Below, piece by piece: positions 1 through 64,000 of a stretch of DNA of 64,000 nt. The stretch lies in assembly GCF_030264275.1 (NCBI RefSeq), contig NZ_CP127165.1:2034001-2098000 (forward strand), given 5' to 3'. How positions within the stretch are numbered: the stretch's first letter is position 1; every line of letters starts with the position of its first letter. Position numbers and translations under genes: made by a program. Below the pieces are notes generated by a model, which worked only from the letters and a program-made list of their open reading frames with translations, was not told the DNA's origin and searched no databases. This DNA is from Marivivens sp. LCG002. Its GTDB lineage: Bacteria; Pseudomonadota; Alphaproteobacteria; Rhodobacterales; Rhodobacteraceae.

Positions 1-369
1 GGGGCCTGTCCGCTCTGGAATGTGCACCGCGCGTTCGAAAGTCCGAACCGCTGGCTGCGCCAGCTTGCGGAAACCCCTGATGGCATTCGATATTTCTGCC
101 TTGCGCGCGATGTCACGAAATCAGGCGGTGCCTTCGACGCCCCCACACGCCGCTTTGCGATCGGCCTCGGATGTGAAGTGCGCCACGCCCCCGCCTTGGT
201 CTATGCCGACCATATGGATATCGACACGCCTCAGGCTTTCGAGCCGATCGGGATTTCCTGTCGGATTTGTGACCGTAAAAACTGTCATCAACGTGCCGTT
301 CCACCATTGGAAAGACGACTTAGAGTTGATCCGAACCATCGTGGAGTCCTGCCGTATAATGTCGACTGA
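1..369 (+). CDS. XRE/ScfR-like transcriptional regulator, C-terminal fragment (5' end outside window)
   Basis: The reading frame is open from base 1 to the TGA at 367-369 and encodes about 122 residues. The C-terminus carries a cysteine cluster of the form C-R-I-C-D-R-x-x-C-x-Q-R-A-x-P-P, followed by a short basic tail ending in PYNVD. That pattern matches the C-terminal (DUF2083) domain of short-chain acyl-CoA responsive XRE regulators of the ScfR/RamB type, known in alphaproteobacteria and actinobacteria. The N-terminal helix-turn-helix and IrrE-like parts would lie left of the window. The frame overlaps the next gene by 11 bp, so the two are probably co-transcribed. Family assignment rests on the cysteine motif alone. 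Confidence 0.72.
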   Translation, partial: GACPLWNVHRAFESPNRWLRQLAETPDGIRYFCLARDVTKSGGAFDAPTRRFAIGLGCEVRHAPALVYADHMDIDTPQAFEPIGISCRICDRKNCHQRAVPPLERRLRVDPNHRGVLPYNVD

Positions 370-838
370 TCCTCACAGCGAAATCACCATAACTTTTAAT
401 GGCGTCCACCTCATCAATGCCGATCGGATGGTTGTTTGGCATGCCTTGCAAGACCCCGCCGCACTCCGACGGTGTCTTCCGGGGTGCGATGACATTTCGG
501 GATCGCCCGAAACCGGTTACGAAGCACGCCTTACCCAGAGGTTCGGCCCGATGACCGTGAGCTTTGCGGGGCAGGCCAAAATCGAAGAAGTCACCAAGCA
601 TTCGGTTTATGCCATCCGCAGCACCGGATACGGCGGCCTTGCTGGGTATGCCCAGAGCATCGCGAATATCACCCTCACCGATGTGGAAGGCGGCACCGAG
701 CTGAGCTATCGCGGCCGCACCCTGCTCGGAGGGTTCCAATCGAGTGAAACCGTGCCCCACGCAAAAGATCTGGCCCGCAATTTCGCGGACCAGTTCTTTG
801 AAGCCCTGCAAAACACAATCGAGATGCAAACGGCCTAG
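359..838 (+). CDS. CoxG-like SRPBCC family protein (carbon monoxide dehydrogenase subunit G family)
   Basis: This 159-residue protein has the features of the CoxG/SRPBCC fold. An N-terminal strand is followed by the D-P-A-A-L-R-R-C-L-P-G-C motif near residues 27-38, typical of CoxG proteins, and a later G-G-x-A-G-Y stretch. CoxG members bind hydrophobic ligands or quinones and can anchor molybdenum hydroxylases to the membrane, but many stand alone, as here with no cox genes nearby. The ATG at 359 was chosen because it fits family length; the frame stays open upstream, but that part is the shadow of the regulator in another frame. Its stop shares the CTAG at 835-838 with the convergent DUF465 gene. 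Confidence 0.75.
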   Translation: MSTDPHSEITITFNGVHLINADRMVVWHALQDPAALRRCLPGCDDISGSPETGYEARLTQRFGPMTVSFAGQAKIEEVTKHSVYAIRSTGYGGLAGYAQSIANITLTDVEGGTELSYRGRTLLGGFQSSETVPHAKDLARNFADQFFEALQNTIEMQTA

Positions 839-1080
839 GCCGCGAGCCGCGCAAGCAGTTGCGCAATCTCGTCCTTGAGAACAAGGCGCTCTTTGCGCAG
901 GTTCAGCATCTCGATGTCGTCGAGCGGTTTGACATTGGTTTCGGCCAAATGGACAAGGTGGTTGGCCTCTTCGTATTTGGCCGCAACCACGGCAAAATGG
1001 GGATCATTCTGCTTGAGCTCGCGAATTTGTGCGGCTTGCTCGGGAAACTCTTCTGCGAGTTGGTGGGGAACATGGGTCAT
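835..1080 (-). CDS. DUF465 (YdcH-like) small protein
   Basis: An 81-residue acidic, helical protein. The segment from about residue 30 reads as a coiled coil with an H-F-x-x-x-x-x-x-Y-E-E-x-N-x-x-V element, the hallmark of DUF465/YdcH proteins, and the C-terminal half has the K-x-x-R-L-x-L-K-D-E-I motif. The biochemical role of the family is unknown. An AGGAAGG ribosome-binding site lies upstream of the ATG at 1080. It stands alone, convergent with the CoxG-like gene and upstream of the betA 3' end. Confidence 0.85.
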   Translation of the reverse strand: MTHVPHQLAEEFPEQAAQIRELKQNDPHFAVVAAKYEEANHLVHLAETNVKPLDDIEMLNLRKERLVLKDEIAQLLARLAA

Positions 1081-1155
1081 CGGGGTCTTCCTTCCTCGTT
1101 TGAGTCGAGATCAGATTACCCCCAAGACGGTCTCCCCAAATTGACCCTAATCAAA

Positions 1156-2814
1156 TCAGCGCTGCTCAGTGCGCCAATTCGGATTGATCCACGGCTCGTC
1201 GTTCGACGGGGCAAGCGGCGTGCGGCCCAGAATATGATCGGACGCCTTTTCGCCCGTCATAATCGAAGGTGCATTAAGGTTTCCGTTGGTGATCCTCGGG
1301 AAAATCGAGCTGTCCGCAACTCGGAGCCCCGTCACCCCGATCACGCGGCATTCGGGATCGACGACCGCCATCGGATCGCTGGCATCCCCCATCTTGCAGG
1401 TGCCGCAGGGATGATAGGCGCTCTCGACGTGCTGGCGGGTAAAATCATCAAGCTCGTCGTCGGTTTGGCAATCGGCTCCGGGCTGGATTTCTTTGCCGGC
1501 ATAGGGGCGGAACGCCTCTTGAGCAAAAATCTCGCGCGTGAGGCGGATGCATGTCCGAAAATCGGCCCAATCCTTTTCATGCGCCATGTAATTGAACTGG
1601 ATCTTGGGCGAAGCTTTGGGGTCCGAAGATCGCAGTGTCACGCTCCCGCGTGAGGGCGAGCGCATCGGCCCGACATGGGCTTGGAAGCCGTGTCCTTCTG
1701 CTGCGGTTTTGCCGTCATAGCGCACCGCAATCGGCAAGAAGTGATACTGGATATCGGGATACTCGACCCCCGCTGCCGATCTGATAAAGGCCGCGCTTTC
1801 GAATTGATTGGACGCGCCGATCCCCTTTTTCGTCAAGAGCCACTGCGCGCCGATCAGCCCCTTCATAAAGATGTTCCAGTATTTATAGAGGCTTACGGGC
1901 TGGGTCGCCGCCATCTGGATATACATCTCGAGGTGATCTTGAAGGTTTTGCCCAACCCCTGCGCGGTCGGCGACAACGTCGATCCCATGCGCCGCAAGAT
2001 GCGCGGCCGGACCGATACCCGAAAGCATCAGAAGTTTGGGCGAATTGATCGACGATGCGGCGATGATGACTTCGGCATTGGCGCGGATCAGCTCGGCGCC
2101 GTTGCCGCGATCGATCCAAACGCCGCGCGCGCGTCCCTCTTGGATCTCGACGCGTTCCGCAAAGCCACGCACCAGATCACAGTTCGCACGCTGAAGGGCG
2201 GGTTTGAGATACGCGTTGGCCGCAGACCAGCGCACACCGTTGTGGATGGTCGCATCAAAGGGACCAAAGCCTTCTTGCTGCGCGCCGTTATAGTCGCCCG
2301 TCACGGGATAACCCGCCTGCCGCCCCGCTTCGACAAAGGCGCGGGTGAGCGGATTGGTGCGCGGACCACGCGAGATATGAAGCGGACCGTTCGTGCCGCG
2401 CCACGCGGGATCGCCGCCGTGGCCGCCGCTCGTCCAATTCTCCATCCGTTTGTAATAGGGAAGCACGTCGGCATAGCTCCAGCCATGGGCGCCGCTTTCG
2501 GCCCAATGGTCAAAGTCCTTTGCATGGCCGCGCACATAGATCATGCCGTTGATCGAAGACGACCCGCCGATGACCTTGCCCCTCGGGGTGGCCATGATAC
2601 GCCCGCCGAGATGGGGCTCGGGCTCGGAATGGAAGCCCCAGTCATAAAGGCTCATGTTCATCGGATAGGACAAAGCCGCAGGCATCTGGATAAACGGACC
2701 CGCATCGGTGCCCCCGTGCTCGATCACGATCACCGATTTTCCCGCCTCGGAAAGACGATAGGCCATGGCGCAACCCGCGCTGCCCGCGCCGATAATGACA
2801 TAATCTGCCTGCAT
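1156..2814 (-). CDS. betA: Choline dehydrogenase (GMC oxidoreductase)
   Basis: A 552-residue FAD flavoenzyme that oxidises choline to betaine aldehyde, and can carry it on to glycine betaine. The N-terminus has the dinucleotide-binding motif [10 protein letters not shown] at residues 6-15. The GMC signature ([13 protein letters not shown]) is near residue 78, and the C-terminal catalytic region has a [10 protein letters not shown] motif around residue 467. The length matches BetA. It follows betC after a 93-bp gap in the betI-betC-betA unit. No betaine aldehyde dehydrogenase (betB) is present in the window, so the second oxidation must be done by BetA or by a betB elsewhere. An AGGGGGG Shine-Dalgarno supports the ATG at 2814. 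Confidence 0.95.
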
Positions 2815-2907
2815 CAGAAGGCCCCCCTCTGAACCAAGGGACGGATCTTCAAGTTTGCAAAACGCATAAGTCTCTCCAAATCATGGCGGAACAAAGGTCC
2901 GCCAAGG

Positions 2908-4422
2908 TCATTCTCCACGGGGGAAGCGTTGATTTTCCTCGACCACATTCAAGTCCATGTGGTTTCGCATGTATCGGTTGGTGGCATCGTGATGCGGCTG
3001 GAAATCCCAAGGCTCGTATTTGCCCGCGCGCAGCGCATCATAGGCCACCCAGCGGCGCGCTTGGCTTTGCCGCACTTCAAGATCAAAGCGCACCATATCC
3101 CACTGTGCGTCCGACTTGCCTTTCAAATCGGCCAAGACCTCGGCATAGGCGGGGTCATCGGCAAGATTGGTCAGCTCATGGGGATCGGCCGCGAGATCGA
3201 AAAGCTGATCGGGATCGAGGCTGCAGCGGTTATATTTGAAGCGACCCTCTACGATGGAAACCATCGGCGCATAGGAGCCTTCGGCAGCGTATTCCATAAA
3301 GACAGGCTCGGTGCGCTCTTGCCCTTGCCCCAGAGGCACAAGGCTATGGCCATCGGTCCAAGGGGCGACGCTTTCCATATCGACCCCCGCCAGATCGCAA
3401 AGCGTGGGCGTCACATCGATTGCAGAGACGGGCGCAGTAACCTTCCCGGGGGTCATATTCGGCGCCGAGATCATCAGCGGGACCCGCGCAGAGCCTTCGT
3501 AAAAGGACATCTTGAACCACATTCCGCGCTCGCCCAGCATGTCGCCATGATCAGACAGGAAGACGATGACGGCCTCTTGTCTGGTGCGTTCGAGCACATC
3601 GAGAATTTCACCGACCTTGTCGTCGATGTAGCTGATATTCGCAAAGTAGGCGCGGCGGGACTTGCGCACATCCTCGTCGGTGATGTCGAAGTTCCTGTAG
3701 TCCGTGCTGTCCATCAGACGCTTGGAATGGGTGTCCTGATCGTCATAGGGGATCGGTGCGATTTGCGGCTCGAGATGGGCGCAATCCTTGTAGAGATCCC
3801 AGTATTTCTTGCGTGCGACATAGGGGTCGTGCGGATGCGTGAAACTGACCGTCAAACACCACGGACGGGCATCATGGCCGCGTGCAAGATCATAGAGCTT
3901 GCGGCAGGCGTTATAGGCCACCTCGTCATCGTATTCGAGCTGGTTGGTAATCTCGGCGACCCCTGCTCCCGTGACCGATCCCATGTTGTGATACCACCAG
4001 TCGATCCGCTCTCCGGGTTTGCGATAGTCGGGGGTCCAGCCGAAATCGGCGGGATATATGTCTGTGGTCAGACGCTCTTCAAAACCGTGGAGCTGGTCGG
4101 GGCCGACAAAGTGCATCTTGCCCGAGAGACAGGTTTGATAGCCCGCGCGGCGCAGGTGGTGCGCATAGGTCGGGATCGAAGAGGCAAACTCCGCCGCGTT
4201 GTCATACACCTTGGTGTTCGACGGCAACTGCCCCGCCATGAAAGCCGCCCGCGCAGGCGCACAGAGCGGTGAAGCGCAATAGGCGTTTTCAAACCGCGTC
4301 GAGCGCTCGGCAAGCTTTTTGAGATTGGGCGTATGGAGCCACTCGGCAGGACCATCGGGGAAAAACGTTCCCGCCAACTGATCCACCATAATCACGAGGA
4401 TATTCGGAGATTTGCTCATCAT
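2908..4422 (-). CDS. betC: Choline-sulfatase
   Basis: A 504-residue type I sulfatase that hydrolyses choline-O-sulfate to choline and sulfate, feeding BetA. The formylglycine motif C-A-P-A-R occurs near residue 53, with an N-terminal metal-binding V-D-Q near residue 13, an S-G-K-M-H motif near 100 and the S-D-H-G-D metal site near 290. The long C-terminal extension with W-x-x-Y-D-A-L-R is typical of BetC rather than of generic arylsulfatases. Its start overlaps the betI stop, and a second in-frame ATG lies directly after it at 4419. Maturation needs a formylglycine-generating enzyme, which is not in this window. Confidence 0.95.
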   Translation of the reverse strand: MMSKSPNILVIMVDQLAGTFFPDGPAEWLHTPNLKKLAERSTRFENAYCASPLCAPARAAFMAGQLPSNTKVYDNAAEFASSIPTYAHHLRRAGYQTCLSGKMHFVGPDQLHGFEERLTTDIYPADFGWTPDYRKPGERIDWWYHNMGSVTGAGVAEITNQLEYDDEVAYNACRKLYDLARGHDARPWCLTVSFTHPHDPYVARKKYWDLYKDCAHLEPQIAPIPYDDQDTHSKRLMDSTDYRNFDITDEDVRKSRRAYFANISYIDDKVGEILDVLERTRQEAVIVFLSDHGDMLGERGMWFKMSFYEGSARVPLMISAPNMTPGKVTAPVSAIDVTPTLCDLAGVDMESVAPWTDGHSLVPLGQGQERTEPVFMEYAAEGSYAPMVSIVEGRFKYNRCSLDPDQLFDLAADPHELTNLADDPAYAEVLADLKGKSDAQWDMVRFDLEVRQSQARRWVAYDALRAGKYEPWDFQPHHDATNRYMRNHMDLNVVEENQRFPRGE

Positions 4423-4997
4423 CGGGTTCCAAGTTCGAGTTCAATCGCGGTCAAGACCTGTCTCACCGCATCTTTTCCTGAAGGCGGTGTCGCACCGAGC
4501 ACCTGCCTGATGTAGATACCATCGATCAGCCCACCGATCCTGTCGGCCACTTCGGGCGCGCGTTGGCCGACGAGCGGTCGCAGCGCATGGACAAGGTTCG
4601 AGTGGAGCCGCCCCTTGTAAACCAGAAGCAGACGGTTCGCATCATGCGAGCGCTGGGCGAGCACATAGAAATTCAGCCATGTCGCAATCACGTCCTTGCG
4701 GAAATTGGTCGAACTGAAGCCCGCGCAAACAATCGCCTTGAGCCGCTCTTTGGGAGTATCCGCCATCGCCAGAGCGCCGCGCACTTCGGCACCGTAAACC
4801 GTCAAGACATGTCGCATCGCGGCGAGAAAAATCTGTTCCTTGCCGCCAAAGTAATGATGGGCGAGAGCGGAAGACATCCCTGCTTTCTTGGCAATCTGGC
4901 TAACGGTGACGTCCATGGTTCCTGTGCGGCCGATCTCTGCGATCGTCGCTTTCAATAGCGCATCGCGCCGTATAGGCTCCATTCCAACCTTAGGCAT
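4419..4997 (-). CDS. betI: TetR-family repressor BetI
   Basis: A 192-residue TetR-type regulator that represses choline genes until choline is present. The start M-P-K-V-G-M-E-P-I-R-R is the characteristic BetI N-terminus. It is followed by a helix-turn-helix (V-S-Q-I-A-K-K-A-G-M-S-S-A-L-A-H-H-Y-F) around residues 30-50. The ATG at 4997 is preferred over the TTG at 5009 because of homology and a GTGAGG ribosome-binding site. It is the first gene of betI-betC-betA and is divergent from choX, with a palindrome between them that is a likely operator. Confidence 0.93.
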   Translation of the reverse strand: MPKVGMEPIRRDALLKATIAEIGRTGTMDVTVSQIAKKAGMSSALAHHYFGGKEQIFLAAMRHVLTVYGAEVRGALAMADTPKERLKAIVCAGFSSTNFRKDVIATWLNFYVLAQRSHDANRLLLVYKGRLHSNLVHALRPLVGQRAPEVADRIGGLIDGIYIRQVLGATPPSGKDAVRQVLTAIELELGTR

Positions 4998-5042
4998 TCG
5001 CCTCACCAAATTTGCTTGCCAAGTAAGGGTAGATGTATTTTT

Positions 5043-5056
5043 ATTGACTCGTCAAT
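5043..5056. promoter_or_regulatory. Candidate BetI operator between betI and choX
   Basis: The 14-bp inverted repeat ATTGAC-TC-GTCAAT sits in the 90-bp gap between the divergent betI and choX starts. TTGA/TCAA half-sites and the location fit a BetI-type operator controlling both directions. The assignment is inferred from position and symmetry. Confidence 0.5.
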
Positions 5057-5087
5057 CAACAAAAAACCGACCAACAAGGAGCCTAAA

Positions 5088-6002
5088 ATGAAACTCAAGA
5101 CAACGCTTTCGGCGCTTGCGATCTGTGCAGCGGTGCCGGCATTCGCCGACTGTAATACCGTGACTTTCTCGGATGTTGGTTGGACCGACATCACCACGAC
5201 CACCTCGGCCACCAAGCACGTTCTCGAAGCGCTCGGCTATGATGTCGACGTGAAAATCCTCTCAGTTCCGGTGACCTTTGCGTCGCTCGAATCCGATGAC
5301 GTCGACGTCTTCCTCGGCAACTGGATGCCCGCTCAGGCCGGCGCGATCGGCCCCTACCTCGAGTCCGGCGAGATCGAAACCGTGGCGACCAACCTCGTCG
5401 GCACCAAATACACGCTCGCCGTTCCGACCTATACCTATGAAAAAGGTCTCCAGTCCTATGCCGACATCATCAACTTCAAGGACAGCCTTGAAGGCAAGAT
5501 CTACGGCATCGAACCCGGCAACGAGGGCAACGGCTATCTCGTCTCGCTCGCCGAAAAAGAAGGCACGGGCCTGACCGGCTTCGAGATCGTCGAATCCTCG
5601 GAGCAGGGTATGCTTGCACAAGTCGAGCGCGCTTACGGCAAGGGCGAAGATGTAGTCTTCCTCGGCTGGGAACCGCACCCGATGAACGCCAACTTCTCAC
5701 TCAAGTATCTTCCGGGCGGCGAAGACTTCTTCGGCGGTGAAGGCACCGTGCATACCGTCACCCGCAAAGGCTATTCGGAAGAGTGCCCGAACCTCGGCAA
5801 GCTCTTCTCGAACGTGACCTATAGCCTCGAGATGGAAAACTCGATCATGGGCCAGATCCTTGACCAAGGCGCAGATCCCGACGAGGCAACCATGGAATGG
5901 CTCAAGGGCAACAAAGATGCCGTTATGGCTTGGGTTGACGGTGTGACCACCGCCGACGGTGGCGATGCCGCCGCTGCAGTGTCGGGCGCATTCGGCTACT
6001 AA
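5088..6002 (+). CDS. choX: Choline ABC transporter, periplasmic substrate-binding protein
   Basis: A 304-residue protein with a cleavable signal peptide of about 20 residues ending at A-F-A. It is an OpuAC-type binding protein of the ChoX group, with V-G-W-T-D near the mature N-terminus and aromatic residues W-M-P near residue 84 that fit the choline-binding cage. The ATG at 5088 has a perfect AAGGAG six bases upstream. It is first of choX-choW-choV, divergent from betI, and supplies choline for BetA. A hairpin after the gene may raise its expression above the membrane components. Confidence 0.93.
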   Translation: MKLKTTLSALAICAAVPAFADCNTVTFSDVGWTDITTTTSATKHVLEALGYDVDVKILSVPVTFASLESDDVDVFLGNWMPAQAGAIGPYLESGEIETVATNLVGTKYTLAVPTYTYEKGLQSYADIINFKDSLEGKIYGIEPGNEGNGYLVSLAEKEGTGLTGFEIVESSEQGMLAQVERAYGKGEDVVFLGWEPHPMNANFSLKYLPGGEDFFGGEGTVHTVTRKGYSEECPNLGKLFSNVTYSLEMENSIMGQILDQGADPDEATMEWLKGNKDAVMAWVDGVTTADGGDAAAAVSGAFGY

Positions 6003-6012
6003 TCCACTCCAC

Positions 6013-6040
6013 AAAGGGCCTCGCCATGCGGGGCCCTTTT
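6013..6040 (+). terminator. Hairpin between choX and choW
   Basis: A 12-bp stem (AAAGGGCCTCGC / GCGGGGCCCTTT, one G-U pair) with a CAT loop is followed by TTTT. It looks like a partial terminator or mRNA-stabilising hairpin that gives more binding protein than permease, a common arrangement in ABC operons. Confidence 0.7.
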
Positions 6041-6098
6041 CCTATCCAATCGGCGAAGGCGAAAACGCCTCGCACGCTGCACCAAGATGGAGAGACTG

Positions 6099-6932
6099 AT
6101 GGAGTGGCTCACCGAGGAAAAGATACCGGTCGGCAAGCTGGCAAAAGCCGCTTTTGATTGGCTCAAAGACAATTTCGAATGGTTCTTCGAGAGCCTCTCA
6201 ACTGCGATGGAGACCCTGATCGACGGTATCTTGTGGCTGCTCATCACGCCGCATCCCCTTGTAATCATTGCGCTCTTCGTTGCACTGACTTGGGTGATCC
6301 AGCGCAACTGGAAAACGTGTCTCCTTGTCCTGATCGGCTTCGTCTTCATCCTCAATCAGGATTATTGGAAAGAGACGATGCAGAGCCTTACTCTGGTGCT
6401 CTCGGCCTGCGTGGTCTGTATGGGCGTGGGGGTTCCTGTCGGTATCGCCTCGGCACACCGCCCGAGGCTCTATCGTTCGCTCGTGCCTGTGCTTGACCTG
6501 ATGCAGACCCTTCCGACCTTTGTTTACCTCATTCCGGCGATTGTGTTCTTTGGCATCGGCATGGTGCCCGGCTTGATCGCAACGGTGATCTTTGTGCTTC
6601 CCGCTCCGATCCGCCTTACCCACTTGGGCATTTCCTCGACGCCTGTTTCGCTTCTTGAAGCCGCGCGTGCCTTCGGCGCGACCAAGCGACAGGTCTTGTG
6701 GAAAGTGGAGCTTCCCTCCGCCCTCCCCCAGATCATGGCGGGGCTGAACCAGACGATCATGCTTTCGCTGTCCATGGTCGTGATCGCCGCACTCGTCGGC
6801 GCAAACGGGCTTGGCGTTCCGGTGATGCGCGCCTTGGGCCAAGTGAACACCGCACTGGGATTTGAATCGGGTTTTGTCATCGTCGTCGTGGCGATCATTC
6901 TCGACCGTATGCTGAGGATGGACCGCAAATGA
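6099..6932 (+). CDS. choW: Choline ABC transporter permease
   Basis: An integral membrane permease of about 277 residues of the OpuAB/ProW family. Several hydrophobic segments are visible from residue 45 onward. The cytoplasmic EAA loop (E-A-A-R-A-F-G-A-T-K-R-Q) lies near residue 187 and contacts the ATPase. The start M-E-W-L-T-E at 6099 is preceded by GGAGAG; an upstream in-frame ATG at 6087 would add four residues. The 3' end overlaps choV by 4 bp (ATGA). It forms the membrane channel for choline captured by ChoX. Confidence 0.9.
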   Translation: MEWLTEEKIPVGKLAKAAFDWLKDNFEWFFESLSTAMETLIDGILWLLITPHPLVIIALFVALTWVIQRNWKTCLLVLIGFVFILNQDYWKETMQSLTLVLSACVVCMGVGVPVGIASAHRPRLYRSLVPVLDLMQTLPTFVYLIPAIVFFGIGMVPGLIATVIFVLPAPIRLTHLGISSTPVSLLEAARAFGATKRQVLWKVELPSALPQIMAGLNQTIMLSLSMVVIAALVGANGLGVPVMRALGQVNTALGFESGFVIVVVAIILDRMLRMDRK

Positions 6933-7939
6933 GCGCTGTAATTTTCGACAACGTTTCGATCGTCTTCGGGGACAATCCCGACGTCGCCCTGCCGCTCATG
7001 GATCAGGGTCAGGATCGCGCAGAAATCCAGAAAAGCACCAAGCAGGTGCTCGGCGTGCACAACTGCTCGCTCGAAGTGGCGCAAGGCGAAATTCTCGTCC
7101 TGATGGGGCTTTCGGGGTCGGGTAAATCGACGCTTTTGCGCGCAGTGAACGGGCTCAATCCCGTCGTGCGCGGATCGGTCAAAGTGAATGACGGCAAGAC
7201 CCACGTCGATGTGACGAACGCCGACGCAGCAACCCTGCGCCGTATTCGTCTCAGCCATGTTTCGATGGTCTTTCAGCAGTTCGGGCTTTTGCCGTGGCGC
7301 TCGGTGCGCGAAAACGTCGGCCTTGGTCTCGAACTTGCGGGGCAGAGCAAGACCGAACGCAATGCCAAGGTAGAGGAGCAGCTCACGCTTGTCGGTCTCT
7401 CGGATTGGTCCGACCGCAAGGTAGGCGAACTTTCGGGCGGCATGCAGCAACGCGTCGGGCTTGCCCGCGCCTTTGCGACCGATGCGCCGATTCTTCTTAT
7501 GGACGAGCCTTTCTCTGCGCTCGATCCGCTCATCCGCTCGCGCCTTCAGGATGAACTTCTCGACCTTCAGGCCAAGCTCAGGCGCACGATTATCTTTGTC
7601 AGCCACGACTTGGACGAGGCCTTCAAGATCGGCAATCGCATTGCCATCATGGAAGGCGGCCGCATTATCCAATGCGGCACTCCGCGCGAGATCATCACAA
7701 ATCCTGCAAACGACTATGTCGAGGATTTCGTCGCCCATATGAACCCGCTCGGCGTTCTGACCGCACGCGATGTCATGATGGAAGGAACACCAGGCACCGC
7801 GCAAAAGGTGGGTGCCGAAACGCCTGTCCAAGAGGTCATCGCCCTTATGGCCGAAGCCGAAGAACTGGGCGTCACCGACGACGGACAAACCATCGGTGTG
7901 ATCAATCGCCAGAGCCTTATGACACGGCTTGCCCGCTAG
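6929..7939 (+). CDS. choV: Choline ABC transporter ATP-binding protein
   Basis: A 336-residue ATPase of the ProV/ChoV group. Walker A is G-L-S-G-S-G-K-S-T near residue 62, the signature L-S-G-G-M-Q-Q-R near 171, Walker B I-L-L-M-D-E-P near 191 and the H-loop V-S-H-D-L near 224. The N-terminal extension before Walker A is longer than in most importers, as usual for ChoV, and the C-terminus has a shortened regulatory region. The start overlaps choW by 4 bp and the stop overlaps the convergent EamA gene by 4 bp. Confidence 0.93.
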   Translation: MSAVIFDNVSIVFGDNPDVALPLMDQGQDRAEIQKSTKQVLGVHNCSLEVAQGEILVLMGLSGSGKSTLLRAVNGLNPVVRGSVKVNDGKTHVDVTNADAATLRRIRLSHVSMVFQQFGLLPWRSVRENVGLGLELAGQSKTERNAKVEEQLTLVGLSDWSDRKVGELSGGMQQRVGLARAFATDAPILLMDEPFSALDPLIRSRLQDELLDLQAKLRRTIIFVSHDLDEAFKIGNRIAIMEGGRIIQCGTPREIITNPANDYVEDFVAHMNPLGVLTARDVMMEGTPGTAQKVGAETPVQEVIALMAEAEELGVTDDGQTIGVINRQSLMTRLAR

Positions 7940-8829
7940 TGTTTCGCCTCGTTCGGCGCGGGAGTGATCCGCTTTCGCGCCTGCGCTTCACGCCACGTGA
8001 TAAAGCTGATCGACGCAATGATGATCCCGCCACCCAAGAGGACGAAACCATCGGCGGGCTCACCAAAGAACATCGCGCCGATACTCGCCGACCACACCAA
8101 TTGGAGGAACGTCACGGGCTGCGTCACGCTCAGCGGCGCGGCTGCGAATGCGCGCGTCATGGTATAGTGCCCGATGGTCGCAAAGAATGCGACACCCAAG
8201 AGCATGGCAAGCTCGTAAGGCGTAGGCGTCACCCAGACCACAAAAGCAAAAGGCGCCATCCCGACGGTGACGGAAAGCGACAGCATGGTGACGACCATCG
8301 TTGCCGACATCTCGCTCGAAAGCTGTTTTGCGATCAGATAGCCGATGGCAAAGCCGAGCGCGGTGCAAAGCATCGCCAGATGTCCAAGGTCGATCTCGCG
8401 CGCTCCGGGTCTTAGGACAATCAACGCTCCGATCAGAGCGACACCAATTGCGATGATCCGCCGTTTGGCAAGCTTTTCGCCCAAAAAGAGCGCAGCGCCG
8501 ACCGTCACAAGCACAGGATTGAGGTAATTGAGCGCCGTCACCTCTGCCATGGGAATATGCGCCATCGCATAGAACCACGTGATAACGGCGAGCGTATGCA
8601 CGAAACCGCGCACCGAAACGAGCTTCCATTGTCGTGCAGTGATCTGCATCCGAAGCAAGGTCGGAATGGCGGGGACGATGAAAACAAGCCCCAAGGCATA
8701 GCGCAGAAACGCGGCCTCTGCGGCAGGCAGGCGTGGCCCGACAATCTTGACAAGGACATTCACCGCGACAAAGGCAAGTCCTGTCACGATCATCCAGAGT
8801 ATGCCGAAAAGGGGACGCTGTTCCGTCAT
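7936..8829 (-). CDS. EamA/DMT-family transporter
   Basis: A protein of about 297 residues with ten predicted hydrophobic segments arranged as two EamA repeats (roughly residues 8-140 and 150-285), as in drug/metabolite exporters. The substrate cannot be told from sequence. The ATG at 8829 gives a typical N-terminus just before the first membrane helix; a GTG at 8862 would add eleven residues, and neither start has a good ribosome-binding site. It is downstream of the LysE-type exporter on the same strand and probably co-transcribed with it. Confidence 0.85.
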   Translation of the reverse strand: MTEQRPLFGILWMIVTGLAFVAVNVLVKIVGPRLPAAEAAFLRYALGLVFIVPAIPTLLRMQITARQWKLVSVRGFVHTLAVITWFYAMAHIPMAEVTALNYLNPVLVTVGAALFLGEKLAKRRIIAIGVALIGALIVLRPGAREIDLGHLAMLCTALGFAIGYLIAKQLSSEMSATMVVTMLSLSVTVGMAPFAFVVWVTPTPYELAMLLGVAFFATIGHYTMTRAFAAAPLSVTQPVTFLQLVWSASIGAMFFGEPADGFVLLGGGIIIASISFITWREAQARKRITPAPNEAKH

Positions 8830-8871
8830 GGCGCGAGATGAACCGATTTGAGGCGCGGCCACAAGAGCGGA

Positions 8872-9468
8872 TCAGCCCAACGCCAGTTTGAACGCAATGC
8901 TCCACATGACCAGCCCGACCAGAACATCAAGCACACGCCATGCGACAGGTTTGGCAAAAACGGGCGCCAAGAGGCGGGCGCCATAACCCAAAGTAAAGAA
9001 AAAGAGGAAGGACCCCGTCATTCCCCCCAAAGCGAATTCCCATCGCGCCGCGCCGAACTGTGCCGCAATCGACCCCAAGAGGACGACGGTATCAAGATAG
9101 ACATGCGGGTTCAGCCATGTCAGCGCAACGACCGTCAACACGATCTTGGAAAGCTTGGTTTCTGCTGCGCCCTCTGCCTCGAGCGCCGCGCCACCCTTCA
9201 AAGCTGCCCAAAACGCGCGCGCGCCATAGGCCAGAAGAAAGGCTACGCCGCCCCAGCGCATCAACGGCAAGATCCAAGGCGCGACACCCGAAATCGCGCC
9301 CAAGCCGCCCACACCCAGAGCAATGAGGACTGCATCCGAAAGCGCACAGATGAAGCAGACGACGAAAACATGCTCGCGCCGGATGCCCTGTCGCAAAACA
9401 AAGGCATTCTGCGCACCGATCGCCATGATCAAAGCAAGACCCGTCTGCAAACCCGTCAGGAACGGCAT
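8872..9468 (-). CDS. LysE/ArgO-family amino acid exporter
   Basis: A 198-residue membrane protein of the LysE superfamily. The N-terminal segment contains the family motif G-A-Q-N-A-F-V-L-R-Q-G near residues 17-27, and a second conserved element T-W-L-N-P-H-V-Y-L-D-T lies near residue 116, both typical of the ArgO/LysE branch that exports basic amino acids. Arginine or lysine export is the best guess, but the exact substrate is not provable. It is followed closely by the EamA gene and preceded by the yebC terminator. Confidence 0.88.
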   Translation of the reverse strand: MPFLTGLQTGLALIMAIGAQNAFVLRQGIRREHVFVVCFICALSDAVLIALGVGGLGAISGVAPWILPLMRWGGVAFLLAYGARAFWAALKGGAALEAEGAAETKLSKIVLTVVALTWLNPHVYLDTVVLLGSIAAQFGAARWEFALGGMTGSFLFFFTLGYGARLLAPVFAKPVAWRVLDVLVGLVMWSIAFKLALG

Positions 9469-9480
9469 GGCTTTCCCCCA

Positions 9481-9510
9481 AAAGAAAACCGCCCCCGAAG
9501 AGGCGGCTTT
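9481..9510 (-). terminator. Intrinsic terminator of yebC
   Basis: Read on the minus strand, a GCCGCC/GGCGG stem with a short loop is followed by TTTTCTTTT, directly after the yebC stop. Confidence 0.75.
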
Positions 9511-9528
9511 GCAACTTTGACCGATGTC

Positions 9529-10278
9529 TTAGCCGTTGGCCAGAGCTTCCATCACCTCGTCGGAGGCGGTGAAGTTCGACGTCACGCGCTGGACGTCATC
9601 GTCGTCCTCGAGCACTTCAAGAAGACGCATGAGTTTCTGCGCATTCTCGAGATCGAGCTCGGTCGAGATATTCGGCTTCCAGATCAGCTTGGTCGACTCG
9701 GATTCGCCAAGCGCGGCATCGAGCGCATTCGAAACTTCGGCAAGGTCCGTATCGGCGCAATAGATCACGTGGACGTCGTCATCGCTTTCGACATCCTCGG
9801 CGCCCGCTTCGATCGCGGCCATCATGACGGTGTCGGCATCGCCCACAGAGGCAGGATAGATGATCTCGCCCTTGCGATCGAACATAAAGCCGACCGAGCC
9901 CGTTTCACCAAGGTTGCCGCCGTTCTTGCTAAAGGTCGAGCGGACGTTCGATGCCGTGCGGTTGCGGTTGTCGGTCATCGCTTCGACGATGATCGCAACA
10001 CCGTTCGGGCCATAGCCTTCGTAGCGGATTTCGTCATAGCTCTCGGCGTCGCCGCCTTGGGACTTTTTGATCGCGCGGTCGATCACGTCCTTGGGGACCG
10101 AGTTCGAACGGGCTTCTTTTACGGCAAGACGCAGACGCGGGTTCTTGTCAGGATCAGGATCGCCCATTTTGGCCGCCACGGTGATTTCCTTGGCAAGCTT
10201 GGAAAACAGTTTCGAGCGCGCAGCGTCCTGACGACCTTTACGGTGCTGGATGTTTGCCCATTTTGAGTGGCCGGCCAT
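9529..10278 (-). CDS. yebC: YebC/PmpR family protein (TACO1-like)
   Basis: A 249-residue protein beginning [14 protein letters not shown], the near-invariant start of the YebC/TACO1 family, with G-Y-G-P-N-G-V-A near residue 87 and the acidic C-terminal domain. Members were described as transcription regulators; more recent work on the family points to a role in relieving ribosome stalling during translation. It appears as a single-gene unit with its own terminator. In many bacteria it lies near ruvC, but no ruv genes are visible here. Confidence 0.96.
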
Positions 10279-10406
10279 GGTGTGCCTCCAATATTAATTG
10301 ACCTGATAGACAAGATTTCGGGCCTCTATATGTCATGCCCCATGCCCGCCGCAAGACGTATGCGACAGTGCTTTACCATTGAGTGGGTTTGCATCATGCT
10401 AAATCC

Positions 10407-11540
10407 ATGGATGATCAAATTCTCAAGAATACACTCAATCAGATTCTGTCCCGCAACAGGATCGAACTGAGCCCTGAGGAACGCGCCTTTTTGCTGACGG
10501 CGACAAATCATCCGACAGCGCTCAAACTTCTTGCCGGAGACGCCTTCAATCGCGGCTCGAGCAAGGACGCGGTCTATTTCGCGACCAAGGCCTATCAAAG
10601 CTTTCCGAATGCAGAAACCGAAGAGAACCTGATCTCTTGTCTGGTTCAAGCCAAGCAGGTCAAAGCAGCAATCGATCTGTGCAGCAAGAGCAGCACGAAA
10701 CTGGGCGCGATGCGGCAAGCCTCTCTTTTGTCGGAACTTTTCGCGCGATCAGGGAGCCTTGAGCAAAGCAAAATCTGGGGCCTCAAGGCGCTCGGGCTCA
10801 AGGATAAAGCCGCGGGCACCCTTGATAAGCTCCCGCCCGTAAAGCTCCATACTTTCAATTCGGCAACGCCCGCGCGGAACGTGATTTCCTTTTCGCTGTT
10901 CGGAAGCAATCCGAAATACGCCCAAGGCGCGCTTCGCAACGCGATGATCGCCCGCCATCTCTATCCCGATTGGACGACCCGCTTTTACGTCGACGACAGC
11001 ATTTCCCCCCAGATCACCAAGGCACTTGGCCGCGAAGGCGCACAGCTTCGCCGTGTCGGGGGACTTCCTGCGGACCGCTTCGGGACCTTCTGGCGGTTTC
11101 TGGTCGAGGATGATCCCGAGGTCGATTTCTACATCGTGCGCGATTGCGACTCGATCCTGAACATCAAAGAACGGGCTGCGGTCGATCAATGGCTCTCGAG
11201 CAAGAAACCCTTTCACCTCATGCGCGACGGCCCTTCCCAATCGGAACTCGTTCTTGCGGGCATGTGGGGCGCGCACCGTGGCAACATCGGCAAGATGACC
11301 AACCGCGTCATCGCCTTTGATAAAACCGTCGCATCCTTGCGCAACAGCCGTATCCTCGACCAACAATTCCTGCGCGAGGTTGTTTGGCCCATTATGAGAG
11401 GGCGGGTCTGTGTCCACGACAGCATTTTCGGCTATGGCAAGACGCATGAATTCGATCCAGCGTTCTCTTTGGAACGCGGAACCCACATCGGCGATGACAT
11501 GACGGGCCCGCTTTCTGCAGGAGCGAGGGCGCAAGGATGA
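10407..11540 (+). CDS. TPR/glycosyltransferase-like protein, tandem copy 1
   Basis: A 377-residue protein. About residues 1-130 look like short helical (TPR-like) repeats, and residues 150-370 resemble a nucleotide-sugar-type alpha/beta domain. That domain has F-Y-V-D-D, F-W-R-F-L-V-E-D-D and R-D-C-D-S, the last resembling a DxD metal site, followed by a conserved W-G-A-H-R-G-N-I-G-K-M. The ATG at 10407 aligns with the start of the downstream paralogue; a GTG at 10383 is less likely. No signal peptide is seen. It overlaps copy 2 by 4 bp. The function is not established; a glycosyltransferase acting on a cell-surface or intracellular acceptor is an inference from the motifs. Confidence 0.7.
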   Translation: MDDQILKNTLNQILSRNRIELSPEERAFLLTATNHPTALKLLAGDAFNRGSSKDAVYFATKAYQSFPNAETEENLISCLVQAKQVKAAIDLCSKSSTKLGAMRQASLLSELFARSGSLEQSKIWGLKALGLKDKAAGTLDKLPPVKLHTFNSATPARNVISFSLFGSNPKYAQGALRNAMIARHLYPDWTTRFYVDDSISPQITKALGREGAQLRRVGGLPADRFGTFWRFLVEDDPEVDFYIVRDCDSILNIKERAAVDQWLSSKKPFHLMRDGPSQSELVLAGMWGAHRGNIGKMTNRVIAFDKTVASLRNSRILDQQFLREVVWPIMRGRVCVHDSIFGYGKTHEFDPAFSLERGTHIGDDMTGPLSAGARAQG

Positions 11541-12664
11541 ACCTAGAGCTAGAGCGCACCATCTCGGCCATCATCGCGCGTCAGAAAATCACCCTGTCCG
11601 AAGCCGAAATTTCGATCCTGACCGGCGAAGCGTCGGACGAACGGGCCGCAAAACTTCTTGCCGCGCATTACTTCAACACGGGCCAGTTCGATCTTGCCAT
11701 CGAAGCGGCGACACGGGCCTATGACATCAACGGCACGGCCGAGAATGAAAGCAACCTCGTCTCGGCTCTCTTGCGTGCAAGGCACATCGACAAGGCGATT
11801 GCCATGGTGTCCTCCAAAGACACCCAGCTTGATCCGATGCGGCAAGCCAGCCTGATGAACGAGCTTCTGGCGCGCACGACCGACACCGAACACTGTCGTC
11901 ATTGGGGGCTCAAGGCACTCAAGCTCAAGGACGCCGGAACAAAAGAAGCCAAACAGCCGGTGATGCCGACCCTGCACCGCTTCAATATCGACACGCCAAA
12001 TCGCCATGTGATTTCGTTTTCTCTCTGGGGCTCGGCAGAGCGGTATCTTCGAGGTGCCCTCGAGAATGCCATCGCAACCCGCTATATCTACCCGGGTTGG
12101 ACAGCGCGGTTCTATGTCGACAGCTCGGTGCCCGCTCAGGTCGTCACATTGCTGCGCCAAGAAGGTGCAGAAGTCACAACCGCTCCCGACATGCCCGCAG
12201 CAGAGTTCGGCCTCTTCTGGCGCTTCCTTGTCGAAGATGACGAAAGTGTCGCGCTCTATCTCTGCCGCGATGCGGACTCGGTCATCAACGTCAAGGAAAG
12301 AGCGGCGGTCGCCGACTGGCTCTCGTCAGGCAAGGCGTTTCACGTGATGCGCGACCATCGCACCCATTCGGAGTTGGTCCTTGCAGGGATGTGGGGCGCC
12401 CATCGTGGCAATATCGGCAAGATGTCGCAACGCATCAAAGACTATCGCAAAGCCCGTTCGAAATTGCTCAACAGCAGGATCGAGGACCAGCTTTTTCTGC
12501 GTGACGAGATTTGGCCCCTGATGACGGACCGCGTGTGCGTGCAGGACAGCTTCTTCGGCTACAAGGAAACGCACAAGTTCCGCCCCGGCATGGGGCTCGG
12601 TCCGAACCGCCATATCGGGCAGAATATGGCCGCCGTTACAGCGGCCAAATCCACGGGATCGTAA
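11537..12664 (+). CDS. TPR/glycosyltransferase-like protein, tandem copy 2
   Basis: A 375-residue paralogue of the preceding gene, colinear over its whole length. It shares F-W-R-F-L-V-E-D-D, R-D-A-D-S (the DxD-like site), the V-K-E-R-A-A-V segment and the W-G-A-H-R-G-N-I-G-K-M block. The N-terminal helical half is less conserved than the C-terminal half. It starts within an ATGA overlap, so the two are translated from one message. Its last 29 bp overlap the 3' end of the convergent permease gene. The pair probably arose by tandem duplication; different acceptors are possible but unproven. Confidence 0.7.
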   Translation: MNLELERTISAIIARQKITLSEAEISILTGEASDERAAKLLAAHYFNTGQFDLAIEAATRAYDINGTAENESNLVSALLRARHIDKAIAMVSSKDTQLDPMRQASLMNELLARTTDTEHCRHWGLKALKLKDAGTKEAKQPVMPTLHRFNIDTPNRHVISFSLWGSAERYLRGALENAIATRYIYPGWTARFYVDSSVPAQVVTLLRQEGAEVTTAPDMPAAEFGLFWRFLVEDDESVALYLCRDADSVINVKERAAVADWLSSGKAFHVMRDHRTHSELVLAGMWGAHRGNIGKMSQRIKDYRKARSKLLNSRIEDQLFLRDEIWPLMTDRVCVQDSFFGYKETHKFRPGMGLGPNRHIGQNMAAVTAAKSTGS

Positions 12665-14417
12665 CCGAACAGATCACCGCAAGCGAAAGGTTGAGCGGAA
12701 GCCCGACCTTGATGAAATCGGTGAACTTGTATCCGCCCGGGCCATAGACCAGCGTGTTCGTCTGATACCCGATGGGCGTCGAAAAACTCGCCGATGCTGC
12801 AAACATCACGGCGACCACAAGAGGACGCGGGTCAACCCCGATGGCTTGGGCAAGACCGATGGCAAGGGGCGTCATCACAACCCCGACCGCGTTGTTGGAC
12901 ACTAGCTCGGTCAAAACCATCGACAGGAAGTAAACCGCAAAGACAACCAAGTAAGGCGGAAGTCCGATAAAATGCGGCGCAAGCGCATTGCCGATCAGTT
13001 CAACCGCCCCCGAACTCTCCAAGGCGGCTCCAATGGCCAACATGGCAAAGATCAGGGCAAGAAGCTGTCCCTCGATATGTTCAAAGGCTTCATCAGCGTC
13101 GATGCAGCGCGTGAAGAGCACCACCGCCACCGCGATCACCGACAACAAGAGGATCGGAGCAACGTCAAAAGCGGCAAGCAAAACGATCCCGAGCATCGCT
13201 CCGACCGCGATCGGGGCCTTGTTGCGGCGATAGGCACGCGCCGAAGGCTTGGAGACATCGCCCAGCGCCATATCCGAAGCCAGACGCTGGATATCCTCAG
13301 GTGCGCCTTCGAGCAAAAGCGTATCACCGACCCGCACTACAAGATCGTCGATCTGTCGTCCGATATTCTTGTCCCGACGATGCACGGCAAGAGGATAGAC
13401 ACCGTAACGACGGCGCAACCGCATATCCCCGAGCCGTCTGGCCACCATTTTGGAACCGGGCGTAATCAGCACTTCGACCGTGGTCGTTTCGACGGCCGAC
13501 ACCTGATCGACGCGCCTAAGGCTCTTGTTGCGCTGAAGAGAGAGAAGCTCGGTCATCTGGGTGCGAAGAACCACGCGGTCCCCCACCTGAAGCGTCACGG
13601 AAGACAAATCACGGCGGAGCGAGGCATCCCCGCGGATCACGTCGATCAGACGCACGCCTTCGCGCTTGAAGAGTTGGACCCCCGAAACCTCGCGGCCGAT
13701 CAGGTTTGACTCCGGCGGGATCACCGCCTCGGTGAAGAACCGCATCTTGGAACGATCCGAAAGGAGCGTCGCCATACTGTCCCGTTCAGGAAGCAGTTTT
13801 CGTCCGATGGTCGCAAGGTAAAGGCCCGTCACCAAAGTGACGATGATCCCGAGCGGCATGATCTCGAAGATGGAAAAGGCTTCGAGCCCTGCTTTGCGCG
13901 CCACACCATCGACCAAAAGGTTGGTCGATGTGCCGATCAAAGTCAGCGTGCCACCGACGATCGCCCCATAGGACAGCGGGATCAGGAGTTTGGACGCAGT
14001 GGTGCCCATCGTCCGCGCAAGCTGCACGAATACGGGGAGCAAGATCACAACCACCGGCGTATTGTTCACAAAAGCCGAAGCGACCACGACGAACGCCATC
14101 AACCCGACAAGTGCCGTTTTGGGCTTGGTGCGGGCATAGGTTTCAGCCGTAGAGGTCATGAGACCCAGAACCCCGGTGCGCACAATCGCGCCCATCACGA
14201 TGAACATCGCCGCAATCGTCCAGGGTGCAGGGTTGGCAAGCGAGTCAATCGCAAGATCATAGGGCAGAAGACCAAGAGCAAGCATGACGGCCACGCCGCC
14301 GATGGCGACCACCTCGGTCGGATAGGTTTCTTTAAGAAATAACAGGAACATGCCAACAACAATGGCAAGCGTCAGGAGAGCCTGCCCATTCTGCGACAGG
14401 TTGAGAAATTCAATCAT
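12636..14417 (-). CDS. SLC13/DASS-family permease with two RCK_C (TrkA-C) domains
   Basis: A 593-residue membrane protein. An N-terminal block of hydrophobic helices (about 1-210) and a C-terminal block (about 400-593) flank two soluble TrkA-C/RCK_C domains (about 215-390), the usual design of bacterial SLC13-like anion permeases. Two re-entrant-type signatures are seen: S-A-F-V-N-N-T-P near residue 112 and S-N-N-A-V-G-V near 510. The substrate could be sulfate, a dicarboxylate or another anion and cannot be fixed from sequence. It is a single gene on this strand. Confidence 0.85.
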   Translation of the reverse strand: MIEFLNLSQNGQALLTLAIVVGMFLLFLKETYPTEVVAIGGVAVMLALGLLPYDLAIDSLANPAPWTIAAMFIVMGAIVRTGVLGLMTSTAETYARTKPKTALVGLMAFVVVASAFVNNTPVVVILLPVFVQLARTMGTTASKLLIPLSYGAIVGGTLTLIGTSTNLLVDGVARKAGLEAFSIFEIMPLGIIVTLVTGLYLATIGRKLLPERDSMATLLSDRSKMRFFTEAVIPPESNLIGREVSGVQLFKREGVRLIDVIRGDASLRRDLSSVTLQVGDRVVLRTQMTELLSLQRNKSLRRVDQVSAVETTTVEVLITPGSKMVARRLGDMRLRRRYGVYPLAVHRRDKNIGRQIDDLVVRVGDTLLLEGAPEDIQRLASDMALGDVSKPSARAYRRNKAPIAVGAMLGIVLLAAFDVAPILLLSVIAVAVVLFTRCIDADEAFEHIEGQLLALIFAMLAIGAALESSGAVELIGNALAPHFIGLPPYLVVFAVYFLSMVLTELVSNNAVGVVMTPLAIGLAQAIGVDPRPLVVAVMFAASASFSTPIGYQTNTLVYGPGGYKFTDFIKVGLPLNLSLAVICSVTIPWIWPL

Positions 14418-14479
14418 GGTATCCCCGAAAACGTCTTGGCGTATTGTCGCCGTTCACCAGCGCCAGCGCAAGTCCGCTG

Positions 14480-15298
14480 TTAAACGGTGGGCCCCGATTG
14501 CTGGAGCCGACCGCCTTGGCGCACCATCTCGACGCGGGTCGCTTTGCCTGTGCGGTCGTCTGTCTCGATATAAAGCCCCGAGAGCGTTGCCTCCCCCGCT
14601 GCGGGCTCGAAACGTGCTTTGGGCATCCCTGTGACAAAGCGGCGAAGTGGCTCGTCCTTCACCATCCCGATCACCGAATTATAATCCCCGCACATCCCCG
14701 CATCCGAGAGATAGGCCGTCCCTCCGGGAAGGATCATCGCGTCCCCCGTGGGCACATGGGTATGGGTGCCGACCACGACCGAGGCACGGCCATCGCAAAA
14801 ATGTCCGACACCCATCTTTTCACTGGTCGCTTCGCAATGGATGTCGATCAGGCTCGCTTGCACCATGCCGCCCAAGGGAAATTGGCGCAACGTGGCGTCC
14901 AGCGCAGAGAACGGATCATCAAAGGGCCGCTTCATAAACACCTGCCCCAGAACTTGGGCCACAAGGACCTTTCGGCCGCCGCGAGCTTCGAAGACGCGCG
15001 CCCCTTTGCCTGGGGCGATCTTGGAGAAATTCAGTGGACGGATGATCCGAGGCTCTTTCTCGCAAAAGGTCATCATGTCCTTTTGGTCGAAAGCATGATC
15101 CCCGAGTGTAATGACATCGGCGCCCGCCTCGAGAATGAGCTTGGCATGTTCGCCCGAAAGGCCTGCGCCGCTCGTGGCGTTTTCACCGTTCACAACGACA
15201 AAGTCGAGGTTCCACTCCTTGCGCAGACGCGGAAGATGGGCGGAAATTGCAGAGCGCCCAGAGCGCCCCATGACGTCACCAAGAAAGAGTATTTTCAT
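14480..15298 (-). CDS. YmdB-family metallophosphoesterase (TIGR00282-type)
   Basis: A 272-residue phosphoesterase starting M-K-I-L-F-L-G-D-V-M-G-R-S-G-R, the standard YmdB start. Metal ligands are visible in G-D-V (residue 8), N-G-E-N-A near 40, G-D-H-A-F near 68 and the G-T-H-T-H-V-P-T motif near 180. YmdB of Bacillus hydrolyses 2',3'- and 3',5'-cyclic nucleotides, and its loss affects motility and biofilm formation. The ATG at 15298 was chosen over an upstream one at 15334 on family length. It is probably co-transcribed with the cyclo-ligase, 54 bp upstream. Confidence 0.9.
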   Translation of the reverse strand: MKILFLGDVMGRSGRSAISAHLPRLRKEWNLDFVVVNGENATSGAGLSGEHAKLILEAGADVITLGDHAFDQKDMMTFCEKEPRIIRPLNFSKIAPGKGARVFEARGGRKVLVAQVLGQVFMKRPFDDPFSALDATLRQFPLGGMVQASLIDIHCEATSEKMGVGHFCDGRASVVVGTHTHVPTGDAMILPGGTAYLSDAGMCGDYNSVIGMVKDEPLRRFVTGMPKARFEPAAGEATLSGLYIETDDRTGKATRVEMVRQGGRLQQSGPTV

Positions 15299-15352
15299 GG
15301 GCAACTGCTTAGGCCCGCAACGCCTCAAGGGCAAGCCGCAGATTGCCGCGCC

Positions 15353-15913
15353 TCAGCGCTTGATTTCGATGATCTCGGATTCGGTAACGATGTAATCAAG
15401 GGGTTGGTCGGTCTTTTCCAGAGGCAGATCGTCCATCTCCTGAGCGCCATAGGCAAAGCCGATCGCCATGGTCGCGCGGCGGGCGCGCAACATTTCCAAG
15501 GTGCGATCGTAAAACCCGCCGCCATAACCAAGCCTTCCGCCCGCGCGCGAAAAGGCGACAAGCGGCACGATCAGGATCTCGGGTTCGACCAGAACCTTTT
15601 GCGCGGGGATCATAGCTTTGAACGCGCCTTCCACCATCCCGCAATCCGGCTCCCACCGATGGAATTCAAGAGGTTGGCCAGCGCCGATGATCACGGGCAC
15701 ACCGACCACGCCGTGGGCGGCGGCTTCTTCCATGGCGGGCATCGGGTCGATTTCAGTGCGGATCGGCATATAGCCCGACAGCGGCACACCGCGATAACCG
15801 GCAAGGATCTCGGACAGATGGGCTGCGGTCCCGACACCGCTTTGATGGGCTTCTTTGCGTCGTGCAAAAGCAAGCTTGCGCGCTTCGGCTTTGCGTTCTT
15901 CGAGAGACATCAT
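15353..15913 (-). CDS. 5-formyltetrahydrofolate cyclo-ligase
   Basis: A 186-residue enzyme that converts 5-formyl-THF to 5,10-methenyl-THF with ATP. The hallmark G-Y-G-G-G-F-Y-D-R-T-L substrate/ATP loop is present near residues 130-140, with the basic N-terminal segment K-A-E-A-R-K-L-A. The length is normal. The start overlaps the mgtE stop by 4 bp. In many proteobacteria this gene (ygfA) follows the 6S RNA gene, but there is no room for one here. Confidence 0.93.
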   Translation of the reverse strand: MMSLEERKAEARKLAFARRKEAHQSGVGTAAHLSEILAGYRGVPLSGYMPIRTEIDPMPAMEEAAAHGVVGVPVIIGAGQPLEFHRWEPDCGMVEGAFKAMIPAQKVLVEPEILIVPLVAFSRAGGRLGYGGGFYDRTLEMLRARRATMAIGFAYGAQEMDDLPLEKTDQPLDYIVTESEIIEIKR

Positions 15914-17283
15914 AACAGGATCACCGCCGAAAGCCCGAGAAAGGCGAAAAAGCCGACCACATCGGTCACAGTCGTCACAAAGGCCCCAGACGCCAATGCA
16001 GGATCGACCCCGAACTTTTCGAGGAGCACGGGAACACCTGTCCCCGCAAGTCCCGCGACAACGAGGTTGATCACCATTGCAATGGCGATCACCAATCCCA
16101 GCATCGGCTCTCCGAACCAGATAAACCCGACGATCCCCATGACCACGGCAAAGGCTATCCCGTTCACAAGCCCGACGAGGACCTCGCGGCGGATCACACG
16201 CCAGACGTTCGCATCGGTCAAGTCGCGCGTTGCGATCGAGCGCACGGCAACCGTGAGCGACTGGGTGCCCGCGTTGCCCCCCATCGACGCGACAATCGGC
16301 ATAAGCACCGCCAGGGCGACAAGCCCGGCAATCGTCTCTTCAAAGAGCGCGATGACCATCGAGGCAATGACGGCCGTCACAAGGTTCACGGCAAGCCATG
16401 GAAACCGCTGGCGCGTGGTTTCGATGACCGAATCCGATAGGCTCCCCTCGCCCACACCTGCGAGACGGAGGATGTCTTCCTCGTGCTCTTCATCAAGAAG
16501 CGTCATCGCGTCGTCGATGGTGATCATCCCGACGAGCCTGTCGTCATCATCGACAACAGGCGCCGAAATCAGGTGATAGTGGTTGAAGGTATGCGCGACA
16601 TCGGCGGCCGTATCTTCCACATGGAAGGTGCGGAAGCTGTCTTCCGTGATCTCGCGGAGTTTGGTGGAGCGCGGCGAGCTGAGCACCCGTCCAAGCGTCA
16701 CATGCGCCACGGGCTTCATGCGCGGGTCCACCATCACCACGTGATAGAACTGATCGGGCAAATCGATGTCGGAGCGCAAATAATCGATGGTCTGGCCCAC
16801 GTCCCAAAAGTCGGGAACACGCACCACCTCGACCTGCATGTGGCGGCCAGCTGATTCCTCGGGATAGGCGAGCGCCTTTTCGACAATCGAACGGTCGGTC
16901 GCATCAAGCGCGTCCAGAACCGCTTCTTGCTGGTCTTCGTCGAGATATTCGACAAGGTCGACCACATCGTCCGACTCGAGCTCGTGCACCGCTTCCGCGA
17001 GTTCCGCAGGTGTCAGCGACTCGATGATCTCTTCACGGATCCCTTCGTCGAGTTCCGAGAGGATCTCGCCGTCCATCCCGCCCTTCCAGACGACAAGGAG
17101 ATCCTTGCGGTCCCGCGCGTCGATCTGTTCGAAAAGGTGCGCAACGTCGGCAGGGTGCAGTGGGTCGAGAAGCTCGTCGACCTGTGCCGCATCTTCTGCG
17201 GCAACGGCCTCGAGAACGTCCTCGATGAGACGGTCCGTAACGCCGAAGGCTTCTTCTTCGATTTCCTGCAGGTCTTCGGACAT
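15910..17283 (-). CDS. mgtE: Magnesium transporter MgtE
   Basis: A 457-residue Mg2+ channel/transporter. The acidic N-terminal MgtE_N domain (about 20-130) is followed by two CBS domains (about 135-260) and five hydrophobic helices (about 290-457). The G-G-N-A-G-T-Q motif near 334 lies in the transmembrane region. The CBS/N domains sense cytosolic Mg2+ and gate the pore. The ATG at 17283, preceded by a GGGGG stretch, starts M-S-E-D-L-Q-E-I; an upstream start at 17337 adds an unconvincing tail. Confidence 0.94.
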   Translation of the reverse strand: MSEDLQEIEEEAFGVTDRLIEDVLEAVAAEDAAQVDELLDPLHPADVAHLFEQIDARDRKDLLVVWKGGMDGEILSELDEGIREEIIESLTPAELAEAVHELESDDVVDLVEYLDEDQQEAVLDALDATDRSIVEKALAYPEESAGRHMQVEVVRVPDFWDVGQTIDYLRSDIDLPDQFYHVVMVDPRMKPVAHVTLGRVLSSPRSTKLREITEDSFRTFHVEDTAADVAHTFNHYHLISAPVVDDDDRLVGMITIDDAMTLLDEEHEEDILRLAGVGEGSLSDSVIETTRQRFPWLAVNLVTAVIASMVIALFEETIAGLVALAVLMPIVASMGGNAGTQSLTVAVRSIATRDLTDANVWRVIRREVLVGLVNGIAFAVVMGIVGFIWFGEPMLGLVIAIAMVINLVVAGLAGTGVPVLLEKFGVDPALASGAFVTTVTDVVGFFAFLGLSAVILL

Positions 17284-17396
17284 AGCACCCCCGAGTCGTC
17301 TTGTTGTGCAACATAGTGAAACGGTCCAAGCCCGCAACCGTGCGTCGGCGCAAATGTGCGATTTACGCTGCGAAGGACAAAGCTTAGTGTCACCCT

Positions 17397-18695
17397 ATGA
17401 CCAAAGATTTGCTGATCGGCCAGACCCTCCGTTTTTCGGGGTCCCCCTTTGAAATTGACTGGAGCGAGGCCGCACACTGGTCCTCGCGCGGTGGCGTTCT
17501 CGTGGAACACGGGCGCATTGTTGACATCGGCGACGCGGACGACCTACGCGCCGCCCACCCCACCGCCAAAGTGCACGACTATGGCTCGTCCTTGATCAGC
17601 GCGGGATTTGTCGATGCGCATATGCATTACCCCCAAACAGGGATCATCGCGAGCTGGGGGAAACAGCTTATCGATTGGCTGAACACCTATACGTTCCCCG
17701 AAGAGTCGCGCTTTGGCGATCTGGCTTACGCGTCTGATGTGGCGGGCCGCACGCTTGACCTTGCTCTGGCGCATGGCACGACGACCCTCACCAGCTTTTG
17801 CACAATCCATCCCGAAAGCGTCGACGCCTTCTTCACCGAAGCCGAAACCCGCAACATGGCCGTGATCGCAGGGAAAACCTGCATGGACCGCAATGCGCCC
17901 GACACGCTCCGCGACACGGCCCAAACCGCCTATGATCAAAGCAAACAGCTGCTTGAAAAATGGCACGCAAAGGGACGCGCCAACTACGCGATCACGCCCC
18001 GCTTCTCTCCGACCTCGACACCCGAGCAACTTGAAGCGCTCGGCGCTCTTTGGGCAGAGCATCCGAGCTGTTTGATGCAAACGCATCTGAGCGAACAGCT
18101 TCCCGAAATCGCTTGGGTGCAATCCTTGTTCCCGAATGCACGAGACTATCTCGACACCTACGAGGCCTTTGGTCTTTTGGGGCCACGCGGTCTTTATGGG
18201 CATTCCATCCATTTGACCGACCGCGAAAAAGCGCGACTGGCAGAGGTGGACGCCTCTCTCGTGCACTGCCCGACCTCGAACACCTTTATCGGTTCGGGTC
18301 TCTTCGACCTCATGGGGCTAAGCGCCCAAGGGCTGCGCATCGGTCTTGCCACGGACACTGGCGGCGGATCGTCCTTTTCGATGCTGCGCGTGATGGCTGC
18401 AACCTACGAGATTGCACAGCTTCGCGGTGTGGCCGTCCACCCCGCCCAACTCATCTGGCTCGCCACAGAAGGTTCAGCGCGGGCGCTGCATATGAGCGGT
18501 GAAATCGGGCATCTCGGCATTGGCGCAGCGGCGGATCTTTGCGTGATCGACCTCGCCTCGACGCCGCTGATCGCCCAGCGTTCGAGCAGAGCAGAGACGC
18601 CTTGGGACGCCCTCTTCCCGACGATCATGATGGGGGACGACCGCGCCATTGTCTCGACTTGGGTCGCGGGGCGAGAAATCAGCACGCGCCGCTGA
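17397..18695 (+). CDS. guaD: Guanine deaminase
   Basis: A 432-residue amidohydrolase that deaminates guanine to xanthine. The metal-binding H-M-H motif is in V-D-A-H-M-H-Y-P-Q near residue 75. Further ligands are the His in Q-T-H-L-S-E near 223 and in G-H-S-I-H near 265, and the Asp in A-T-D-T-G-G-G near 320. The H-Y-P-Q and T-G-G-G-S-S motifs separate guanine deaminases from other members of the superfamily. Its 3' end overlaps the CAP gene by 17 bp on the opposite strand. A likely 8-oxoguanine deaminase lies 450 bp downstream on the other strand. Confidence 0.93.
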   Translation: MTKDLLIGQTLRFSGSPFEIDWSEAAHWSSRGGVLVEHGRIVDIGDADDLRAAHPTAKVHDYGSSLISAGFVDAHMHYPQTGIIASWGKQLIDWLNTYTFPEESRFGDLAYASDVAGRTLDLALAHGTTTLTSFCTIHPESVDAFFTEAETRNMAVIAGKTCMDRNAPDTLRDTAQTAYDQSKQLLEKWHAKGRANYAITPRFSPTSTPEQLEALGALWAEHPSCLMQTHLSEQLPEIAWVQSLFPNARDYLDTYEAFGLLGPRGLYGHSIHLTDREKARLAEVDASLVHCPTSNTFIGSGLFDLMGLSAQGLRIGLATDTGGGSSFSMLRVMAATYEIAQLRGVAVHPAQLIWLATEGSARALHMSGEIGHLGIGAAADLCVIDLASTPLIAQRSSRAETPWDALFPTIMMGDDRAIVSTWVAGREISTRR

Positions 18696-19143
18696 ACGTC
18701 AGAACGTAGATATCACCGTATTGCACAAAGCCGCCGCGCACGAATGATCCATTGAGATTGTTGCGGCGGTGTCCTTCTGACGCCATCCAGTCGCGCACCA
18801 CCTCTGCGGTAGAGCGTTGGCCCTTGGCAATATTCTCGCCCGTCAAAAGGCCGCAATCCCCTGCAGCAAGCAAACGTCCTCTGGGGGTTTGGCCTTCGGG
18901 TGAGACATGGTCGAAGTATCCCCGCGCAGCCATATCCTTGGCATGGGCAAGGGCCGCCCGTTCAAGAGCCGCATCACGGCGCAACGGTGAAAGTCCCGCC
19001 GCGCTGCGCTCTGCATTAATCAAATCGAGCGAAAGGGCCGCCGAGCCTGCTGGCTCAGTGATCGTTTGGGGCACGACTTCACGAACCTGACTGACACAGG
19101 CCCCAAGCGCCAAAGCCGCGCAAAGAATAAAAATCGGTCGCAT
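18679..19143 (-). CDS. CAP/SCP-domain lipoprotein
   Basis: A 154-residue protein with a short signal peptide and a lipobox-like L-G-A-C ending at residue 15, so it is probably a lipoprotein or an exported protein. Residues 35-154 form a CAP (cysteine-rich secretory/allergen V5/PR-1) domain, with H-A-K-D-M-A near 70, F-D-H-V-S-P-E-G near 78 and G-E-N-I-A near 102. Bacterial CAP proteins are of uncertain function. It starts 3 bp after the stop of the 8-oxoguanine deaminase, so they share a transcript, although a functional link is unclear. Confidence 0.85.
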   Translation of the reverse strand: MRPIFILCAALALGACVSQVREVVPQTITEPAGSAALSLDLINAERSAAGLSPLRRDAALERAALAHAKDMAARGYFDHVSPEGQTPRGRLLAAGDCGLLTGENIAKGQRSTAEVVRDWMASEGHRRNNLNGSFVRGGFVQYGDIYVLTFSGAC

Positions 19144-19146
19144 GAA

Positions 19147-20481
19147 TCACTCCATCAATCCTCGGGCAAGGCGGTTCTGCCGCTCTACCAAGAGGGGAAC
19201 ATCAATGGATGTAATATACCCCGAAGAAACGATCTGGCGACCCTCGACAAAGAGATCCTTGACCTTGACGGGTCCGGCAAGAAGCAGGGCAGCGGGGTCC
19301 CAGCTCCCTGCGCTTTCAATCCCGCGCGTATCCCAGATGGCGATATCTGCCCGCTTGCCGACGGCAATCTGGCCGCAATCGTGACGGCCCAAGACCTCCG
19401 CACCTCCGCGCGTCGCAATCTCGAGCGCCTCGCGGGCGGACATGGCGTCGGCGCCTTTTGCGACCCGCTGGAGCAGCATGGCTTGCCGTGCCTCAAGGAT
19501 AAGATTGCCAGCGTCATTGCTGGCCGATCCATCGACACCAAGGCCGACTTTGACCCCGCCGTCTCGCATCTCGCGGACAGGCGCAATCCCCGAGCCGAGT
19601 CGACAATTCGAACATGGACAATGGGCGACACCCGTCTTTGACCGCGCAAAAAGTTCAATTTCCGAACCATCAAGCTTTACGCAATGGGCGTGCCAGACAT
19701 CGTCCCCAGTCCAGCCAAGCTCTTCCGCATACTGCCCCGGACGGCAGCCGAACATTGCTTGGGAATAGGCGATATCCTCGTCGTTTTCGGCAAGATGGGT
19801 GTGCAACATCACACCTTTGTCGCGGGCCAGTAGCGCCGCATCGCGCATCAGGTCACGGCTCACCGAAAAGGGAGAGCACGGCGCCAAAGCGACCCGCACC
19901 ATCGCGCCTTCGCTGGCATCGTGAAAAGCATCCACCACGCGAATGGAATCTTCGAGAATTGCCTGTTCTTCCTCGACGAGACTGTCAGGCGGCAATCCGC
20001 CGTCGCTCTCCCCGATGCTCATCGCACCGCGCGTCGCATGGAACCGAAGACCCACTTCACCCGCTGCCGCAATCGTATCATCGAGCCTTGATCCGTTCGG
20101 GAACAGATAAAGGTGATCCGACGTCATCGTGCAGCCCGAAAGCGCAAGCTCGGCAAGCCCCACCTGAGCGGAGATGAACATCTCTTCGGGCCCGAAGCGC
20201 GACCAGATCGGATAGAGCGTCTGAAGCCAGCCGAAGAGAAGCGCGTCCTGCCCGCCCGGCACTGCGCGGGTGAGTGTCTGATACAAATGATGGTGCGTAT
20301 TCACGAGACCGGGGGTCAGAACGCAGCCCGTGGCGTCGTGGATCTCTGCATCCTCTGCGCTGATCGTCGGCGCAACCTCGCGGATCACCCCGCCCTCGAT
20401 CAGCAGGTCACCGACGAATTCGCGCCGCACGTCATCCATAGTCAGAATATACGCATTGCGGATGAGTTTTTTCTTGGACAT
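19147..20481 (-). CDS. 8-oxoguanine deaminase (ATZ/TRZ amidohydrolase family)
   Basis: A 444-residue metal-dependent deaminase. It has N-T-H-H-H-L-Y-Q near residue 67, the later metal-ligand His in L-H-T-H-L-A-E and A-H-C-V-K-L, and a G-V-D-G-S-A-S-N-D segment with the catalytic Asp. The N-T-H-H-H-L-Y-Q and S-A-S-N-D patterns fit the 8-oxoguanine/isoguanine-type deaminases characterised from Pseudomonas. The ATG at 20481 has a GGAGG six bases upstream. It is followed at once by the CAP gene. An alternative is another aromatic amidohydrolase of the same family. Confidence 0.8.
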   Translation of the reverse strand: MSKKKLIRNAYILTMDDVRREFVGDLLIEGGVIREVAPTISAEDAEIHDATGCVLTPGLVNTHHHLYQTLTRAVPGGQDALLFGWLQTLYPIWSRFGPEEMFISAQVGLAELALSGCTMTSDHLYLFPNGSRLDDTIAAAGEVGLRFHATRGAMSIGESDGGLPPDSLVEEEQAILEDSIRVVDAFHDASEGAMVRVALAPCSPFSVSRDLMRDAALLARDKGVMLHTHLAENDEDIAYSQAMFGCRPGQYAEELGWTGDDVWHAHCVKLDGSEIELFARSKTGVAHCPCSNCRLGSGIAPVREMRDGGVKVGLGVDGSASNDAGNLILEARQAMLLQRVAKGADAMSAREALEIATRGGAEVLGRHDCGQIAVGKRADIAIWDTRGIESAGSWDPAALLLAGPVKVKDLFVEGRQIVSSGYITSIDVPLLVERQNRLARGLME

Positions 20482-20496
20482 GAGCGGCCCCTCCAT

Positions 20497-20531
20497 CCCC
20501 TTCGGTGGACCGTTCTTGCCGCCAGAAGGGG
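20497..20531 (-). promoter_or_regulatory. Structured leader upstream of the 8-oxoguanine deaminase gene
   Basis: A 12-bp interrupted stem (CCCCTTC with GGTGG, pairing with CCGCC and GAAGGGG) lies just before the Shine-Dalgarno of the deaminase on the minus strand. It could be a weak terminator of the upstream phosphatase gene or a translational control element. Confidence 0.35.
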
Positions 20532-20575
20532 CGAAGGACGCGGCGCGAAATTCTTACCGCGCTGCGCGCGTTATT

Positions 20576-21397
20576 TCAACCTTTTGGCTTGTCCGCATAG
20601 GGGGCAAGAAGCGCCAATGCCTCGGCATGGATTTGTGCGTTTGCGGCTGCAATCACCTGTCCGCCGTCCTTGGCGGACCCGCCGGACCAGCTGGTGACGA
20701 TCCCCCCTGCCGCCTGAATGACCGCCATCGGCCCCTGAATGTCATAGGCCTTGAGACCCGCTTCGATCACAAGATCGACCTGACCCGTCGCAACAAGAGC
20801 GTAGGCATAACAATCCATGCCGAACCGTGTAAGCCGCGCCTTGGCGGAAACGCGTTCAAAAGCCTCGCGGTCTTTGGGAGTATTCACCTCGGGAAAAGTC
20901 GTGAAAACGATGGCTTCGGAGAGCGACCGCGCCTCGCGCGTTTTCAAGGGTGTTCGCCCCTGCGGCCCCTCTACATAGGCCTCAAAGGGGGCACCGAAGA
21001 ACCGCTCGCCGATATAGGGTTGGTCGACAACACCGATGATCGGGCCCGTCGTATCCCCGACCGCGATCAGAACGCCCCAAGTCGGCGTTCCCGAAATATA
21101 GCCGCGAGTTCCGTCAATCGGATCGAGCACCCAAGTCAATCCAGTAGTGCCTGACTTGATCCCATATTCTTCGCCGAAAATTGCGTCATCAGGGCGCTCT
21201 CGCGCAAGAACATCGCGCATGGCACGCTCAGCGGCGCAGTCTGCTTCGGTCACGGGATCAAAGGCGGCGGCGTCCTTGTTGTCCGTCTCCAGCGCCTGTC
21301 TGAAATAGCGCAGTGTCTCGGGCCGCGCCGCATCGGCAAGCAAAAGGGCGACCCGCTTGAGGTCGCCCAATGTCTTTTGGTCGATTTGTTCAGCCAT
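20576..21397 (-). CDS. hisN: Inositol monophosphatase-family phosphatase, probably histidinol-phosphatase HisN
   Basis: A 273-residue Mg2+/Li+-sensitive phosphatase. Metal sites are G-E-E-Y-G near residue 72 and the central D-P-I-D-G-T-R-G-Y motif near 92. The C-terminal Y-D-I-Q-G-P-M-A-V motif replaces the usual W-D-x-A-A of inositol monophosphatases, which is typical of the HisN (histidinol-phosphatase) branch found in many actinobacteria and alphaproteobacteria. It would dephosphorylate histidinol phosphate in histidine synthesis. Other his genes are not adjacent, except a HisC-like aminotransferase far away at 48837. Confidence 0.85.
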   Translation of the reverse strand: MAEQIDQKTLGDLKRVALLLADAARPETLRYFRQALETDNKDAAAFDPVTEADCAAERAMRDVLARERPDDAIFGEEYGIKSGTTGLTWVLDPIDGTRGYISGTPTWGVLIAVGDTTGPIIGVVDQPYIGERFFGAPFEAYVEGPQGRTPLKTREARSLSEAIVFTTFPEVNTPKDREAFERVSAKARLTRFGMDCYAYALVATGQVDLVIEAGLKAYDIQGPMAVIQAAGGIVTSWSGGSAKDGGQVIAAANAQIHAEALALLAPYADKPKG

Positions 21398-21455
21398 GCG
21401 CGCCCCCTTTGGTGTCTCACCTGCGGTAGCGCGGCACAGCCGTTGACGTCAAGCC

Positions 21456-21824
21456 TTAGGCCGCGTCGCTCAGCACACGTGCGAGTTCGAACAAGCGGCG
21501 ACGCTGGGTTTCGGGGATCGCGTAATACGAGCGAAGCAGCTCGAGCGCTTCCTTGTCCGCGAGAATGTCGCTCGGCATGTCACTGGCCTGAGTGGGTGCG
21601 CCTTCGCTTTCGAGACCCTCGTAAAAGAAGGACACATCGACGTTGAGCGCATGTGCAATATCCCAAAGACGGGAGGCACTGACACGGTTCATACCGGTTT
21701 CATACTTCTGGATTTGCTGGAACTTGATCCCAACGGCTTCGGCAAGCTGCTGTTGAGTGGTGCCATTCATCCAGCGACGATGACGAATACGTTTACCGAC
21801 GTGGACATCTACGGGATGGCTCAT
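21456..21824 (-). CDS. XRE-family transcriptional regulator
   Basis: A 122-residue protein with a helix-turn-helix near residues 24-60 (Q-Q-L-A-E-A-V-G-I-K-F-Q-Q-I-Q-K-Y-E-T-G). The C-terminal domain is short, acidic and helical. The G-x-R-I-R-x-R-R and K-F-Q-Q-I-Q-K-Y-E-T-G pattern matches a cluster of alphaproteobacterial XRE proteins that includes regulators of development and quorum functions. It is monocistronic, with inverted repeats just upstream that could be autoregulatory sites. The target genes are unknown. Confidence 0.88.
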   Translation of the reverse strand: MSHPVDVHVGKRIRHRRWMNGTTQQQLAEAVGIKFQQIQKYETGMNRVSASRLWDIAHALNVDVSFFYEGLESEGAPTQASDMPSDILADKEALELLRSYYAIPETQRRRLFELARVLSDAA

Positions 21825-21846
21825 CGCTGTGCTCCTAGATTAAAAC

Positions 21847-21902
21847 CTGTTCAGCTGGGCCGTTCATCCCCTAGGGCGAAAGGCGAAACCGAAGCTGAAC
21901 AG
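21847..21902. repeat. Inverted repeat upstream of the XRE gene
   Basis: CTGTTCAGCT (21847-21856) is repeated in inverse as AGCTGAACAG (21893-21902) with 36 bp between, directly upstream of the XRE regulator. A second pair, GTTTCA/TGAAAC, lies at 21909-21931. These are possible paired operator half-sites. Confidence 0.45.
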
Positions 21903-22089
21903 AGAAAAGTTTCATTACCCTTAGTTGAAACACGTATCGGTTGCAGTCGCTAGCTTGCCTTTTGGATAGAGAAAGAGGGCATTTGCACAGCTTTGGGCTG
22001 TTTTATATATTCTAAAGTATACAGGCGAAGGTCTTGCACCGTCAGTTCAAACTCTCTCAAAATGCTGTGACCAAAGGACAAAGACCATC

Positions 22090-23046
22090 ATGCGCGCATT
22101 CCAAGTCTTATCGACCGACACGCCCCCTTCGTTGCAGAGCATCGAAAAACCCGAGCCACAAGGCGACGAAGTCCTACTCAGGGTAGAGGCATGCGGCGTG
22201 AATTTTGCCGATCTCCTGATGTGCAAAGGCACCTATCAGGACACGCCCACGCCGCCCTTTACATTGGGCTTGGAAGTTTGCGGAACCGTCGAAGCGCTTG
22301 GCCCCGAAGCAAAGGGACTTTCAATCGGAACGAGAGTTGCCGTCTACGCAGGTCAAGGCGGAATGGCGGACTATGCCGTCTATCCCGCGGCGCTGTGCCG
22401 CCCCGTGCCAGCCTCCATGACCTCGGAAGAAGCGGCGGGGTTCATGATCGCTTATGGAACCTCGCACCTTGCCCTCAAGCGACGGGCACGTCTGCAAACG
22501 GGGGAAACGCTGCTCGTTCTGGGCGCTGCAGGCGGTGTGGGTCTCACTGCGGTTGAAATCGGCAAGCTCATGGGGGCGCGTGTCATCGCAGTGGCCAGAG
22601 GTGCGGAAAAGCTCGAGATTGCACGCCAAGCAGGCGCTGACATTCTGATCGACGCGGGCGCCGATCTCGCCCAAGAGTTACGCAATCTCGGCGGCGTCGA
22701 TGTGGTTTATGATGCCGTCGGTGGGGATGCCTTCAAACAGGTACTCAAAGCCTGTAACCGCGAAGCGCGCTATCTCGTTATCGGTTTTGCAAGTGGCGAG
22801 GTCCCGCAAATCCCTGCAAACCATTTGCTGGTGAAGAACATCGATGTGATCGGGTTCTACTGGGGTGGATACCTCAAATTCGCGCCCGATGCTCTCTTTG
22901 ACTCGCTCGCCGAATTGATGGACTGGCACGCAAAAGGCCAGCTCAAGCCGCATATCAGCCATGTTATCCCGCTGGATCGCGCTGAAGAGGCGCTCGAGCT
23001 CCTTCGGTCGCGTCGATCCACGGGCAAAGTCGTGGTCAAACCCTAG
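22090..23046 (+). CDS. NADPH:quinone oxidoreductase (zeta-crystallin type)
   Basis: A 318-residue member of the zinc-independent medium-chain dehydrogenase family. The Rossmann motif G-A-A-G-G-V-G-L-T-A is at residues 146-155. The N-terminal catalytic domain lacks the zinc-binding cysteines of alcohol dehydrogenases, and N-F-A-D-L-L-M near 37 is typical of quinone oxidoreductases. It reduces quinones or enones with NADPH. The last 4 bp overlap the stop of a convergent LysR gene. Confidence 0.9.
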   Translation: MRAFQVLSTDTPPSLQSIEKPEPQGDEVLLRVEACGVNFADLLMCKGTYQDTPTPPFTLGLEVCGTVEALGPEAKGLSIGTRVAVYAGQGGMADYAVYPAALCRPVPASMTSEEAAGFMIAYGTSHLALKRRARLQTGETLLVLGAAGGVGLTAVEIGKLMGARVIAVARGAEKLEIARQAGADILIDAGADLAQELRNLGGVDVVYDAVGGDAFKQVLKACNREARYLVIGFASGEVPQIPANHLLVKNIDVIGFYWGGYLKFAPDALFDSLAELMDWHAKGQLKPHISHVIPLDRAEEALELLRSRRSTGKVVVKP

Positions 23047-23897
23047 CCCGCATCGAAAGCGTCCCGCACCATTCCGGCCAGTTCCAGAACCGGCAGACGC
23101 TCTTCGTCTCGCCTCAGATACATGTGAATGCCGAGGCTCGACAGGGTCGGAAGGGCGCCGCCGTGGTCGATGATCTCGAAATAGGGCGGACAGGTGCCTT
23201 CGAGCAGAGCATGCACCGCAAGATCGGCACTGACCGCCGCTTCAACGCTGCGCGAGGACTCAGCATCCACCGACAAGTCCCATGGAATACCCGCTGCATC
23301 GAGCCTACGCACGATTTCCGGTCGAAACATGCAGCGGGTCTCGAATGCCATCGGCAAAGGCCGTTTGCGCCACGCTGTCCCGTTCGGAGCCCCGACCCAG
23401 ATCAAGGGCTTTTCCGCAAGCGGCTCTGCGCCGTTATCGGGCTCTGGCTCTGTCGTCAGGATCAGATCGATCTCCCCCTTGGCGTATTGCTCCTTCAACG
23501 TCCGTGTAAACGACGACAGAAGCTGCACCTTCATCCGGGGAAAAGCAGCACTGAAGGCGCGGAGCACCTCGGGAATTGTCGGATAGACGATGTCGTGCGG
23601 CACCCCGAGAATGATCTCGCCTTCATATTCGGTGGCAAGCAGGCGACCGAGCACCTCGTCATTCAGTGACAGCATCTTGCGTGCGTAGCCCGCCAGTTGG
23701 TGTCCAGAGGCGGTCAGCTCGACAGAACGCCCGTTTTTCTCGATCAGGGTCAGCCCGAGACTGTCTTCCAGACGCTTGATCTGCATCGATACGGCGGACT
23801 GGGTCAGATGCACGCGATTTGCGGCTTTGGTCACCCCTCCGGTGTCCGAGATCGCGACCAGTGAACGAAGCGCTGTTAGATCAAGGTTTCTCAACAT
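23043..23897 (-). CDS. LysR-family transcriptional regulator
   Basis: A 284-residue LysR-type activator. The N-terminal winged helix-turn-helix (residues 1-60) includes T-K-A-A-N-R-V-H-L-T-Q-S-A-V-S-M-Q-I. An effector-binding type 2 periplasmic fold follows. Targets are unknown; it is divergent from the DUF1127 gene and convergent with the quinone oxidoreductase gene. The 104-bp region between it and the DUF1127 gene is AT-rich and probably contains both promoters. Confidence 0.93.
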   Translation of the reverse strand: MLRNLDLTALRSLVAISDTGGVTKAANRVHLTQSAVSMQIKRLEDSLGLTLIEKNGRSVELTASGHQLAGYARKMLSLNDEVLGRLLATEYEGEIILGVPHDIVYPTIPEVLRAFSAAFPRMKVQLLSSFTRTLKEQYAKGEIDLILTTEPEPDNGAEPLAEKPLIWVGAPNGTAWRKRPLPMAFETRCMFRPEIVRRLDAAGIPWDLSVDAESSRSVEAAVSADLAVHALLEGTCPPYFEIIDHGGALPTLSSLGIHMYLRRDEERLPVLELAGMVRDAFDAG

Positions 23898-24001
23898 ATC
23901 AAGTTCTGTGATCTGAGGTTTAATTATATCTCATTTCATTATTCATCCAGGACGTGTGAGTTTCAAGACATTCCTAATTCAGACATGAAAGGCACAGTCG
24001 G

Positions 24002-24190
24002 ATGGCACTTCTCGAAATCATACCCGCCCACTTCTCGTTCCGCCGCGCAATCGCGCTTTACATGCAACGTCGTGCGCTCAGGACTTTACCCGATGAGCGC
24101 TTGCGCGACATTGGTCGCAGCCGTTCCGAGGTAGAGCGCGAGGCCAAACGGCCCGTTTGGGATGCTCCCGAGCACTGGTATTCCTCCTAA
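24002..24190 (+). CDS. DUF1127 small protein
   Basis: A 62-residue basic protein with the C-terminal motif L-P-D-E-R-L-R-D-I-G-R-S-R, followed by E-A-x-R-P-V-W-D-A, which defines DUF1127 (YjiS-like). Relatives in alphaproteobacteria are small RNA-binding or stress-related proteins; in Rhodobacter sphaeroides one is encoded together with the CcsR small RNAs. The 134 bp between this gene and the Bax-inhibitor gene hold no clear CCUCCUCCC motif, so a CcsR-type cluster is not supported. Confidence 0.9.
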   Translation: MALLEIIPAHFSFRRAIALYMQRRALRTLPDERLRDIGRSRSEVEREAKRPVWDAPEHWYSS

Positions 24191-24324
24191 GTCACAGTTT
24201 CGTGCGAAAAGTAGTGTTTCTGGCCTTCAACCACTTGAAACGGCAAATCAACTTGCCAATATTTGAGCCAAGGGTCCCGCGCAGCCACGCGGTCCGCTCA
24301 CTTGTTCAACCATGGAGGAAATCA

Positions 24325-25062
24325 ATGGCTGACTTTCGCACGATGCGCGCTGCGAGCGGTGTTCGCACAGCTGCCATCGACGCGGGCCTTCGCGCCCACA
24401 TGAATAAAGTCTACGGCACCATGTCGATCGGCATGTTGCTCACCTTTGCAGTAGCTTGGGCCGTCGGCTCGAACCCTGCACTTCTGTCGATCTTCCGCGA
24501 TCCTATGACGCTCAAGCCGAATATCCTCGGCTACATCGTCATGTTCGCACCGCTCGGCATGGTGTTCGGTTTTGGCGCTGCGATCAACCGTCTCTCGGCC
24601 GCTGGCGCACAGTTGTTCTTCTGGACCTTCGCAGCCGTCATGGGCCTGTCGATGTCTTGGATCTTCGTGGCCTTCACCGGCTTCTCGATCGCGAACGTGT
24701 TCCTCGTGACCTCGATCGCATTCGCAAGCCTCTCGCTCTACGGCTATACCACGAAGAAAGACATTTCGGGCTGGGGTTCGTTCCTGATCATGGGCGTTGT
24801 CGGCATCCTGATCGCCTCGCTCATCAACATCTTTGTCGGCTCGGCCGCGATCCACTTTGCGATCACGATCCTTGGCGTTCTGATCTTTGCGGGCCTGACC
24901 GCATATGACACCCAGAACATCAAGAACACCTATGTTGCGCATGCCGCACATGGGGATCAGGAGTGGCTTGGCAAGGCCGCCATCATGGGCGCGCTGAACC
25001 TCTATCTCGACTTTATCAACATGTTCATGTTCCTGCTCCAGCTTTTGGGCAATCGCGAATAA
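24325..25062 (+). CDS. Bax inhibitor-1/YccA family protein
   Basis: A 245-residue membrane protein with seven hydrophobic segments. The BI-1 signature F-A-G-L-T-A-Y-D-T-Q lies near residue 190 and the C-terminal N-L-Y-L-D-F-I-N-M-F is typical. Family members act as calcium-leak channels or modulators of the FtsH protease. The ATG at 24325 is preceded by GGAGGAA; a longer open frame starting at 24157 would run into the DUF1127 gene and is not credible. A strong terminator follows. Confidence 0.93.
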   Translation: MADFRTMRAASGVRTAAIDAGLRAHMNKVYGTMSIGMLLTFAVAWAVGSNPALLSIFRDPMTLKPNILGYIVMFAPLGMVFGFGAAINRLSAAGAQLFFWTFAAVMGLSMSWIFVAFTGFSIANVFLVTSIAFASLSLYGYTTKKDISGWGSFLIMGVVGILIASLINIFVGSAAIHFAITILGVLIFAGLTAYDTQNIKNTYVAHAAHGDQEWLGKAAIMGALNLYLDFINMFMFLLQLLGNRE

Positions 25063-25086
25063 GAACGGTTGAAACCGATTGAATTG

Positions 25087-25122
25087 CCCCGCCAAGGCTC
25101 TGCTTTGGCGGGGTTTTCTTTT
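25087..25122 (+). terminator. Intrinsic terminator of the Bax-inhibitor-1 gene
   Basis: An 11-bp GC-rich stem (CCCCGCCAAGG / CTTTGGCGGGG) is followed by TTTTCTTTT. Confidence 0.9.
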
Positions 25123-25230
25123 GCCGACTGTTTCACCGATAAAGAACAAAACGTCACATGATAGCGGTAACGGCTTTTCCCGAAACGCGCCGCATGCTAC
25201 CCCAACGGAAATTCACCGCACGAGTGGCAT

Positions 25231-25905
25231 ATGTTGGACCTTGTGATCTTTGACTGTGATGGCGTCCTTGTGGACAGCGAAATTCTCAGTGCCGATACTC
25301 TCATTCATGAATTAAAGCTGATCAGCATTGAAATCGACCGCGATTACGTGCGCACGCATTGCCTTGGCCGCAGCTTCCCTACGGTCGCAAAATCGCTGGC
25401 CAAGAACTTCGACACGGTTCTGCCTGCGGACTTCGAACAGCGATATCGGGCCAACCTTCTTGCTCGGTTCGAGACAGAGCTTCGCGTGACCGATGGGATA
25501 TTCGACGCGATCAAGGCGACACAGGCTGCGGGTTTGAAGACCTGCGTGGCCACCTCTTCAAGCCCGCCTCGGGTTGCACGCACTCTGGGTGTGACAGGTC
25601 TTGCGCCCTTTTTCGGGGCAAACGTCTTTACGGCAAGTCAGGTAGAGCACGGCAAACCCGCCCCTGATCTCTTTCTCTTTGCCGCCAAGCAAATGGGTGC
25701 CCTGCCCTCCCGCACACTGGTGATCGAAGACAGCCTGCCCGGTCTTGAAGCAGGTTCGGCCGCGCAAATGCACGTGCTTGCCTATGCAGGCGCCAGTCAC
25801 CTCAAGGGACTACGCCTTGCTCAACCATCGCATGTCAGATCCTTTGACAAATGGGAGGATTTCCCGCACCTGTTAAACGAATTCTCGAACGGGGACCACG
25901 CGTGA
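25231..25905 (+). CDS. HAD-family phosphatase in the polyol regulator operon
   Basis: A 224-residue HAD subfamily IA phosphatase. The nucleophile motif is F-D-C-D-G-V-L-V-D-S (residues 7-16), motif II is A-T-S-S-S-P near 110, and motif III/IV are G-K-P-A-P-D near 144 and V-I-E-D-S near 164. It resembles beta-phosphoglucomutase-like and sugar-phosphate phosphatases. The stop overlaps the GTG start of the SorC-type regulator, so both are expressed together with likely roles in sugar-alcohol phosphate handling. The substrate is unknown. Confidence 0.88.
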   Translation: MLDLVIFDCDGVLVDSEILSADTLIHELKLISIEIDRDYVRTHCLGRSFPTVAKSLAKNFDTVLPADFEQRYRANLLARFETELRVTDGIFDAIKATQAAGLKTCVATSSSPPRVARTLGVTGLAPFFGANVFTASQVEHGKPAPDLFLFAAKQMGALPSRTLVIEDSLPGLEAGSAAQMHVLAYAGASHLKGLRLAQPSHVRSFDKWEDFPHLLNEFSNGDHA

Positions 25906-26882
25906 GCAACGGACGTTTTACACCTGAAACCACAAGGCTTGATGACGCCGCGCGCGCGGGTTGGCTCTATTATGTCGCCGGCAATACGCAGGACGAAATC
26001 GCTCGCAAGCTCGGGGTTTCGCGGCAATCGGCCCAACGTTTGGTCGCCATGGCGGTGAGCGAAAAGCTCGTAAAGGTGCGTCTCGATCACCCGATCGGTC
26101 GATGCATGGACCTTGCCGGCGCGCTCAAAGAGACGTTCGGGCTCCAATATTGCGAGGTCGTGCCCTCTGATCCGGATGCACCCAACCTCACCACAGGCGT
26201 AGCCATTGCCGCCGCAGCAGAGCTGGAACGGGCACTAAAAACCGACGAAGAGCGGATCATCGCCATGGGCACAGGCCGTGCACTCAAATCGACGGTGGAG
26301 CAACTTCCGCGGATGAACTGCCCCCAGCACCGGATCGTCTCTCGTCTTGGAAACATGATGAGTGACGGATCGGCGACCCCTTACAACGCTACGATCCAGT
26401 TGGCCGAACGTATCGGCGCGAAACAATATCCCTATCCGCTTCCTGTTCTCGCACAGACGAGCGACGAGGTTCAGGTGCTCCACGCCCAAGAGTCCATGCG
26501 CAACACGCTTTCGCTTTGCGCACGAGCAGATCTCACACTCGTCGGTATCGGCAACATCGGAGCAACCGCGCCCGTCTATCAGGACGGCTTCCTAAGCGAA
26601 AAAGAACTCACCGAACTCGAAGCACGCGGCGCGGCGGGCGAGATCACGAGCTGGATTTACGACGACAACGGCGAATTGATGGATTGCAATTTCAACAGCC
26701 GCGTGGCCTCTGCGCGGCTGAACGCGGCAGGGGATCGGCGCATGATTGCGGTTGCCGTAGGCAAGCAAAAAGCACGCGCGATTCTGGCAGCTTTGCGCGG
26801 AAAACTGGTCAACGGATTGATCACCGCAGAGCTTACCGCACAGACGATTCTCGAACTGAACGAGGCACGGAATCGAGGCTAA
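25902..26882 (+). CDS. smoC: SorC/DeoR-type transcriptional regulator of the polyol operon
   Basis: A 326-residue regulator. The N-terminal helix-turn-helix (A-G-N-T-Q-D-E-I-A-R-K-L-G-V-S-R-Q-S-A-Q-R-L) at about residues 25-50 is followed by a sugar-phosphate isomerase-like sensor domain of the SorC family, with a G-I-G-N-I-G motif near 220. The GTG at 25902 overlaps the HAD stop. A terminator and a 146-bp regulatory gap separate it from smoE, in the same orientation. By position it matches SmoC, the polyol-responsive regulator of Rhodobacter; the name rests on synteny. Confidence 0.85.
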   Translation: MSNGRFTPETTRLDDAARAGWLYYVAGNTQDEIARKLGVSRQSAQRLVAMAVSEKLVKVRLDHPIGRCMDLAGALKETFGLQYCEVVPSDPDAPNLTTGVAIAAAAELERALKTDEERIIAMGTGRALKSTVEQLPRMNCPQHRIVSRLGNMMSDGSATPYNATIQLAERIGAKQYPYPLPVLAQTSDEVQVLHAQESMRNTLSLCARADLTLVGIGNIGATAPVYQDGFLSEKELTELEARGAAGEITSWIYDDNGELMDCNFNSRVASARLNAAGDRRMIAVAVGKQKARAILAALRGKLVNGLITAELTAQTILELNEARNRG

Positions 26883-26922
26883 CTTCCTCCCGAACACCCA
26901 ATTGCTGCGCCGCAGCACAAGC

Positions 26923-26958
26923 AAAGGCCCGACGAAAATGTCGGGCCTTTTGGTTTTT
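26923..26958 (+). terminator. Intrinsic terminator after the SorC regulator
   Basis: AAAGGCCCGAC pairs with GTCGGGCCTTT around a six-base loop and is followed by a T-rich tract. It isolates the regulator from the smoEFGK operon. Confidence 0.92.
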
Positions 26959-27024
26959 GAATCTAAACAACCAATTGCAAAACAATAACTTTTCTGGATG
27001 ACGCAGCGCAGCGGAGGACAGGGA

Positions 27025-27054
27025 TTGACAACTTTGCGCAGCTATAGTGAATAT
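27025..27054 (+). promoter_or_regulatory. Candidate promoter of the smoEFGK-smoS-mtlK operon
   Basis: TTGACA (27025-27030) and GAATAT (27049-27054) are separated by 18 bp, a near-consensus housekeeping promoter about 50 bp before smoE. An inverted repeat TTGCCC (27074-27079) / GGGCAA (27086-27091) lies in the leader and could be an operator for the SorC regulator. Confidence 0.5.
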
Positions 27055-27104
27055 ATGCCCACTGACTTAGCAATTGCCCACAAACGGGCAAATGGGAGGA
27101 AACC

Positions 27105-28409
27105 ATGAAAAAGACAGTTCGCGCTCTTCTGGGCGCATCCGCTCTGTGCTCGGTAGCTCTTGCTGCCAACGCCGAGACACTGACCATTGCCACCGTGAAC
27201 AACGGCGACATGATCCGCATGCAGGGCCTGACCGAAGATTTCACCGCAAAGACCGGCCACACCGTCGAGTGGGTTACGCTTGAAGAAAACGTTCTGCGTC
27301 AGCGCGTCACCACCGACATCTCGACCAAGGGCGGCGCTTTCGACATCATGACCATCGGCATGTATGAAACGCCGATCTGGGGCGCAAACGGCTGGCTCGT
27401 CCCGCTGGATGATCTCTCCGAGGAATACAACGTCGCAGACATCCTGCCCGCTATGGCTGGCGGCCTGTCGCACGAAGGCACCCTCTATGCCGCACCGTTC
27501 TACGGTGAATCGTCGATGATCATGTATCGCACCGACCTGATGGAAAAAGCCGGCCTCGAAATGCCCGCCGCTCCGACCTGGTCCTTCATTCGTGAAGCAG
27601 CGGCTGCAATGACCGACCGCGAAAACGAAATCAACGGCATCTGCCTTCGCGGCAAAGCCGGTTGGGGTGAAGGTGGTGCTTTCATCACCGCGATGTCCAA
27701 CTCGTTCGGCGCACGCTGGTTCGACATGGAGTGGAACGCCCAGTTCGACACCAAGCCGTGGAAAGACACCCTCGAGTTCTTCGTCGGCATGATGAACGAA
27801 TCCGGCCCCGCAGGCTATGCCACCAACGGCTTCAACGAGAACCTCTCGCTGTTCCAGCAGGGCAAGTGCGGCATGTGGATCGACGCCACCGTTGCAGCGT
27901 CCTTCGTGACCAACCCCAACGACTCGACCGTTGCTGACTCCGTCGGCTTTGCTCTTGCACCCGACAACGGTCTTGGCAAGCGTTCGAACTGGCTCTGGGC
28001 ATGGGCACTCGCCATCCCCGCAGGCACCCAGAAAGAAGCTGCTGCCAAGCAGTTCATCGAATGGGCAACCTCGACCGACTACATCGAACTCGTTGCTTCG
28101 AAAGAAGGTTGGGCAAACGTTCCCCCGGGTGCACGCACCTCGCTCTACGAGAACCCCGAATACATGAAGGTTCCGTTCGCGCAGATGACCCTCGACTCGA
28201 TCCTTTCGGCTAACCCGAACGACTCGACCGTTGAGCCCTCGCCCTACGTCGGCGTTCAGTTCGCAGCAATTCCCGAATTCGCTGGCATTGCCACCGAAGT
28301 CAGCCAGGAATTCTCGGCCGTCTACGCCGGTCAGCAGTCGATTGATGAAGCTCTTGCCAAGGCACAGGCCATCACCAACGACGCAATGGAAGCTGCCGGT
28401 TACCGCTAA
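27105..28409 (+). CDS. smoE: Sorbitol/mannitol ABC transporter, substrate-binding protein
   Basis: A 434-residue extracellular sugar-binding protein (cluster 1 type) with a signal peptide ending at about A-N-A/E (residues 1-22). It corresponds to SmoE of Rhodobacter sphaeroides by neighbours and length. An AGGAGG-like GGGAGG precedes the ATG. Codon use is rich in GCT, GGT and GTT, as expected for a highly expressed binding protein. It captures sorbitol/mannitol-type polyols in the periplasm for SmoFGK. Confidence 0.93.
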   Translation: MKKTVRALLGASALCSVALAANAETLTIATVNNGDMIRMQGLTEDFTAKTGHTVEWVTLEENVLRQRVTTDISTKGGAFDIMTIGMYETPIWGANGWLVPLDDLSEEYNVADILPAMAGGLSHEGTLYAAPFYGESSMIMYRTDLMEKAGLEMPAAPTWSFIREAAAAMTDRENEINGICLRGKAGWGEGGAFITAMSNSFGARWFDMEWNAQFDTKPWKDTLEFFVGMMNESGPAGYATNGFNENLSLFQQGKCGMWIDATVAASFVTNPNDSTVADSVGFALAPDNGLGKRSNWLWAWALAIPAGTQKEAAAKQFIEWATSTDYIELVASKEGWANVPPGARTSLYENPEYMKVPFAQMTLDSILSANPNDSTVEPSPYVGVQFAAIPEFAGIATEVSQEFSAVYAGQQSIDEALAKAQAITNDAMEAAGYR

Positions 28410-28422
28410 GCTCCTCCCGATC

Positions 28423-28448
28423 AAAGGGCGGCCCCAGGGTCGCCCTTT
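28423..28448 (+). terminator. Hairpin between smoE and smoF
   Basis: AAAGGGCG pairs with CGCCCTTT across a ten-base loop, without a T-tract. It probably stabilises the smoE transcript or gives partial termination, lowering permease expression relative to the binding protein. Confidence 0.6.
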
Positions 28449-28527
28449 GGCACCACTGCATTTTGCTCCAAAAAATCGCTCAATTTGTTAGGGTGGTGTC
28501 TCCGCTGCCAACAGAGGAATTGCGTCC

Positions 28528-29394
28528 ATGGCAACACAACACTCCAGATCAGCAGCGCGCATCATGATGGCCCCCGCCGTCGTTTTGCTTTTGGGATGGA
28601 TGCTCGTCCCGCTGATCATGACCCTTTACTTTTCGTTCAAGAAGTATCTGCCGCTTCGTGGCGGCGACCTTGGATGGGTCGGCTTCGACAACTACGTCAG
28701 CTTCGTCACCAGCAGTTCCTTCTGGCCGAGCGTTTACACCACTTTGATCATCGTCGGCGGCGTTCTTGCCATCACGGTTGTTTTGGGTGTGCTCCTCGCC
28801 TTGCTTCTCGACCGCCCGATGTGGGGCCAAGGGATCGTGCGTATCCTTGTGATTGCGCCGTTCTTTGTGATGCCGACCGTTTCGGCGCTAGTCTGGAAGA
28901 ACATGTTCATGGACCCGATCAACGGTCTCTTCGCGCACCTCTGGAAGGCTTTCGGCGCACAGCCCGTCGAATGGATGTCCCAGGCCTCGCTGACCTCGAT
29001 CATCATCATTGTCAGCTGGCAATGGCTCCCCTTTGCGACGCTGATCCTTCTGACCGCGATCCAGTCGCTTGACGGCGAGCAGCTCGAGGCTTCTGAGATG
29101 GATGGCGCGCCTGCGCTCAAGCGATTCTGGTATATCATCCTTCCGCATCTGAGCCGCGCGATCACCGTCGTGATCCTGATCCAGACGATTTTCCTTCTGT
29201 CGGTCTTTGCGGAGATTTTCGTGACCACCGGCGGTGCATTCGGCACCAAGACACTCTCCTACCTGATCTTCCAGCGTGTTCTGGAGAGCCAGAACATCGG
29301 CCTTGGATCTGCGGGCGGCGTCTATGCCATCATCCTTGCCAACATCGTTGCGATCTTCCTGATGCGCATCGTCGGCAAAAATCTCGATAACTAA
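28528..29394 (+). CDS. smoF: Sorbitol/mannitol ABC transporter permease
   Basis: A 288-residue MalF-type permease with six hydrophobic segments. The EAA loop is near residue 190 (E-A-S-E-M-D-G-A-P-A-L-K-R-F-W). It is the second gene of smoEFGK and is followed by smoG 12 bp downstream. It forms half of the polyol channel. Confidence 0.92.
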   Translation: MATQHSRSAARIMMAPAVVLLLGWMLVPLIMTLYFSFKKYLPLRGGDLGWVGFDNYVSFVTSSSFWPSVYTTLIIVGGVLAITVVLGVLLALLLDRPMWGQGIVRILVIAPFFVMPTVSALVWKNMFMDPINGLFAHLWKAFGAQPVEWMSQASLTSIIIIVSWQWLPFATLILLTAIQSLDGEQLEASEMDGAPALKRFWYIILPHLSRAITVVILIQTIFLLSVFAEIFVTTGGAFGTKTLSYLIFQRVLESQNIGLGSAGGVYAIILANIVAIFLMRIVGKNLDN

Positions 29395-29406
29395 GGGGGA
29401 ACGATC

Positions 29407-30237
29407 ATGGCTCGCGCTGTTACCAACCGCACCAAAGCGATCAACACCGCCCTCGCATGGGCTGTCGGTCTCCTGATCTTTTTCCCGATCCTGTGGACCA
29501 TTCTCACCAGCTTCAAGACCGAGGGCGAGGCGATCGCCTCCCCCCCCGTCTTTCTCTTCTTTGACTGGACGCTGGAGAATTATTCCATCGTTCAGGAACG
29601 CTCGGACTACATGCGCTTTTTGACCAACTCGGTGATCATCGCCTGTGGTTCCACTCTCTTGGGGATCATCATCGCGGTTCCCGCCGCGTGGTCGATGGCC
29701 TTCGTGCCGTCCAAGCGCACCAAGGACATCCTGATGTGGATGCTCTCGACCAAGATGCTTCCGGCAGTGGGCGTTCTCTACCCGATCTATCTGATGTTCA
29801 TCAAACTCGGCCTTCTCGACAGCCGCCTCGGCCTTGTGGTCGTCCTGATGCTCATCAACCTGCCGATCATCATCTGGATGCTCTACACCTACTTCAAGGA
29901 AATCCCCGGCGAGATCCTCGAAGCGGCCCGTATGGACGGAGCGTCCTTGCGCGAAGAGATCATCTATATCCTCACTCCGATGGCCGTGCCCGGCATTGCT
30001 TCGACAATCCTGCTCAACATCATTCTGGCATGGAACGAAGCCTTCTGGACGCTCAATCTCACGGCCGCAAAGGCAGCTCCTCTGACCGCCTTTATCGCCA
30101 GCTACTCAAGCCCCGAGGGCCTCTTTTACGCCAAGCTCTCGGCCGCCTCGACGATGGCAATCGCTCCGATCCTCATCATGGGTTGGTTCAGCCAGAAACA
30201 ACTTGTCCGCGGCCTCACCTTTGGCGCAGTGAAATAA
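29407..30237 (+). CDS. smoG: Sorbitol/mannitol ABC transporter permease
   Basis: A 276-residue MalG-type permease with six hydrophobic segments. The EAA loop E-A-A-R-M-D-G-A-S-L-R-E-E lies near residue 174. It pairs with SmoF in the membrane. It is separated from smoK by only 12 bp. Confidence 0.92.
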   Translation: MARAVTNRTKAINTALAWAVGLLIFFPILWTILTSFKTEGEAIASPPVFLFFDWTLENYSIVQERSDYMRFLTNSVIIACGSTLLGIIIAVPAAWSMAFVPSKRTKDILMWMLSTKMLPAVGVLYPIYLMFIKLGLLDSRLGLVVVLMLINLPIIIWMLYTYFKEIPGEILEAARMDGASLREEIIYILTPMAVPGIASTILLNIILAWNEAFWTLNLTAAKAAPLTAFIASYSSPEGLFYAKLSAASTMAIAPILIMGWFSQKQLVRGLTFGAVK

Positions 30238-30249
30238 GGAAAGACTGAA

Positions 30250-31254
30250 ATGGGACGCATTACTCTTGATAAGGTGGCCAAGCGCTTCGGCGATGTAGAA
30301 GTCATCCCTCCCCTTGATCTGACTATCGAAGACGGCGAGTTCGTTGTCTTTGTCGGCCCTTCGGGTTGCGGTAAATCCACCCTTCTGCGGCTTATTGCGG
30401 GCCTTGAGGATGTCTCGGGCGGCCAGATCCGCATCGACAGCAAGGATGCAACCGATCTGCCCCCCGCCAAGCGCGGCCTTGCCATGGTGTTCCAGTCCTA
30501 TGCGCTCTACCCGCATATGTCGGTGCGCAAGAACATCGCCTTCCCGCTCAAGATGGCAAAGATGGATCAGGCCGAGATCGAAAAGCGCGTCGAGAATGCC
30601 GCTTCGGTCCTGAACCTGACCAACTACCTTGACCGTCGTCCGGGCCAGCTTTCGGGCGGCCAGCGCCAGCGCGTCGCAATCGGCCGCGCGATCGTGCGCG
30701 AGCCTTCGGCCTTCCTCTTCGACGAACCGCTCTCGAACCTCGACGCGGCGCTTCGCGTCGGCATGCGCATGGAAATTTCCGAGCTTCACAAGAAACTCGC
30801 GACAACCATGATCTATGTGACCCACGATCAGGTCGAAGCCATGACCATGGCCGACAAGATCGTCGTTCTTCAGGCAGGTGTGATCGAACAGGTGGGTAGC
30901 CCGCTCGAACTCTACCGTGCGCCGCGCAACAAATTCGTTGCCGGCTTCATCGGCTCGCCCAAGATGAACTTTATCGAAGGGGAACTGGCCAAGAAGCACG
31001 GCGCAGAAACCATCGGTATCCGCCCCGAGCATATCGCTGCCTCTGCCACCGATGGTGCGTGGAAGGGCGTGGTCGGCGTCTCCGAGCACCTTGGATCGGA
31101 CACCTTCCTCCACGTGCATGGAACAGGTCTTGCCGACACCATCACCGTGCGCGTGGGCGGCGAGTTCGACCTTCATCACGGCGACACGGTTTATCTGACG
31201 CCTGAAGAGGACAAGATCCACCGCTTCGACGCAAAAGGACTTCGCATCGAATGA
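30250..31254 (+). CDS. smoK: Polyol ABC transporter ATP-binding protein
   Basis: A 334-residue MalK-type ATPase. Walker [10 protein letters not shown] is near residue 37, the signature L-S-G-G-Q-R-Q-R near 134, Walker B near 154 with D-E-P-L-S-N-L-D, and the H-loop V-T-H-D-Q near 190. The C-terminal TOBE/OB regulatory region is present. It overlaps smoS by 4 bp. Confidence 0.94.
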
Positions 31255-32024
31255 CCCGACTGAGCGGCAAAACGGCGCTGATCACAGGCGCGGCACGCGG
31301 GATCGGACTCGCCTTCGCCAAGGCCTATGTGGCCGAAGGCGCGCGGGTTGCGATTGCCGACATCAATCTCGAGGCGGCAGAGCGTGCCGCCGCCGAGATC
31401 GGCCAAGCGGCGATGGCTGTGCATTGTGATGTCACGAACAAGGCAAGCATCGAACAGGCCGTCGCCCAAGTCGAAAGCACCTTTGGCGGCATTGATATTC
31501 TCGTCAACAACGCCGCCCTCTTTACCGCCGCGCCGATCGTCGAGATTTCGGAAGCCGATTATCACAAGATCTTCGGCGTCAATGTCTACGGAACGCTTTT
31601 CATGCTTCAGGCTGTGGCCAAGAGCATGATCGCGCGCGGCAAGGGCGGGAAGATCATCAATATGGCGTCTCAGGCGGGTCGTCGCGGTGAAAGCCTTGTC
31701 GCGGTCTATTGTGCGACCAAGGCCGCCGTCATCAGCCTCACCCAATCTGCGGGCCTGAACCTAATCAAACACGGCATCAATGTGAATGCGATCGCACCGG
31801 GTGTGGTCGACGGTGAACATTGGGACGGCGTGGACAGCTTTTTCGCAAAATACGAAGGCCTCGCCCCCGGCGAGAAGAAACTACAGGTGGGACTCTCGGT
31901 GCCCTACGGCCGTATGGGCCGCCCCGAGGATCTCACTGGAATGGCAATTTTCCTAGCAAGCAAAGACGCCGATTACGTGGTCGCCCAGACCTATAACGTG
32001 GACGGCGGGAATTGGATGAGCTGA
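31251..32024 (+). CDS. smoS: Sorbitol (L-iditol 2-) dehydrogenase, SDR family
   Basis: A 257-residue short-chain dehydrogenase that oxidises sorbitol to fructose with NAD+. The cofactor motif T-G-A-A-R-G-I-G is at residues 12-19, N-N-A-A near 86, the catalytic Y-C-A-T-K near 153 and the C-terminal V-D-G-G-N-W-M-S matches SmoS. The sequence is strongly reminiscent of the structurally studied Rhodobacter sphaeroides sorbitol dehydrogenase. It overlaps smoK by 4 bp and shares one base with the mtlK start. Confidence 0.94.
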
Positions 32025-33493
32025 TGGCACAGAAACTGAACTCTGCCCTTTTGGACAAACTCCCCGAAACCATCGGTGTGCCGACCTATGATCGTAGCGC
32101 TCTGACGGCGTCGATCCTCCATGTCGGGGTCGGAAACTTCCATCGCGCCCATATGGCTGTCTATCTCGACAAGCTCTTTGCCCTTGGCGAAAGCCATGAT
32201 TGGGCCATCTGCGGCGCAGGCGTGCGCGGCGGGGATGCAGTGATGCGCGAACGCCTGATGGAGCAGGATCTGTTGACCACTGTGGTCGAACTTGACCCCT
32301 CTGGCCTCACGGCGCGCGTCACGGGTTCGATGACCGAATTCCTGCCAGTCGATCCGAACGCGCTCATCGAGCGCATGGCCTCTCCCGTGACAAAGATCGT
32401 CTCAACGACGATCACCGAAGGCGGTTATTACGTAAACGCTCTCACCAACGGATTTGATGCGGCACATCCCGATATGGTCGCGGATGCTGCACATGCGGAC
32501 GCCCCCAAAACCGTTTTCGGGATGGTGATCAAAGCGCTGCGCCTTCGTCGGAATAACGGGCTCGAACCGTTTACCTTCATGTCCTGCGACAACCTTCCTG
32601 AAAACGGGCATGTAGCGAAACAGACGGTTGTCGGCCTCGCCCGCTTGTCGGACCCCGCTTTCGCGGACTGGATCGCTGCGAATGTCGCTTTCCCCAATTC
32701 CATGGTGGACTGCATCACGCCCGCAACTTCGGACCGCGAACGCGAGATGGTCAAAGACAAATTCGGGATCGTCGATACGGCGCCCGTCGCCTGCGAGCCG
32801 TTCCGTCAATGGGTGCTTGAAGACAACTTCCCGACGGGCCGCCCTGCCCTTGAAAAGGTCGGTGCCGAATTCGTCGCGGATGTCGCGAAATACGAGCTTA
32901 TGAAGCTACGCATTCTCAATGGTGGCCACGCCGCGATTGCCTATCCATCCGCCCTCATCGGTCATCACTTTGTGCACGACGCGATGGCGGACCCGCTGAT
33001 CCGCGATTGGCTCGACACGCTGGAGCGCCGCGAAATCATGCCGACGCTCGAACCGATCGAGGGCGTCGATTATGATGCCTATCGCGAAAAGATCATCGAG
33101 CGCTTCTCGAACCCAGAGGTAGGCGACACGATTCCGCGCCTTTGCCTTGACGGCTCGAACCGCCAGCCGAAGTTCATTCTCCCCACGGCACGCGATGCGC
33201 TGGCCAAGGGGCTCGCCGTCGAGGGTCTTGCTCTCGAAGTTGCGCTCTGGTGCCGCTATTGCGCAGGCACCGACGAGGCAGGCAATGCAATTGCGCCGAA
33301 TGACGACAATCACGAAGAACTCAAGCGTCGCGCCCTTGAAGCCAAAGAGCGCCCGAGCGCCTTCCTTGAGAACAAGTCGGTTTTCGGTGACCTTGCCGAA
33401 AACACGGTCTTTGCCGATGCCTTTGCCGAAAAGATCACCGCGCTTTGGGCGGATGGTGTGAAAAAGGTCCTCTCCGACTATATCGGAGCCTAA
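32024..33493 (+). CDS. mtlK: Mannitol 2-dehydrogenase
   Basis: A 489-residue polyol-specific long-chain dehydrogenase that oxidises mannitol to fructose. The N-terminal NAD-binding G-V-G-N-F-H-R-A-H is near residue 30. The catalytic K-x-R-x-x-N-x-x-H segment (K-L-R-I-L-N-G-G-H) lies near 290. The ATG at 32024 overlaps the smoS stop (TGATG). It is the last gene of the operon and is followed by a terminator. The fructose produced must be phosphorylated by a kinase not present in the window. Confidence 0.95.
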   Translation: MAQKLNSALLDKLPETIGVPTYDRSALTASILHVGVGNFHRAHMAVYLDKLFALGESHDWAICGAGVRGGDAVMRERLMEQDLLTTVVELDPSGLTARVTGSMTEFLPVDPNALIERMASPVTKIVSTTITEGGYYVNALTNGFDAAHPDMVADAAHADAPKTVFGMVIKALRLRRNNGLEPFTFMSCDNLPENGHVAKQTVVGLARLSDPAFADWIAANVAFPNSMVDCITPATSDREREMVKDKFGIVDTAPVACEPFRQWVLEDNFPTGRPALEKVGAEFVADVAKYELMKLRILNGGHAAIAYPSALIGHHFVHDAMADPLIRDWLDTLERREIMPTLEPIEGVDYDAYREKIIERFSNPEVGDTIPRLCLDGSNRQPKFILPTARDALAKGLAVEGLALEVALWCRYCAGTDEAGNAIAPNDDNHEELKRRALEAKERPSAFLENKSVFGDLAENTVFADAFAEKITALWADGVKKVLSDYIGA

Positions 33494-33496
33494 ATC

Positions 33497-33524
33497 AAAA
33501 AGGCGGCCCACAAGGCCGCCTTTT
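33497..33524. terminator. Bidirectional terminator between mtlK and an LprI-like gene
   Basis: AAAAAGGCGGCC pairs with GGCCGCCTTTT around a CACAA loop and has T-runs on both strands, serving the convergent genes. Confidence 0.9.
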
Positions 33525-33542
33525 CCGTTCTGGGACAGTTAC

Positions 33543-33938
33543 TTACTGAACCAAAGACAAAAGCGTTTCGATGCGTTCTCGACCCAGTTCCACGCGGCAG
33601 GAGGCAATTCCGATGCCCGTGCCCGAACCACCGCCGAATGTTGCTCCGACATAGTCGCAATGACTATCCCTGAAAGCCAACCAAGCCGCTTGCGACGCTT
33701 CGAGCGCTGGGGCCGCCTCTTCTCGTTCAGTGGCATCATCAAGTGCCTTGGCGGACTCCATCGCAAAACCAAGCGCGACCTCGAGCGTTTGATCCACAGT
33801 GGCCAACATCTCGTTCACGCAGGCCCCGATCTCGACTTGGCTGGACGCATTCATGCTGCATTCGAACGAGGCGTCGGCCAGCACCGCCGTTGGCCCGACC
33901 ATGCATCCGGCGACAAAACCCAAAAGACCCTTACGCAT
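33543..33938 (-). CDS. LprI/DUF1311-like secreted protein A
   Basis: A 131-residue exported protein with a signal peptide ending near A-L-A (about residue 21). The mature part contains the DUF1311/LprI pattern: a central W-L-A-F-R-D-S-H-C-D motif near 90 and four cysteines (F-E-C, G-A-C, H-C-D, S-C-R) likely to form disulfides. In mycobacteria LprI inhibits lysozyme; in proteobacteria the role is undefined. It is divergent from a related gene at 34073. Confidence 0.8.
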   Translation of the reverse strand: MRKGLLGFVAGCMVGPTAVLADASFECSMNASSQVEIGACVNEMLATVDQTLEVALGFAMESAKALDDATEREEAAPALEASQAAWLAFRDSHCDYVGATFGGGSGTGIGIASCRVELGRERIETLLSLVQ

Positions 33939-34072
33939 CGCATAACCCTTTCAAAACTCTACGCAGTCCAGTCTATCCTGCGCGGAAAGGTTTCATAGTC
34001 ATAGAAATGCTTTCCCATCGCAAAAAATTTGGGACAGACTTCCACACGCGTATCGGTTTGATTGGAGTGCCC

Positions 34073-34774
34073 ATGTCCCTCGTCTCTGTCCAAAAGACTT
34101 CGATTATGATCATGTGCTGCCTTGCTTCATCCGTATCGGCAGCAAGCTTTGATTGCGGCAAAGCTTCGACACCCACCGAAACGACGATCTGTTACGATGC
34201 CGAACTCTCTGCGATGGACGATCTTATGGGGGAAACCTACAAACGTTCGTTCGAGACCGCCGGATGGATGACAGGGACCCAGATCAAGGAAAGCCAGAAA
34301 GAATGGCTCTCCTTGCGGAACGCCTGTGGTGATGATCCCGACTGCATCTATGGCGCTTATGCCGACAGGATCAGCGCGCTTGCCGAAAGCGTCGCCAAAT
34401 TCGATGCACAGACCTCTGAAACCTCTTTCATCTATTTGGGTGAGCCGACCGGCGGAACCTGTAGCGAAGGCACCCTCAGCGACTTTGGACAATGCGTCGA
34501 ATTCTTCCCGGGCGGTGCAAGCTTTCGAGGTTTCGGCACTTTGGGGAAAATGGCCTTTTCCTATTTCTACGTTGGAGCGAACGGGCACATGTGCTCTGCC
34601 AGTGGCGTCGCCCGAAAGAACGGAACCACTTGGGACTATGTCGATGCGGACTCGGCCTGTCGCCTCTCGATAGAAATCGGTGCGGACGGCATCGCGCTCA
34701 ACCCGACAGAAGACTGTAATTATTACTGTGGAATGCGCGCGCAGGGCGCAATGAGCGAAGTCATCAAGTTCTAG
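34073..34774 (+). CDS. LprI/DUF1311-like secreted protein B
   Basis: A 233-residue exported protein. The signal peptide ends near S-A-A, and residues 24-100 hold an LprI-type domain with C-G-K near 26, E-T-T-I-C near 37, a Q-K-E-W-L-S-L-R-N-A-C motif near 73 and D-C-I-Y near 88. The C-terminal 120 residues, which contain more cysteines, form an extra domain not recognised. The ATG at 34073 is preceded by GGAG; the frame is open much further upstream but the earlier region has no hydrophobic signal. It is paired head-to-head with protein A. Confidence 0.75.
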   Translation: MSLVSVQKTSIMIMCCLASSVSAASFDCGKASTPTETTICYDAELSAMDDLMGETYKRSFETAGWMTGTQIKESQKEWLSLRNACGDDPDCIYGAYADRISALAESVAKFDAQTSETSFIYLGEPTGGTCSEGTLSDFGQCVEFFPGGASFRGFGTLGKMAFSYFYVGANGHMCSASGVARKNGTTWDYVDADSACRLSIEIGADGIALNPTEDCNYYCGMRAQGAMSEVIKF

Positions 34775-34827
34775 ACAGGGCGGCCCGCCCTTTGGAGGGA
34801 GCGGCACACACCGAAAGTCGGGAACCA

Positions 34828-34914
34828 TGGTGCGGGCGGTGGGACTCGAACCCACACGGGGCTACGCCCCAACAGATTTTAAGTCTGGTATGTCTACCAT
34901 TCCATCACGCCCGC
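34828..34914 (-). tRNA. tRNA-Leu (anticodon UAA)
   Basis: Read on the minus strand, a 7-bp acceptor stem (GCGGGCG/CGCCCGC) closes a class II tRNA with a long variable arm (GGGGC/GCCCC pairing), the anticodon loop CTTAAAA giving UAA, the T-loop GTTCGAGTC and an encoded CCA end at 34828-34830. The D-arm begins TGGAATGGTAGACA as in leucine tRNAs. Confidence 0.95.
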
Positions 34915-34974
34915 GCCGATGGTGCGTTCTCCATACTCGCCCTTGTGAAGCAGGGCAATTACCTTGGCGCATTT

Positions 34975-35445
34975 TTAGCCAAGTGCAGCGGCTGAAAGGT
35001 TTTCTTCCTTGACCGCCTGCATTGCCACATAGGTCGACGTATGTGCCACGTTCGGAAGTAGCGAGATTTTCTCGGCCAAAACGGTGCGATACCCCTGCAT
35101 GCCCGAGGTTCTAACCTTCAGGAGATAGTCGAAAGATCCCGCGATCATGTGGCATTGCTCGATCTCGGGGATGCGCAAGCAGGCCTCGTTAAAGGCGGAA
35201 AGCGCTTTTTCACGGGTATCGCTGAGGCGCACCTCTACAAAGGCGACATGATCCCGACCAAGCCGGATCGGATCGAAAAGCGCACGATACCCGCGAATGA
35301 CCCCTGTCTCTTCCAGCCGCTTTAACCGCGCCTGCGTCGGCGATTTGGACAGACCGATGCGCTGCGCAAGCTCTGTCACCGAAATGCGTCCTTCGACGGC
35401 AACGACATCGAGAATCTTGCGATCAAAGAGATCTAGGTTCTCCAT
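34975..35445 (-). CDS. putR: Lrp/AsnC-family regulator of proline catabolism (PutR-like)
   Basis: A 156-residue Lrp-type regulator with an N-terminal helix-turn-helix (V-T-E-L-A-Q-R-I-G-L-S-K-S-P-T-Q-A-R-L) and a C-terminal RAM ligand-sensing domain. The motif L-S-K-S-P-T-Q-A-R is typical of PutR-like members. It is divergent from putA with about 117 bp between the starts. In alphaproteobacteria PutR activates putA in the presence of proline, which fits this arrangement. Confidence 0.9.
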   Translation of the reverse strand: MENLDLFDRKILDVVAVEGRISVTELAQRIGLSKSPTQARLKRLEETGVIRGYRALFDPIRLGRDHVAFVEVRLSDTREKALSAFNEACLRIPEIEQCHMIAGSFDYLLKVRTSGMQGYRTVLAEKISLLPNVAHTSTYVAMQAVKEENLSAAALG

Positions 35446-35562
35446 CCACTTTTCCTGCCAATAATTACAAATTCAGACGAACGACATAGCACAACGGTCA
35501 ACATTAGGCAATTTGACTGCAAATCCAACGATATTCTAGGTCAAATGCTCTTGGAGTTTCCC

Positions 35563-38500
35563 ATGCCCCGCGATTTTGCCTCTGATCTCTGCTCGAAAAT
35601 CGACAGCCACACCTATGCCCCGCAAGATAAGACGCTCGAGCGTCTCATCAAGGAGGCCGCCCTTTCGCAATCCGCCCGTGACGCGATCGTCGCCCATGCC
35701 GCCTCTCTGGTGCGCAGCATCCGCGAGACGAGTGATCCCGGTCTGATGGAGATTTTTCTGGCCGAATACGGGCTCTCGACCGACGAGGGAATTGCTTTGA
35801 TGTGTCTGGCGGAAGCGCTCTTGCGGGTGCCAGACGCAGAGACCATCGACGCTTTGATCGAAGACAAGATCGCGCCGTCGGACTGGAGCCGCCATCTGGG
35901 ACATTCCGCCTCGCCGCTGGTGAATGCTTCGACATGGGCGCTGCTTCTGACAGGCCGCGTGTTGGACGAGGGCAAGCCCGGCATCTCCAAGACGCTGCGC
36001 GGCGCGATCAAGCGGTTGGGCGAGCCTGTGATCCGTTCCGCGGTTGCCCGCGCGATGCGCGAGATGGGGCGCCAGTTTGTGCTTGGTGAAACCATCGAAA
36101 AGGCAATGCAACGCGCGGACCGGATGCAAGCAAAAGGGTTCACCTACTCTTATGATATGCTCGGAGAGGCCGCGCGCACCGACAAAGACGCGCGCACCTA
36201 TCAACTTGCCTATTCGCGTGCAATTTCAACGATCGCGGCCCATTGCAAAAGCGACAAGGTGCGCGAAAATCCGGGCATTTCCGTAAAGCTCTCCGCCCTC
36301 CATCCGCGTTACGAGATCGCCCAGCGTGATCGCGTGATGACCGAGCTGGTCCCCCGCGTGCGCGCTCTTGCCCAACTCGCCCGCGCGGCAGGCATGGGGT
36401 TCAACATCGACGCAGAGGAAGCGGATCGATTGAGTCTCTCGCTTGAGGTGATCGAGGAAGTGCTCAGCGATCCCTCCCTCAAAGGATGGGAAGGCTTCGG
36501 GGTCGTGGTTCAGGCCTATGGCCAGCGGGCGGGACACGCGATTGATTGGCTGTATGATCTGGCCCAACGACTGGATCGCAAGATCATGATCCGTCTGGTC
36601 AAAGGGGCCTATTGGGACGCCGAGATCAAGCGCGCGCAAGTCGAAGGGATGAGCGGCTTTCCCGTCTTTACGAACAAGGCCGCAACCGACGTCAGCTATA
36701 TCGCGAATGCCCGCAAGCTCCTGAGCCTCACCGATCGCATCTATCCCCAGTTCGCGACCCACAACGCCCATACCGTGGCCGCTGTTCTTCGACTGGCTCA
36801 GGAAGAAAACGTCGCCAAGGATCGTTTCGAGTTCCAGCGCCTGCACGGCATGGGCGAGACGCTTCATACCCTCGTTCTGGACGCGGAAAAGACCGCTTGC
36901 CGCATCTATGCCCCTGTGGGTGCACATGAGGACCTTCTGGCCTATCTCGTGCGGCGACTGCTGGAAAACGGCGCGAACTCTTCCTTTGTCAATCAGATCG
37001 TCGATACATCGGTCCCTGCCGAAGTCGTTGCGGCCTGCCCTTTTGAAAAGCTTGCGAACGGGCATCCGATCGTCACAGGGGACGCTCTGTTCGCACCCGA
37101 GCGACAGAACTCCAAAGGCTGGGACATCACGCATCAACCGACGCTCGACACCATTTTGAGCGAAAGAGCCAAATTCGAGACGGTGGCCTTTACCGCTTCG
37201 CCGATCTTGGCTGCCGGCACGAGCGGCGGCGTGTCTTCACCCGTGGTCAACCCCGCAACGGGCGCAACCATCGGCACCGTCATGGCCGCAACTGCCCAAG
37301 ACTGTGTGCGTGCGCATCAGGATGCAAAAGTCTGGGACGCCCCTCTTGCCGAGAGACAGACGATCCTGAACCGCGCCGCCGATCTTTACGAAGCCAACGC
37401 GGCAAAGCTTTTTGCCCTTTTGGCGCGTGAAGCCGGCAAGACCCTAGCCGACGCGGTGGGTGAATTGCGTGAAGCTGTTGATTTCTTGCGGTATTACGCC
37501 GCCGGTATTCCCCAAGGCAAAGCAAGGGGCACATGGGTTTGCATCTCGCCGTGGAACTTCCCCCTTGCGATTTTCACGGGACAAATCGCAGCGGCCCTCG
37601 CGACGGGGAACGCGGTTCTGGCCAAGCCTGCGGGCCAGACGCCATTGATTGCCTTTGAAGCTGTGAGGCTGCTTCTGGAAGCAGGCGTTCCTGCGACCGC
37701 TCTCCAATTGCTCCCCGGCGAAGGCGAAATCGGTGCAGCGCTCGTGTCCAACCCGAACGTCAAAGGCGTCGCCTTTACGGGTTCGACGGCAACCGCTCTG
37801 AAAATCCGCGCAAGCATGGCCGAACACTGCGAGGCAGGCACGCCTCTCATCGCCGAAACAGGCGGGCTCAACGCGATGATCGTGGATTCGACGGCGCTGC
37901 CAGAACATGCCGTGCGGGATGTTCTTTTGTCTTCGTTCCGCTCGGCAGGGCAAAGATGCTCGGCCCTGCGCTGCCTCTATGTGCAAGAGGATATCGCGCC
38001 CAAACTGATGAACATGCTCAAGGGTGCGATGGATGAACTGCGCCTTGGCGACCCACTCCAATTGTCGACCGATGTCGGCCCCGTGATCGATGCCCAAGCC
38101 CGAGACGGGATCGCCGCGCATATCGCGACCGCCCAAGCCGAAGGCCGCGTTCTGCATCAGATCGCATCCCCTGCCCAAGGCACATTCATTGCCCCCACGG
38201 TGATCAAGGTCGGAGGCATCGGTGACCTCGAACGCGAGATTTTCGGCCCCGTCCTCCATGTGGCGACCTTCAAGGCCGACGAGATCGACCAAGTGATCGT
38301 GGCCATCAACGCAAGCGGATATGGTCTTACCTTCGGGCTTCACACCCGCATCGATAGCCGCGTGGAGGAAATCGTCGGCAAAGTCACATGCGGGAACATC
38401 TATGTGAACCGCAACCAGATCGGTGCAGTTGTCGGAAGCCAACCCTTTGGGGGAGAAGGTCTTTCGGGCACCGGCCCCAAAGCAGGCGGGCCGCATTATC

Positions 38501-39003
38501 TGGGGCGTTTCATTGCGCCCGATCCTGTCACACTAACGGGCGGATGGCGCGTTGACGCCTCTGTGACCGAAGTGGAACATGCGCTCCAGAACCTATCGAC
38601 CCCCACTTCGATCCGCACGACCAGCCTCCCCGGCCCCACGGGCGAGTCAAACCGTCTGAGCGAGGTTCCACGCACGGGTGTTCTCTGCCTTGGTCCTACT
38701 GAGGAAACAGTCGCAAAACAAGTCGCAGCGGTCAAAGCACTCGGCGGACTGGCGGTTGCGGCGAAGGGCATGATCGCGCCCGAGCGTCTTTCAGAACTCA
38801 AGGGGCTTGGCGCGGTTCTCTGGTGGGGGGATGATCAATCGGCCAAGAAAATCGAAGCTGCCCTTGCCCGTCGGAACGGTCCCATCGTTCCCCTCATCCG
38901 CGCACTGCCCGACGCCGCCCATGTGCTCAACGAACGGCACACCTGTATCGACACAACAGCAGCAGGCGGAAACGCTGCGCTTCTTGCAGAAGTGAGCCAA
39001 TAG
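35563..39003 (+). CDS. putA: Bifunctional proline dehydrogenase / L-glutamate gamma-semialdehyde dehydrogenase
   Basis: A protein of about 1146 residues that converts proline to glutamate. The first ~500 residues are an FAD-dependent TIM-barrel proline dehydrogenase (R-L-V-K-G-A-Y-W-D near 345). Residues ~520-1000 form an aldehyde dehydrogenase with S-P-W-N-F-P-L near 660 and the nucleophile C in A-G-Q-R-C-S-A near 800. The last ~120 residues form the extra C-terminal domain of long PutAs. There is no N-terminal ribbon-helix-helix DNA-binding domain, so regulation is left to PutR. GGAG supports the ATG at 35563 over 35545. Confidence 0.96.
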   Translation: MPRDFASDLCSKIDSHTYAPQDKTLERLIKEAALSQSARDAIVAHAASLVRSIRETSDPGLMEIFLAEYGLSTDEGIALMCLAEALLRVPDAETIDALIEDKIAPSDWSRHLGHSASPLVNASTWALLLTGRVLDEGKPGISKTLRGAIKRLGEPVIRSAVARAMREMGRQFVLGETIEKAMQRADRMQAKGFTYSYDMLGEAARTDKDARTYQLAYSRAISTIAAHCKSDKVRENPGISVKLSALHPRYEIAQRDRVMTELVPRVRALAQLARAAGMGFNIDAEEADRLSLSLEVIEEVLSDPSLKGWEGFGVVVQAYGQRAGHAIDWLYDLAQRLDRKIMIRLVKGAYWDAEIKRAQVEGMSGFPVFTNKAATDVSYIANARKLLSLTDRIYPQFATHNAHTVAAVLRLAQEENVAKDRFEFQRLHGMGETLHTLVLDAEKTACRIYAPVGAHEDLLAYLVRRLLENGANSSFVNQIVDTSVPAEVVAACPFEKLANGHPIVTGDALFAPERQNSKGWDITHQPTLDTILSERAKFETVAFTASPILAAGTSGGVSSPVVNPATGATIGTVMAATAQDCVRAHQDAKVWDAPLAERQTILNRAADLYEANAAKLFALLAREAGKTLADAVGELREAVDFLRYYAAGIPQGKARGTWVCISPWNFPLAIFTGQIAAALATGNAVLAKPAGQTPLIAFEAVRLLLEAGVPATALQLLPGEGEIGAALVSNPNVKGVAFTGSTATALKIRASMAEHCEAGTPLIAETGGLNAMIVDSTALPEHAVRDVLLSSFRSAGQRCSALRCLYVQEDIAPKLMNMLKGAMDELRLGDPLQLSTDVGPVIDAQARDGIAAHIATAQAEGRVLHQIASPAQGTFIAPTVIKVGGIGDLEREIFGPVLHVATFKADEIDQVIVAINASGYGLTFGLHTRIDSRVEEIVGKVTCGNIYVNRNQIGAVVGSQPFGGEGLSGTGPKAGGPHYLGRFIAPDPVTLTGGWRVDASVTEVEHALQNLSTPTSIRTTSLPGPTGESNRLSEVPRTGVLCLGPTEETVAKQVAAVKALGGLAVAAKGMIAPERLSELKGLGAVLWWGDDQSAKKIEAALARRNGPIVPLIRALPDAAHVLNERHTCIDTTAAGGNAALLAEVSQ

Positions 39004-39019
39004 CCTAGACCCATGGCGT

Positions 39020-39053
39020 CAGAGTGCTTAGGTGTAAGGACCTAAGCACTCTG
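39020..39053. repeat. Perfect 14-bp inverted repeat between putA and the rhomboid gene
   Basis: CAGAGTGCTTAGGT and its exact reverse complement flank the six-base loop GTAAGG. No T-tract follows. It may be a terminator-like mRNA 3' end for putA or a leader hairpin of the rhomboid gene. Confidence 0.6.
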
Positions 39054-39062
39054 GCGTCTCAC

Positions 39063-39812
39063 ATGTTTCCGATCCGCGATCACAACCCGTCCAGCACGAC
39101 CCCAGTCGCCACATATTCGCTCATCGCCGCGAATATCGCCATATTCCTTTATCAACTGACGTTTTATGGAAATGACGCTGGTCTTTCGCGGTTTTACTGG
39201 GAATTTGCACTGGTTCCAGCGCGCGTGATGACCGAAGGGTATTATCAGTCCTTTCTCACTCATATGTTTCTCCACGGCGGTTTCTTCCACCTTGCGGGAA
39301 ACATGCTTTTTTTGTGGATCTTCGGTGATAACCTCGAGGATCAGCTCGGCCGCATCCGCTATCTCGGGTTCTATCTCCTCTCGGGGCTGGGAGCGGGCCT
39401 CGCCCAGTTTCTGTTCGAGCCCTATTCCAATGTCCCGATGGTCGGTGCCTCGGGCGCAATTGCGGGCGTCATGGGAGGATACCTCTTGCTCTTCCCCAAG
39501 GCGCGGGTCGATATCCTCTTTATTTTCATCATATTTTTCAAAGTCTTCCCGATCCCTGCCTATATCATGCTCGGCATCTGGTTCGTCTTTCAGGTGGTCA
39601 ACGGGCTTGGATCATTCGGTGCAGATGGGGGTGTCGCCTATTGGGCGCATGCGGGCGGGTTCCTCATCGGAGCCGCGCTGATGTATCCGATCTGGAAAAA
39701 GAAAGGCGCGGCAACCTATTGGTCCCGCACCCTTGGCTCGCCGCCCCATCCCGAGGCGCGTTATGAATTCCGCCGCACTTCGATCCCGAGAGTGCCGCGT
39801 CGACGCCGTTAA
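39063..39812 (+). CDS. Rhomboid-family intramembrane serine protease
   Basis: A 249-residue membrane protein with six hydrophobic segments. The catalytic Ser is in V-G-A-S-G-A-I-A-G near residue 132, the partner His in Y-W-A-H-A-G-G-F near 190, and the L1 region has H-G-G-F-F-H-L-A-G-N-M near 67, together making an active rhomboid protease. The ATG at 39063 is the credible start just before the membrane core. The stop overlaps the convergent monophosphatase gene by 4 bp. Confidence 0.92.
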   Translation: MFPIRDHNPSSTTPVATYSLIAANIAIFLYQLTFYGNDAGLSRFYWEFALVPARVMTEGYYQSFLTHMFLHGGFFHLAGNMLFLWIFGDNLEDQLGRIRYLGFYLLSGLGAGLAQFLFEPYSNVPMVGASGAIAGVMGGYLLLFPKARVDILFIFIIFFKVFPIPAYIMLGIWFVFQVVNGLGSFGADGGVAYWAHAGGFLIGAALMYPIWKKKGAATYWSRTLGSPPHPEARYEFRRTSIPRVPRRRR

Positions 39813-40597
39813 GCGCCGCGCACAGCCTTGCAGAACGCAGCAAATACAGGCTCGTTCGCACAGATGATCTCGCCATCGGCAAGAATATCCTTGCCGGGGG
39901 TCAGAGGCTCGACAAATGCACCTGCTTCTCTTGCGATGATCAAACCTGCTGCAATGTCCCACGACTTGAGACGACGCTCCCAGAAACCATCATAGCGCCC
40001 TGCCGCGACATACGCGAGATCGAGCGAAACGGCACCGAAGCGGCGCACACCCGAACATGCGGGCAGAACACGCGCCAGTTCCTGAAGCGTCTGCGGAAGA
40101 TCCGAGCGACCCGCAAACGGAAGACCCGTCGAGAAGAGGCACTCGATCATCTTGTGACGACCCGAAACACGCAGACGGCTTTCGTTCATCCAGGCGCCTT
40201 CGCCCTTTTCGGCATAGAACATCTCGTCCTTGACAGGATCATAGATCACACCGGCAATGACTTGGCCTTTGTGCTCGAGCGCGATCGAGACAGCCCAATG
40301 CGGAAGACCATGGAGGAAGTTCGTCGTGCCGTCGAGCGGATCGACGATCCAGCGGCGGGTCGGATCTTCGCCCTCGGTTTCGCCGAATTCTTCACCGACA
40401 AAGCCATAGCTCGGACGTGCCGCCATGAGCTCTTCACGGATGGTTTGCTCGGCCTGACGGTCAGCGCGGGACACAAAGTCACCTGGCCCTTTGGCGCTCA
40501 CCTGAAGCTGTTCGACTTCGGTAAAGTCCTTCAAAAGAGCACGACCGACCTTGCGGGCGGTCTTCATCATAACGTTGAGGTTTGCACTACCAGCCAT
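39809..40597 (-). CDS. suhB: Inositol monophosphatase family protein (SuhB-like)
   Basis: A 262-residue Mg2+-dependent phosphatase. Metal motifs are G-E-E-F-G-E near residue 68 and V-D-P-L-D-G-T-T-N-F near 85, with the C-terminal W-D-I-A-A-G near 212. It hydrolyses inositol-1-phosphate and similar substrates; SuhB of E. coli also associates with transcription antitermination complexes. It is monocistronic and convergent with the rhomboid gene. Confidence 0.92.
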   Translation of the reverse strand: MAGSANLNVMMKTARKVGRALLKDFTEVEQLQVSAKGPGDFVSRADRQAEQTIREELMAARPSYGFVGEEFGETEGEDPTRRWIVDPLDGTTNFLHGLPHWAVSIALEHKGQVIAGVIYDPVKDEMFYAEKGEGAWMNESRLRVSGRHKMIECLFSTGLPFAGRSDLPQTLQELARVLPACSGVRRFGAVSLDLAYVAAGRYDGFWERRLKSWDIAAGLIIAREAGAFVEPLTPGKDILADGEIICANEPVFAAFCKAVRGA

Positions 40598-40732
40598 CGG
40601 GGCCTCCGTATTCGGTCAAGAGGGCCGTATATGACGGTAAAGCTAGCGGGGCAAGTGCCCTGATTTCATGCCCGCGTTAACACTTTATTTGCACTTCCTC
40701 CCTAGCATGAACGCCTAGGGGTCGGGAAAGCT

Positions 40733-42706
40733 ATGATTGCCAGTCAATTAGACAAAATTCGCTATCAGACACGTTTCGTGGTGCATGTTTCGGTCAGGGA
40801 CATGTTCAAACGTATGACATCCGCCTCTATGATGCTGGCGGTCTGTTGGTGGGTCGGCGCGACGCAAATCGTTCTCGGCCTCGTCACCGCGATTCCCTTG
40901 TATGAGCTGGCGCTTTATTTGCTGGCGCGCAAACTCCCCGATCAGGACGAACAAATCAGCGTTCTTTATATCTTTTTTGTCTGGTTGGTGAACTGGACGT
41001 CCACGATCGTCTATTTGATGCCGGCCTTCATCCTTGCCTCCGAGCCTTCTGCCGCGATGCTTCTTGCGGGCTTTCTCTGGCTCTTCGGGGTTTTTGTTCA
41101 TATCTCGAACACTTTTGCCTCTATGCCCTTTTATAACTGGAGCCTGATGATCCCCTCTTACGGGTCCGCGTTCTATGTGTTTTTCCTCGCATCTGGGAAT
41201 GCCTTCCTCCCCTCGAACGAGATCGAATGGGTCGTCACAGGCTCGATGATGGTGGTCTATATTTTCAACACCTTCGAGACGATGCACAAACAAAAGGACA
41301 CACAGCGTGCACTCAATGCCGCACGAGAAGAGGCCAATTCGCGGCTGCGTGCGCTAGAATATCTGTCCCAGCACGACAGCCTGACCGGACTCTTCAACCG
41401 CCGCGCTTTTGATGAAGCTCTTGCAAGACTGCTGACCAATCGCCGACGCAACGGCGATGTAGCGGTCTTCCTGATCGATCTCGACGGATTTAAACCGATC
41501 AACGACACCTATAGCCATGACGCGGGCGATCAGGTGCTCCAAACCATGGCCGCGCGCCTCAAAGCCATTGCGGGCGACACAGCGATTACAGGGCGTTTGG
41601 GCGGGGATGAATTCGCCCTTGCGACACGCTCTATCGGCACAGCAGCAGGCGCATTGCGATTTGCCGAACAAATGGCCGCCGATTTAAGCCAACCTGTTCC
41701 CTATGGCGAAAAATACCTTCAGGTCGGGGCGAGCATCGGGATAGCCATGACCAGCCACGCCCCGAAATCCCTCGAGGCTCTCTGCTCGGCCGCAGATCAA
41801 GCGATGTATCGCGCCAAGACTACTGCCGGTGTGAATGCCGTGCTCTTTGAAAAGGACAAGTTCAAACCGCGCCTGACCCTCGAGGATCGGCAAACCCTGA
41901 TCGAGGCGATGCAGACGGGGGCACTTCGTCCGTTCTACCAACCCAAGGTCGATCTTTTGTCCCAACGCACGGTCGGGTTCGAAGCGCTTGCGCGTTGGCA
42001 ACATCCGCAACGGGGCCTTGTCCCCCCGTCCGAATTCCTCCCCATGATCGAAGAGCTTGGATTACACGGAGATTTTCTGACCCACATGGCGACAATCGTC
42101 CTGTCGGACGTAGAAAACATGATTGCCGAAGGTCTCGATCCCGGTCAGGTATCGCTCAACGTGCCGGAAATGGCGCTTGCCACCCATTCGGGCCAGAAAG
42201 ATCTCGAAGATCTTCTGAGTGCGCATCCGGCAGCGCGTGCGCATCTGACGCTGGAAATCACCGAGGATATCTTTATCGCCCGCTCGGCCGAGATCATTCG
42301 CGAAAGCATCGCGCATTTCCGTCGCAGCGGGCTTCGCATCTCTCTCGATGATTTCGGAACGGGGTTCGCCTCGTTCCAGCACCTGCGCGAGCTCGAGTTT
42401 GATGAACTCAAAGTCGACGTGAGCTTTGTTGCCGACCTTGGTCTCGAACCTCAGGTCGAGGTATTGATCAGCGGATTTCTTGCAATGGCCGAGGGCCTGG
42501 GCGTCAGCGTGATCGCGGAAGGCGTCGAAACAGAGGACCAGCATGCACATCTTTTGCGGCTCGGTTGCAAAACCGCGCAAGGCTATCTTTTCGGCAAGGC
42601 GATGCCCGCCAGTGAAACGCGCATCCGACTGATCACCGAGCAATGCTCTGCTCGGGCTATGCGCCCCGTTGAAGTTTTACGGCCTCTTGCCGCGCCAAAC
42701 GGATGA
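40733..42706 (+). CDS. Membrane-bound diguanylate cyclase/phosphodiesterase (GGDEF-EAL)
   Basis: A 657-residue protein. The N-terminal ~190 residues contain about six hydrophobic segments of an unassigned sensor type, then a short coiled linker. The GGDEF domain (about 200-365) has an intact G-G-D-E-F near 289. The EAL domain (about 385-640) keeps F-E-A-L near 419, L-E-I-T-E near 506, D-D-F-G-T-G near 537, K-V-D near 560 and E-G-V-E-T near 595, so both c-di-GMP synthesis and breakdown are possible. The usual N-x-S after the EAL motif reads N-V-P-E. The 3' end overlaps the convergent LysR gene by 50 bp. Confidence 0.92.
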   Translation: MIASQLDKIRYQTRFVVHVSVRDMFKRMTSASMMLAVCWWVGATQIVLGLVTAIPLYELALYLLARKLPDQDEQISVLYIFFVWLVNWTSTIVYLMPAFILASEPSAAMLLAGFLWLFGVFVHISNTFASMPFYNWSLMIPSYGSAFYVFFLASGNAFLPSNEIEWVVTGSMMVVYIFNTFETMHKQKDTQRALNAAREEANSRLRALEYLSQHDSLTGLFNRRAFDEALARLLTNRRRNGDVAVFLIDLDGFKPINDTYSHDAGDQVLQTMAARLKAIAGDTAITGRLGGDEFALATRSIGTAAGALRFAEQMAADLSQPVPYGEKYLQVGASIGIAMTSHAPKSLEALCSAADQAMYRAKTTAGVNAVLFEKDKFKPRLTLEDRQTLIEAMQTGALRPFYQPKVDLLSQRTVGFEALARWQHPQRGLVPPSEFLPMIEELGLHGDFLTHMATIVLSDVENMIAEGLDPGQVSLNVPEMALATHSGQKDLEDLLSAHPAARAHLTLEITEDIFIARSAEIIRESIAHFRRSGLRISLDDFGTGFASFQHLRELEFDELKVDVSFVADLGLEPQVEVLISGFLAMAEGLGVSVIAEGVETEDQHAHLLRLGCKTAQGYLFGKAMPASETRIRLITEQCSARAMRPVEVLRPLAAPNG

Positions 42707-43565
42707 AATGTGCCATATAGGGCCGCGTTTTCTCGTCATCCCGGGTTGCCGCGAACATGCGGCGGGTTAAACCCGAGGACGTAATCCTGCGGGTGATATA
42801 GTCCGAGGAACGACGAACCTCGCGCACCACCCAATCGGGAAGAACCGCAACCCCGCGGTTCGATGCAACAAGCATCAGCACAACAGCCGTCAGCTCGACC
42901 TGACGGATCGCAGCAGGCTCGACACGCGCGGGGCTGAGCAGGAGTTTGTAGATATCGAGCCGAGAGCGGTCCACCGGATAGGTGATCAAAGTCTGTCCCC
43001 GAAAGTCTTCGGCTTCTATGACTTCTTTTTGCGCAAGGACGTTGGCCGATGAGGCAACAAACACGGGCTCATAATCGAAAAGCGGAGTGAATTCGATATC
43101 GGCTTCATCATCGGGGTCCGACGAAATCACAAGATCCACCTCTTCGCGGCGCAGCGCGTTCATCGCATCGAAAGACAGACCCAAGCGGATATCCACATCC
43201 ACCTCGGGCCATGCTTTTCGGAACTGCTCCAACACGGGCAACAGCCATTCGAAACAGGCGTGGCATTCGATCGCGATAAAGAGCCGCCCCGCGCGCCCCG
43301 ATAAAAGCCCCGAGAACTCTGCTTCAAGCTCGGCCATTTGCGGCAAGATGGATTCGGCTGCGGCAAGGAGCTTCATTCCCGCCGCAGAGAGTTTGAGCGG
43401 CTTGGAGCGCCGAACGAACAGTTCGACCTGAGCCTGCTCCTCGATGCCTTTGATCTGATGGCTGAGGGCGGATTGCGTGATATTGAGCATATCCGCCGCC
43501 CGAGCGAGCCCGCCCGTATCATGAATGGCCTTGATCGTTCGAAGATGTCTGATCTCGATATGCAT
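42657..43565 (-). CDS. metR: LysR-family regulator, MetR-like
   Basis: A 302-residue LysR-type protein. The N-terminal H-L-R-T-I-K-A-I-H-D-T-G-G-L-A-R-A-A helix-turn-helix (residues 7-60) matches MetR, and the gene is divergent from metF, the classic MetR target class. MetR uses homocysteine as coactivator. Its last 50 bp overlap the 3' end of the GGDEF-EAL gene on the other strand. The metR name rests on N-terminal similarity and position. Confidence 0.82.
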   Translation of the reverse strand: MHIEIRHLRTIKAIHDTGGLARAADMLNITQSALSHQIKGIEEQAQVELFVRRSKPLKLSAAGMKLLAAAESILPQMAELEAEFSGLLSGRAGRLFIAIECHACFEWLLPVLEQFRKAWPEVDVDIRLGLSFDAMNALRREEVDLVISSDPDDEADIEFTPLFDYEPVFVASSANVLAQKEVIEAEDFRGQTLITYPVDRSRLDIYKLLLSPARVEPAAIRQVELTAVVLMLVASNRGVAVLPDWVVREVRRSSDYITRRITSSGLTRRMFAATRDDEKTRPYMAHFIRLARQEAVKLQRGA

Positions 43566-43570
43566 TGTGA

Positions 43571-43631
43571 ATGAAACTCATGATCGTGGTGAATGTTATG
43601 AATTTGTCTCACATCACAAAGTTTGAGACAA
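43571..43631. promoter_or_regulatory. Candidate regulatory sites between metR and metF
   Basis: ATGA-AAC-TCAT (43571-43581), within a TGAA-N5-CTCA pattern close to the MetR box, lies next to the metR start. A longer inverted repeat TTGTCTCA (43604-43611) / TGAGACAA (43624-43631) with a 12-bp spacer lies nearer metF. Confidence 0.45.
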
Positions 43632-43659
43632 GAGCTCAACAGATATTCAGGTGACTCGC

Positions 43660-44526
43660 ATGACCCAGCCCAAAATTTCCTTCGAATTCTTTCCGCCCAA
43701 GAACCTTGAAGGTTCGTTCCGTCTTTGGGATTGCGTTAACGTGCTCTCCCCCCTCGCACCCGACTTTGTTTCGGTGACCTATGGTGCAGGCGGCACGACC
43801 CGCCAGCTCACCCACGAAGCCGTGGGCACGATCCACAAGACCAGCGGTCTCACCGTTGCCGCGCACCTGACCTGCGTGGATGCAACCCGCGCAGAAACGC
43901 TTCAGATCGCCGAGGACTATGCCGCGGTCGGCGTCACCGAGATCGTTGCACTTCGCGGTGATCCGCCCAAAGGTTCGGGCGGCTTCAAGCCTGCCGTCGA
44001 TGGCTTCCAGTCTTCGATCGAGCTGATCGAAGCACTCAGCGACACGGGCAAGTTCCGCATCCGCGTCGGCGCCTACCCTGAAAAGCACCCCGACTCGCCA
44101 AGCTCGGTGTCGGATGTCCAGTGGCTCAAGCGCAAGATCGAAGCCGGTGCGCACAGCGCGATCACCCAGTTCTTCTTTGACGCCGATACGTTCTTCCGTT
44201 TCCGCGACGACTGCGTCAAGGCAGGGATCGATGCTCCGATTATCCCCGGCATCCTTCCGATCGAGAATTGGAACGGCGCACGCAAGTTCGCTCAGGCCTG
44301 CGGCACCCATATTCCGCAGCTTATCAGCGATGCATTCGACCATGCTCTGCGCGACGGGACGCAGGATCTCCTTGCGACCGCTTTGGCAACCGAGCTTTGC
44401 GACAAGCTGATCGAAGGCGGGGTCGACCACCTTCACTTCTATACGCTGAACAAGCCCGAGCTGACCCGCGATGTGTGCCACGCGCTGGGGATCAAGCCCC
44501 GCGTCAGCCTCGAGAACGTCGCATAA
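43660..44526 (+). CDS. metF: Methylenetetrahydrofolate reductase
   Basis: A 288-residue FAD enzyme that reduces 5,10-methylene-THF to 5-methyl-THF for methionine synthesis. The family start P-K-I-S-F-E-F-F-P-P-K is seen, with T-Y-G-A-G-G-T-T-R near 42, A-L-R-G-D-P-P near 110 and T-Q-F-F-F-D near 170. The ATG at 43660 is preferred over a GTG at 43651. It is divergent from metR and followed by a hairpin shared with the convergent DUF2235 gene. Confidence 0.95.
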   Translation: MTQPKISFEFFPPKNLEGSFRLWDCVNVLSPLAPDFVSVTYGAGGTTRQLTHEAVGTIHKTSGLTVAAHLTCVDATRAETLQIAEDYAAVGVTEIVALRGDPPKGSGGFKPAVDGFQSSIELIEALSDTGKFRIRVGAYPEKHPDSPSSVSDVQWLKRKIEAGAHSAITQFFFDADTFFRFRDDCVKAGIDAPIIPGILPIENWNGARKFAQACGTHIPQLISDAFDHALRDGTQDLLATALATELCDKLIEGGVDHLHFYTLNKPELTRDVCHALGIKPRVSLENVA

Positions 44527-44550
44527 GATCGGCTGACATTGGAAACGCAG

Positions 44551-44569
44551 GGGCGGCTATTGGCCGCCC
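44551..44569. terminator. Bidirectional hairpin between metF and the DUF2235 gene
   Basis: GGGCGGC / GCCGCCC with a five-base loop (TATTG), followed by a short T-tract, covers the end of the DUF2235 frame (stop at 44557). Confidence 0.65.
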
Positions 44570-45579
44570 TTTGCCGTTTCATGCACCCGTTCAGAGGGAT
44601 CAAACCCGATGATACGGCGACGGCGTCTGATGAAAATCTTGCCCCAGCCGCCCCAATTCCCGACCGAGGGTGCACTCGGGTCTTGGGGGAAGCGGATACG
44701 CCACCCCTCGGGAAGGTGCATCCCCGCCTCTTCAAGCCGTTCAAGCATCCAGACGAGCGGAATATTCGCGAGCGGTCGGGCGGCGTCGTGACCGCCGAGT
44801 TGCCCGCCGATATCCCCGTGAGTGCCTTTGAACCAGACCTGTTCGACGTGGCTCGCCTCGGCCCCTCTGGTGTCCCAGAGTTCGGGCTCATAGGCGGCGC
44901 GGGTTTCATCCATCGCAAGCGCATGGAAACCGCACGCGACATGGGGCCCGATGTTGTGGTCATGAAAGCTTTGGGCTTCGGGAACAAACCGCGAGACGAT
45001 CGGCCATTTGAGACCAAGCGCCTTGACCGTATCCCAAACGCCGATCGCATCGATTTTGGTTTGGGGATAGCAATAGAGCTCTCGGAATTTCTGCACATGC
45101 GGATTGTCGCGCCCCAAACGGTAATAGCGATAGGCAAGTTCGACATTGCGTGCAGTGGCCTGCGTATTCCGCAAAAGCCCGATCCGTCCGATGATCCCCG
45201 CAAGGGATCGCACCGCAAAGGCGCCGCGCGAATAGCCGATGAGGATGATCCGATCCCCTTCGTGATAGCGCGAGGCAAGCACCCCATAGGCACGGCGGAT
45301 TTGCTGGTTGATGCCTTTGCCCGTCATCACGTCATAGGCGCTCCGCCAGTCGCGCCACTGAATGCCCGCCTCGTAATACACCGTAAGGTTCGAGGTGCGG
45401 CCCGCCTCGCTCAGGAGCTTGAATGTCTGGCCTGCATTGGTTTCGCGGCCCCGCTCAAGGCTCGACATCGTGCCGTCGAGGATCACGACATGAAGTGCGG
45501 GACCGCGTCGACGCTGGCCCCCATCTTCATGCCGCGGACGACGGCGGAAAACCGAAAGAAGCCAGTCAGAAAGAGCCAC
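44557..45579 (-). CDS. DUF2235 alpha/beta hydrolase
   Basis: A 340-residue protein of the DUF2235 family, which includes T6SS phospholipase effectors of the Tle1 type. Residues from about 30 (V-I-L-D-G-T) start the alpha/beta hydrolase fold. The nucleophile elbow G-Y-S-R-G-A-F near 115 is typical, followed by I-D-A-I-G-V-W-D-T near 180 and K-G-T-H-G-D-I-G-G near 260. No signal peptide, T6SS gene or immunity gene is nearby, so a housekeeping esterase is as likely as an effector. Confidence 0.85.
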   Translation of the reverse strand: MALSDWLLSVFRRRPRHEDGGQRRRGPALHVVILDGTMSSLERGRETNAGQTFKLLSEAGRTSNLTVYYEAGIQWRDWRSAYDVMTGKGINQQIRRAYGVLASRYHEGDRIILIGYSRGAFAVRSLAGIIGRIGLLRNTQATARNVELAYRYYRLGRDNPHVQKFRELYCYPQTKIDAIGVWDTVKALGLKWPIVSRFVPEAQSFHDHNIGPHVACGFHALAMDETRAAYEPELWDTRGAEASHVEQVWFKGTHGDIGGQLGGHDAARPLANIPLVWMLERLEEAGMHLPEGWRIRFPQDPSAPSVGNWGGWGKIFIRRRRRIIGFDPSERVHETAKGGQ

Positions 45580-45848
45580 AAGCGCCTCTTGTCGGCATTG
45601 GAGGGTTGAATCTCGACAAAGACACTTTGTCCTCTAATCCACTTTGGTTTGAAATGTCGTTTACGCACAACATGCTAAGATAATATGCTCCAACCGTAAC
45701 GCCAGAGTTATCGGTGTCCAGCAAGAAGCACTGATCGTTGCGGCAGTTTCGCAATTACGGGCGAAATCCCTTTACAACCGATCTCAAAGGCCTTTTCCTT
45801 CGCGATCCTGCGCGTTATCTGATCGCGACCAGAAAAAGGATCATGACA

Positions 45849-48755
45849 ATGGCGATGGAAAAGACATTTAACGCGGCCGAAGCCGAGGACCGTCTTTACA
45901 AGGCTTGGGAAGAAGCTGGCTGCTTCAAGGCGGGCGCGAATGCGTCGCGGAGCGAAACCTTTACCATCATGATCCCTCCGCCGAACGTGACGGGTGCGCT
46001 CCACGTGGGCCACGCCTTCAACAACACGCTTCAGGATATCCTCGTCCGCTGGCACCGCATGCGGGGCTTCGACACGCTCTGGCAGCCAGGTCAGGACCAC
46101 GCAGGGATTGCAACCCAGCTTCAGGTCGAAAAGATGCTCGCCTCGACCGGCCAGCCGGGGCGCCGCGATCTGGGGCGCGAAGCGTTCCTCGGCAAAGTCT
46201 GGGAATGGAAACAGCAATACGGCAGCACGATCATCAGCCAGCTCAAGCGCCTTGGCTCTTCGTGCGACTGGTCGCGCAATGCCTTCACCATGTCGGGCGC
46301 TCCGAATGCGCCCGAAGGCGAGGAAGGCAACTTCCACGATGCCGTAATCAAGGTTTTTGTCGATCTCTACAACAAGGGCTTCATCTATCGCGGCAAGCGA
46401 CTGGTGAACTGGGACCCGCATTTCGAAACCGCAATCTCGGATCTCGAAGTCGAGAACATCGAGACCGATGGTTTCATGTGGCACTTCAAATACCCGCTCG
46501 CGAACGGGGCGACCTATACCTATGTCGAAAAGGACGAGGACGGGAACGTTATCCTGACCGAAGAGCGCGATTACATTTCGATCGCGACCACCCGCCCCGA
46601 AACCATGCTTGGGGACGGTGCGGTTGCGGTCCATCCCGATGACGAGCGTTACAAGCCGATCGTCGGAATGCTCTGCGAAATTCCCGTTGGTCCAAAAGAA
46701 CAGCGCCGCCTTATCCCCATCATCACCGATGAATATCCCGACATGACCTTTGGTTCGGGCGCGGTGAAGATCACAGGTGCGCACGACTTCAACGACCACG
46801 GCGTCGCCAACCGTAATGCGATCCCGCAATACCGCCTTATGGATACCCGCGCTCGGATGCGTGCGGACGGTGCCCCCTATGCAGAAGAGGCCGCCAAAGC
46901 TGCCGAATACGCGGGCGGCAAGGAATTCACCGTTCAGGAGATCGACGCGATCAACCTCGTTCCCGAAGAATACCGCGGTCTTGACCGCTATGAGGCGCGT
47001 AAACTGGTTGTCGAAAACATCATCGCAGAAGGTCTTGCCGTTATGACCCGCGCGGATGACCCGCGCCTCGGCAAAGCCGCTGTCAAAGAAGATGAAGAAG
47101 GCGCAGACGCGCTTGTCCCGCTGATCGAAGCCAAGAAAATCATGCAGCCCTTCGGCGACCGCTCGAAGGTGGTGATCGAGCCGATGCTTACCGATCAGTG
47201 GTTCGTCGAGACCACCAAGATCGTCGGCAAGGCGCTCGATGCCGTTCGCACGGGCAAGACCAAGATCATGCCTGAATCGGGCGAAAAGACCTATTACCAT
47301 TGGCTCGAGAACATCGAACCCTGGTGCATCTCGCGCCAACTGTGGTGGGGTCACCAGATCCCTGTGTGGTATGACGCCGAAGGCAACCACTATTGCGCCC
47401 CGACCGAGGCCGAAGCTGTCGCGATGTCGGGCGGCAAGTCGCTCACCCGCGACCCCGACGTTCTCGATACATGGTTCTCGTCGGGTCTGTGGCCCATCGG
47501 CACCCTCGGCTGGCCGAACTGGGACGAAAGCACGTCGAAGTATTTCCCGACCGATGTTCTTATCACGGGGCAGGACATCCTGTTCTTCTGGGTTGCGCGC
47601 ATGATGATGATGCAGCTTGCCGTCGTGGACGAAATCCCGTTCCACACGGTGTATTTGCACGACCTCGTCCGCGACGAGAAGGGCAAGAAGATGTCCAAAA
47701 CCACGGGCAACGTTATCGACCCGCTCGAAATCATCGACGAATTCGGGGCCGATGCCCTGCGTTTCACTAACGCGGCGATGGCCTCCATCGGCGGCGTGCT
47801 CAAGCTCTCCAAGGAGCGCATCACCGGCTACCGCAACTTTGGCACCAAGCTTTGGAACGCGTCCCGCTTTGCCGAAATGAACGGCGCGATTCATGGCGCG
47901 AGCGAAGTTCCCGTTGCGACCCAGACCGTGAACAAATGGATCATCGGGGAAACCGCTCGCGTGCGCGAAGTGGTCGACAGCGCGCTGGAGCAGTATCGCT
48001 TCAACGATGCCGCGCTCGGGCTCTATGCCTTTGTCTGGGGCAAGGTCTGCGACTGGTATGTCGAATTTTCCAAGCCGCTCATCATGGACGGCGACGAGGC
48101 GACCAAGCTCGAAACCCAAAAGGTCATGGGCTGGGTCATCGACCAGTGTTTGATCATGCTGCACCCTGTCATGCCCTTCATCACCGAAGAGCTCTGGGGC
48201 ACGCTTGCCGATCGGTCCAAGATGCTCGTTCATGCCGATTGGCCGACCTATACCTCGGCCGATCTGGTGGACCCTGCAGCCGATGCCGAGATGAACTGGA
48301 CCATCTCGCTCATCGAAGGCATTCGCTCGGCTCGCGCCCAGATGAACGTGCCTGCTGGACTTTATGTGCCGGTGGTCATGCAAGAGGCTGATGCAAACAC
48401 AAAATCGGCGCTCGCCAACAACGAAACGCTGATCAAACGTTTGGCCCGTATCGGCGACATCACCGAAGCCGCCGAAGCCCCCAAAGGCTCGATCACGATC
48501 CCGACGGCGGGCGCGACCTTTGCCCTGCCCTTGGCCGCGATCATCGACGTGGATGCCGAAAAGGCCCGCATCGAAAAGGTTCTGGGCAAGCTGCAAAAGG
48601 AACTCGGCGGCCTTCGTGGCCGTTTGAACAACCCCAAATTCGTCGAAAGCGCGCCCGAAGAGGTGATCGAAGAAACCAAGGGCAATCTCGCGCTTCGCGA
48701 AGAAGAGGAAACCCAGCTCAAGACCGCTCTCGCACGTTTGCAAGAGATCGGCTGA
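45849..48755 (+). CDS. valS: Valyl-tRNA synthetase
   Basis: A class I synthetase of about 968 residues. The HIGH motif is [14 protein letters not shown] near residue 45, the KMSKS motif reads K-M-S-K-T near 615, and the connective editing domain (about 200-380) and C-terminal coiled-coil arm (about 905-968) are visible. The AAGGA at 45836-45840 best supports the ATG at 45849; ATG 45843 is also possible. A long open frame on the opposite strand is a shadow of this gene. Confidence 0.97.
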
Positions 48756-48790
48756 CGCTGGAAACCCGTTTGGGAACAGACTAGAGTTTG

Positions 48791-48819
48791 CGGGCGCGGG
48801 AGACTTTCCGCGCCCGTTT
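48791..48819 (+). terminator. Terminator-like hairpin after valS
   Basis: CGGGCGCGG pairs with CCGCGCCCG around an eight-base loop and is followed by TTTCC. It lies between valS and the aminotransferase gene. Confidence 0.65.
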
Positions 48820-48836
48820 CCATTTGCGAGGACCCC

Positions 48837-49946
48837 ATGAGCCAAGACCCGCGCCTGACTGCTCTTGCTGCCACTTTGCCGTCGATGGTGCCTTTTGTCG
48901 GGCCAGAGGAACAGGAGCGCAACGCGGGCAAACCGTTTCGTGCACGCCTTGGTGCGAATGAATCCGTCTTTGGTCCCTCGCCCAAGGCTATCGCCGCGAT
49001 GCAGGCCGAGGCTGCCCAGACATGGAAATACGGCGACCCCACTTCGTTTGATCTGCGCAATGCCATCGCCGATCTTCAAGGCGTTGGACCCGAGAACATC
49101 ATGGTCGGCGAAGGGATCGACACGCTCCTTGGCGTGCTTGTGCGGCTCTTTGTGGCACAAGGCGATGCGGTTGTGACCTCGGACGGCGCCTATCCGACGT
49201 TCAACTATCACGTCGCGGGCTTTGGCGGCATCCTGCACAAAGTGCCCTATACCGGCGATTTCGAAGACCCTGCCCGCCTTATCGCCAAGGCAAAGGAAAC
49301 CTCGGCCAAGCTGGTCTATATCGCGAACCCCGACAATCCGATGGGCACGGTGCATACGCCCGAGGCAATCGAAAAGATGGTCACCGAAGTGCCCGATGGG
49401 TGCCTTATGGTGCTGGACGAGGCCTATGCCGACTTTCTCGATGAGGCGCAGATCCCGCGCATTCGGGCCGAAAACGCCAAAGTGATCCGTTTCCGCACAT
49501 TCTCCAAGGCGCATGGTCTTGCGGGTGCGCGGGTTGGTTATGCCCTCGGCAGCGCCGAAATCATCAATGCTTTCAACAAAGTGCGCAACCACTTCGGGAT
49601 GGCGCGCATCTCGCAAGCGGGTGCGCTCGCTGCCGTTCAGGACCGCGCATGGCTCGCCCATGTCAAATCCGAGGTCGCCGCAGCCCGCGACAGGATTGCA
49701 AAGATCGCAGCCGAGAACGGCCTTGAGGTCGTGCCGTCCGCGACGAACTTTGTCGCAGTCGACTGCGGCGGGGACGGTGTCTTTGCCAGAAAGGTGCTGC
49801 AGGCTCTGGTCGCGCGGGGTGTCTTTGTCCGAATGCCATTCGTCGCCCCGCAGGACCGCTGCATCCGCGTGAGCTGCGGCCGGCCCGAGGACCTCGACGT
49901 ATTGGCCGAAGTCCTCCCAATGGCGCTTGCCGAAGCCCGCGCCTAG
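48837..49946 (+). CDS. HisC-like class I/II PLP aminotransferase
   Basis: A 369-residue fold-type I aminotransferase close to histidinol-phosphate aminotransferases. It has R-L-G-A-N-E-S near residue 38, P-D-N-P-M-G-T near 164, the D-E-A-Y-A-D pattern near 195 and the PLP lysine in T-F-S-K-A-H-G-L-A-G-A-R near 224. The substrate could be histidinol phosphate or an aromatic amino acid. Its 3' end overlaps a convergent aminotransferase gene by 4 bp. Confidence 0.88.
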   Translation: MSQDPRLTALAATLPSMVPFVGPEEQERNAGKPFRARLGANESVFGPSPKAIAAMQAEAAQTWKYGDPTSFDLRNAIADLQGVGPENIMVGEGIDTLLGVLVRLFVAQGDAVVTSDGAYPTFNYHVAGFGGILHKVPYTGDFEDPARLIAKAKETSAKLVYIANPDNPMGTVHTPEAIEKMVTEVPDGCLMVLDEAYADFLDEAQIPRIRAENAKVIRFRTFSKAHGLAGARVGYALGSAEIINAFNKVRNHFGMARISQAGALAAVQDRAWLAHVKSEVAAARDRIAKIAAENGLEVVPSATNFVAVDCGGDGVFARKVLQALVARGVFVRMPFVAPQDRCIRVSCGRPEDLDVLAEVLPMALAEARA

Positions 49947-51127
49947 CGCGCTTTGGAGATGACCGTTGCAGCGGCGGCCAATGCGCCGTCGCCGTGCGGG
50001 ATGCTGAGCGCCTTGAGGCCCGCGTCGATCACCCCCAGAACCCCAAGGATACCGTGGGCATTCACATGGCCCATGTGGCCGATGCGGAAATAGGCTGAAG
50101 GCGGGGTCCGTCCGAGACCGATCCCGAGCGTTACGCCGCACATGGTCTCGCACCAGTCGCGCAGACGGTCGCCATCCTCACCGCCAAGATAGATCGAGGT
50201 CACGGCATGGCTTCGCTCGCTCGGGTTCTTCATATTGAGCTTCATCGCGCCGCCCTGCCCCCAAGCATCGACCGCCGCCCAGATGGCGCGGACAAGCGTC
50301 TCGTGGCGATCCCAGATCGCCTCCATGCCTTCTGCCTTGATCAGATCAAGCGCGGCCCGAAGCGCATAGAGATGATGCGTCGGGGCGGTGCCGTCGAAAT
50401 ACTGATAGAACTCGGCGGGATTGATGCGCAGCGCCCAGTCCCAATAGGGGCTGACGTCGTTCAACCGCGCCCGCGCCGCTTTGGCTTTGTCGTTGAGCCA
50501 GATCAGACCGACACCCGCAGGGGCCATAAGGCCCTTTTGGCTTGCCGAGATCATGATATCGACACCCCAATTGTCCATTTCGAACCTGTCACACCCCAAG
50601 GATGCGATGCAGTCCACAAGGAAAAGAGCGTCGTGACCCGCAGCATCGATCGCCCTGCGGATGGCCGCAACATCGGATTTGGCAGAGGTCGAGGTATCGA
50701 CATGACAGATCAGAACCGCCTTGATGGCACCCTCTTTATCGGCAGCCAAAATCTCGCGGGTGCGCTCGGGATCGACGACCGACTCCTGTCCGAAATCCTC
50801 GATCTGGACATCAAGACCGAGCGTCTGTGCCGCCGCGCTCCAACCGATCCCGAACCGTCCACATGCCAGCACAAGCACCTTGTCGCCACGCGAAACACTA
50901 TTGGCCAGCGCAGCTTCCCACATGCCGTGCCCGTTGGTGATATAGATACCGACATCGCCATTGGTTCCCGCAACATATTTCAGGTCGGGAATGATCGTGT
51001 CGGTGATCTCGTGCAGCTCGCCCGTATAAATATTCGGCGACGCCCTGCTCATCGCCCGTATCACCGCCTCGGGGGTGACGGATGGACCAGGAATTGCAAG
51101 ATACGAGCGACCATTGGCGACCGGCAT
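49943..51127 (-). CDS. Class V aminotransferase (serine/alanine-glyoxylate family)
   Basis: A 394-residue PLP enzyme of the AGT family with the N-terminal I-P-G-P-S-V-T-P (residue 12) and the cofactor lysine in S-A-S-Q-K-G-L near 199. The T-N-G-H-G-M-W-E-A phosphate-binding loop (near 65) fits serine-glyoxylate aminotransferases. Roles in serine cycle, photorespiration-like glyoxylate recycling or ureide breakdown are all possible; the exact substrate is not fixed. Confidence 0.9.
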   Translation of the reverse strand: MPVANGRSYLAIPGPSVTPEAVIRAMSRASPNIYTGELHEITDTIIPDLKYVAGTNGDVGIYITNGHGMWEAALANSVSRGDKVLVLACGRFGIGWSAAAQTLGLDVQIEDFGQESVVDPERTREILAADKEGAIKAVLICHVDTSTSAKSDVAAIRRAIDAAGHDALFLVDCIASLGCDRFEMDNWGVDIMISASQKGLMAPAGVGLIWLNDKAKAARARLNDVSPYWDWALRINPAEFYQYFDGTAPTHHLYALRAALDLIKAEGMEAIWDRHETLVRAIWAAVDAWGQGGAMKLNMKNPSERSHAVTSIYLGGEDGDRLRDWCETMCGVTLGIGLGRTPPSAYFRIGHMGHVNAHGILGVLGVIDAGLKALSIPHGDGALAAAATVISKAR

Positions 51128-51255
51128 GGATTTGTCCTTTTGATCAAAATTGACCTGACATTATTCTTCTTGGGGCCGAGGTCAACGGGCCACGACTTGC
51201 CCTTGGCCCCCCAAAACCGCTAGACCAAGACGACCAAAGCCAAAGGACCCTCCAA

Positions 51256-53034
51256 GTGAGCGACGCCGCGCCCCAAGTTTCCGATCCCGATGTCTCCATG
51301 GGCCGCCTCGTCCGCTGGCTTTGGCAGGGTTATCTTAGAACCCAAAAGCTCTGGCTCGGCTCTGCGGTCTTTTTCATGGCACTCGAAGGATCGATGCTCG
51401 GCCTGATCAGCCTTGTCATGAAGCCGATGTTCGACAGCGTCTTTGTGGGCGGCAATGCCTCGGCCATCTGGCCTGTCGGCGTTGCCATCCTGATCATCTT
51501 TTGCACAAGGGCCGTCGCCTCTGTTGGGCAACACGTGCTTTTGACCCGCGTGAGCGAGCGCGCTGCCGCAGATATCCGGCTCGGACTTCTCGGGCACCTG
51601 ATGAAACTCGACAGCACCTTTCACCAATCGAACCCGCCAGGATATTTGATCGAACGCGTCCAAGGCGATGTTCAGGCCATCAATCAGGTCTGGACCAATC
51701 TCGCCACGGGAATCGGGCGCGATTTCATTGCAGTGATCTGGCTCTTCGGTGTTGCACTCTGGATCGACTGGAAATGGACGCTTGGCGCGCTGATCGGTAT
51801 TCCTGTCCTGCTGCTTCCCTCGCTCCTCGCCCAAGGCTTTGTTCGCGTCAAAGCCCGCCAAGCCCGCGAGGTTTCAGGTAAAATGTCGACCCGCCTCGAC
51901 GAGGTCTTCCACGGGATCAATCCGATCAAACTGAACGCGCTCGAGGACTATCAATCGGCGCGTTACGGCGCATTGGCAAACGAGCGCGTCGATACCGAAG
52001 TCAAAAGCGCCTTGGGCCAAGCCGCGATCCCCGGCCTTATCGATGTCATGACGGGCGTCGGATTTCTCTTTGTCCTCTTCTATGGCGGCACCCAGATCAT
52101 CGAAGGGTCGAAAACCGTCGGTGAATTCATGTCCTTTTTCACCGCCATGGCGCTGGCGTTCGAGCCGTTGCGGCGTCTGGGGTCGATCTCGGGCCTTGCC
52201 CAAGCGGCGGGCGCCTCGATCGAACGGGTGATGCAGATCTTTGACACCCATCCGACCCTTCTGTCTCCGCCCAGCCCGAAACCAGCGCCCAAAGACGCGC
52301 CCGAAATCATCCTCAGCGATGTCGAACTGGCCTATGACGATCTACCTGTTTTGCGCGGCGCCAGTTTCGTGGCAGAGGCCGGCAAGACCACGGCCCTTGT
52401 CGGCGCTTCGGGTGCAGGCAAGAGCACGATCTTCAACGTGCTGACCCGCCTCGTCGACGCAAAGGGAGGGGAGGTCACAATCGGCGGCACCGCGAATACC
52501 GAGATGGCCTTGGGGGATTTGCGTGGTCTTTTTTCGGTCGTCACCCAAGATGCGGCGCTCTTTGACGAAACCCTGCGCGAGAATATCACTTTGGGCCGCG
52601 CCGTCGACGAGGATCATCTTCGCGCCACACTCGATGCGGCTCATGTGAGCGACTTTCTTCCCCGTCTGCCCAATGGTCTCGACAGTCCCGCAGGACCGCG
52701 CGGTTCCAACCTCTCGGGCGGGCAAAGACAGCGCGTTGCCATAGCCCGCGCGCTCCTGCGCGACACTCCGATCCTGCTCCTCGACGAGGCGACCTCGGCG
52801 CTCGACACGAAGTCCGAGGCCATCGTTCAGGAGGCCTTGGAACAGCTCTCCAAAGGGCGCACCACTTTGGTGATCGCGCACCGCCTTTCCACCGTGCGCA
52901 AAGCCGACAAGATCGTGGTGATGGATAAAGGCATCGTCGTCGATCAAGGCACCCACGAGGAACTCCTCGAGCGGGGTGGAATTTATGCCGATCTCTATCG
53001 GATGCAGTTTGAACAGGACGACGAACGACCCTAA
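51256..53034 (+). CDS. MsbA-like ABC exporter (fused TMD-NBD)
   Basis: A 592-residue half-transporter. Six hydrophobic segments (about 30-310) precede the ATPase domain with Walker A G-A-S-G-A-G-K-S-T near 385, signature L-S-G-G-Q-R-Q-R near 490, Walker B I-L-L-L-D-E-A near 510 and H-loop I-A-H-R-L near 542. It resembles lipid A flippases (MsbA) and related lipid/drug exporters. The GTG at 51256 has an AAGGA upstream. It is followed closely by ygfZ. Confidence 0.9.
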   Translation: MSDAAPQVSDPDVSMGRLVRWLWQGYLRTQKLWLGSAVFFMALEGSMLGLISLVMKPMFDSVFVGGNASAIWPVGVAILIIFCTRAVASVGQHVLLTRVSERAAADIRLGLLGHLMKLDSTFHQSNPPGYLIERVQGDVQAINQVWTNLATGIGRDFIAVIWLFGVALWIDWKWTLGALIGIPVLLLPSLLAQGFVRVKARQAREVSGKMSTRLDEVFHGINPIKLNALEDYQSARYGALANERVDTEVKSALGQAAIPGLIDVMTGVGFLFVLFYGGTQIIEGSKTVGEFMSFFTAMALAFEPLRRLGSISGLAQAAGASIERVMQIFDTHPTLLSPPSPKPAPKDAPEIILSDVELAYDDLPVLRGASFVAEAGKTTALVGASGAGKSTIFNVLTRLVDAKGGEVTIGGTANTEMALGDLRGLFSVVTQDAALFDETLRENITLGRAVDEDHLRATLDAAHVSDFLPRLPNGLDSPAGPRGSNLSGGQRQRVAIARALLRDTPILLLDEATSALDTKSEAIVQEALEQLSKGRTTLVIAHRLSTVRKADKIVVMDKGIVVDQGTHEELLERGGIYADLYRMQFEQDDERP

Positions 53035-53059
53035 ATAAGTCCCAACCAAGGAGCATTCC

Positions 53060-53797
53060 ATGAACAACCGCGTCGTTCTCTCGGTCAAAGGATCGGATCG
53101 TCACAGCTTTCTACAAGGTCTCGTGACCAACGATGTCAAACGGGCTCGGGACGGGATCATCTATACTGCGCTTCTGACCCCCCAAGGCAAACTGATCACT
53201 GATTTCTTTGTGGTAGGACAAGAGGATGCGCTTTTGATCGACGTGGCGGCAGAAACCGCTCCGACGCTCTTCCAGCGCCTCTCGATGTATAAATTGCGCG
53301 CGGACGTGCAAATCACCGAGACCGAGCTTGTCGTTTCGACGGGTCTAGGTGCGATGCCGGATGAAGCGGTGATCGACCCTCGCGGTCCGCAGATGGGCTG
53401 GCGATACTATGGCCAAAACGGCATCGGCCAAGATATCGACTGGGACGCCCAGCGCGTGGCGCACGGCATCCCCGAACTCGGACGAGAGTTGAACAGCGAA
53501 AGCTACATCCTCGAAATGGGCTTCGAGCGTTTGAACGGCGTGGACTTCAAAAAGGGGTGCTATGTCGGCCAAGAGGTCACGGCCCGCATGAAGCACAAAA
53601 CCGAGCTGCGCAAAGGACTGCGCCGCATCACCCTCTCGGAGCAGGTGGTCGAGGGAACCCCGATCCACAGCGGCGAAAAAGAAGCGGGCACGGTTCACAC
53701 CGTTTCGGGGGGAGAGGCGCTTGCCTATCTTCGCTTCGATCGCATCTCGGACGACATGACCGCAGGGGCAGCCCGCGTCACCGTCCTTCCTGAATGA
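53060..53797 (+). CDS. ygfZ: Folate-binding protein YgfZ
   Basis: A 245-residue GcvT-like protein that helps maintain iron-sulfur clusters. The signature K-G-C-Y-V-G-Q-E-V-T-A-R-M near residue 160 is complete. GGAG precedes the ATG. It probably shares a transcript with the upstream ABC exporter (25-bp gap). The stop is followed by the rpmB terminator on the other strand. Confidence 0.93.
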   Translation: MNNRVVLSVKGSDRHSFLQGLVTNDVKRARDGIIYTALLTPQGKLITDFFVVGQEDALLIDVAAETAPTLFQRLSMYKLRADVQITETELVVSTGLGAMPDEAVIDPRGPQMGWRYYGQNGIGQDIDWDAQRVAHGIPELGRELNSESYILEMGFERLNGVDFKKGCYVGQEVTARMKHKTELRKGLRRITLSEQVVEGTPIHSGEKEAGTVHTVSGGEALAYLRFDRISDDMTAGAARVTVLPE

Positions 53798-53825
53798 AAA
53801 AAGGCCCGACGAACCGTCGAGCCTT
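53797..53825 (-). terminator. Terminator of rpmB (shared with ygfZ)
   Basis: Read on the minus strand, AAGGCTCGACG pairs with CGTCGGGCCTT, with one mismatch, and is followed by TTTTTT. Confidence 0.85.
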
Positions 53826-53849
53826 AAAGATCAGCGATCAAACAAACGC

Positions 53850-54137
53850 TTATGCAGTTGCTTGAGCCTTTGCGATCAGCTTCTTGACCTTGAGTGCTTC
53901 GTTCGAAAGGTCAGCATCCTTTGCCTTGGCAAGGAACGCATCGAGGCCACCGCGGTGATCAACGGAACGCAGAGCGGCCGACGAAATGCGGAAGCGGAAC
54001 GAACGGCCCAGAACGTCGGACGAAAGAGTTACGTCCTGAAGGTTGGGCAGAAAACGACGACGGGTGCGGTTCTTAGCGTGGCTGACATTGTTGCCAGACA
54101 TCGGGCCTTTGCCGGTGAGTTCGCATTTACGCGACAT
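53850..54137 (-). CDS. rpmB: 50S ribosomal protein L28
   Basis: A 95-residue protein with S-R-K-C-E-L-T-G-K near the start and [14 protein letters not shown] near residue 16, the L28 core. Length suits the longer alphaproteobacterial form. It is monocistronic with its own terminator. Confidence 0.97.
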
Positions 54138-54288
54138 GGTATCATCCTTTGTTATTAGTCCCGACCACCAGGGTCGGCTTGAGTTTTGAGACTACGAATA
54201 GCCAAACGGGGCGCGGCATGCCGAACCCAGTTCGAAGCGGCGGATAAGGGGATTCCGTCATTGCGTCAATGAAAAAAGGAGTTCGCGC

Positions 54289-55089
54289 TTATTTCACGGC
54301 CTTCGCGGCGCGGGCCATACGCTCCAGATCCGTTGCCCAAGACAGATGGCCGGTGCTTGCCGCTTTTGCCAGTCGGCCAAGATAAAGCGGCGAGCTTCGC
54401 CTGACGGAACGGTGCATCCCCGTCAATGCCGCAAGTGACGGCGGCGTGTTCACCGCTTCGCGCGTGATGATCGACGCCACTCCCGCCTTGGCCATGACTT
54501 CGGTCGCAGGATGGCCGCCCCCCATGACGCGCGCGATCCGCACCTTTGGAAACACGGCTTGGAGCATCCGTGCATGACGCAAATCGCGCGGACGCAATGT
54601 ATCGACAAGCATAACCCCGACCAGACCAGGGACCGCGCGCGAGGTCAGATCCCCAAGGTCGGGATCAAAGTCACCCGCATCCTCGTGGTAGCGCTTTTCA
54701 AAAGGCACGATCCTCGGATGGATCGAAAATTGGGGCGAAATGGCAAGAACGGCACGCGCTCCAACCGCCCTTGCAAAGCGGAACGCCCCATAGCCTCCCA
54801 TGGAATAGCCGATCATTTGCACGGCATCATAGTTTGCTGCAATGCCGGCCATCAGCGCTTCGGCTGTCTCGGTCTCGCGGTTGATGAACCAATCGTTACG
54901 GGCCACACGGAGCGAAAGCTGATCGAACCCCGCCTCGGCAAAGGTCTTGGACGGATCGGGCGGATTGAAGCCCTTGCGGTCGGTCTGGCGGAAATCGAAG
55001 CTGACGATCAATCGGGAGCCGCCGTTCCGGACGTGATAGAGCCGAAGCCGCTCTCCCCCCCATATCAGCGCGTCTTCGGCTGTCATCAT
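54289..55089 (-). CDS. Alpha/beta hydrolase-fold protein downstream of meaB
   Basis: A 266-residue protein. The nucleophile elbow G-Y-S-M-G-G-Y-G (near 97) is typical of serine hydrolases/thioesterases. There is no signal peptide. It begins within a GTGA overlap with meaB: GTG 55095, ATG 55089 and ATG 55086 are alternative starts, and AAGGA eight bases upstream favours 55089. The substrate is unknown; co-transcription with meaB does not by itself fix a role in acyl-CoA metabolism. Confidence 0.8.
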   Translation of the reverse strand: MMTAEDALIWGGERLRLYHVRNGGSRLIVSFDFRQTDRKGFNPPDPSKTFAEAGFDQLSLRVARNDWFINRETETAEALMAGIAANYDAVQMIGYSMGGYGAFRFARAVGARAVLAISPQFSIHPRIVPFEKRYHEDAGDFDPDLGDLTSRAVPGLVGVMLVDTLRPRDLRHARMLQAVFPKVRIARVMGGGHPATEVMAKAGVASIITREAVNTPPSLAALTGMHRSVRRSSPLYLGRLAKAASTGHLSWATDLERMARAAKAVK

Positions 55090-55091
55090 GC

Positions 55092-56072
55092 TCACAGTCC
55101 TTCCAGCACCTCGGCGGCAGCCTTGGCGGGCGAAACCCGACCTTGCGTAACAGCAGCCTCTTGCGCGGCAAGACGGGCAGCAAGTGACTGATCTGCCGTG
55201 AGACGCGCAAGAAGTTGAAGCCGCACTTCTTCATGGAACCAGTAGCGCGCCTGCTCCATGCGGCGCGTATCGAAATGACCGTTCTCGCGGCGCCAATTGA
55301 TCAGCGATTGCATTTCCTCCCAAGCTTTTCCAAGTCCGTCGCCCTCGTAGGCGGAGACAGACATCGCCTTGGGAAAATCGCTTGGATCTTGGGGACGTTT
55401 ACGCAGAAGTCGGAGTGCACCGGCATAATCCGCAGTCGTCCGGATGGCCTGCGCCTTTAGGTCTCCGTCGGCCTTGTTCACGAGGATGAGATCCGCAATC
55501 TCCATGATCCCGCGCTTCACCCCTTGGAGTTCATCCCCGCCCGCAGGCGCAAGAAGAAGCGTGAAGAGATCACACATTTCGGCAACCATCGTCTCGGATT
55601 GACCGACGCCCACGGTCTCGATCAGGATCACGTCAAAGCCCGCGGCCTCGCAGAGCGCGACAGCTTCGCGGGTGCGGCGCGCCACGCCGCCCATCTGCGC
55701 CTGAGATGGTGACGGGCGGATGAATGCGTTCGGATTGCGCGACAACTGTTCCATTCGGGTCTTGTCCCCGAGGATCGAGCCCCCCGACCGCGCCGAAGAC
55801 GGATCAACGGCCAGAACCGCAACTTTGAGCCCCTTATCGGTGAGCATCATTCCGAAAGCTTCGATAAAGGTCGACTTTCCGACGCCGGGCGTCCCGGAAA
55901 GTCCGATCCGAAGGGCCTGTCGCTCGGTGCCGAGTTTGTCGAGCAGCTCGAGCGCCTGCGCGCGGTGATCGCTGCGCCCGCTTTCTACAAGGGTGATGGC
56001 CCGTGCAAGCGCCCTGCGCTCACCCGCCCTGATCGCGATAGCCGTCGCGTCGATATCCAGTTGACCTCTCAT
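55092..56072 (-). CDS. meaB: Methylmalonyl-CoA mutase-associated GTPase MeaB
   Basis: A 326-residue P-loop GTPase that protects and reloads methylmalonyl-CoA (or ethylmalonyl-CoA) mutase. Walker A is G-T-P-G-V-G-K-S near residue 60, the switch region E-T-V-G-V-G-Q-S-E near 150 and the N-K-A-D specificity motif near 200. The mutase is not in the window. It overlaps the alpha/beta hydrolase gene. Confidence 0.95.
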   Translation of the reverse strand: MRGQLDIDATAIAIRAGERRALARAITLVESGRSDHRAQALELLDKLGTERQALRIGLSGTPGVGKSTFIEAFGMMLTDKGLKVAVLAVDPSSARSGGSILGDKTRMEQLSRNPNAFIRPSPSQAQMGGVARRTREAVALCEAAGFDVILIETVGVGQSETMVAEMCDLFTLLLAPAGGDELQGVKRGIMEIADLILVNKADGDLKAQAIRTTADYAGALRLLRKRPQDPSDFPKAMSVSAYEGDGLGKAWEEMQSLINWRRENGHFDTRRMEQARYWFHEEVRLQLLARLTADQSLAARLAAQEAAVTQGRVSPAKAAAEVLEGL

Positions 56073-56162
56073 GACACCTTCTTAGCGAGGCTGTAACAAC
56101 TGTCCAGCCTCAAGACCCCTAATGCGCTTGACCTTATGGCCTCGGGATGCACCTTTGCCTTC

Positions 56163-58565
56163 ATGACAAAACTGCCTCCAGCCTTTGAGACTTGGTTTGC
56201 CGCGCGTGGTTGGTCCCCCCACCCGCACCAGATCGCCATGGTCGAAAAGTCGCAGGCCAAAGCGCTCCTGATGATTGCGCCGACGGGCGGGGGCAAAACG
56301 CTGTCGGGCTTCCTGCCCAGTTTGATCGAACTTGCAGAAGGCAGCCATCAGGGGCTCCATACGCTTTACATCTCCCCCCTCAAAGCGCTTGCCGCAGACA
56401 TCAAACGCAACCTTCTCAAACCCGTCGAGGAAATGAACCTTCCGATACGGATCGAGGATAGGACAGGCGACACCTCCCAGACGGCCAAGCGCCGTCAAAG
56501 AGCCGACCCGCCGCATATTCTGCTCACAACCCCCGAAAGCCTTGCCCTCTTGATCAGCTACGAGGATGCCCCACGGATTTTTGCGGGGCTGCAACGGGTC
56601 ATCGTCGATGAAATCCACGCCCTGAGCGAAAGCAAGCGCGGCGACCAGTTGATGCTTGCCTTGTCACGCTTGGAAACGCTCGCGCCCGACCTCCGCCGCG
56701 TTGGGCTGTCCGCAACGGTAGAAGCCCCCGATCAATTGGCAAAGGAACTCGCCGCCGCACCGGCGCCCTGCGAAATCCTCTTTGCCGACCCGGGACCGGA
56801 GCCGGACATTTCGATGCTGGTCACCGAGACCCCGCCGCCATGGGCGGGGGGCGGTGCAAAATACGCTATCCCAGCGGTGCTCCAAGAGGTCAAACGCCAC
56901 AAGACCACGCTGATCTTCCACAATACCCGTGCCCAGGCCGAAATCTTTTTCCACAATCTTTGGCTGGCCAACGAAGACAACCTGCCCATCGGCATCCATC
57001 ACGGCTCCTTGTCCCGCGAACAACGCGAGACGGTCGAAACCGCCATGACCCAAGGACGTTTGAGGGCCATCGTCTGCACAGGCTCGCTTGATCTGGGGAT
57101 CGACTGGGGCGATGTGGATCTCGTGATCCAGATCGGTGCGCCCAAGAACGTCAAGCGTCTGGTCCAGCGGATCGGACGCGCCAACCACCGCTATAATGCA
57201 CCCTCAAAGGCGCTCCTCGTGCCTGCGAACCGTTTCGAGGTGGTGGAATGTGTGGCCGCCCTCGAAGCCGCACGCGCCCATGACCTGGACGGCGAGCCCA
57301 AAGACAGCGGCCCCCTCGATGTCCTCTGCCAGCATATCCTGATCTGTGCCTGCGCGGGCCCCTTTGATCCCACATCTCTTTTTGGCGAAATTCGCACAAC
57401 GGGCGCCTATCGGAGCCTCTCGCGCGCAGCCTTCGACGACTGCCTCGATTTCGTGGCCACCGGCGGCTATGCGCTGCGCGCCTATGACAAATGGAAACGC
57501 CTCATTGAACGCAAAGTCGGTCTTTGGCAGCTCCGCGATCCCCGCACCGCCCGCAACATCCGTATGAACATCGGCACCATTCAGGACACCGACACACTCA
57601 AGGTCCGTATGCGGGGCGCGGGCAAGCCGCTGGGCGAGATCGAAGAAGGCTTCGCCTCGACCCTGACGGCAGGCGATACCTTTCTGATCGGCGGACAAAT
57701 CGTGCGATACGAAGGCCTCAGAGAATTGACCGTGGAAGTGTCGCGCTCTGCCTCGAAAACCCCCAAGGTCGCAACCTTCAACGGCACCAAATTCGCCACA
57801 TCAACCCGCCTAAGCGAGCGCATCCTGTCCATCCTTAATGCCGATACATGGCCCAATCTGCCGCGCCACACCGCAGAATGGCTCGCGCTCCAGCGCGAGG
57901 TCTCGGGCATGCCCCAAAGCGGCCACCTCCTTGCCGAGACCTTCCCCTTCGAAGGCCGCCATCACCTGTGTCTCTACGGTTTTGCGGGGCGTAATGCACA
58001 ACAGACGCTGGCGCTTCTTGTGACACGAAGGATGGAGACCCTCGGGCTCGATCCTTTGGGCTTTGTGGCGACCGATTATGCAACCTTGATCTGGGGCCTG
58101 AACGAAGTCACGACCCCCGAAGCCCTTCTTGATCCGGATCTTTTACGGGACGATCTGGAACAATGGCTCTCGGGCAACGCCGTGATGAAACGCACATTTC
58201 GCGCCGCGGCAACCATCGCAGGTCTGATCGAGCGCAACAGCCCGCAAGCCAAAAAATCGGGTCGGCAGGCCACGTTCTCTTCCGACATCCTTTATGACAC
58301 TTTGGTCAAATATGACCCCGACCATCTCATGCTGCGGATCACAAGGACCGAAGCCATGCGCGGACTGGTCGATTTCGGCCGGATCGAAGAGATGCTGTCC
58401 CGCACCCATGGCAGGATCGAACACAGGCGGTTGTCACGCCCCTCCCCGCTGGCCGCCCCGCTCTTCCTCGAAGTCGGCAAGATCCCGATTTTCGGCGCCG
58501 CACGGGAGAGGTTGCTCGAGGACGAAGCAGAGCGCCTCATCGCCAGCGTCGGTCTTGCGCCCTAG
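56163..58565 (+). CDS. Ligase-associated DNA damage response DEXH-box helicase (Lhr type)
   Basis: An 800-residue superfamily 2 helicase. Walker A reads A-P-T-G-G-G-K-T near residue 41, motif II V-D-E-I-H-A-L near 145, S-A-T near 180 and motif VI Q-R-I-G-R-A-N-H-R near 335. Beyond about 400 lies the large Lhr winged-helix/C-terminal domain. The ATG at 56163 gives the family N-terminus M-T-K-L-P-P-x-F-E-T-W-F. The usual partners (ATP-dependent ligase, exonuclease) are absent, but the phosphoesterase PdeM follows. Confidence 0.92.
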   Translation: MTKLPPAFETWFAARGWSPHPHQIAMVEKSQAKALLMIAPTGGGKTLSGFLPSLIELAEGSHQGLHTLYISPLKALAADIKRNLLKPVEEMNLPIRIEDRTGDTSQTAKRRQRADPPHILLTTPESLALLISYEDAPRIFAGLQRVIVDEIHALSESKRGDQLMLALSRLETLAPDLRRVGLSATVEAPDQLAKELAAAPAPCEILFADPGPEPDISMLVTETPPPWAGGGAKYAIPAVLQEVKRHKTTLIFHNTRAQAEIFFHNLWLANEDNLPIGIHHGSLSREQRETVETAMTQGRLRAIVCTGSLDLGIDWGDVDLVIQIGAPKNVKRLVQRIGRANHRYNAPSKALLVPANRFEVVECVAALEAARAHDLDGEPKDSGPLDVLCQHILICACAGPFDPTSLFGEIRTTGAYRSLSRAAFDDCLDFVATGGYALRAYDKWKRLIERKVGLWQLRDPRTARNIRMNIGTIQDTDTLKVRMRGAGKPLGEIEEGFASTLTAGDTFLIGGQIVRYEGLRELTVEVSRSASKTPKVATFNGTKFATSTRLSERILSILNADTWPNLPRHTAEWLALQREVSGMPQSGHLLAETFPFEGRHHLCLYGFAGRNAQQTLALLVTRRMETLGLDPLGFVATDYATLIWGLNEVTTPEALLDPDLLRDDLEQWLSGNAVMKRTFRAAATIAGLIERNSPQAKKSGRQATFSSDILYDTLVKYDPDHLMLRITRTEAMRGLVDFGRIEEMLSRTHGRIEHRRLSRPSPLAAPLFLEVGKIPIFGAARERLLEDEAERLIASVGLAP

Positions 58566-58574
58566 CTTGCCTTT

Positions 58575-58633
58575 GTGCCCCAAATATCCCGGGGGACGGC
58601 TGCCAAAGGCAGACGGGGGGCAGAGCCCCCTTG
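58575..58633 (+). repeat. REP-like GC-rich intergenic element
   Basis: The stretch contains CCCGGGGG, the stem CTGCC-AAA-GGCAG (58600-58612) and the hairpin GGGGGC-AGA-GCCCCC (58616-58630). Elements of this wording recur between genes in many Rhodobacteraceae genomes. It may act as a terminator or mRNA stabiliser for the helicase gene. Confidence 0.6.
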
Positions 58634-58666
58634 CCAAGCCAATCAACCAGTGCCACAGAACGAAGT

Positions 58667-59314
58667 ATGAACACCCACGCTTTCACGCTCCAGACGACAC
58701 AACTGATTGCTCGCCCATCGGGTGCGCTTTTCGTGCCGGAGTGCGCGACGCTCGTGGTTTCCGACCTGCACTTGGGAAAATCCGACCGCATCGCGCGGCG
58801 CACAGGCATTCTGGTGCCCCCGTTCGAGAATCGCGACACGCTTCTCAGGCTCGAAGCCGAAATCGACGCCACAGGCGCGGAAACAGTCATCTGTCTGGGG
58901 GACAGTTTCGATGATCTCGCGGCAGGGCAAAGCCTTGACGAAGAGGAAACGCTTTGGCTCGCCCGTCTGCAGGCGGGGCGCGACTGGATCTGGGTCGAAG
59001 GCAATCATGATCCCGGACCGCTCGATCTCGGCGGAAGCCACCGCACCGAAGTTGCGCTTGCCGCCCTGACCTTCAGGCATATCGCACAGATCGGCGCCAC
59101 TGGAGAGGTTTCTGGTCATTATCACCCCAAGCACAGGCTTGGCGGACAAAGTCGCCCCGCTTTTCTCTACGACAAAGACCGCCTGATCCTTCCTGCCTTC
59201 GGGACTTATACAGGCGGGCTGTGGTCCGATGCGCCCGCCCTCAAGACGCTTTTCCAAGGGCCATTCGTGGCCGTGCTCACCGGACGCAAAGCCATCGCCG
59301 TTCCTGTGCTTTAG
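58667..59314 (+). CDS. pdeM: Ligase-associated metallophosphoesterase PdeM
   Basis: A 215-residue calcineurin-like phosphoesterase. The metal sites D-L-H-L-G-K near 33, G-D-S-F-D-D near 80, G-N-H-D near 110 and the final G-H-Y-H-P-K near 146 are all kept. PdeM acts in the bacterial DNA damage response cluster with Lhr-type helicase and LigD/LigB. An ATG at 58667 starts M-N-T-H-A; an upstream frame beginning at 58631 has no family support. Confidence 0.88.
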   Translation: MNTHAFTLQTTQLIARPSGALFVPECATLVVSDLHLGKSDRIARRTGILVPPFENRDTLLRLEAEIDATGAETVICLGDSFDDLAAGQSLDEEETLWLARLQAGRDWIWVEGNHDPGPLDLGGSHRTEVALAALTFRHIAQIGATGEVSGHYHPKHRLGGQSRPAFLYDKDRLILPAFGTYTGGLWSDAPALKTLFQGPFVAVLTGRKAIAVPVL

Positions 59315-59431
59315 AAGGATTTCGAAAATTCCCCGCTTGCCTTTGCCCCTCATGATGGAGCATTGACATGCAGTTAGAGCGCCACAGTTGGTGCAATGCG
59401 TCTCTATTTGTAAGAATTTAAAGGATCACTG

Positions 59432-62017
59432 ATGCCTGTTGTGGTTGTTGAATCTCCGGCTAAGGCCAAGACAATTAACAAATATCTGGGGTCCGACTAC
59501 ACCGTTCTCGCCTCTTTCGGTCACGTGCGTGACCTGCCCGCCAAAGACGGCTCCGTCGATCCAGAGCATGATTTCGAGATGCAGTGGGAAATTGCGAACG
59601 ACAGCAAAAAGCACGTCAAAGCGATTGCCGACGCCCTCAAGGACGACAACGAACTGATCCTCGCGACCGACCCTGACCGCGAGGGAGAGGCCATTTCCTG
59701 GCACCTGCAAGAAGCTCTGACCGCTCGCAAAGCGATCAAGAAGGACACTGCCGTCAGCCGCGTGACCTTTAACGCCATCACCAAAGCCGCAGTCACCGAG
59801 GCGATGAAGAATCCGCGTCAGGTCGATGCCCCGCTGGTCGAGGCCTATCTGGCGCGCCGCGCGCTCGACTATCTTGTGGGCTTCAACCTTTCGCCCGTTC
59901 TTTGGCGCAAACTCCCAGGTGCAAAATCCGCGGGACGCGTCCAGTCGGTCTGCTTGCGCCTCATCGTCGAGCGCGAGATGGAAATCGAAGCCTTCCGCGC
60001 ACAGGAATATTGGTCGGTCAAAGCTCTCCTGAGCAATCCGCGCGGCCAAGAGTTCGAAGCGCGCCTGACGACCCTTGCGGGCAAAAAGCTCGACAAATTC
60101 GACCTTTCGAACGCCACTCAGGCTGAAATGGCGGTGCAGGCGATCAATTCGCGCGATCTGACCGTGACCTCGGTCGAAGCCAAACCCGCCTCGCGCAACC
60201 CGTCTGCGCCCTTTATGACGTCGACGCTCCAGCAGGAAGCCAGCCGCAAATTCGGCATGGGCGCGCGCCAGACCATGAGCGCGGCGCAGCGTCTTTATGA
60301 AGCGGGTCTCATTACCTATATGCGAACAGACGGCATCGACATGGCACCCGAAGCCGTGATGGCCGCACGCGATGCGATCAAAGCGAACTTTGGCGAAAAA
60401 TACCTGCCGACCAGCCCGCGCATGTATAAAAACAAGGCCAAGAACGCTCAGGAAGCGCACGAATGTATCCGGCCCACGGATATGTTCCTGACCACCGAAA
60501 AGGCCAAGATCACGGACGCGGATCAGCGCAAGCTTTATGATCTGATCTATAAGCGCACCATCGCCAGCCAGATGTCGGCGGCCCAGATGGAACGCACGAC
60601 CGTGGACATCGCCTCTGCCGATGGTCAGGTGATCCTGCGCGCCACGGGTCAGGTTATGCTCTTCGAAGGCTTTATCGCCGTTTACGAAGAAGGTCGCGAT
60701 GACTCGGTCGTCGATGACGACGACAAGCGTTTGCCGCAACTGGCCGTGGGTGAAAAGACCGCCAAGAAAGACGTCCAGCCCGAGCAGCATTTCACCCAGC
60801 CCCCGCCCCGCTACACCGAGGCCACCTTGGTCAAGCGGATGGAAGAACTCGGGATCGGCCGCCCCTCGACCTATGCGTCGATTGTGACGACCATTCAGGA
60901 TCGTGACTATGTCACAAAGGACAAAGGACGTTTGATCCCGCAGGACAAAGGTCGTCTCGTGACCGTTTTCCTGACGAATTACTTCAAGCGCTATGTCGAA
61001 TATGACTTTACCGCAGGCCTTGAGAACGAACTCGACGAAGTGAGCGCGGGCGAAGCCAACTATAAAGAAGTCCTGAACCGCTTCTGGCGCGATTTCTCGG
61101 CGGCGATTGCCGAAACCTCGGAACTTCGCATCACTGACGTGCTCGACAAGATCAACGAAGTGCTCGAGCCGCATCTTTTCCCGACCAAAGAAGACGGGAG
61201 CGATCCGCGCGCCTGCCCGACGTGTGGTCAGGGACGGCTTTCCATGCGCACGGCCCGTTCGGGCGGTGCCTTTATCGGCTGTTCCAACTATCCCGAATGC
61301 CGTTACACGCGCCCCTTCGGCCCTCCGGGGATGGAAGAAACGGGGATCGGCCCCGACGGCAAGCTTTTGGGCTATGATGATGGGGACCCGATCTCGCTTC
61401 GCGATGGTCGCTTCGGACCCTATGTCCAGCGCGGCGAGGCGAATGAAGACAATCCCAAGCCGCCCCGCGCCTCACTCCCCAAAGGATGGGAAGCTTCGAG
61501 CATTGATCTGGAAAAAGCCCTCACGCTTCTCAACCTTCCGCGCGAGATCGGCCCGCACCCCGATGACGGCGAGATGATCGAGGCGGGCATCGGTCGCTAT
61601 GGTCCCTTTGTCAAACATGGACGGGTCTATGCGAACATCAAAGATGTGGATGAAGTCTTTACCATCGGTATGAACCGTGCTGTCGAGCTTCTTGCCCAAA
61701 AGGCAGCAGGACGCGGCGCACGCACGGCCGCCAAGCCGCTCAAAGAGCTCGGCGATCACCCAGATGGGGGCGCAATGGCCGTGATGGAGGGACGCTACGG
61801 CCCCTACATCAAATGGGAAAAGGTCAACGCGACATTGCCCAAGGACACTGCACCCGAGGACGTCACGGTCGAAATGGCGATAGAGCTGGTCAACGCAAAG
61901 GCGACGACAAAGGGCGGCAAAAAGAAAGCGACCGCCAAGAAGGCACCTGCAAAGAAAGCCGCTACGAAAAAGCCCGCGGCCAAGAAAACGACAAAAGCCA
62001 AGTCCGAAGACGAATAA
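59432..62017 (+). CDS. topA: DNA topoisomerase I
   Basis: An 861-residue type IA topoisomerase. The TOPRIM start V-E-S-P-A-K-A-K-T-I is at residues 6-15, with D-P-D-R-E-G near 87, and the active-site Tyr lies in the G-L-I-T-Y-M-R-T-D-G segment near 294. A C4 zinc-finger-like segment follows near 590 (C-P-T-C then C-S-N-Y-P-E-C). The C-terminal ~40 residues are a Lys/Ala-rich, histone-H1-like tail. A strong terminator follows. Confidence 0.97.
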   Translation: MPVVVVESPAKAKTINKYLGSDYTVLASFGHVRDLPAKDGSVDPEHDFEMQWEIANDSKKHVKAIADALKDDNELILATDPDREGEAISWHLQEALTARKAIKKDTAVSRVTFNAITKAAVTEAMKNPRQVDAPLVEAYLARRALDYLVGFNLSPVLWRKLPGAKSAGRVQSVCLRLIVEREMEIEAFRAQEYWSVKALLSNPRGQEFEARLTTLAGKKLDKFDLSNATQAEMAVQAINSRDLTVTSVEAKPASRNPSAPFMTSTLQQEASRKFGMGARQTMSAAQRLYEAGLITYMRTDGIDMAPEAVMAARDAIKANFGEKYLPTSPRMYKNKAKNAQEAHECIRPTDMFLTTEKAKITDADQRKLYDLIYKRTIASQMSAAQMERTTVDIASADGQVILRATGQVMLFEGFIAVYEEGRDDSVVDDDDKRLPQLAVGEKTAKKDVQPEQHFTQPPPRYTEATLVKRMEELGIGRPSTYASIVTTIQDRDYVTKDKGRLIPQDKGRLVTVFLTNYFKRYVEYDFTAGLENELDEVSAGEANYKEVLNRFWRDFSAAIAETSELRITDVLDKINEVLEPHLFPTKEDGSDPRACPTCGQGRLSMRTARSGGAFIGCSNYPECRYTRPFGPPGMEETGIGPDGKLLGYDDGDPISLRDGRFGPYVQRGEANEDNPKPPRASLPKGWEASSIDLEKALTLLNLPREIGPHPDDGEMIEAGIGRYGPFVKHGRVYANIKDVDEVFTIGMNRAVELLAQKAAGRGARTAAKPLKELGDHPDGGAMAVMEGRYGPYIKWEKVNATLPKDTAPEDVTVEMAIELVNAKATTKGGKKKATAKKAPAKKAATKKPAAKKTTKAKSEDE

Positions 62018-62021
62018 AACA

Positions 62022-62055
62022 AAAACAGCAGGCCCCGTGCCTGCTGTTTTCTTTT
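62022..62055 (+). terminator. Intrinsic terminator of topA
   Basis: AAAACAGCAGGC pairs with GCCTGCTGTTTT around CCCGT and is followed by CTTTT. Confidence 0.92.
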
Positions 62056-62074
62056 GGGAAGGCGTTGCCGTTTC

Positions 62075-62914
62075 TCAGCTTTTGACCGTGAACACACATC
62101 CGTCCGATATGAGTTCGGGCGGCGTAAGGCACAGCGCTTTGGCAACGGTCCAAGCCGCCAGAACCTTTGGCACATATAGACGCGTTTCGACGTAATCGGG
62201 GACGCCGCCATTGTCCCTGATCGTCCCTTCGCCTGCATTATAGCCTGCAAGAACGAGGATCGGGTCCCCGTCAAAGACCTCCATCAACCAGTCAAGATAG
62301 GCGACGCCGCCCTTGATATTGTCGACGGGGTCAAAGGGGTCCCGAACACCAAAGCGCTCTGCGGTGGCGGGCATAAGTTGCATCAGACCCTGTGCACCGG
62401 CGCGGCTGGTCGCATTGCTCTGGCCCGCGCTTTCAACGGCGATGACAGAGAGCACAAGAGCGGGCGACACTTTGGTGTCGATTGTAGCAAGCAGGATATC
62501 CCGACCATGCCGCGAAGCAATTTTGGTCAGAGCATCAAGACTGGGCGGTTCGACCTTTTCCGCATCGGATGCCTTTGCCATGGCTTCGAGCGCAAGGACA
62601 AGGCGGCCCGGAACGTTATCCTCAAGCTTGGGTGAAATCGCCTGCCAGAACCAGGTCACTTGACTGGCTTGTGGAACGGCACCTCCGACGGCGCCAAAGA
62701 CGTCTTGCGATGGCGCGGCTGTCCCCGCAGCAGGCGGCGCGGATGGCGCACTTGGCGCACGCGGGGCGACTTGGACGTTGATCCGCGGCCCCGCACCGGT
62801 CGGAACCGTCACGCGCTTGAAGGTAAAGTCGGACTGCAGTCGATGTCCCTCCGCCAAAGCAGAGCTGCCCGCCATTAGAGCCCCAAACGCAAAAATCGCC
62901 GCTACCTTCCGCAT
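62075..62914 (-). CDS. Lytic transglycosylase (SLT domain) exported protein
   Basis: A 279-residue exported protein. The signal peptide ends at about A-L-A (residue 21), a Pro/Ala-rich linker follows (about 48-68), and residues ~140-260 form an SLT (lytic murein transglycosylase) domain. The catalytic Glu is in V-E-S-A-G-Q near 162, followed by G-A-Q-G-L-M-Q-L-M-P near 173 and A-G-Y-N-A-G-E-G near 229. It cleaves peptidoglycan glycan strands. It is divergent from the pilin array, and such enzymes are often found at secretion or pilus loci, though a link is not shown here. Confidence 0.92.
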   Translation of the reverse strand: MRKVAAIFAFGALMAGSSALAEGHRLQSDFTFKRVTVPTGAGPRINVQVAPRAPSAPSAPPAAGTAAPSQDVFGAVGGAVPQASQVTWFWQAISPKLEDNVPGRLVLALEAMAKASDAEKVEPPSLDALTKIASRHGRDILLATIDTKVSPALVLSVIAVESAGQSNATSRAGAQGLMQLMPATAERFGVRDPFDPVDNIKGGVAYLDWLMEVFDGDPILVLAGYNAGEGTIRDNGGVPDYVETRLYVPKVLAAWTVAKALCLTPPELISDGCVFTVKS

Positions 62915-63265
62915 CTGCGGACCACCTACCCGTTTTTCTTTTGCGCGAGGCTAGCGAAAAAATCCCGTCCTGTCCCCGTCTAAGCATCAAAACGCAACCA
63001 ATTCGTGCAAATTGCCGCCGTAATGTCACGCCGAAAATCGACACGAAGGCGACAATTTCAATTTTAAATATAACTGAATCAATACGTTAAAAGAAAAATC
63101 GAAAAAATCAGCCACATCAAGAAATGGAACCATTGGAGTCCAATTTCCGCCCCAATCGGACGGCTATATGGGCTCATCCAAAGCCGGACAGCCTCGGAAC
63201 AACGAGCAAAACAACCGGTGAAGATGTTGAAAACGAAGCGACTAATTCCCTGAGGAGGGACGACT
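62915..63265 (+). promoter_or_regulatory. Intergenic control region before the pilin array (351 bp, no gene seen)
   Basis: No credible gene is visible here. An AT-rich stretch (about 63055-63115) stands out from its GC-rich surroundings, as expected for a promoter. A 13-bp palindrome ATTGGA-G-TCCAAT lies at 63132-63144. The first pilin gene has a strong GGAGGG ribosome-binding site at 63254-63259. The exact promoter and operator are inferred. Confidence 0.45.
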
Positions 63266-63445
63266 ATGCTGAACTTTATCAAAAACTTCCGCCGCGACGA
63301 AGACGGTGCTGTGACTGTTGACTGGGTTGTTCTGACCGCTGCTCTCGTTGGTATCGGTGTAGCCGTTGTCGGCGGCGTCAAGACCCAGACCGAGGACGTA
63401 GGCACCTCGATCGCAACCAAAGTTTCGGCTTCGAAGCTTAACTAA
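63266..63445 (+). CDS. Flp-like small pilin, array copy 1
   Basis: A 59-residue protein. A short basic leader ending R-R-D-E-D-G is followed by a hydrophobic stretch A-V-T-V-D-W-V-V-L-T-A-A-L-V-G-I-G-V-A-V, which is the class IVb (Flp) prepilin design with cleavage after the Gly at residue 14. The canonical Glu5-Tyr6 of Flp is replaced by Asp5-Trp6. The mature protein would be about 45 residues with a hydrophilic tail ending S-K-L-N. It differs from copies 2-4 at only three synonymous bases (63271, 63277, 63361). GGAGGG lies six bases upstream. Codons GCT, GGT and GTT are frequent, fitting high expression. Confidence 0.8.
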   Translation: MLNFIKNFRRDEDGAVTVDWVVLTAALVGIGVAVVGGVKTQTEDVGTSIATKVSASKLN

Positions 63446-63474
63446 TTCAAAAATTCTAATTCAGGATCATCAAA

Positions 63475-63654
63475 ATGCTTAACTTCATCAAAAACTTCCG
63501 CCGCGACGAAGACGGTGCTGTGACTGTTGACTGGGTTGTTCTGACCGCTGCTCTCGTTGGTATCGGTGTGGCCGTTGTCGGCGGCGTCAAGACCCAGACC
63601 GAGGACGTAGGCACCTCGATCGCAACCAAAGTTTCGGCTTCGAAGCTTAACTAA
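63475..63654 (+). CDS. Flp-like small pilin, array copy 2
   Basis: A 59-residue protein identical in sequence to copy 1, with three synonymous DNA differences, and identical in DNA to copy 3. It is separated from copy 1 by a 29-bp spacer holding an AGGA ribosome-binding site eight bases before the ATG. The spacer and gene together make a 209-bp unit. Confidence 0.8.
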   Translation: MLNFIKNFRRDEDGAVTVDWVVLTAALVGIGVAVVGGVKTQTEDVGTSIATKVSASKLN

Positions 63655-63683
63655 TTCAAAAATTCTAATTCAGGATCATCAAA

Positions 63684-63863
63684 ATGCTTAACTTCATCAA
63701 AAACTTCCGCCGCGACGAAGACGGTGCTGTGACTGTTGACTGGGTTGTTCTGACCGCTGCTCTCGTTGGTATCGGTGTGGCCGTTGTCGGCGGCGTCAAG
63801 ACCCAGACCGAGGACGTAGGCACCTCGATCGCAACCAAAGTTTCGGCTTCGAAGCTTAACTAA
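63684..63863 (+). CDS. Flp-like small pilin, array copy 3
   Basis: A 59-residue protein; this copy is identical to copy 2 at every base, as is the 29-bp spacer on either side. Its presence shows that the 209-bp unit is repeated head-to-tail without divergence. Confidence 0.8.
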   Translation: MLNFIKNFRRDEDGAVTVDWVVLTAALVGIGVAVVGGVKTQTEDVGTSIATKVSASKLN

Positions 63864-63892
63864 TTCAAAAATTCTAATTCAGGATCATCAAA

Positions 63893-64000
63893 ATGCTTAA
63901 CTTCATCAAAAACTTCCGCCGCGACGAAGACGGTGCTGTGACTGTTGACTGGGTTGTTCTGACCGCTGCTCTCGTTGGTATCGGTGTGGCCGTTGTCGGC
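63893..64000 (+). CDS. Flp-like small pilin, array copy 4 (cut by window end)
   Basis: The first 36 codons of a fourth copy, identical to copies 2 and 3 as far as the window extends. The array continues to the right. Confidence 0.75.
   Translation, partial: MLNFIKNFRRDEDGAVTVDWVVLTAALVGIGVAVVG

Follow-up and report, generated by a model that had tools for sequence, protein, structure and literature searches.

The analysed stretch of DNA, hereafter the window, is 64,000 nucleotides long (C1:2034001-2098000) and belongs to a 3,161,246-base genome assembled in two contigs (99.96% complete). At its 3′ end, positions 63266-64000 hold three whole units and a cut fourth of a head-to-tail repeat (TRF: period 209, 3.5 copies, 99% match). 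The units carry, on the forward strand, major pilin copy 1 (63266..63445), copy 2 (63475..63654), copy 3 (63684..63863) and copy 4 (63893..64000); the last is cut by the window end and is whole in the genome sequence (L007:1194-1373, where window coordinates are L007 coordinates plus 62699). All four encode the same 59-residue prepilin. The three 29-bp spacers between them, on the same strand at 63446..63474, 63655..63683 and 63864..63892, are also identical, the first providing an AGGA ribosome-binding site for copy 2. Units 2 and 3 match at 209 of 209 bp, spacer included, and copies 2, 3 and 4 share one coding sequence, from which copy 1 departs at three synonymous bases: 6 (CTG/CTT), 12 (TTT/TTC) and 96 (GTA/GTG). 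A 209-bp repetition this exact is far beyond chance, and the tandem array of near-identical pilin genes described in the earlier note is real in each of these details.

The same note had advised extending the sequence past base 64000. Doing so completes copy 4 and reveals two further pilin genes, followed by a tad locus. The spacer 3′ of copy 4 is again 29 bp long but differs in sequence. Copy 5 (L007:1403-1582) has 66% amino acid identity to copies 1–4, and copy 6 (L007:1664-1834) has 48%. A search of the whole genome with the pilin returned six matches, all within the array, and a plasmid search against PLSDB returned no match.

Upstream, on the reverse strand, lies a gene for a lytic transglycosylase (SLT, PF01464; 62075..62914). 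In relatives, this gene is consistently found upstream of the array, a proximity that does not necessarily imply a functional link. Between it and the array, CCCTGAGGAGGGAC (63248..63261, forward strand) is a self-complementary ribosome-binding-site motif that occurs 5′ of copy 1 only. It would place the ribosome-binding site in a possible small hairpin and could regulate translation. The motif is also seen in the upstream sequences of related loci from several other genera, again before the first pilin and only the first. No sigma-70 promoter 5′ of copy 1 scored above chance, and Rfam gave no match around the array.

Two hairpins lie towards the 3′ end of the pilin genes. The one 3′ of copy 5 (L007:1605-1634) is stable, with 11 pairs and a weak T tail, and possibly causes partial termination, lowering expression of copy 6. 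The one 3′ of copy 6 (L007:1845-1868) has a T-rich tail and is terminator-like. A stable hairpin stands between the major and the last pilin in most loci, and a programmed RNA element, comparable with the puf operon hairpin, was considered for this position and rejected; a T run comes after many of these hairpins, which makes ordinary termination the simpler explanation.

The tad operon that follows copy 6 has its genes in one direction (L007:2037-12039). It encodes CpaB (L007:2037-2897; TIGR03177, E 3e-60), a secretin (L007:3080-4501), an OmpA lipoprotein (L007:4514-5167), a TadZ-like ATPase (L007:5359-6624), TadA (L007:6636-8120; T2SSE, E 8e-68), TadB (L007:8127-9095; PF19360, E 2e-72), TadC (L007:9104-10096), two TPR proteins (L007:10101-10658 and L007:10685-11542) and an A24 prepilin peptidase (L007:11542-12039). 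A TadE-type pseudopilin is encoded elsewhere in the genome (C1:732377-732505; PF07811 over cut-off). The search for neighbouring tad/cpa genes and a prepilin peptidase that the earlier note proposed was therefore answered directly downstream: TadA, TadB, TadC, TadZ, the secretin, CpaB/RcpC and the peptidase are all clustered with the pilins.

The prepilin consists of a 14-residue leader ending in glycine (MLNFIKNFRRDEDG) and a 45-residue mature part that begins AVTVDWVVLTAALVG, which places it in the 50–80-residue length class. AlphaFold2 models it as a single helix spanning residues 2–58 with no globular domain (pLDDT 77.7). The cleavage glycine is followed by AVTVDW, giving D5-W6 in place of the E5-Y6 of the published Flp motif, GXXXXEY (PMC10934763); copies 1–5 read GAVTVDW and copy 6 GAITVEW, so the charge at position 5 is kept despite the change. 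Among the 203 pilins from related loci, 199 likewise have D-W. The cut-offs of PF16982 and PF04964 were not reached (best PF16982 score 12–20 bits against 33.5), nor was that of any NCBIfam model; a sequence search of solved structures gave only a chance match, and PHROGs gave none and thus no phage link by sequence. Because standard family models miss these pilins, the subunit genes are easily left unannotated. Notwithstanding the altered motif and the missed curated models, the complete tad locus with its own prepilin peptidase supports the Flp-like identity that had been proposed. Judging by their sequences, the pilins are a divergent lineage of Tad-locus pilins outside the strict Flp motif, and the array probably codes for the major pilin of a Tad (type IVc) pilus.

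With a profile of the pilin, 339 of 396 family genomes give a match, and the named relatives that the profile matches are nearly all Rhodobacteraceae/Paracoccaceae, so the host probably belongs to this group. In a class-wide draw of 143 genomes there were four matches, namely the present genome, two of the same family and a weak one outside it. Furthermore, four genomes (G184, G376, G421 and G017) each contain 13–17 matches to the profile, spread across many contigs and several small clusters.

The locus resembles those of Caulobacter vibrioides (PilA, CpaA-F) and Aggregatibacter (flp-1, flp-2, tadV-rcpCAB-tadZABCDEFG), in which small prepilins likewise lie beside the peptidase, CpaB/RcpC, secretin, TadZ, TadA, TadB and TadC. 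The 14-residue leader and 45-residue helical mature pilin also recall Caulobacter PilA, which after maturation spans Ala15 to Thr59 and points its C-terminus outward (PMC11067988). In contrast to the one or two pilin genes of those systems, four identical and two diverged genes are present here; D5-W6 replaces E5-Y6, an OmpA-type lipoprotein occupies the place of CpaD, and the peptidase lies at the 3′ end of the locus. Several Tad pilin genes per genome are also known from Bdellovibrio bacteriovorus, whose flp1-flp4 were called the largest complement in 2017 (PMC5430801), and from rhizobia (PMC10934763, PMC12918737). The pilins of those bacteria differ among themselves, however, and those of Bdellovibrio do not substitute for each other, whereas the main copies of the present tandem array stay identical to one another. 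Our search of open-licence papers did not turn up any account of homogenised Tad pilins in tandem.

To place the array in context, we sampled 83 loci by similarity to the window pilin, with transglycosylase and CpaB on both sides; some may come from one species or from closely related ones (for example, G403 with L041 and L019 with L051), and the locus of the window itself is outside the set. The order transglycosylase–pilins–CpaB is common to all 83. At least two pilins are present in 72, and in 65 of these 72 the last copy is diverged. A near-identical set (at least 85% amino acid identity) of two or three copies occurs in 37 loci, so the four copies of the window exceed the largest set in the sample; the other 46 have no near-identical pair. 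Within the genus, the number of near-identical copies varies between species from two to four. Spacers measure 25–50 bp in the genus and some relatives and 70–550 bp elsewhere. The long spacers mostly contain strong hairpins (z below -2 in 26 of the 30 that separate near-identical copies and in 64 of the other 82), often with T after them, and each copy in those genomes is thus probably terminated separately. The contigs of three relatives (G001:C24, G031:C23 and G243:C2) break off inside pilin genes, which suggests that short-read assemblies lose such arrays and that public copy numbers are likely underestimated.

Across these genomes the major copies are alike inside a genome and different between species, mostly in their C-terminal part. 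Synonymous divergence (pS) among copies 1–4 of the window genome is 0–0.07, against 0.41–0.55 to genus relatives. In a tree, 39 of 43 loci have a near-identical set that forms a single clade, a result that is partly circular because the sets were picked by identity of at least 85%. A comparison free of this circularity concerns the last copies: 54 of 60 have as their nearest neighbour a last copy from a different locus, so the last pilin is a lineage that separated long ago. Copy 6 of the window genome groups with these last copies, and copy 5 is closest to copies 1–4.

The sister species G002 and G003 show how old the array is. They are 97% identical in the leader, 98% in the first spacer, 97% in the region before CpaB and 94% in the last pilin, whereas their major coding sequences are only 83–86% identical between genomes and 91–96% within each. 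Paralogues are thus closer within a genome than to their orthologues although the duplication is older than the split, as in other pairs. The site patterns account for this: positional pairing of the copies is supported at bases 6–66, and pairing by species at bases 126–179. Over four close pairs, positional sites outnumber crossed ones by 10:1 (binomial p 0.006; few sites) and lie more 5′ (Mann–Whitney p 3e-6), though 3′ ends are more variable anyway. The old copy order thus appears to survive only near the 5′ ends. The window's copy 1 shares its differences at bases 6 and 12 with copy 1 of G005, and these two sites are suggestive of remnants of an old first copy missed by conversion. Copy 1 of G005 (L012:1275-1463) also has one extra valine codon right after D5-W6 (GAVTVDWVVVLTAAL), absent in the neighbouring copy; it is perhaps defective, with conversion still to come.

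We consider it likely that an old array has been under concerted evolution, beyond any recent amplification. The earlier note had proposed recent amplification or ongoing gene conversion. The first part stands for this genome, where the full match of units 2 and 3, down to their spacers, indicates a recent event on the scale of a unit; it does not stand for the array, which is older than the species, as indicated by relatives' arrays at the same place, homogenisation species by species and the 5′ traces of copy order. Plain tandem amplification, in which a single pilin was duplicated in each species by unequal crossing-over without conversion of an old array, would account for those two units and for copy numbers that differ between close species (G002 corresponds to G003 plus one near-identical unit with the same spacer). 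We nevertheless regard it as unlikely: the spacer and leader shared by G002 and G003 mean that two copies already existed before these species parted, every copy has a species-specific 3′ half of the coding sequence, and the positional 5′ signals are common across species.

Between G002 and G003, pN is 0.092–0.121 for the major pilin, 0.014 for the last pilin and 0.003–0.018 for seven neighbours, with similar pS; in this one species pair, the major pilin has changed its amino acids about 5–30 times faster than the neighbours, the differences lying in its C-terminal part. A faster major pilin as a general rule was rejected, since between G004 and G005 it is outpaced by the last pilin and by several neighbours. 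One might also read the copies as cassettes for programmed variation of pilin, with copies 5 and 6 donating sequence as in the Neisseria pilE/pilS system, where silent, promoterless variants feed one expressed locus. No gene of the locus changes faster than the major pilin in G002/G003, diverged copies do adjoin the array, and both majors of G003, unlike those of G002, have a C-terminal stretch (TMKTG/TLKTG..ADM) in common with the last pilin. However, the direction of that sharing cannot be polarised, each copy is equipped with a start codon and a ribosome-binding site, unlike a silent cassette, and the major copies are identical, not diverse. Such a cassette system is very unlikely.

Even less probable is an assembly artefact in which the repeat was collapsed or expanded. 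The copy count comes from one assembly, the exact repeat of about 0.8 kb is longer than short reads, and relatives' contigs stop inside pilin genes; the genome is, however, assembled in only two contigs, copies 1 and 4 can each be told apart by sequence or 3′ flank, and the same layout occurs in independent assemblies of relatives. Codon and protein selection without recombination is refuted as the sole cause of identity in the window's array and keeps almost no probability, despite a pilin pS of 0.08–0.38 against 0.47–0.70 in neighbours (G009/G366, G004/G005), as for highly expressed genes, since the spacers are identical too, and the share of differing synonymous sites is 53% for copy 5 and 41–55% between species. 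Codon bias, to which the low pilin pS between some species speaks, may add to the synonymous identity.

We propose the following working model. A promoter 5′ of copy 1 would drive a single transcript of all copies, ended by the stem-loop 3′ of copy 5 and the hairpin 3′ of copy 6. With several pilin reading frames per transcript, far more pilin than machinery would be made; raised dosage, as the earlier note had supposed, is plausible, but since 46 of the 83 relatives do without a near-identical set, copy-number dosage is not essential. The peptidase of the locus would cleave after Gly14, and TadA/B/C would polymerise the 45-residue helices with their exposed C-terminal ends facing out. Homologous recombination, as gene conversion and occasional gain or loss of a 209-bp unit, would keep the major copies alike, giving a uniform filament and carrying a new C-terminal variant to every copy. 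By sequence, copy 5 is an older tandem duplicate and copy 6 an ancient diverged pilin; the last pilin would stand outside this exchange, evolving separately, perhaps as a minor pilin.

Similarity greater within genomes than between species, with homogenised coding sequences, is familiar from rRNA genes and trypanosome arrays (PMC1855330); here, in contrast, the array is short and bacterial, its genes measure 180 bp and its terminal member is unhomogenised. A lineage-wide array whose copies are identical yet change between species would offer a simple, countable bacterial gene-conversion system. Its selected surface would moreover be known, since the Caulobacter Tad pilus is a phage receptor via its C-terminal part, where phage phiCb5 binds PilA (Lys48, Thr51; PMC11067988). 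In addition, the D-W/E-Y contrast makes a test case for D-W substituting in filament assembly. Tad pili are thought to aid Rhodobacterales in colonising algae (PMC8383342). More speculatively, and at fairly low probability, the array could be a device that both homogenises and diversifies, in which conversion unifies the major copies and exchange with a diverged neighbour switches the whole C-terminal surface fast, for example in phage escape. If so, the Tad pilin would be a fast-evolving surface antigen of marine Rhodobacteraceae.
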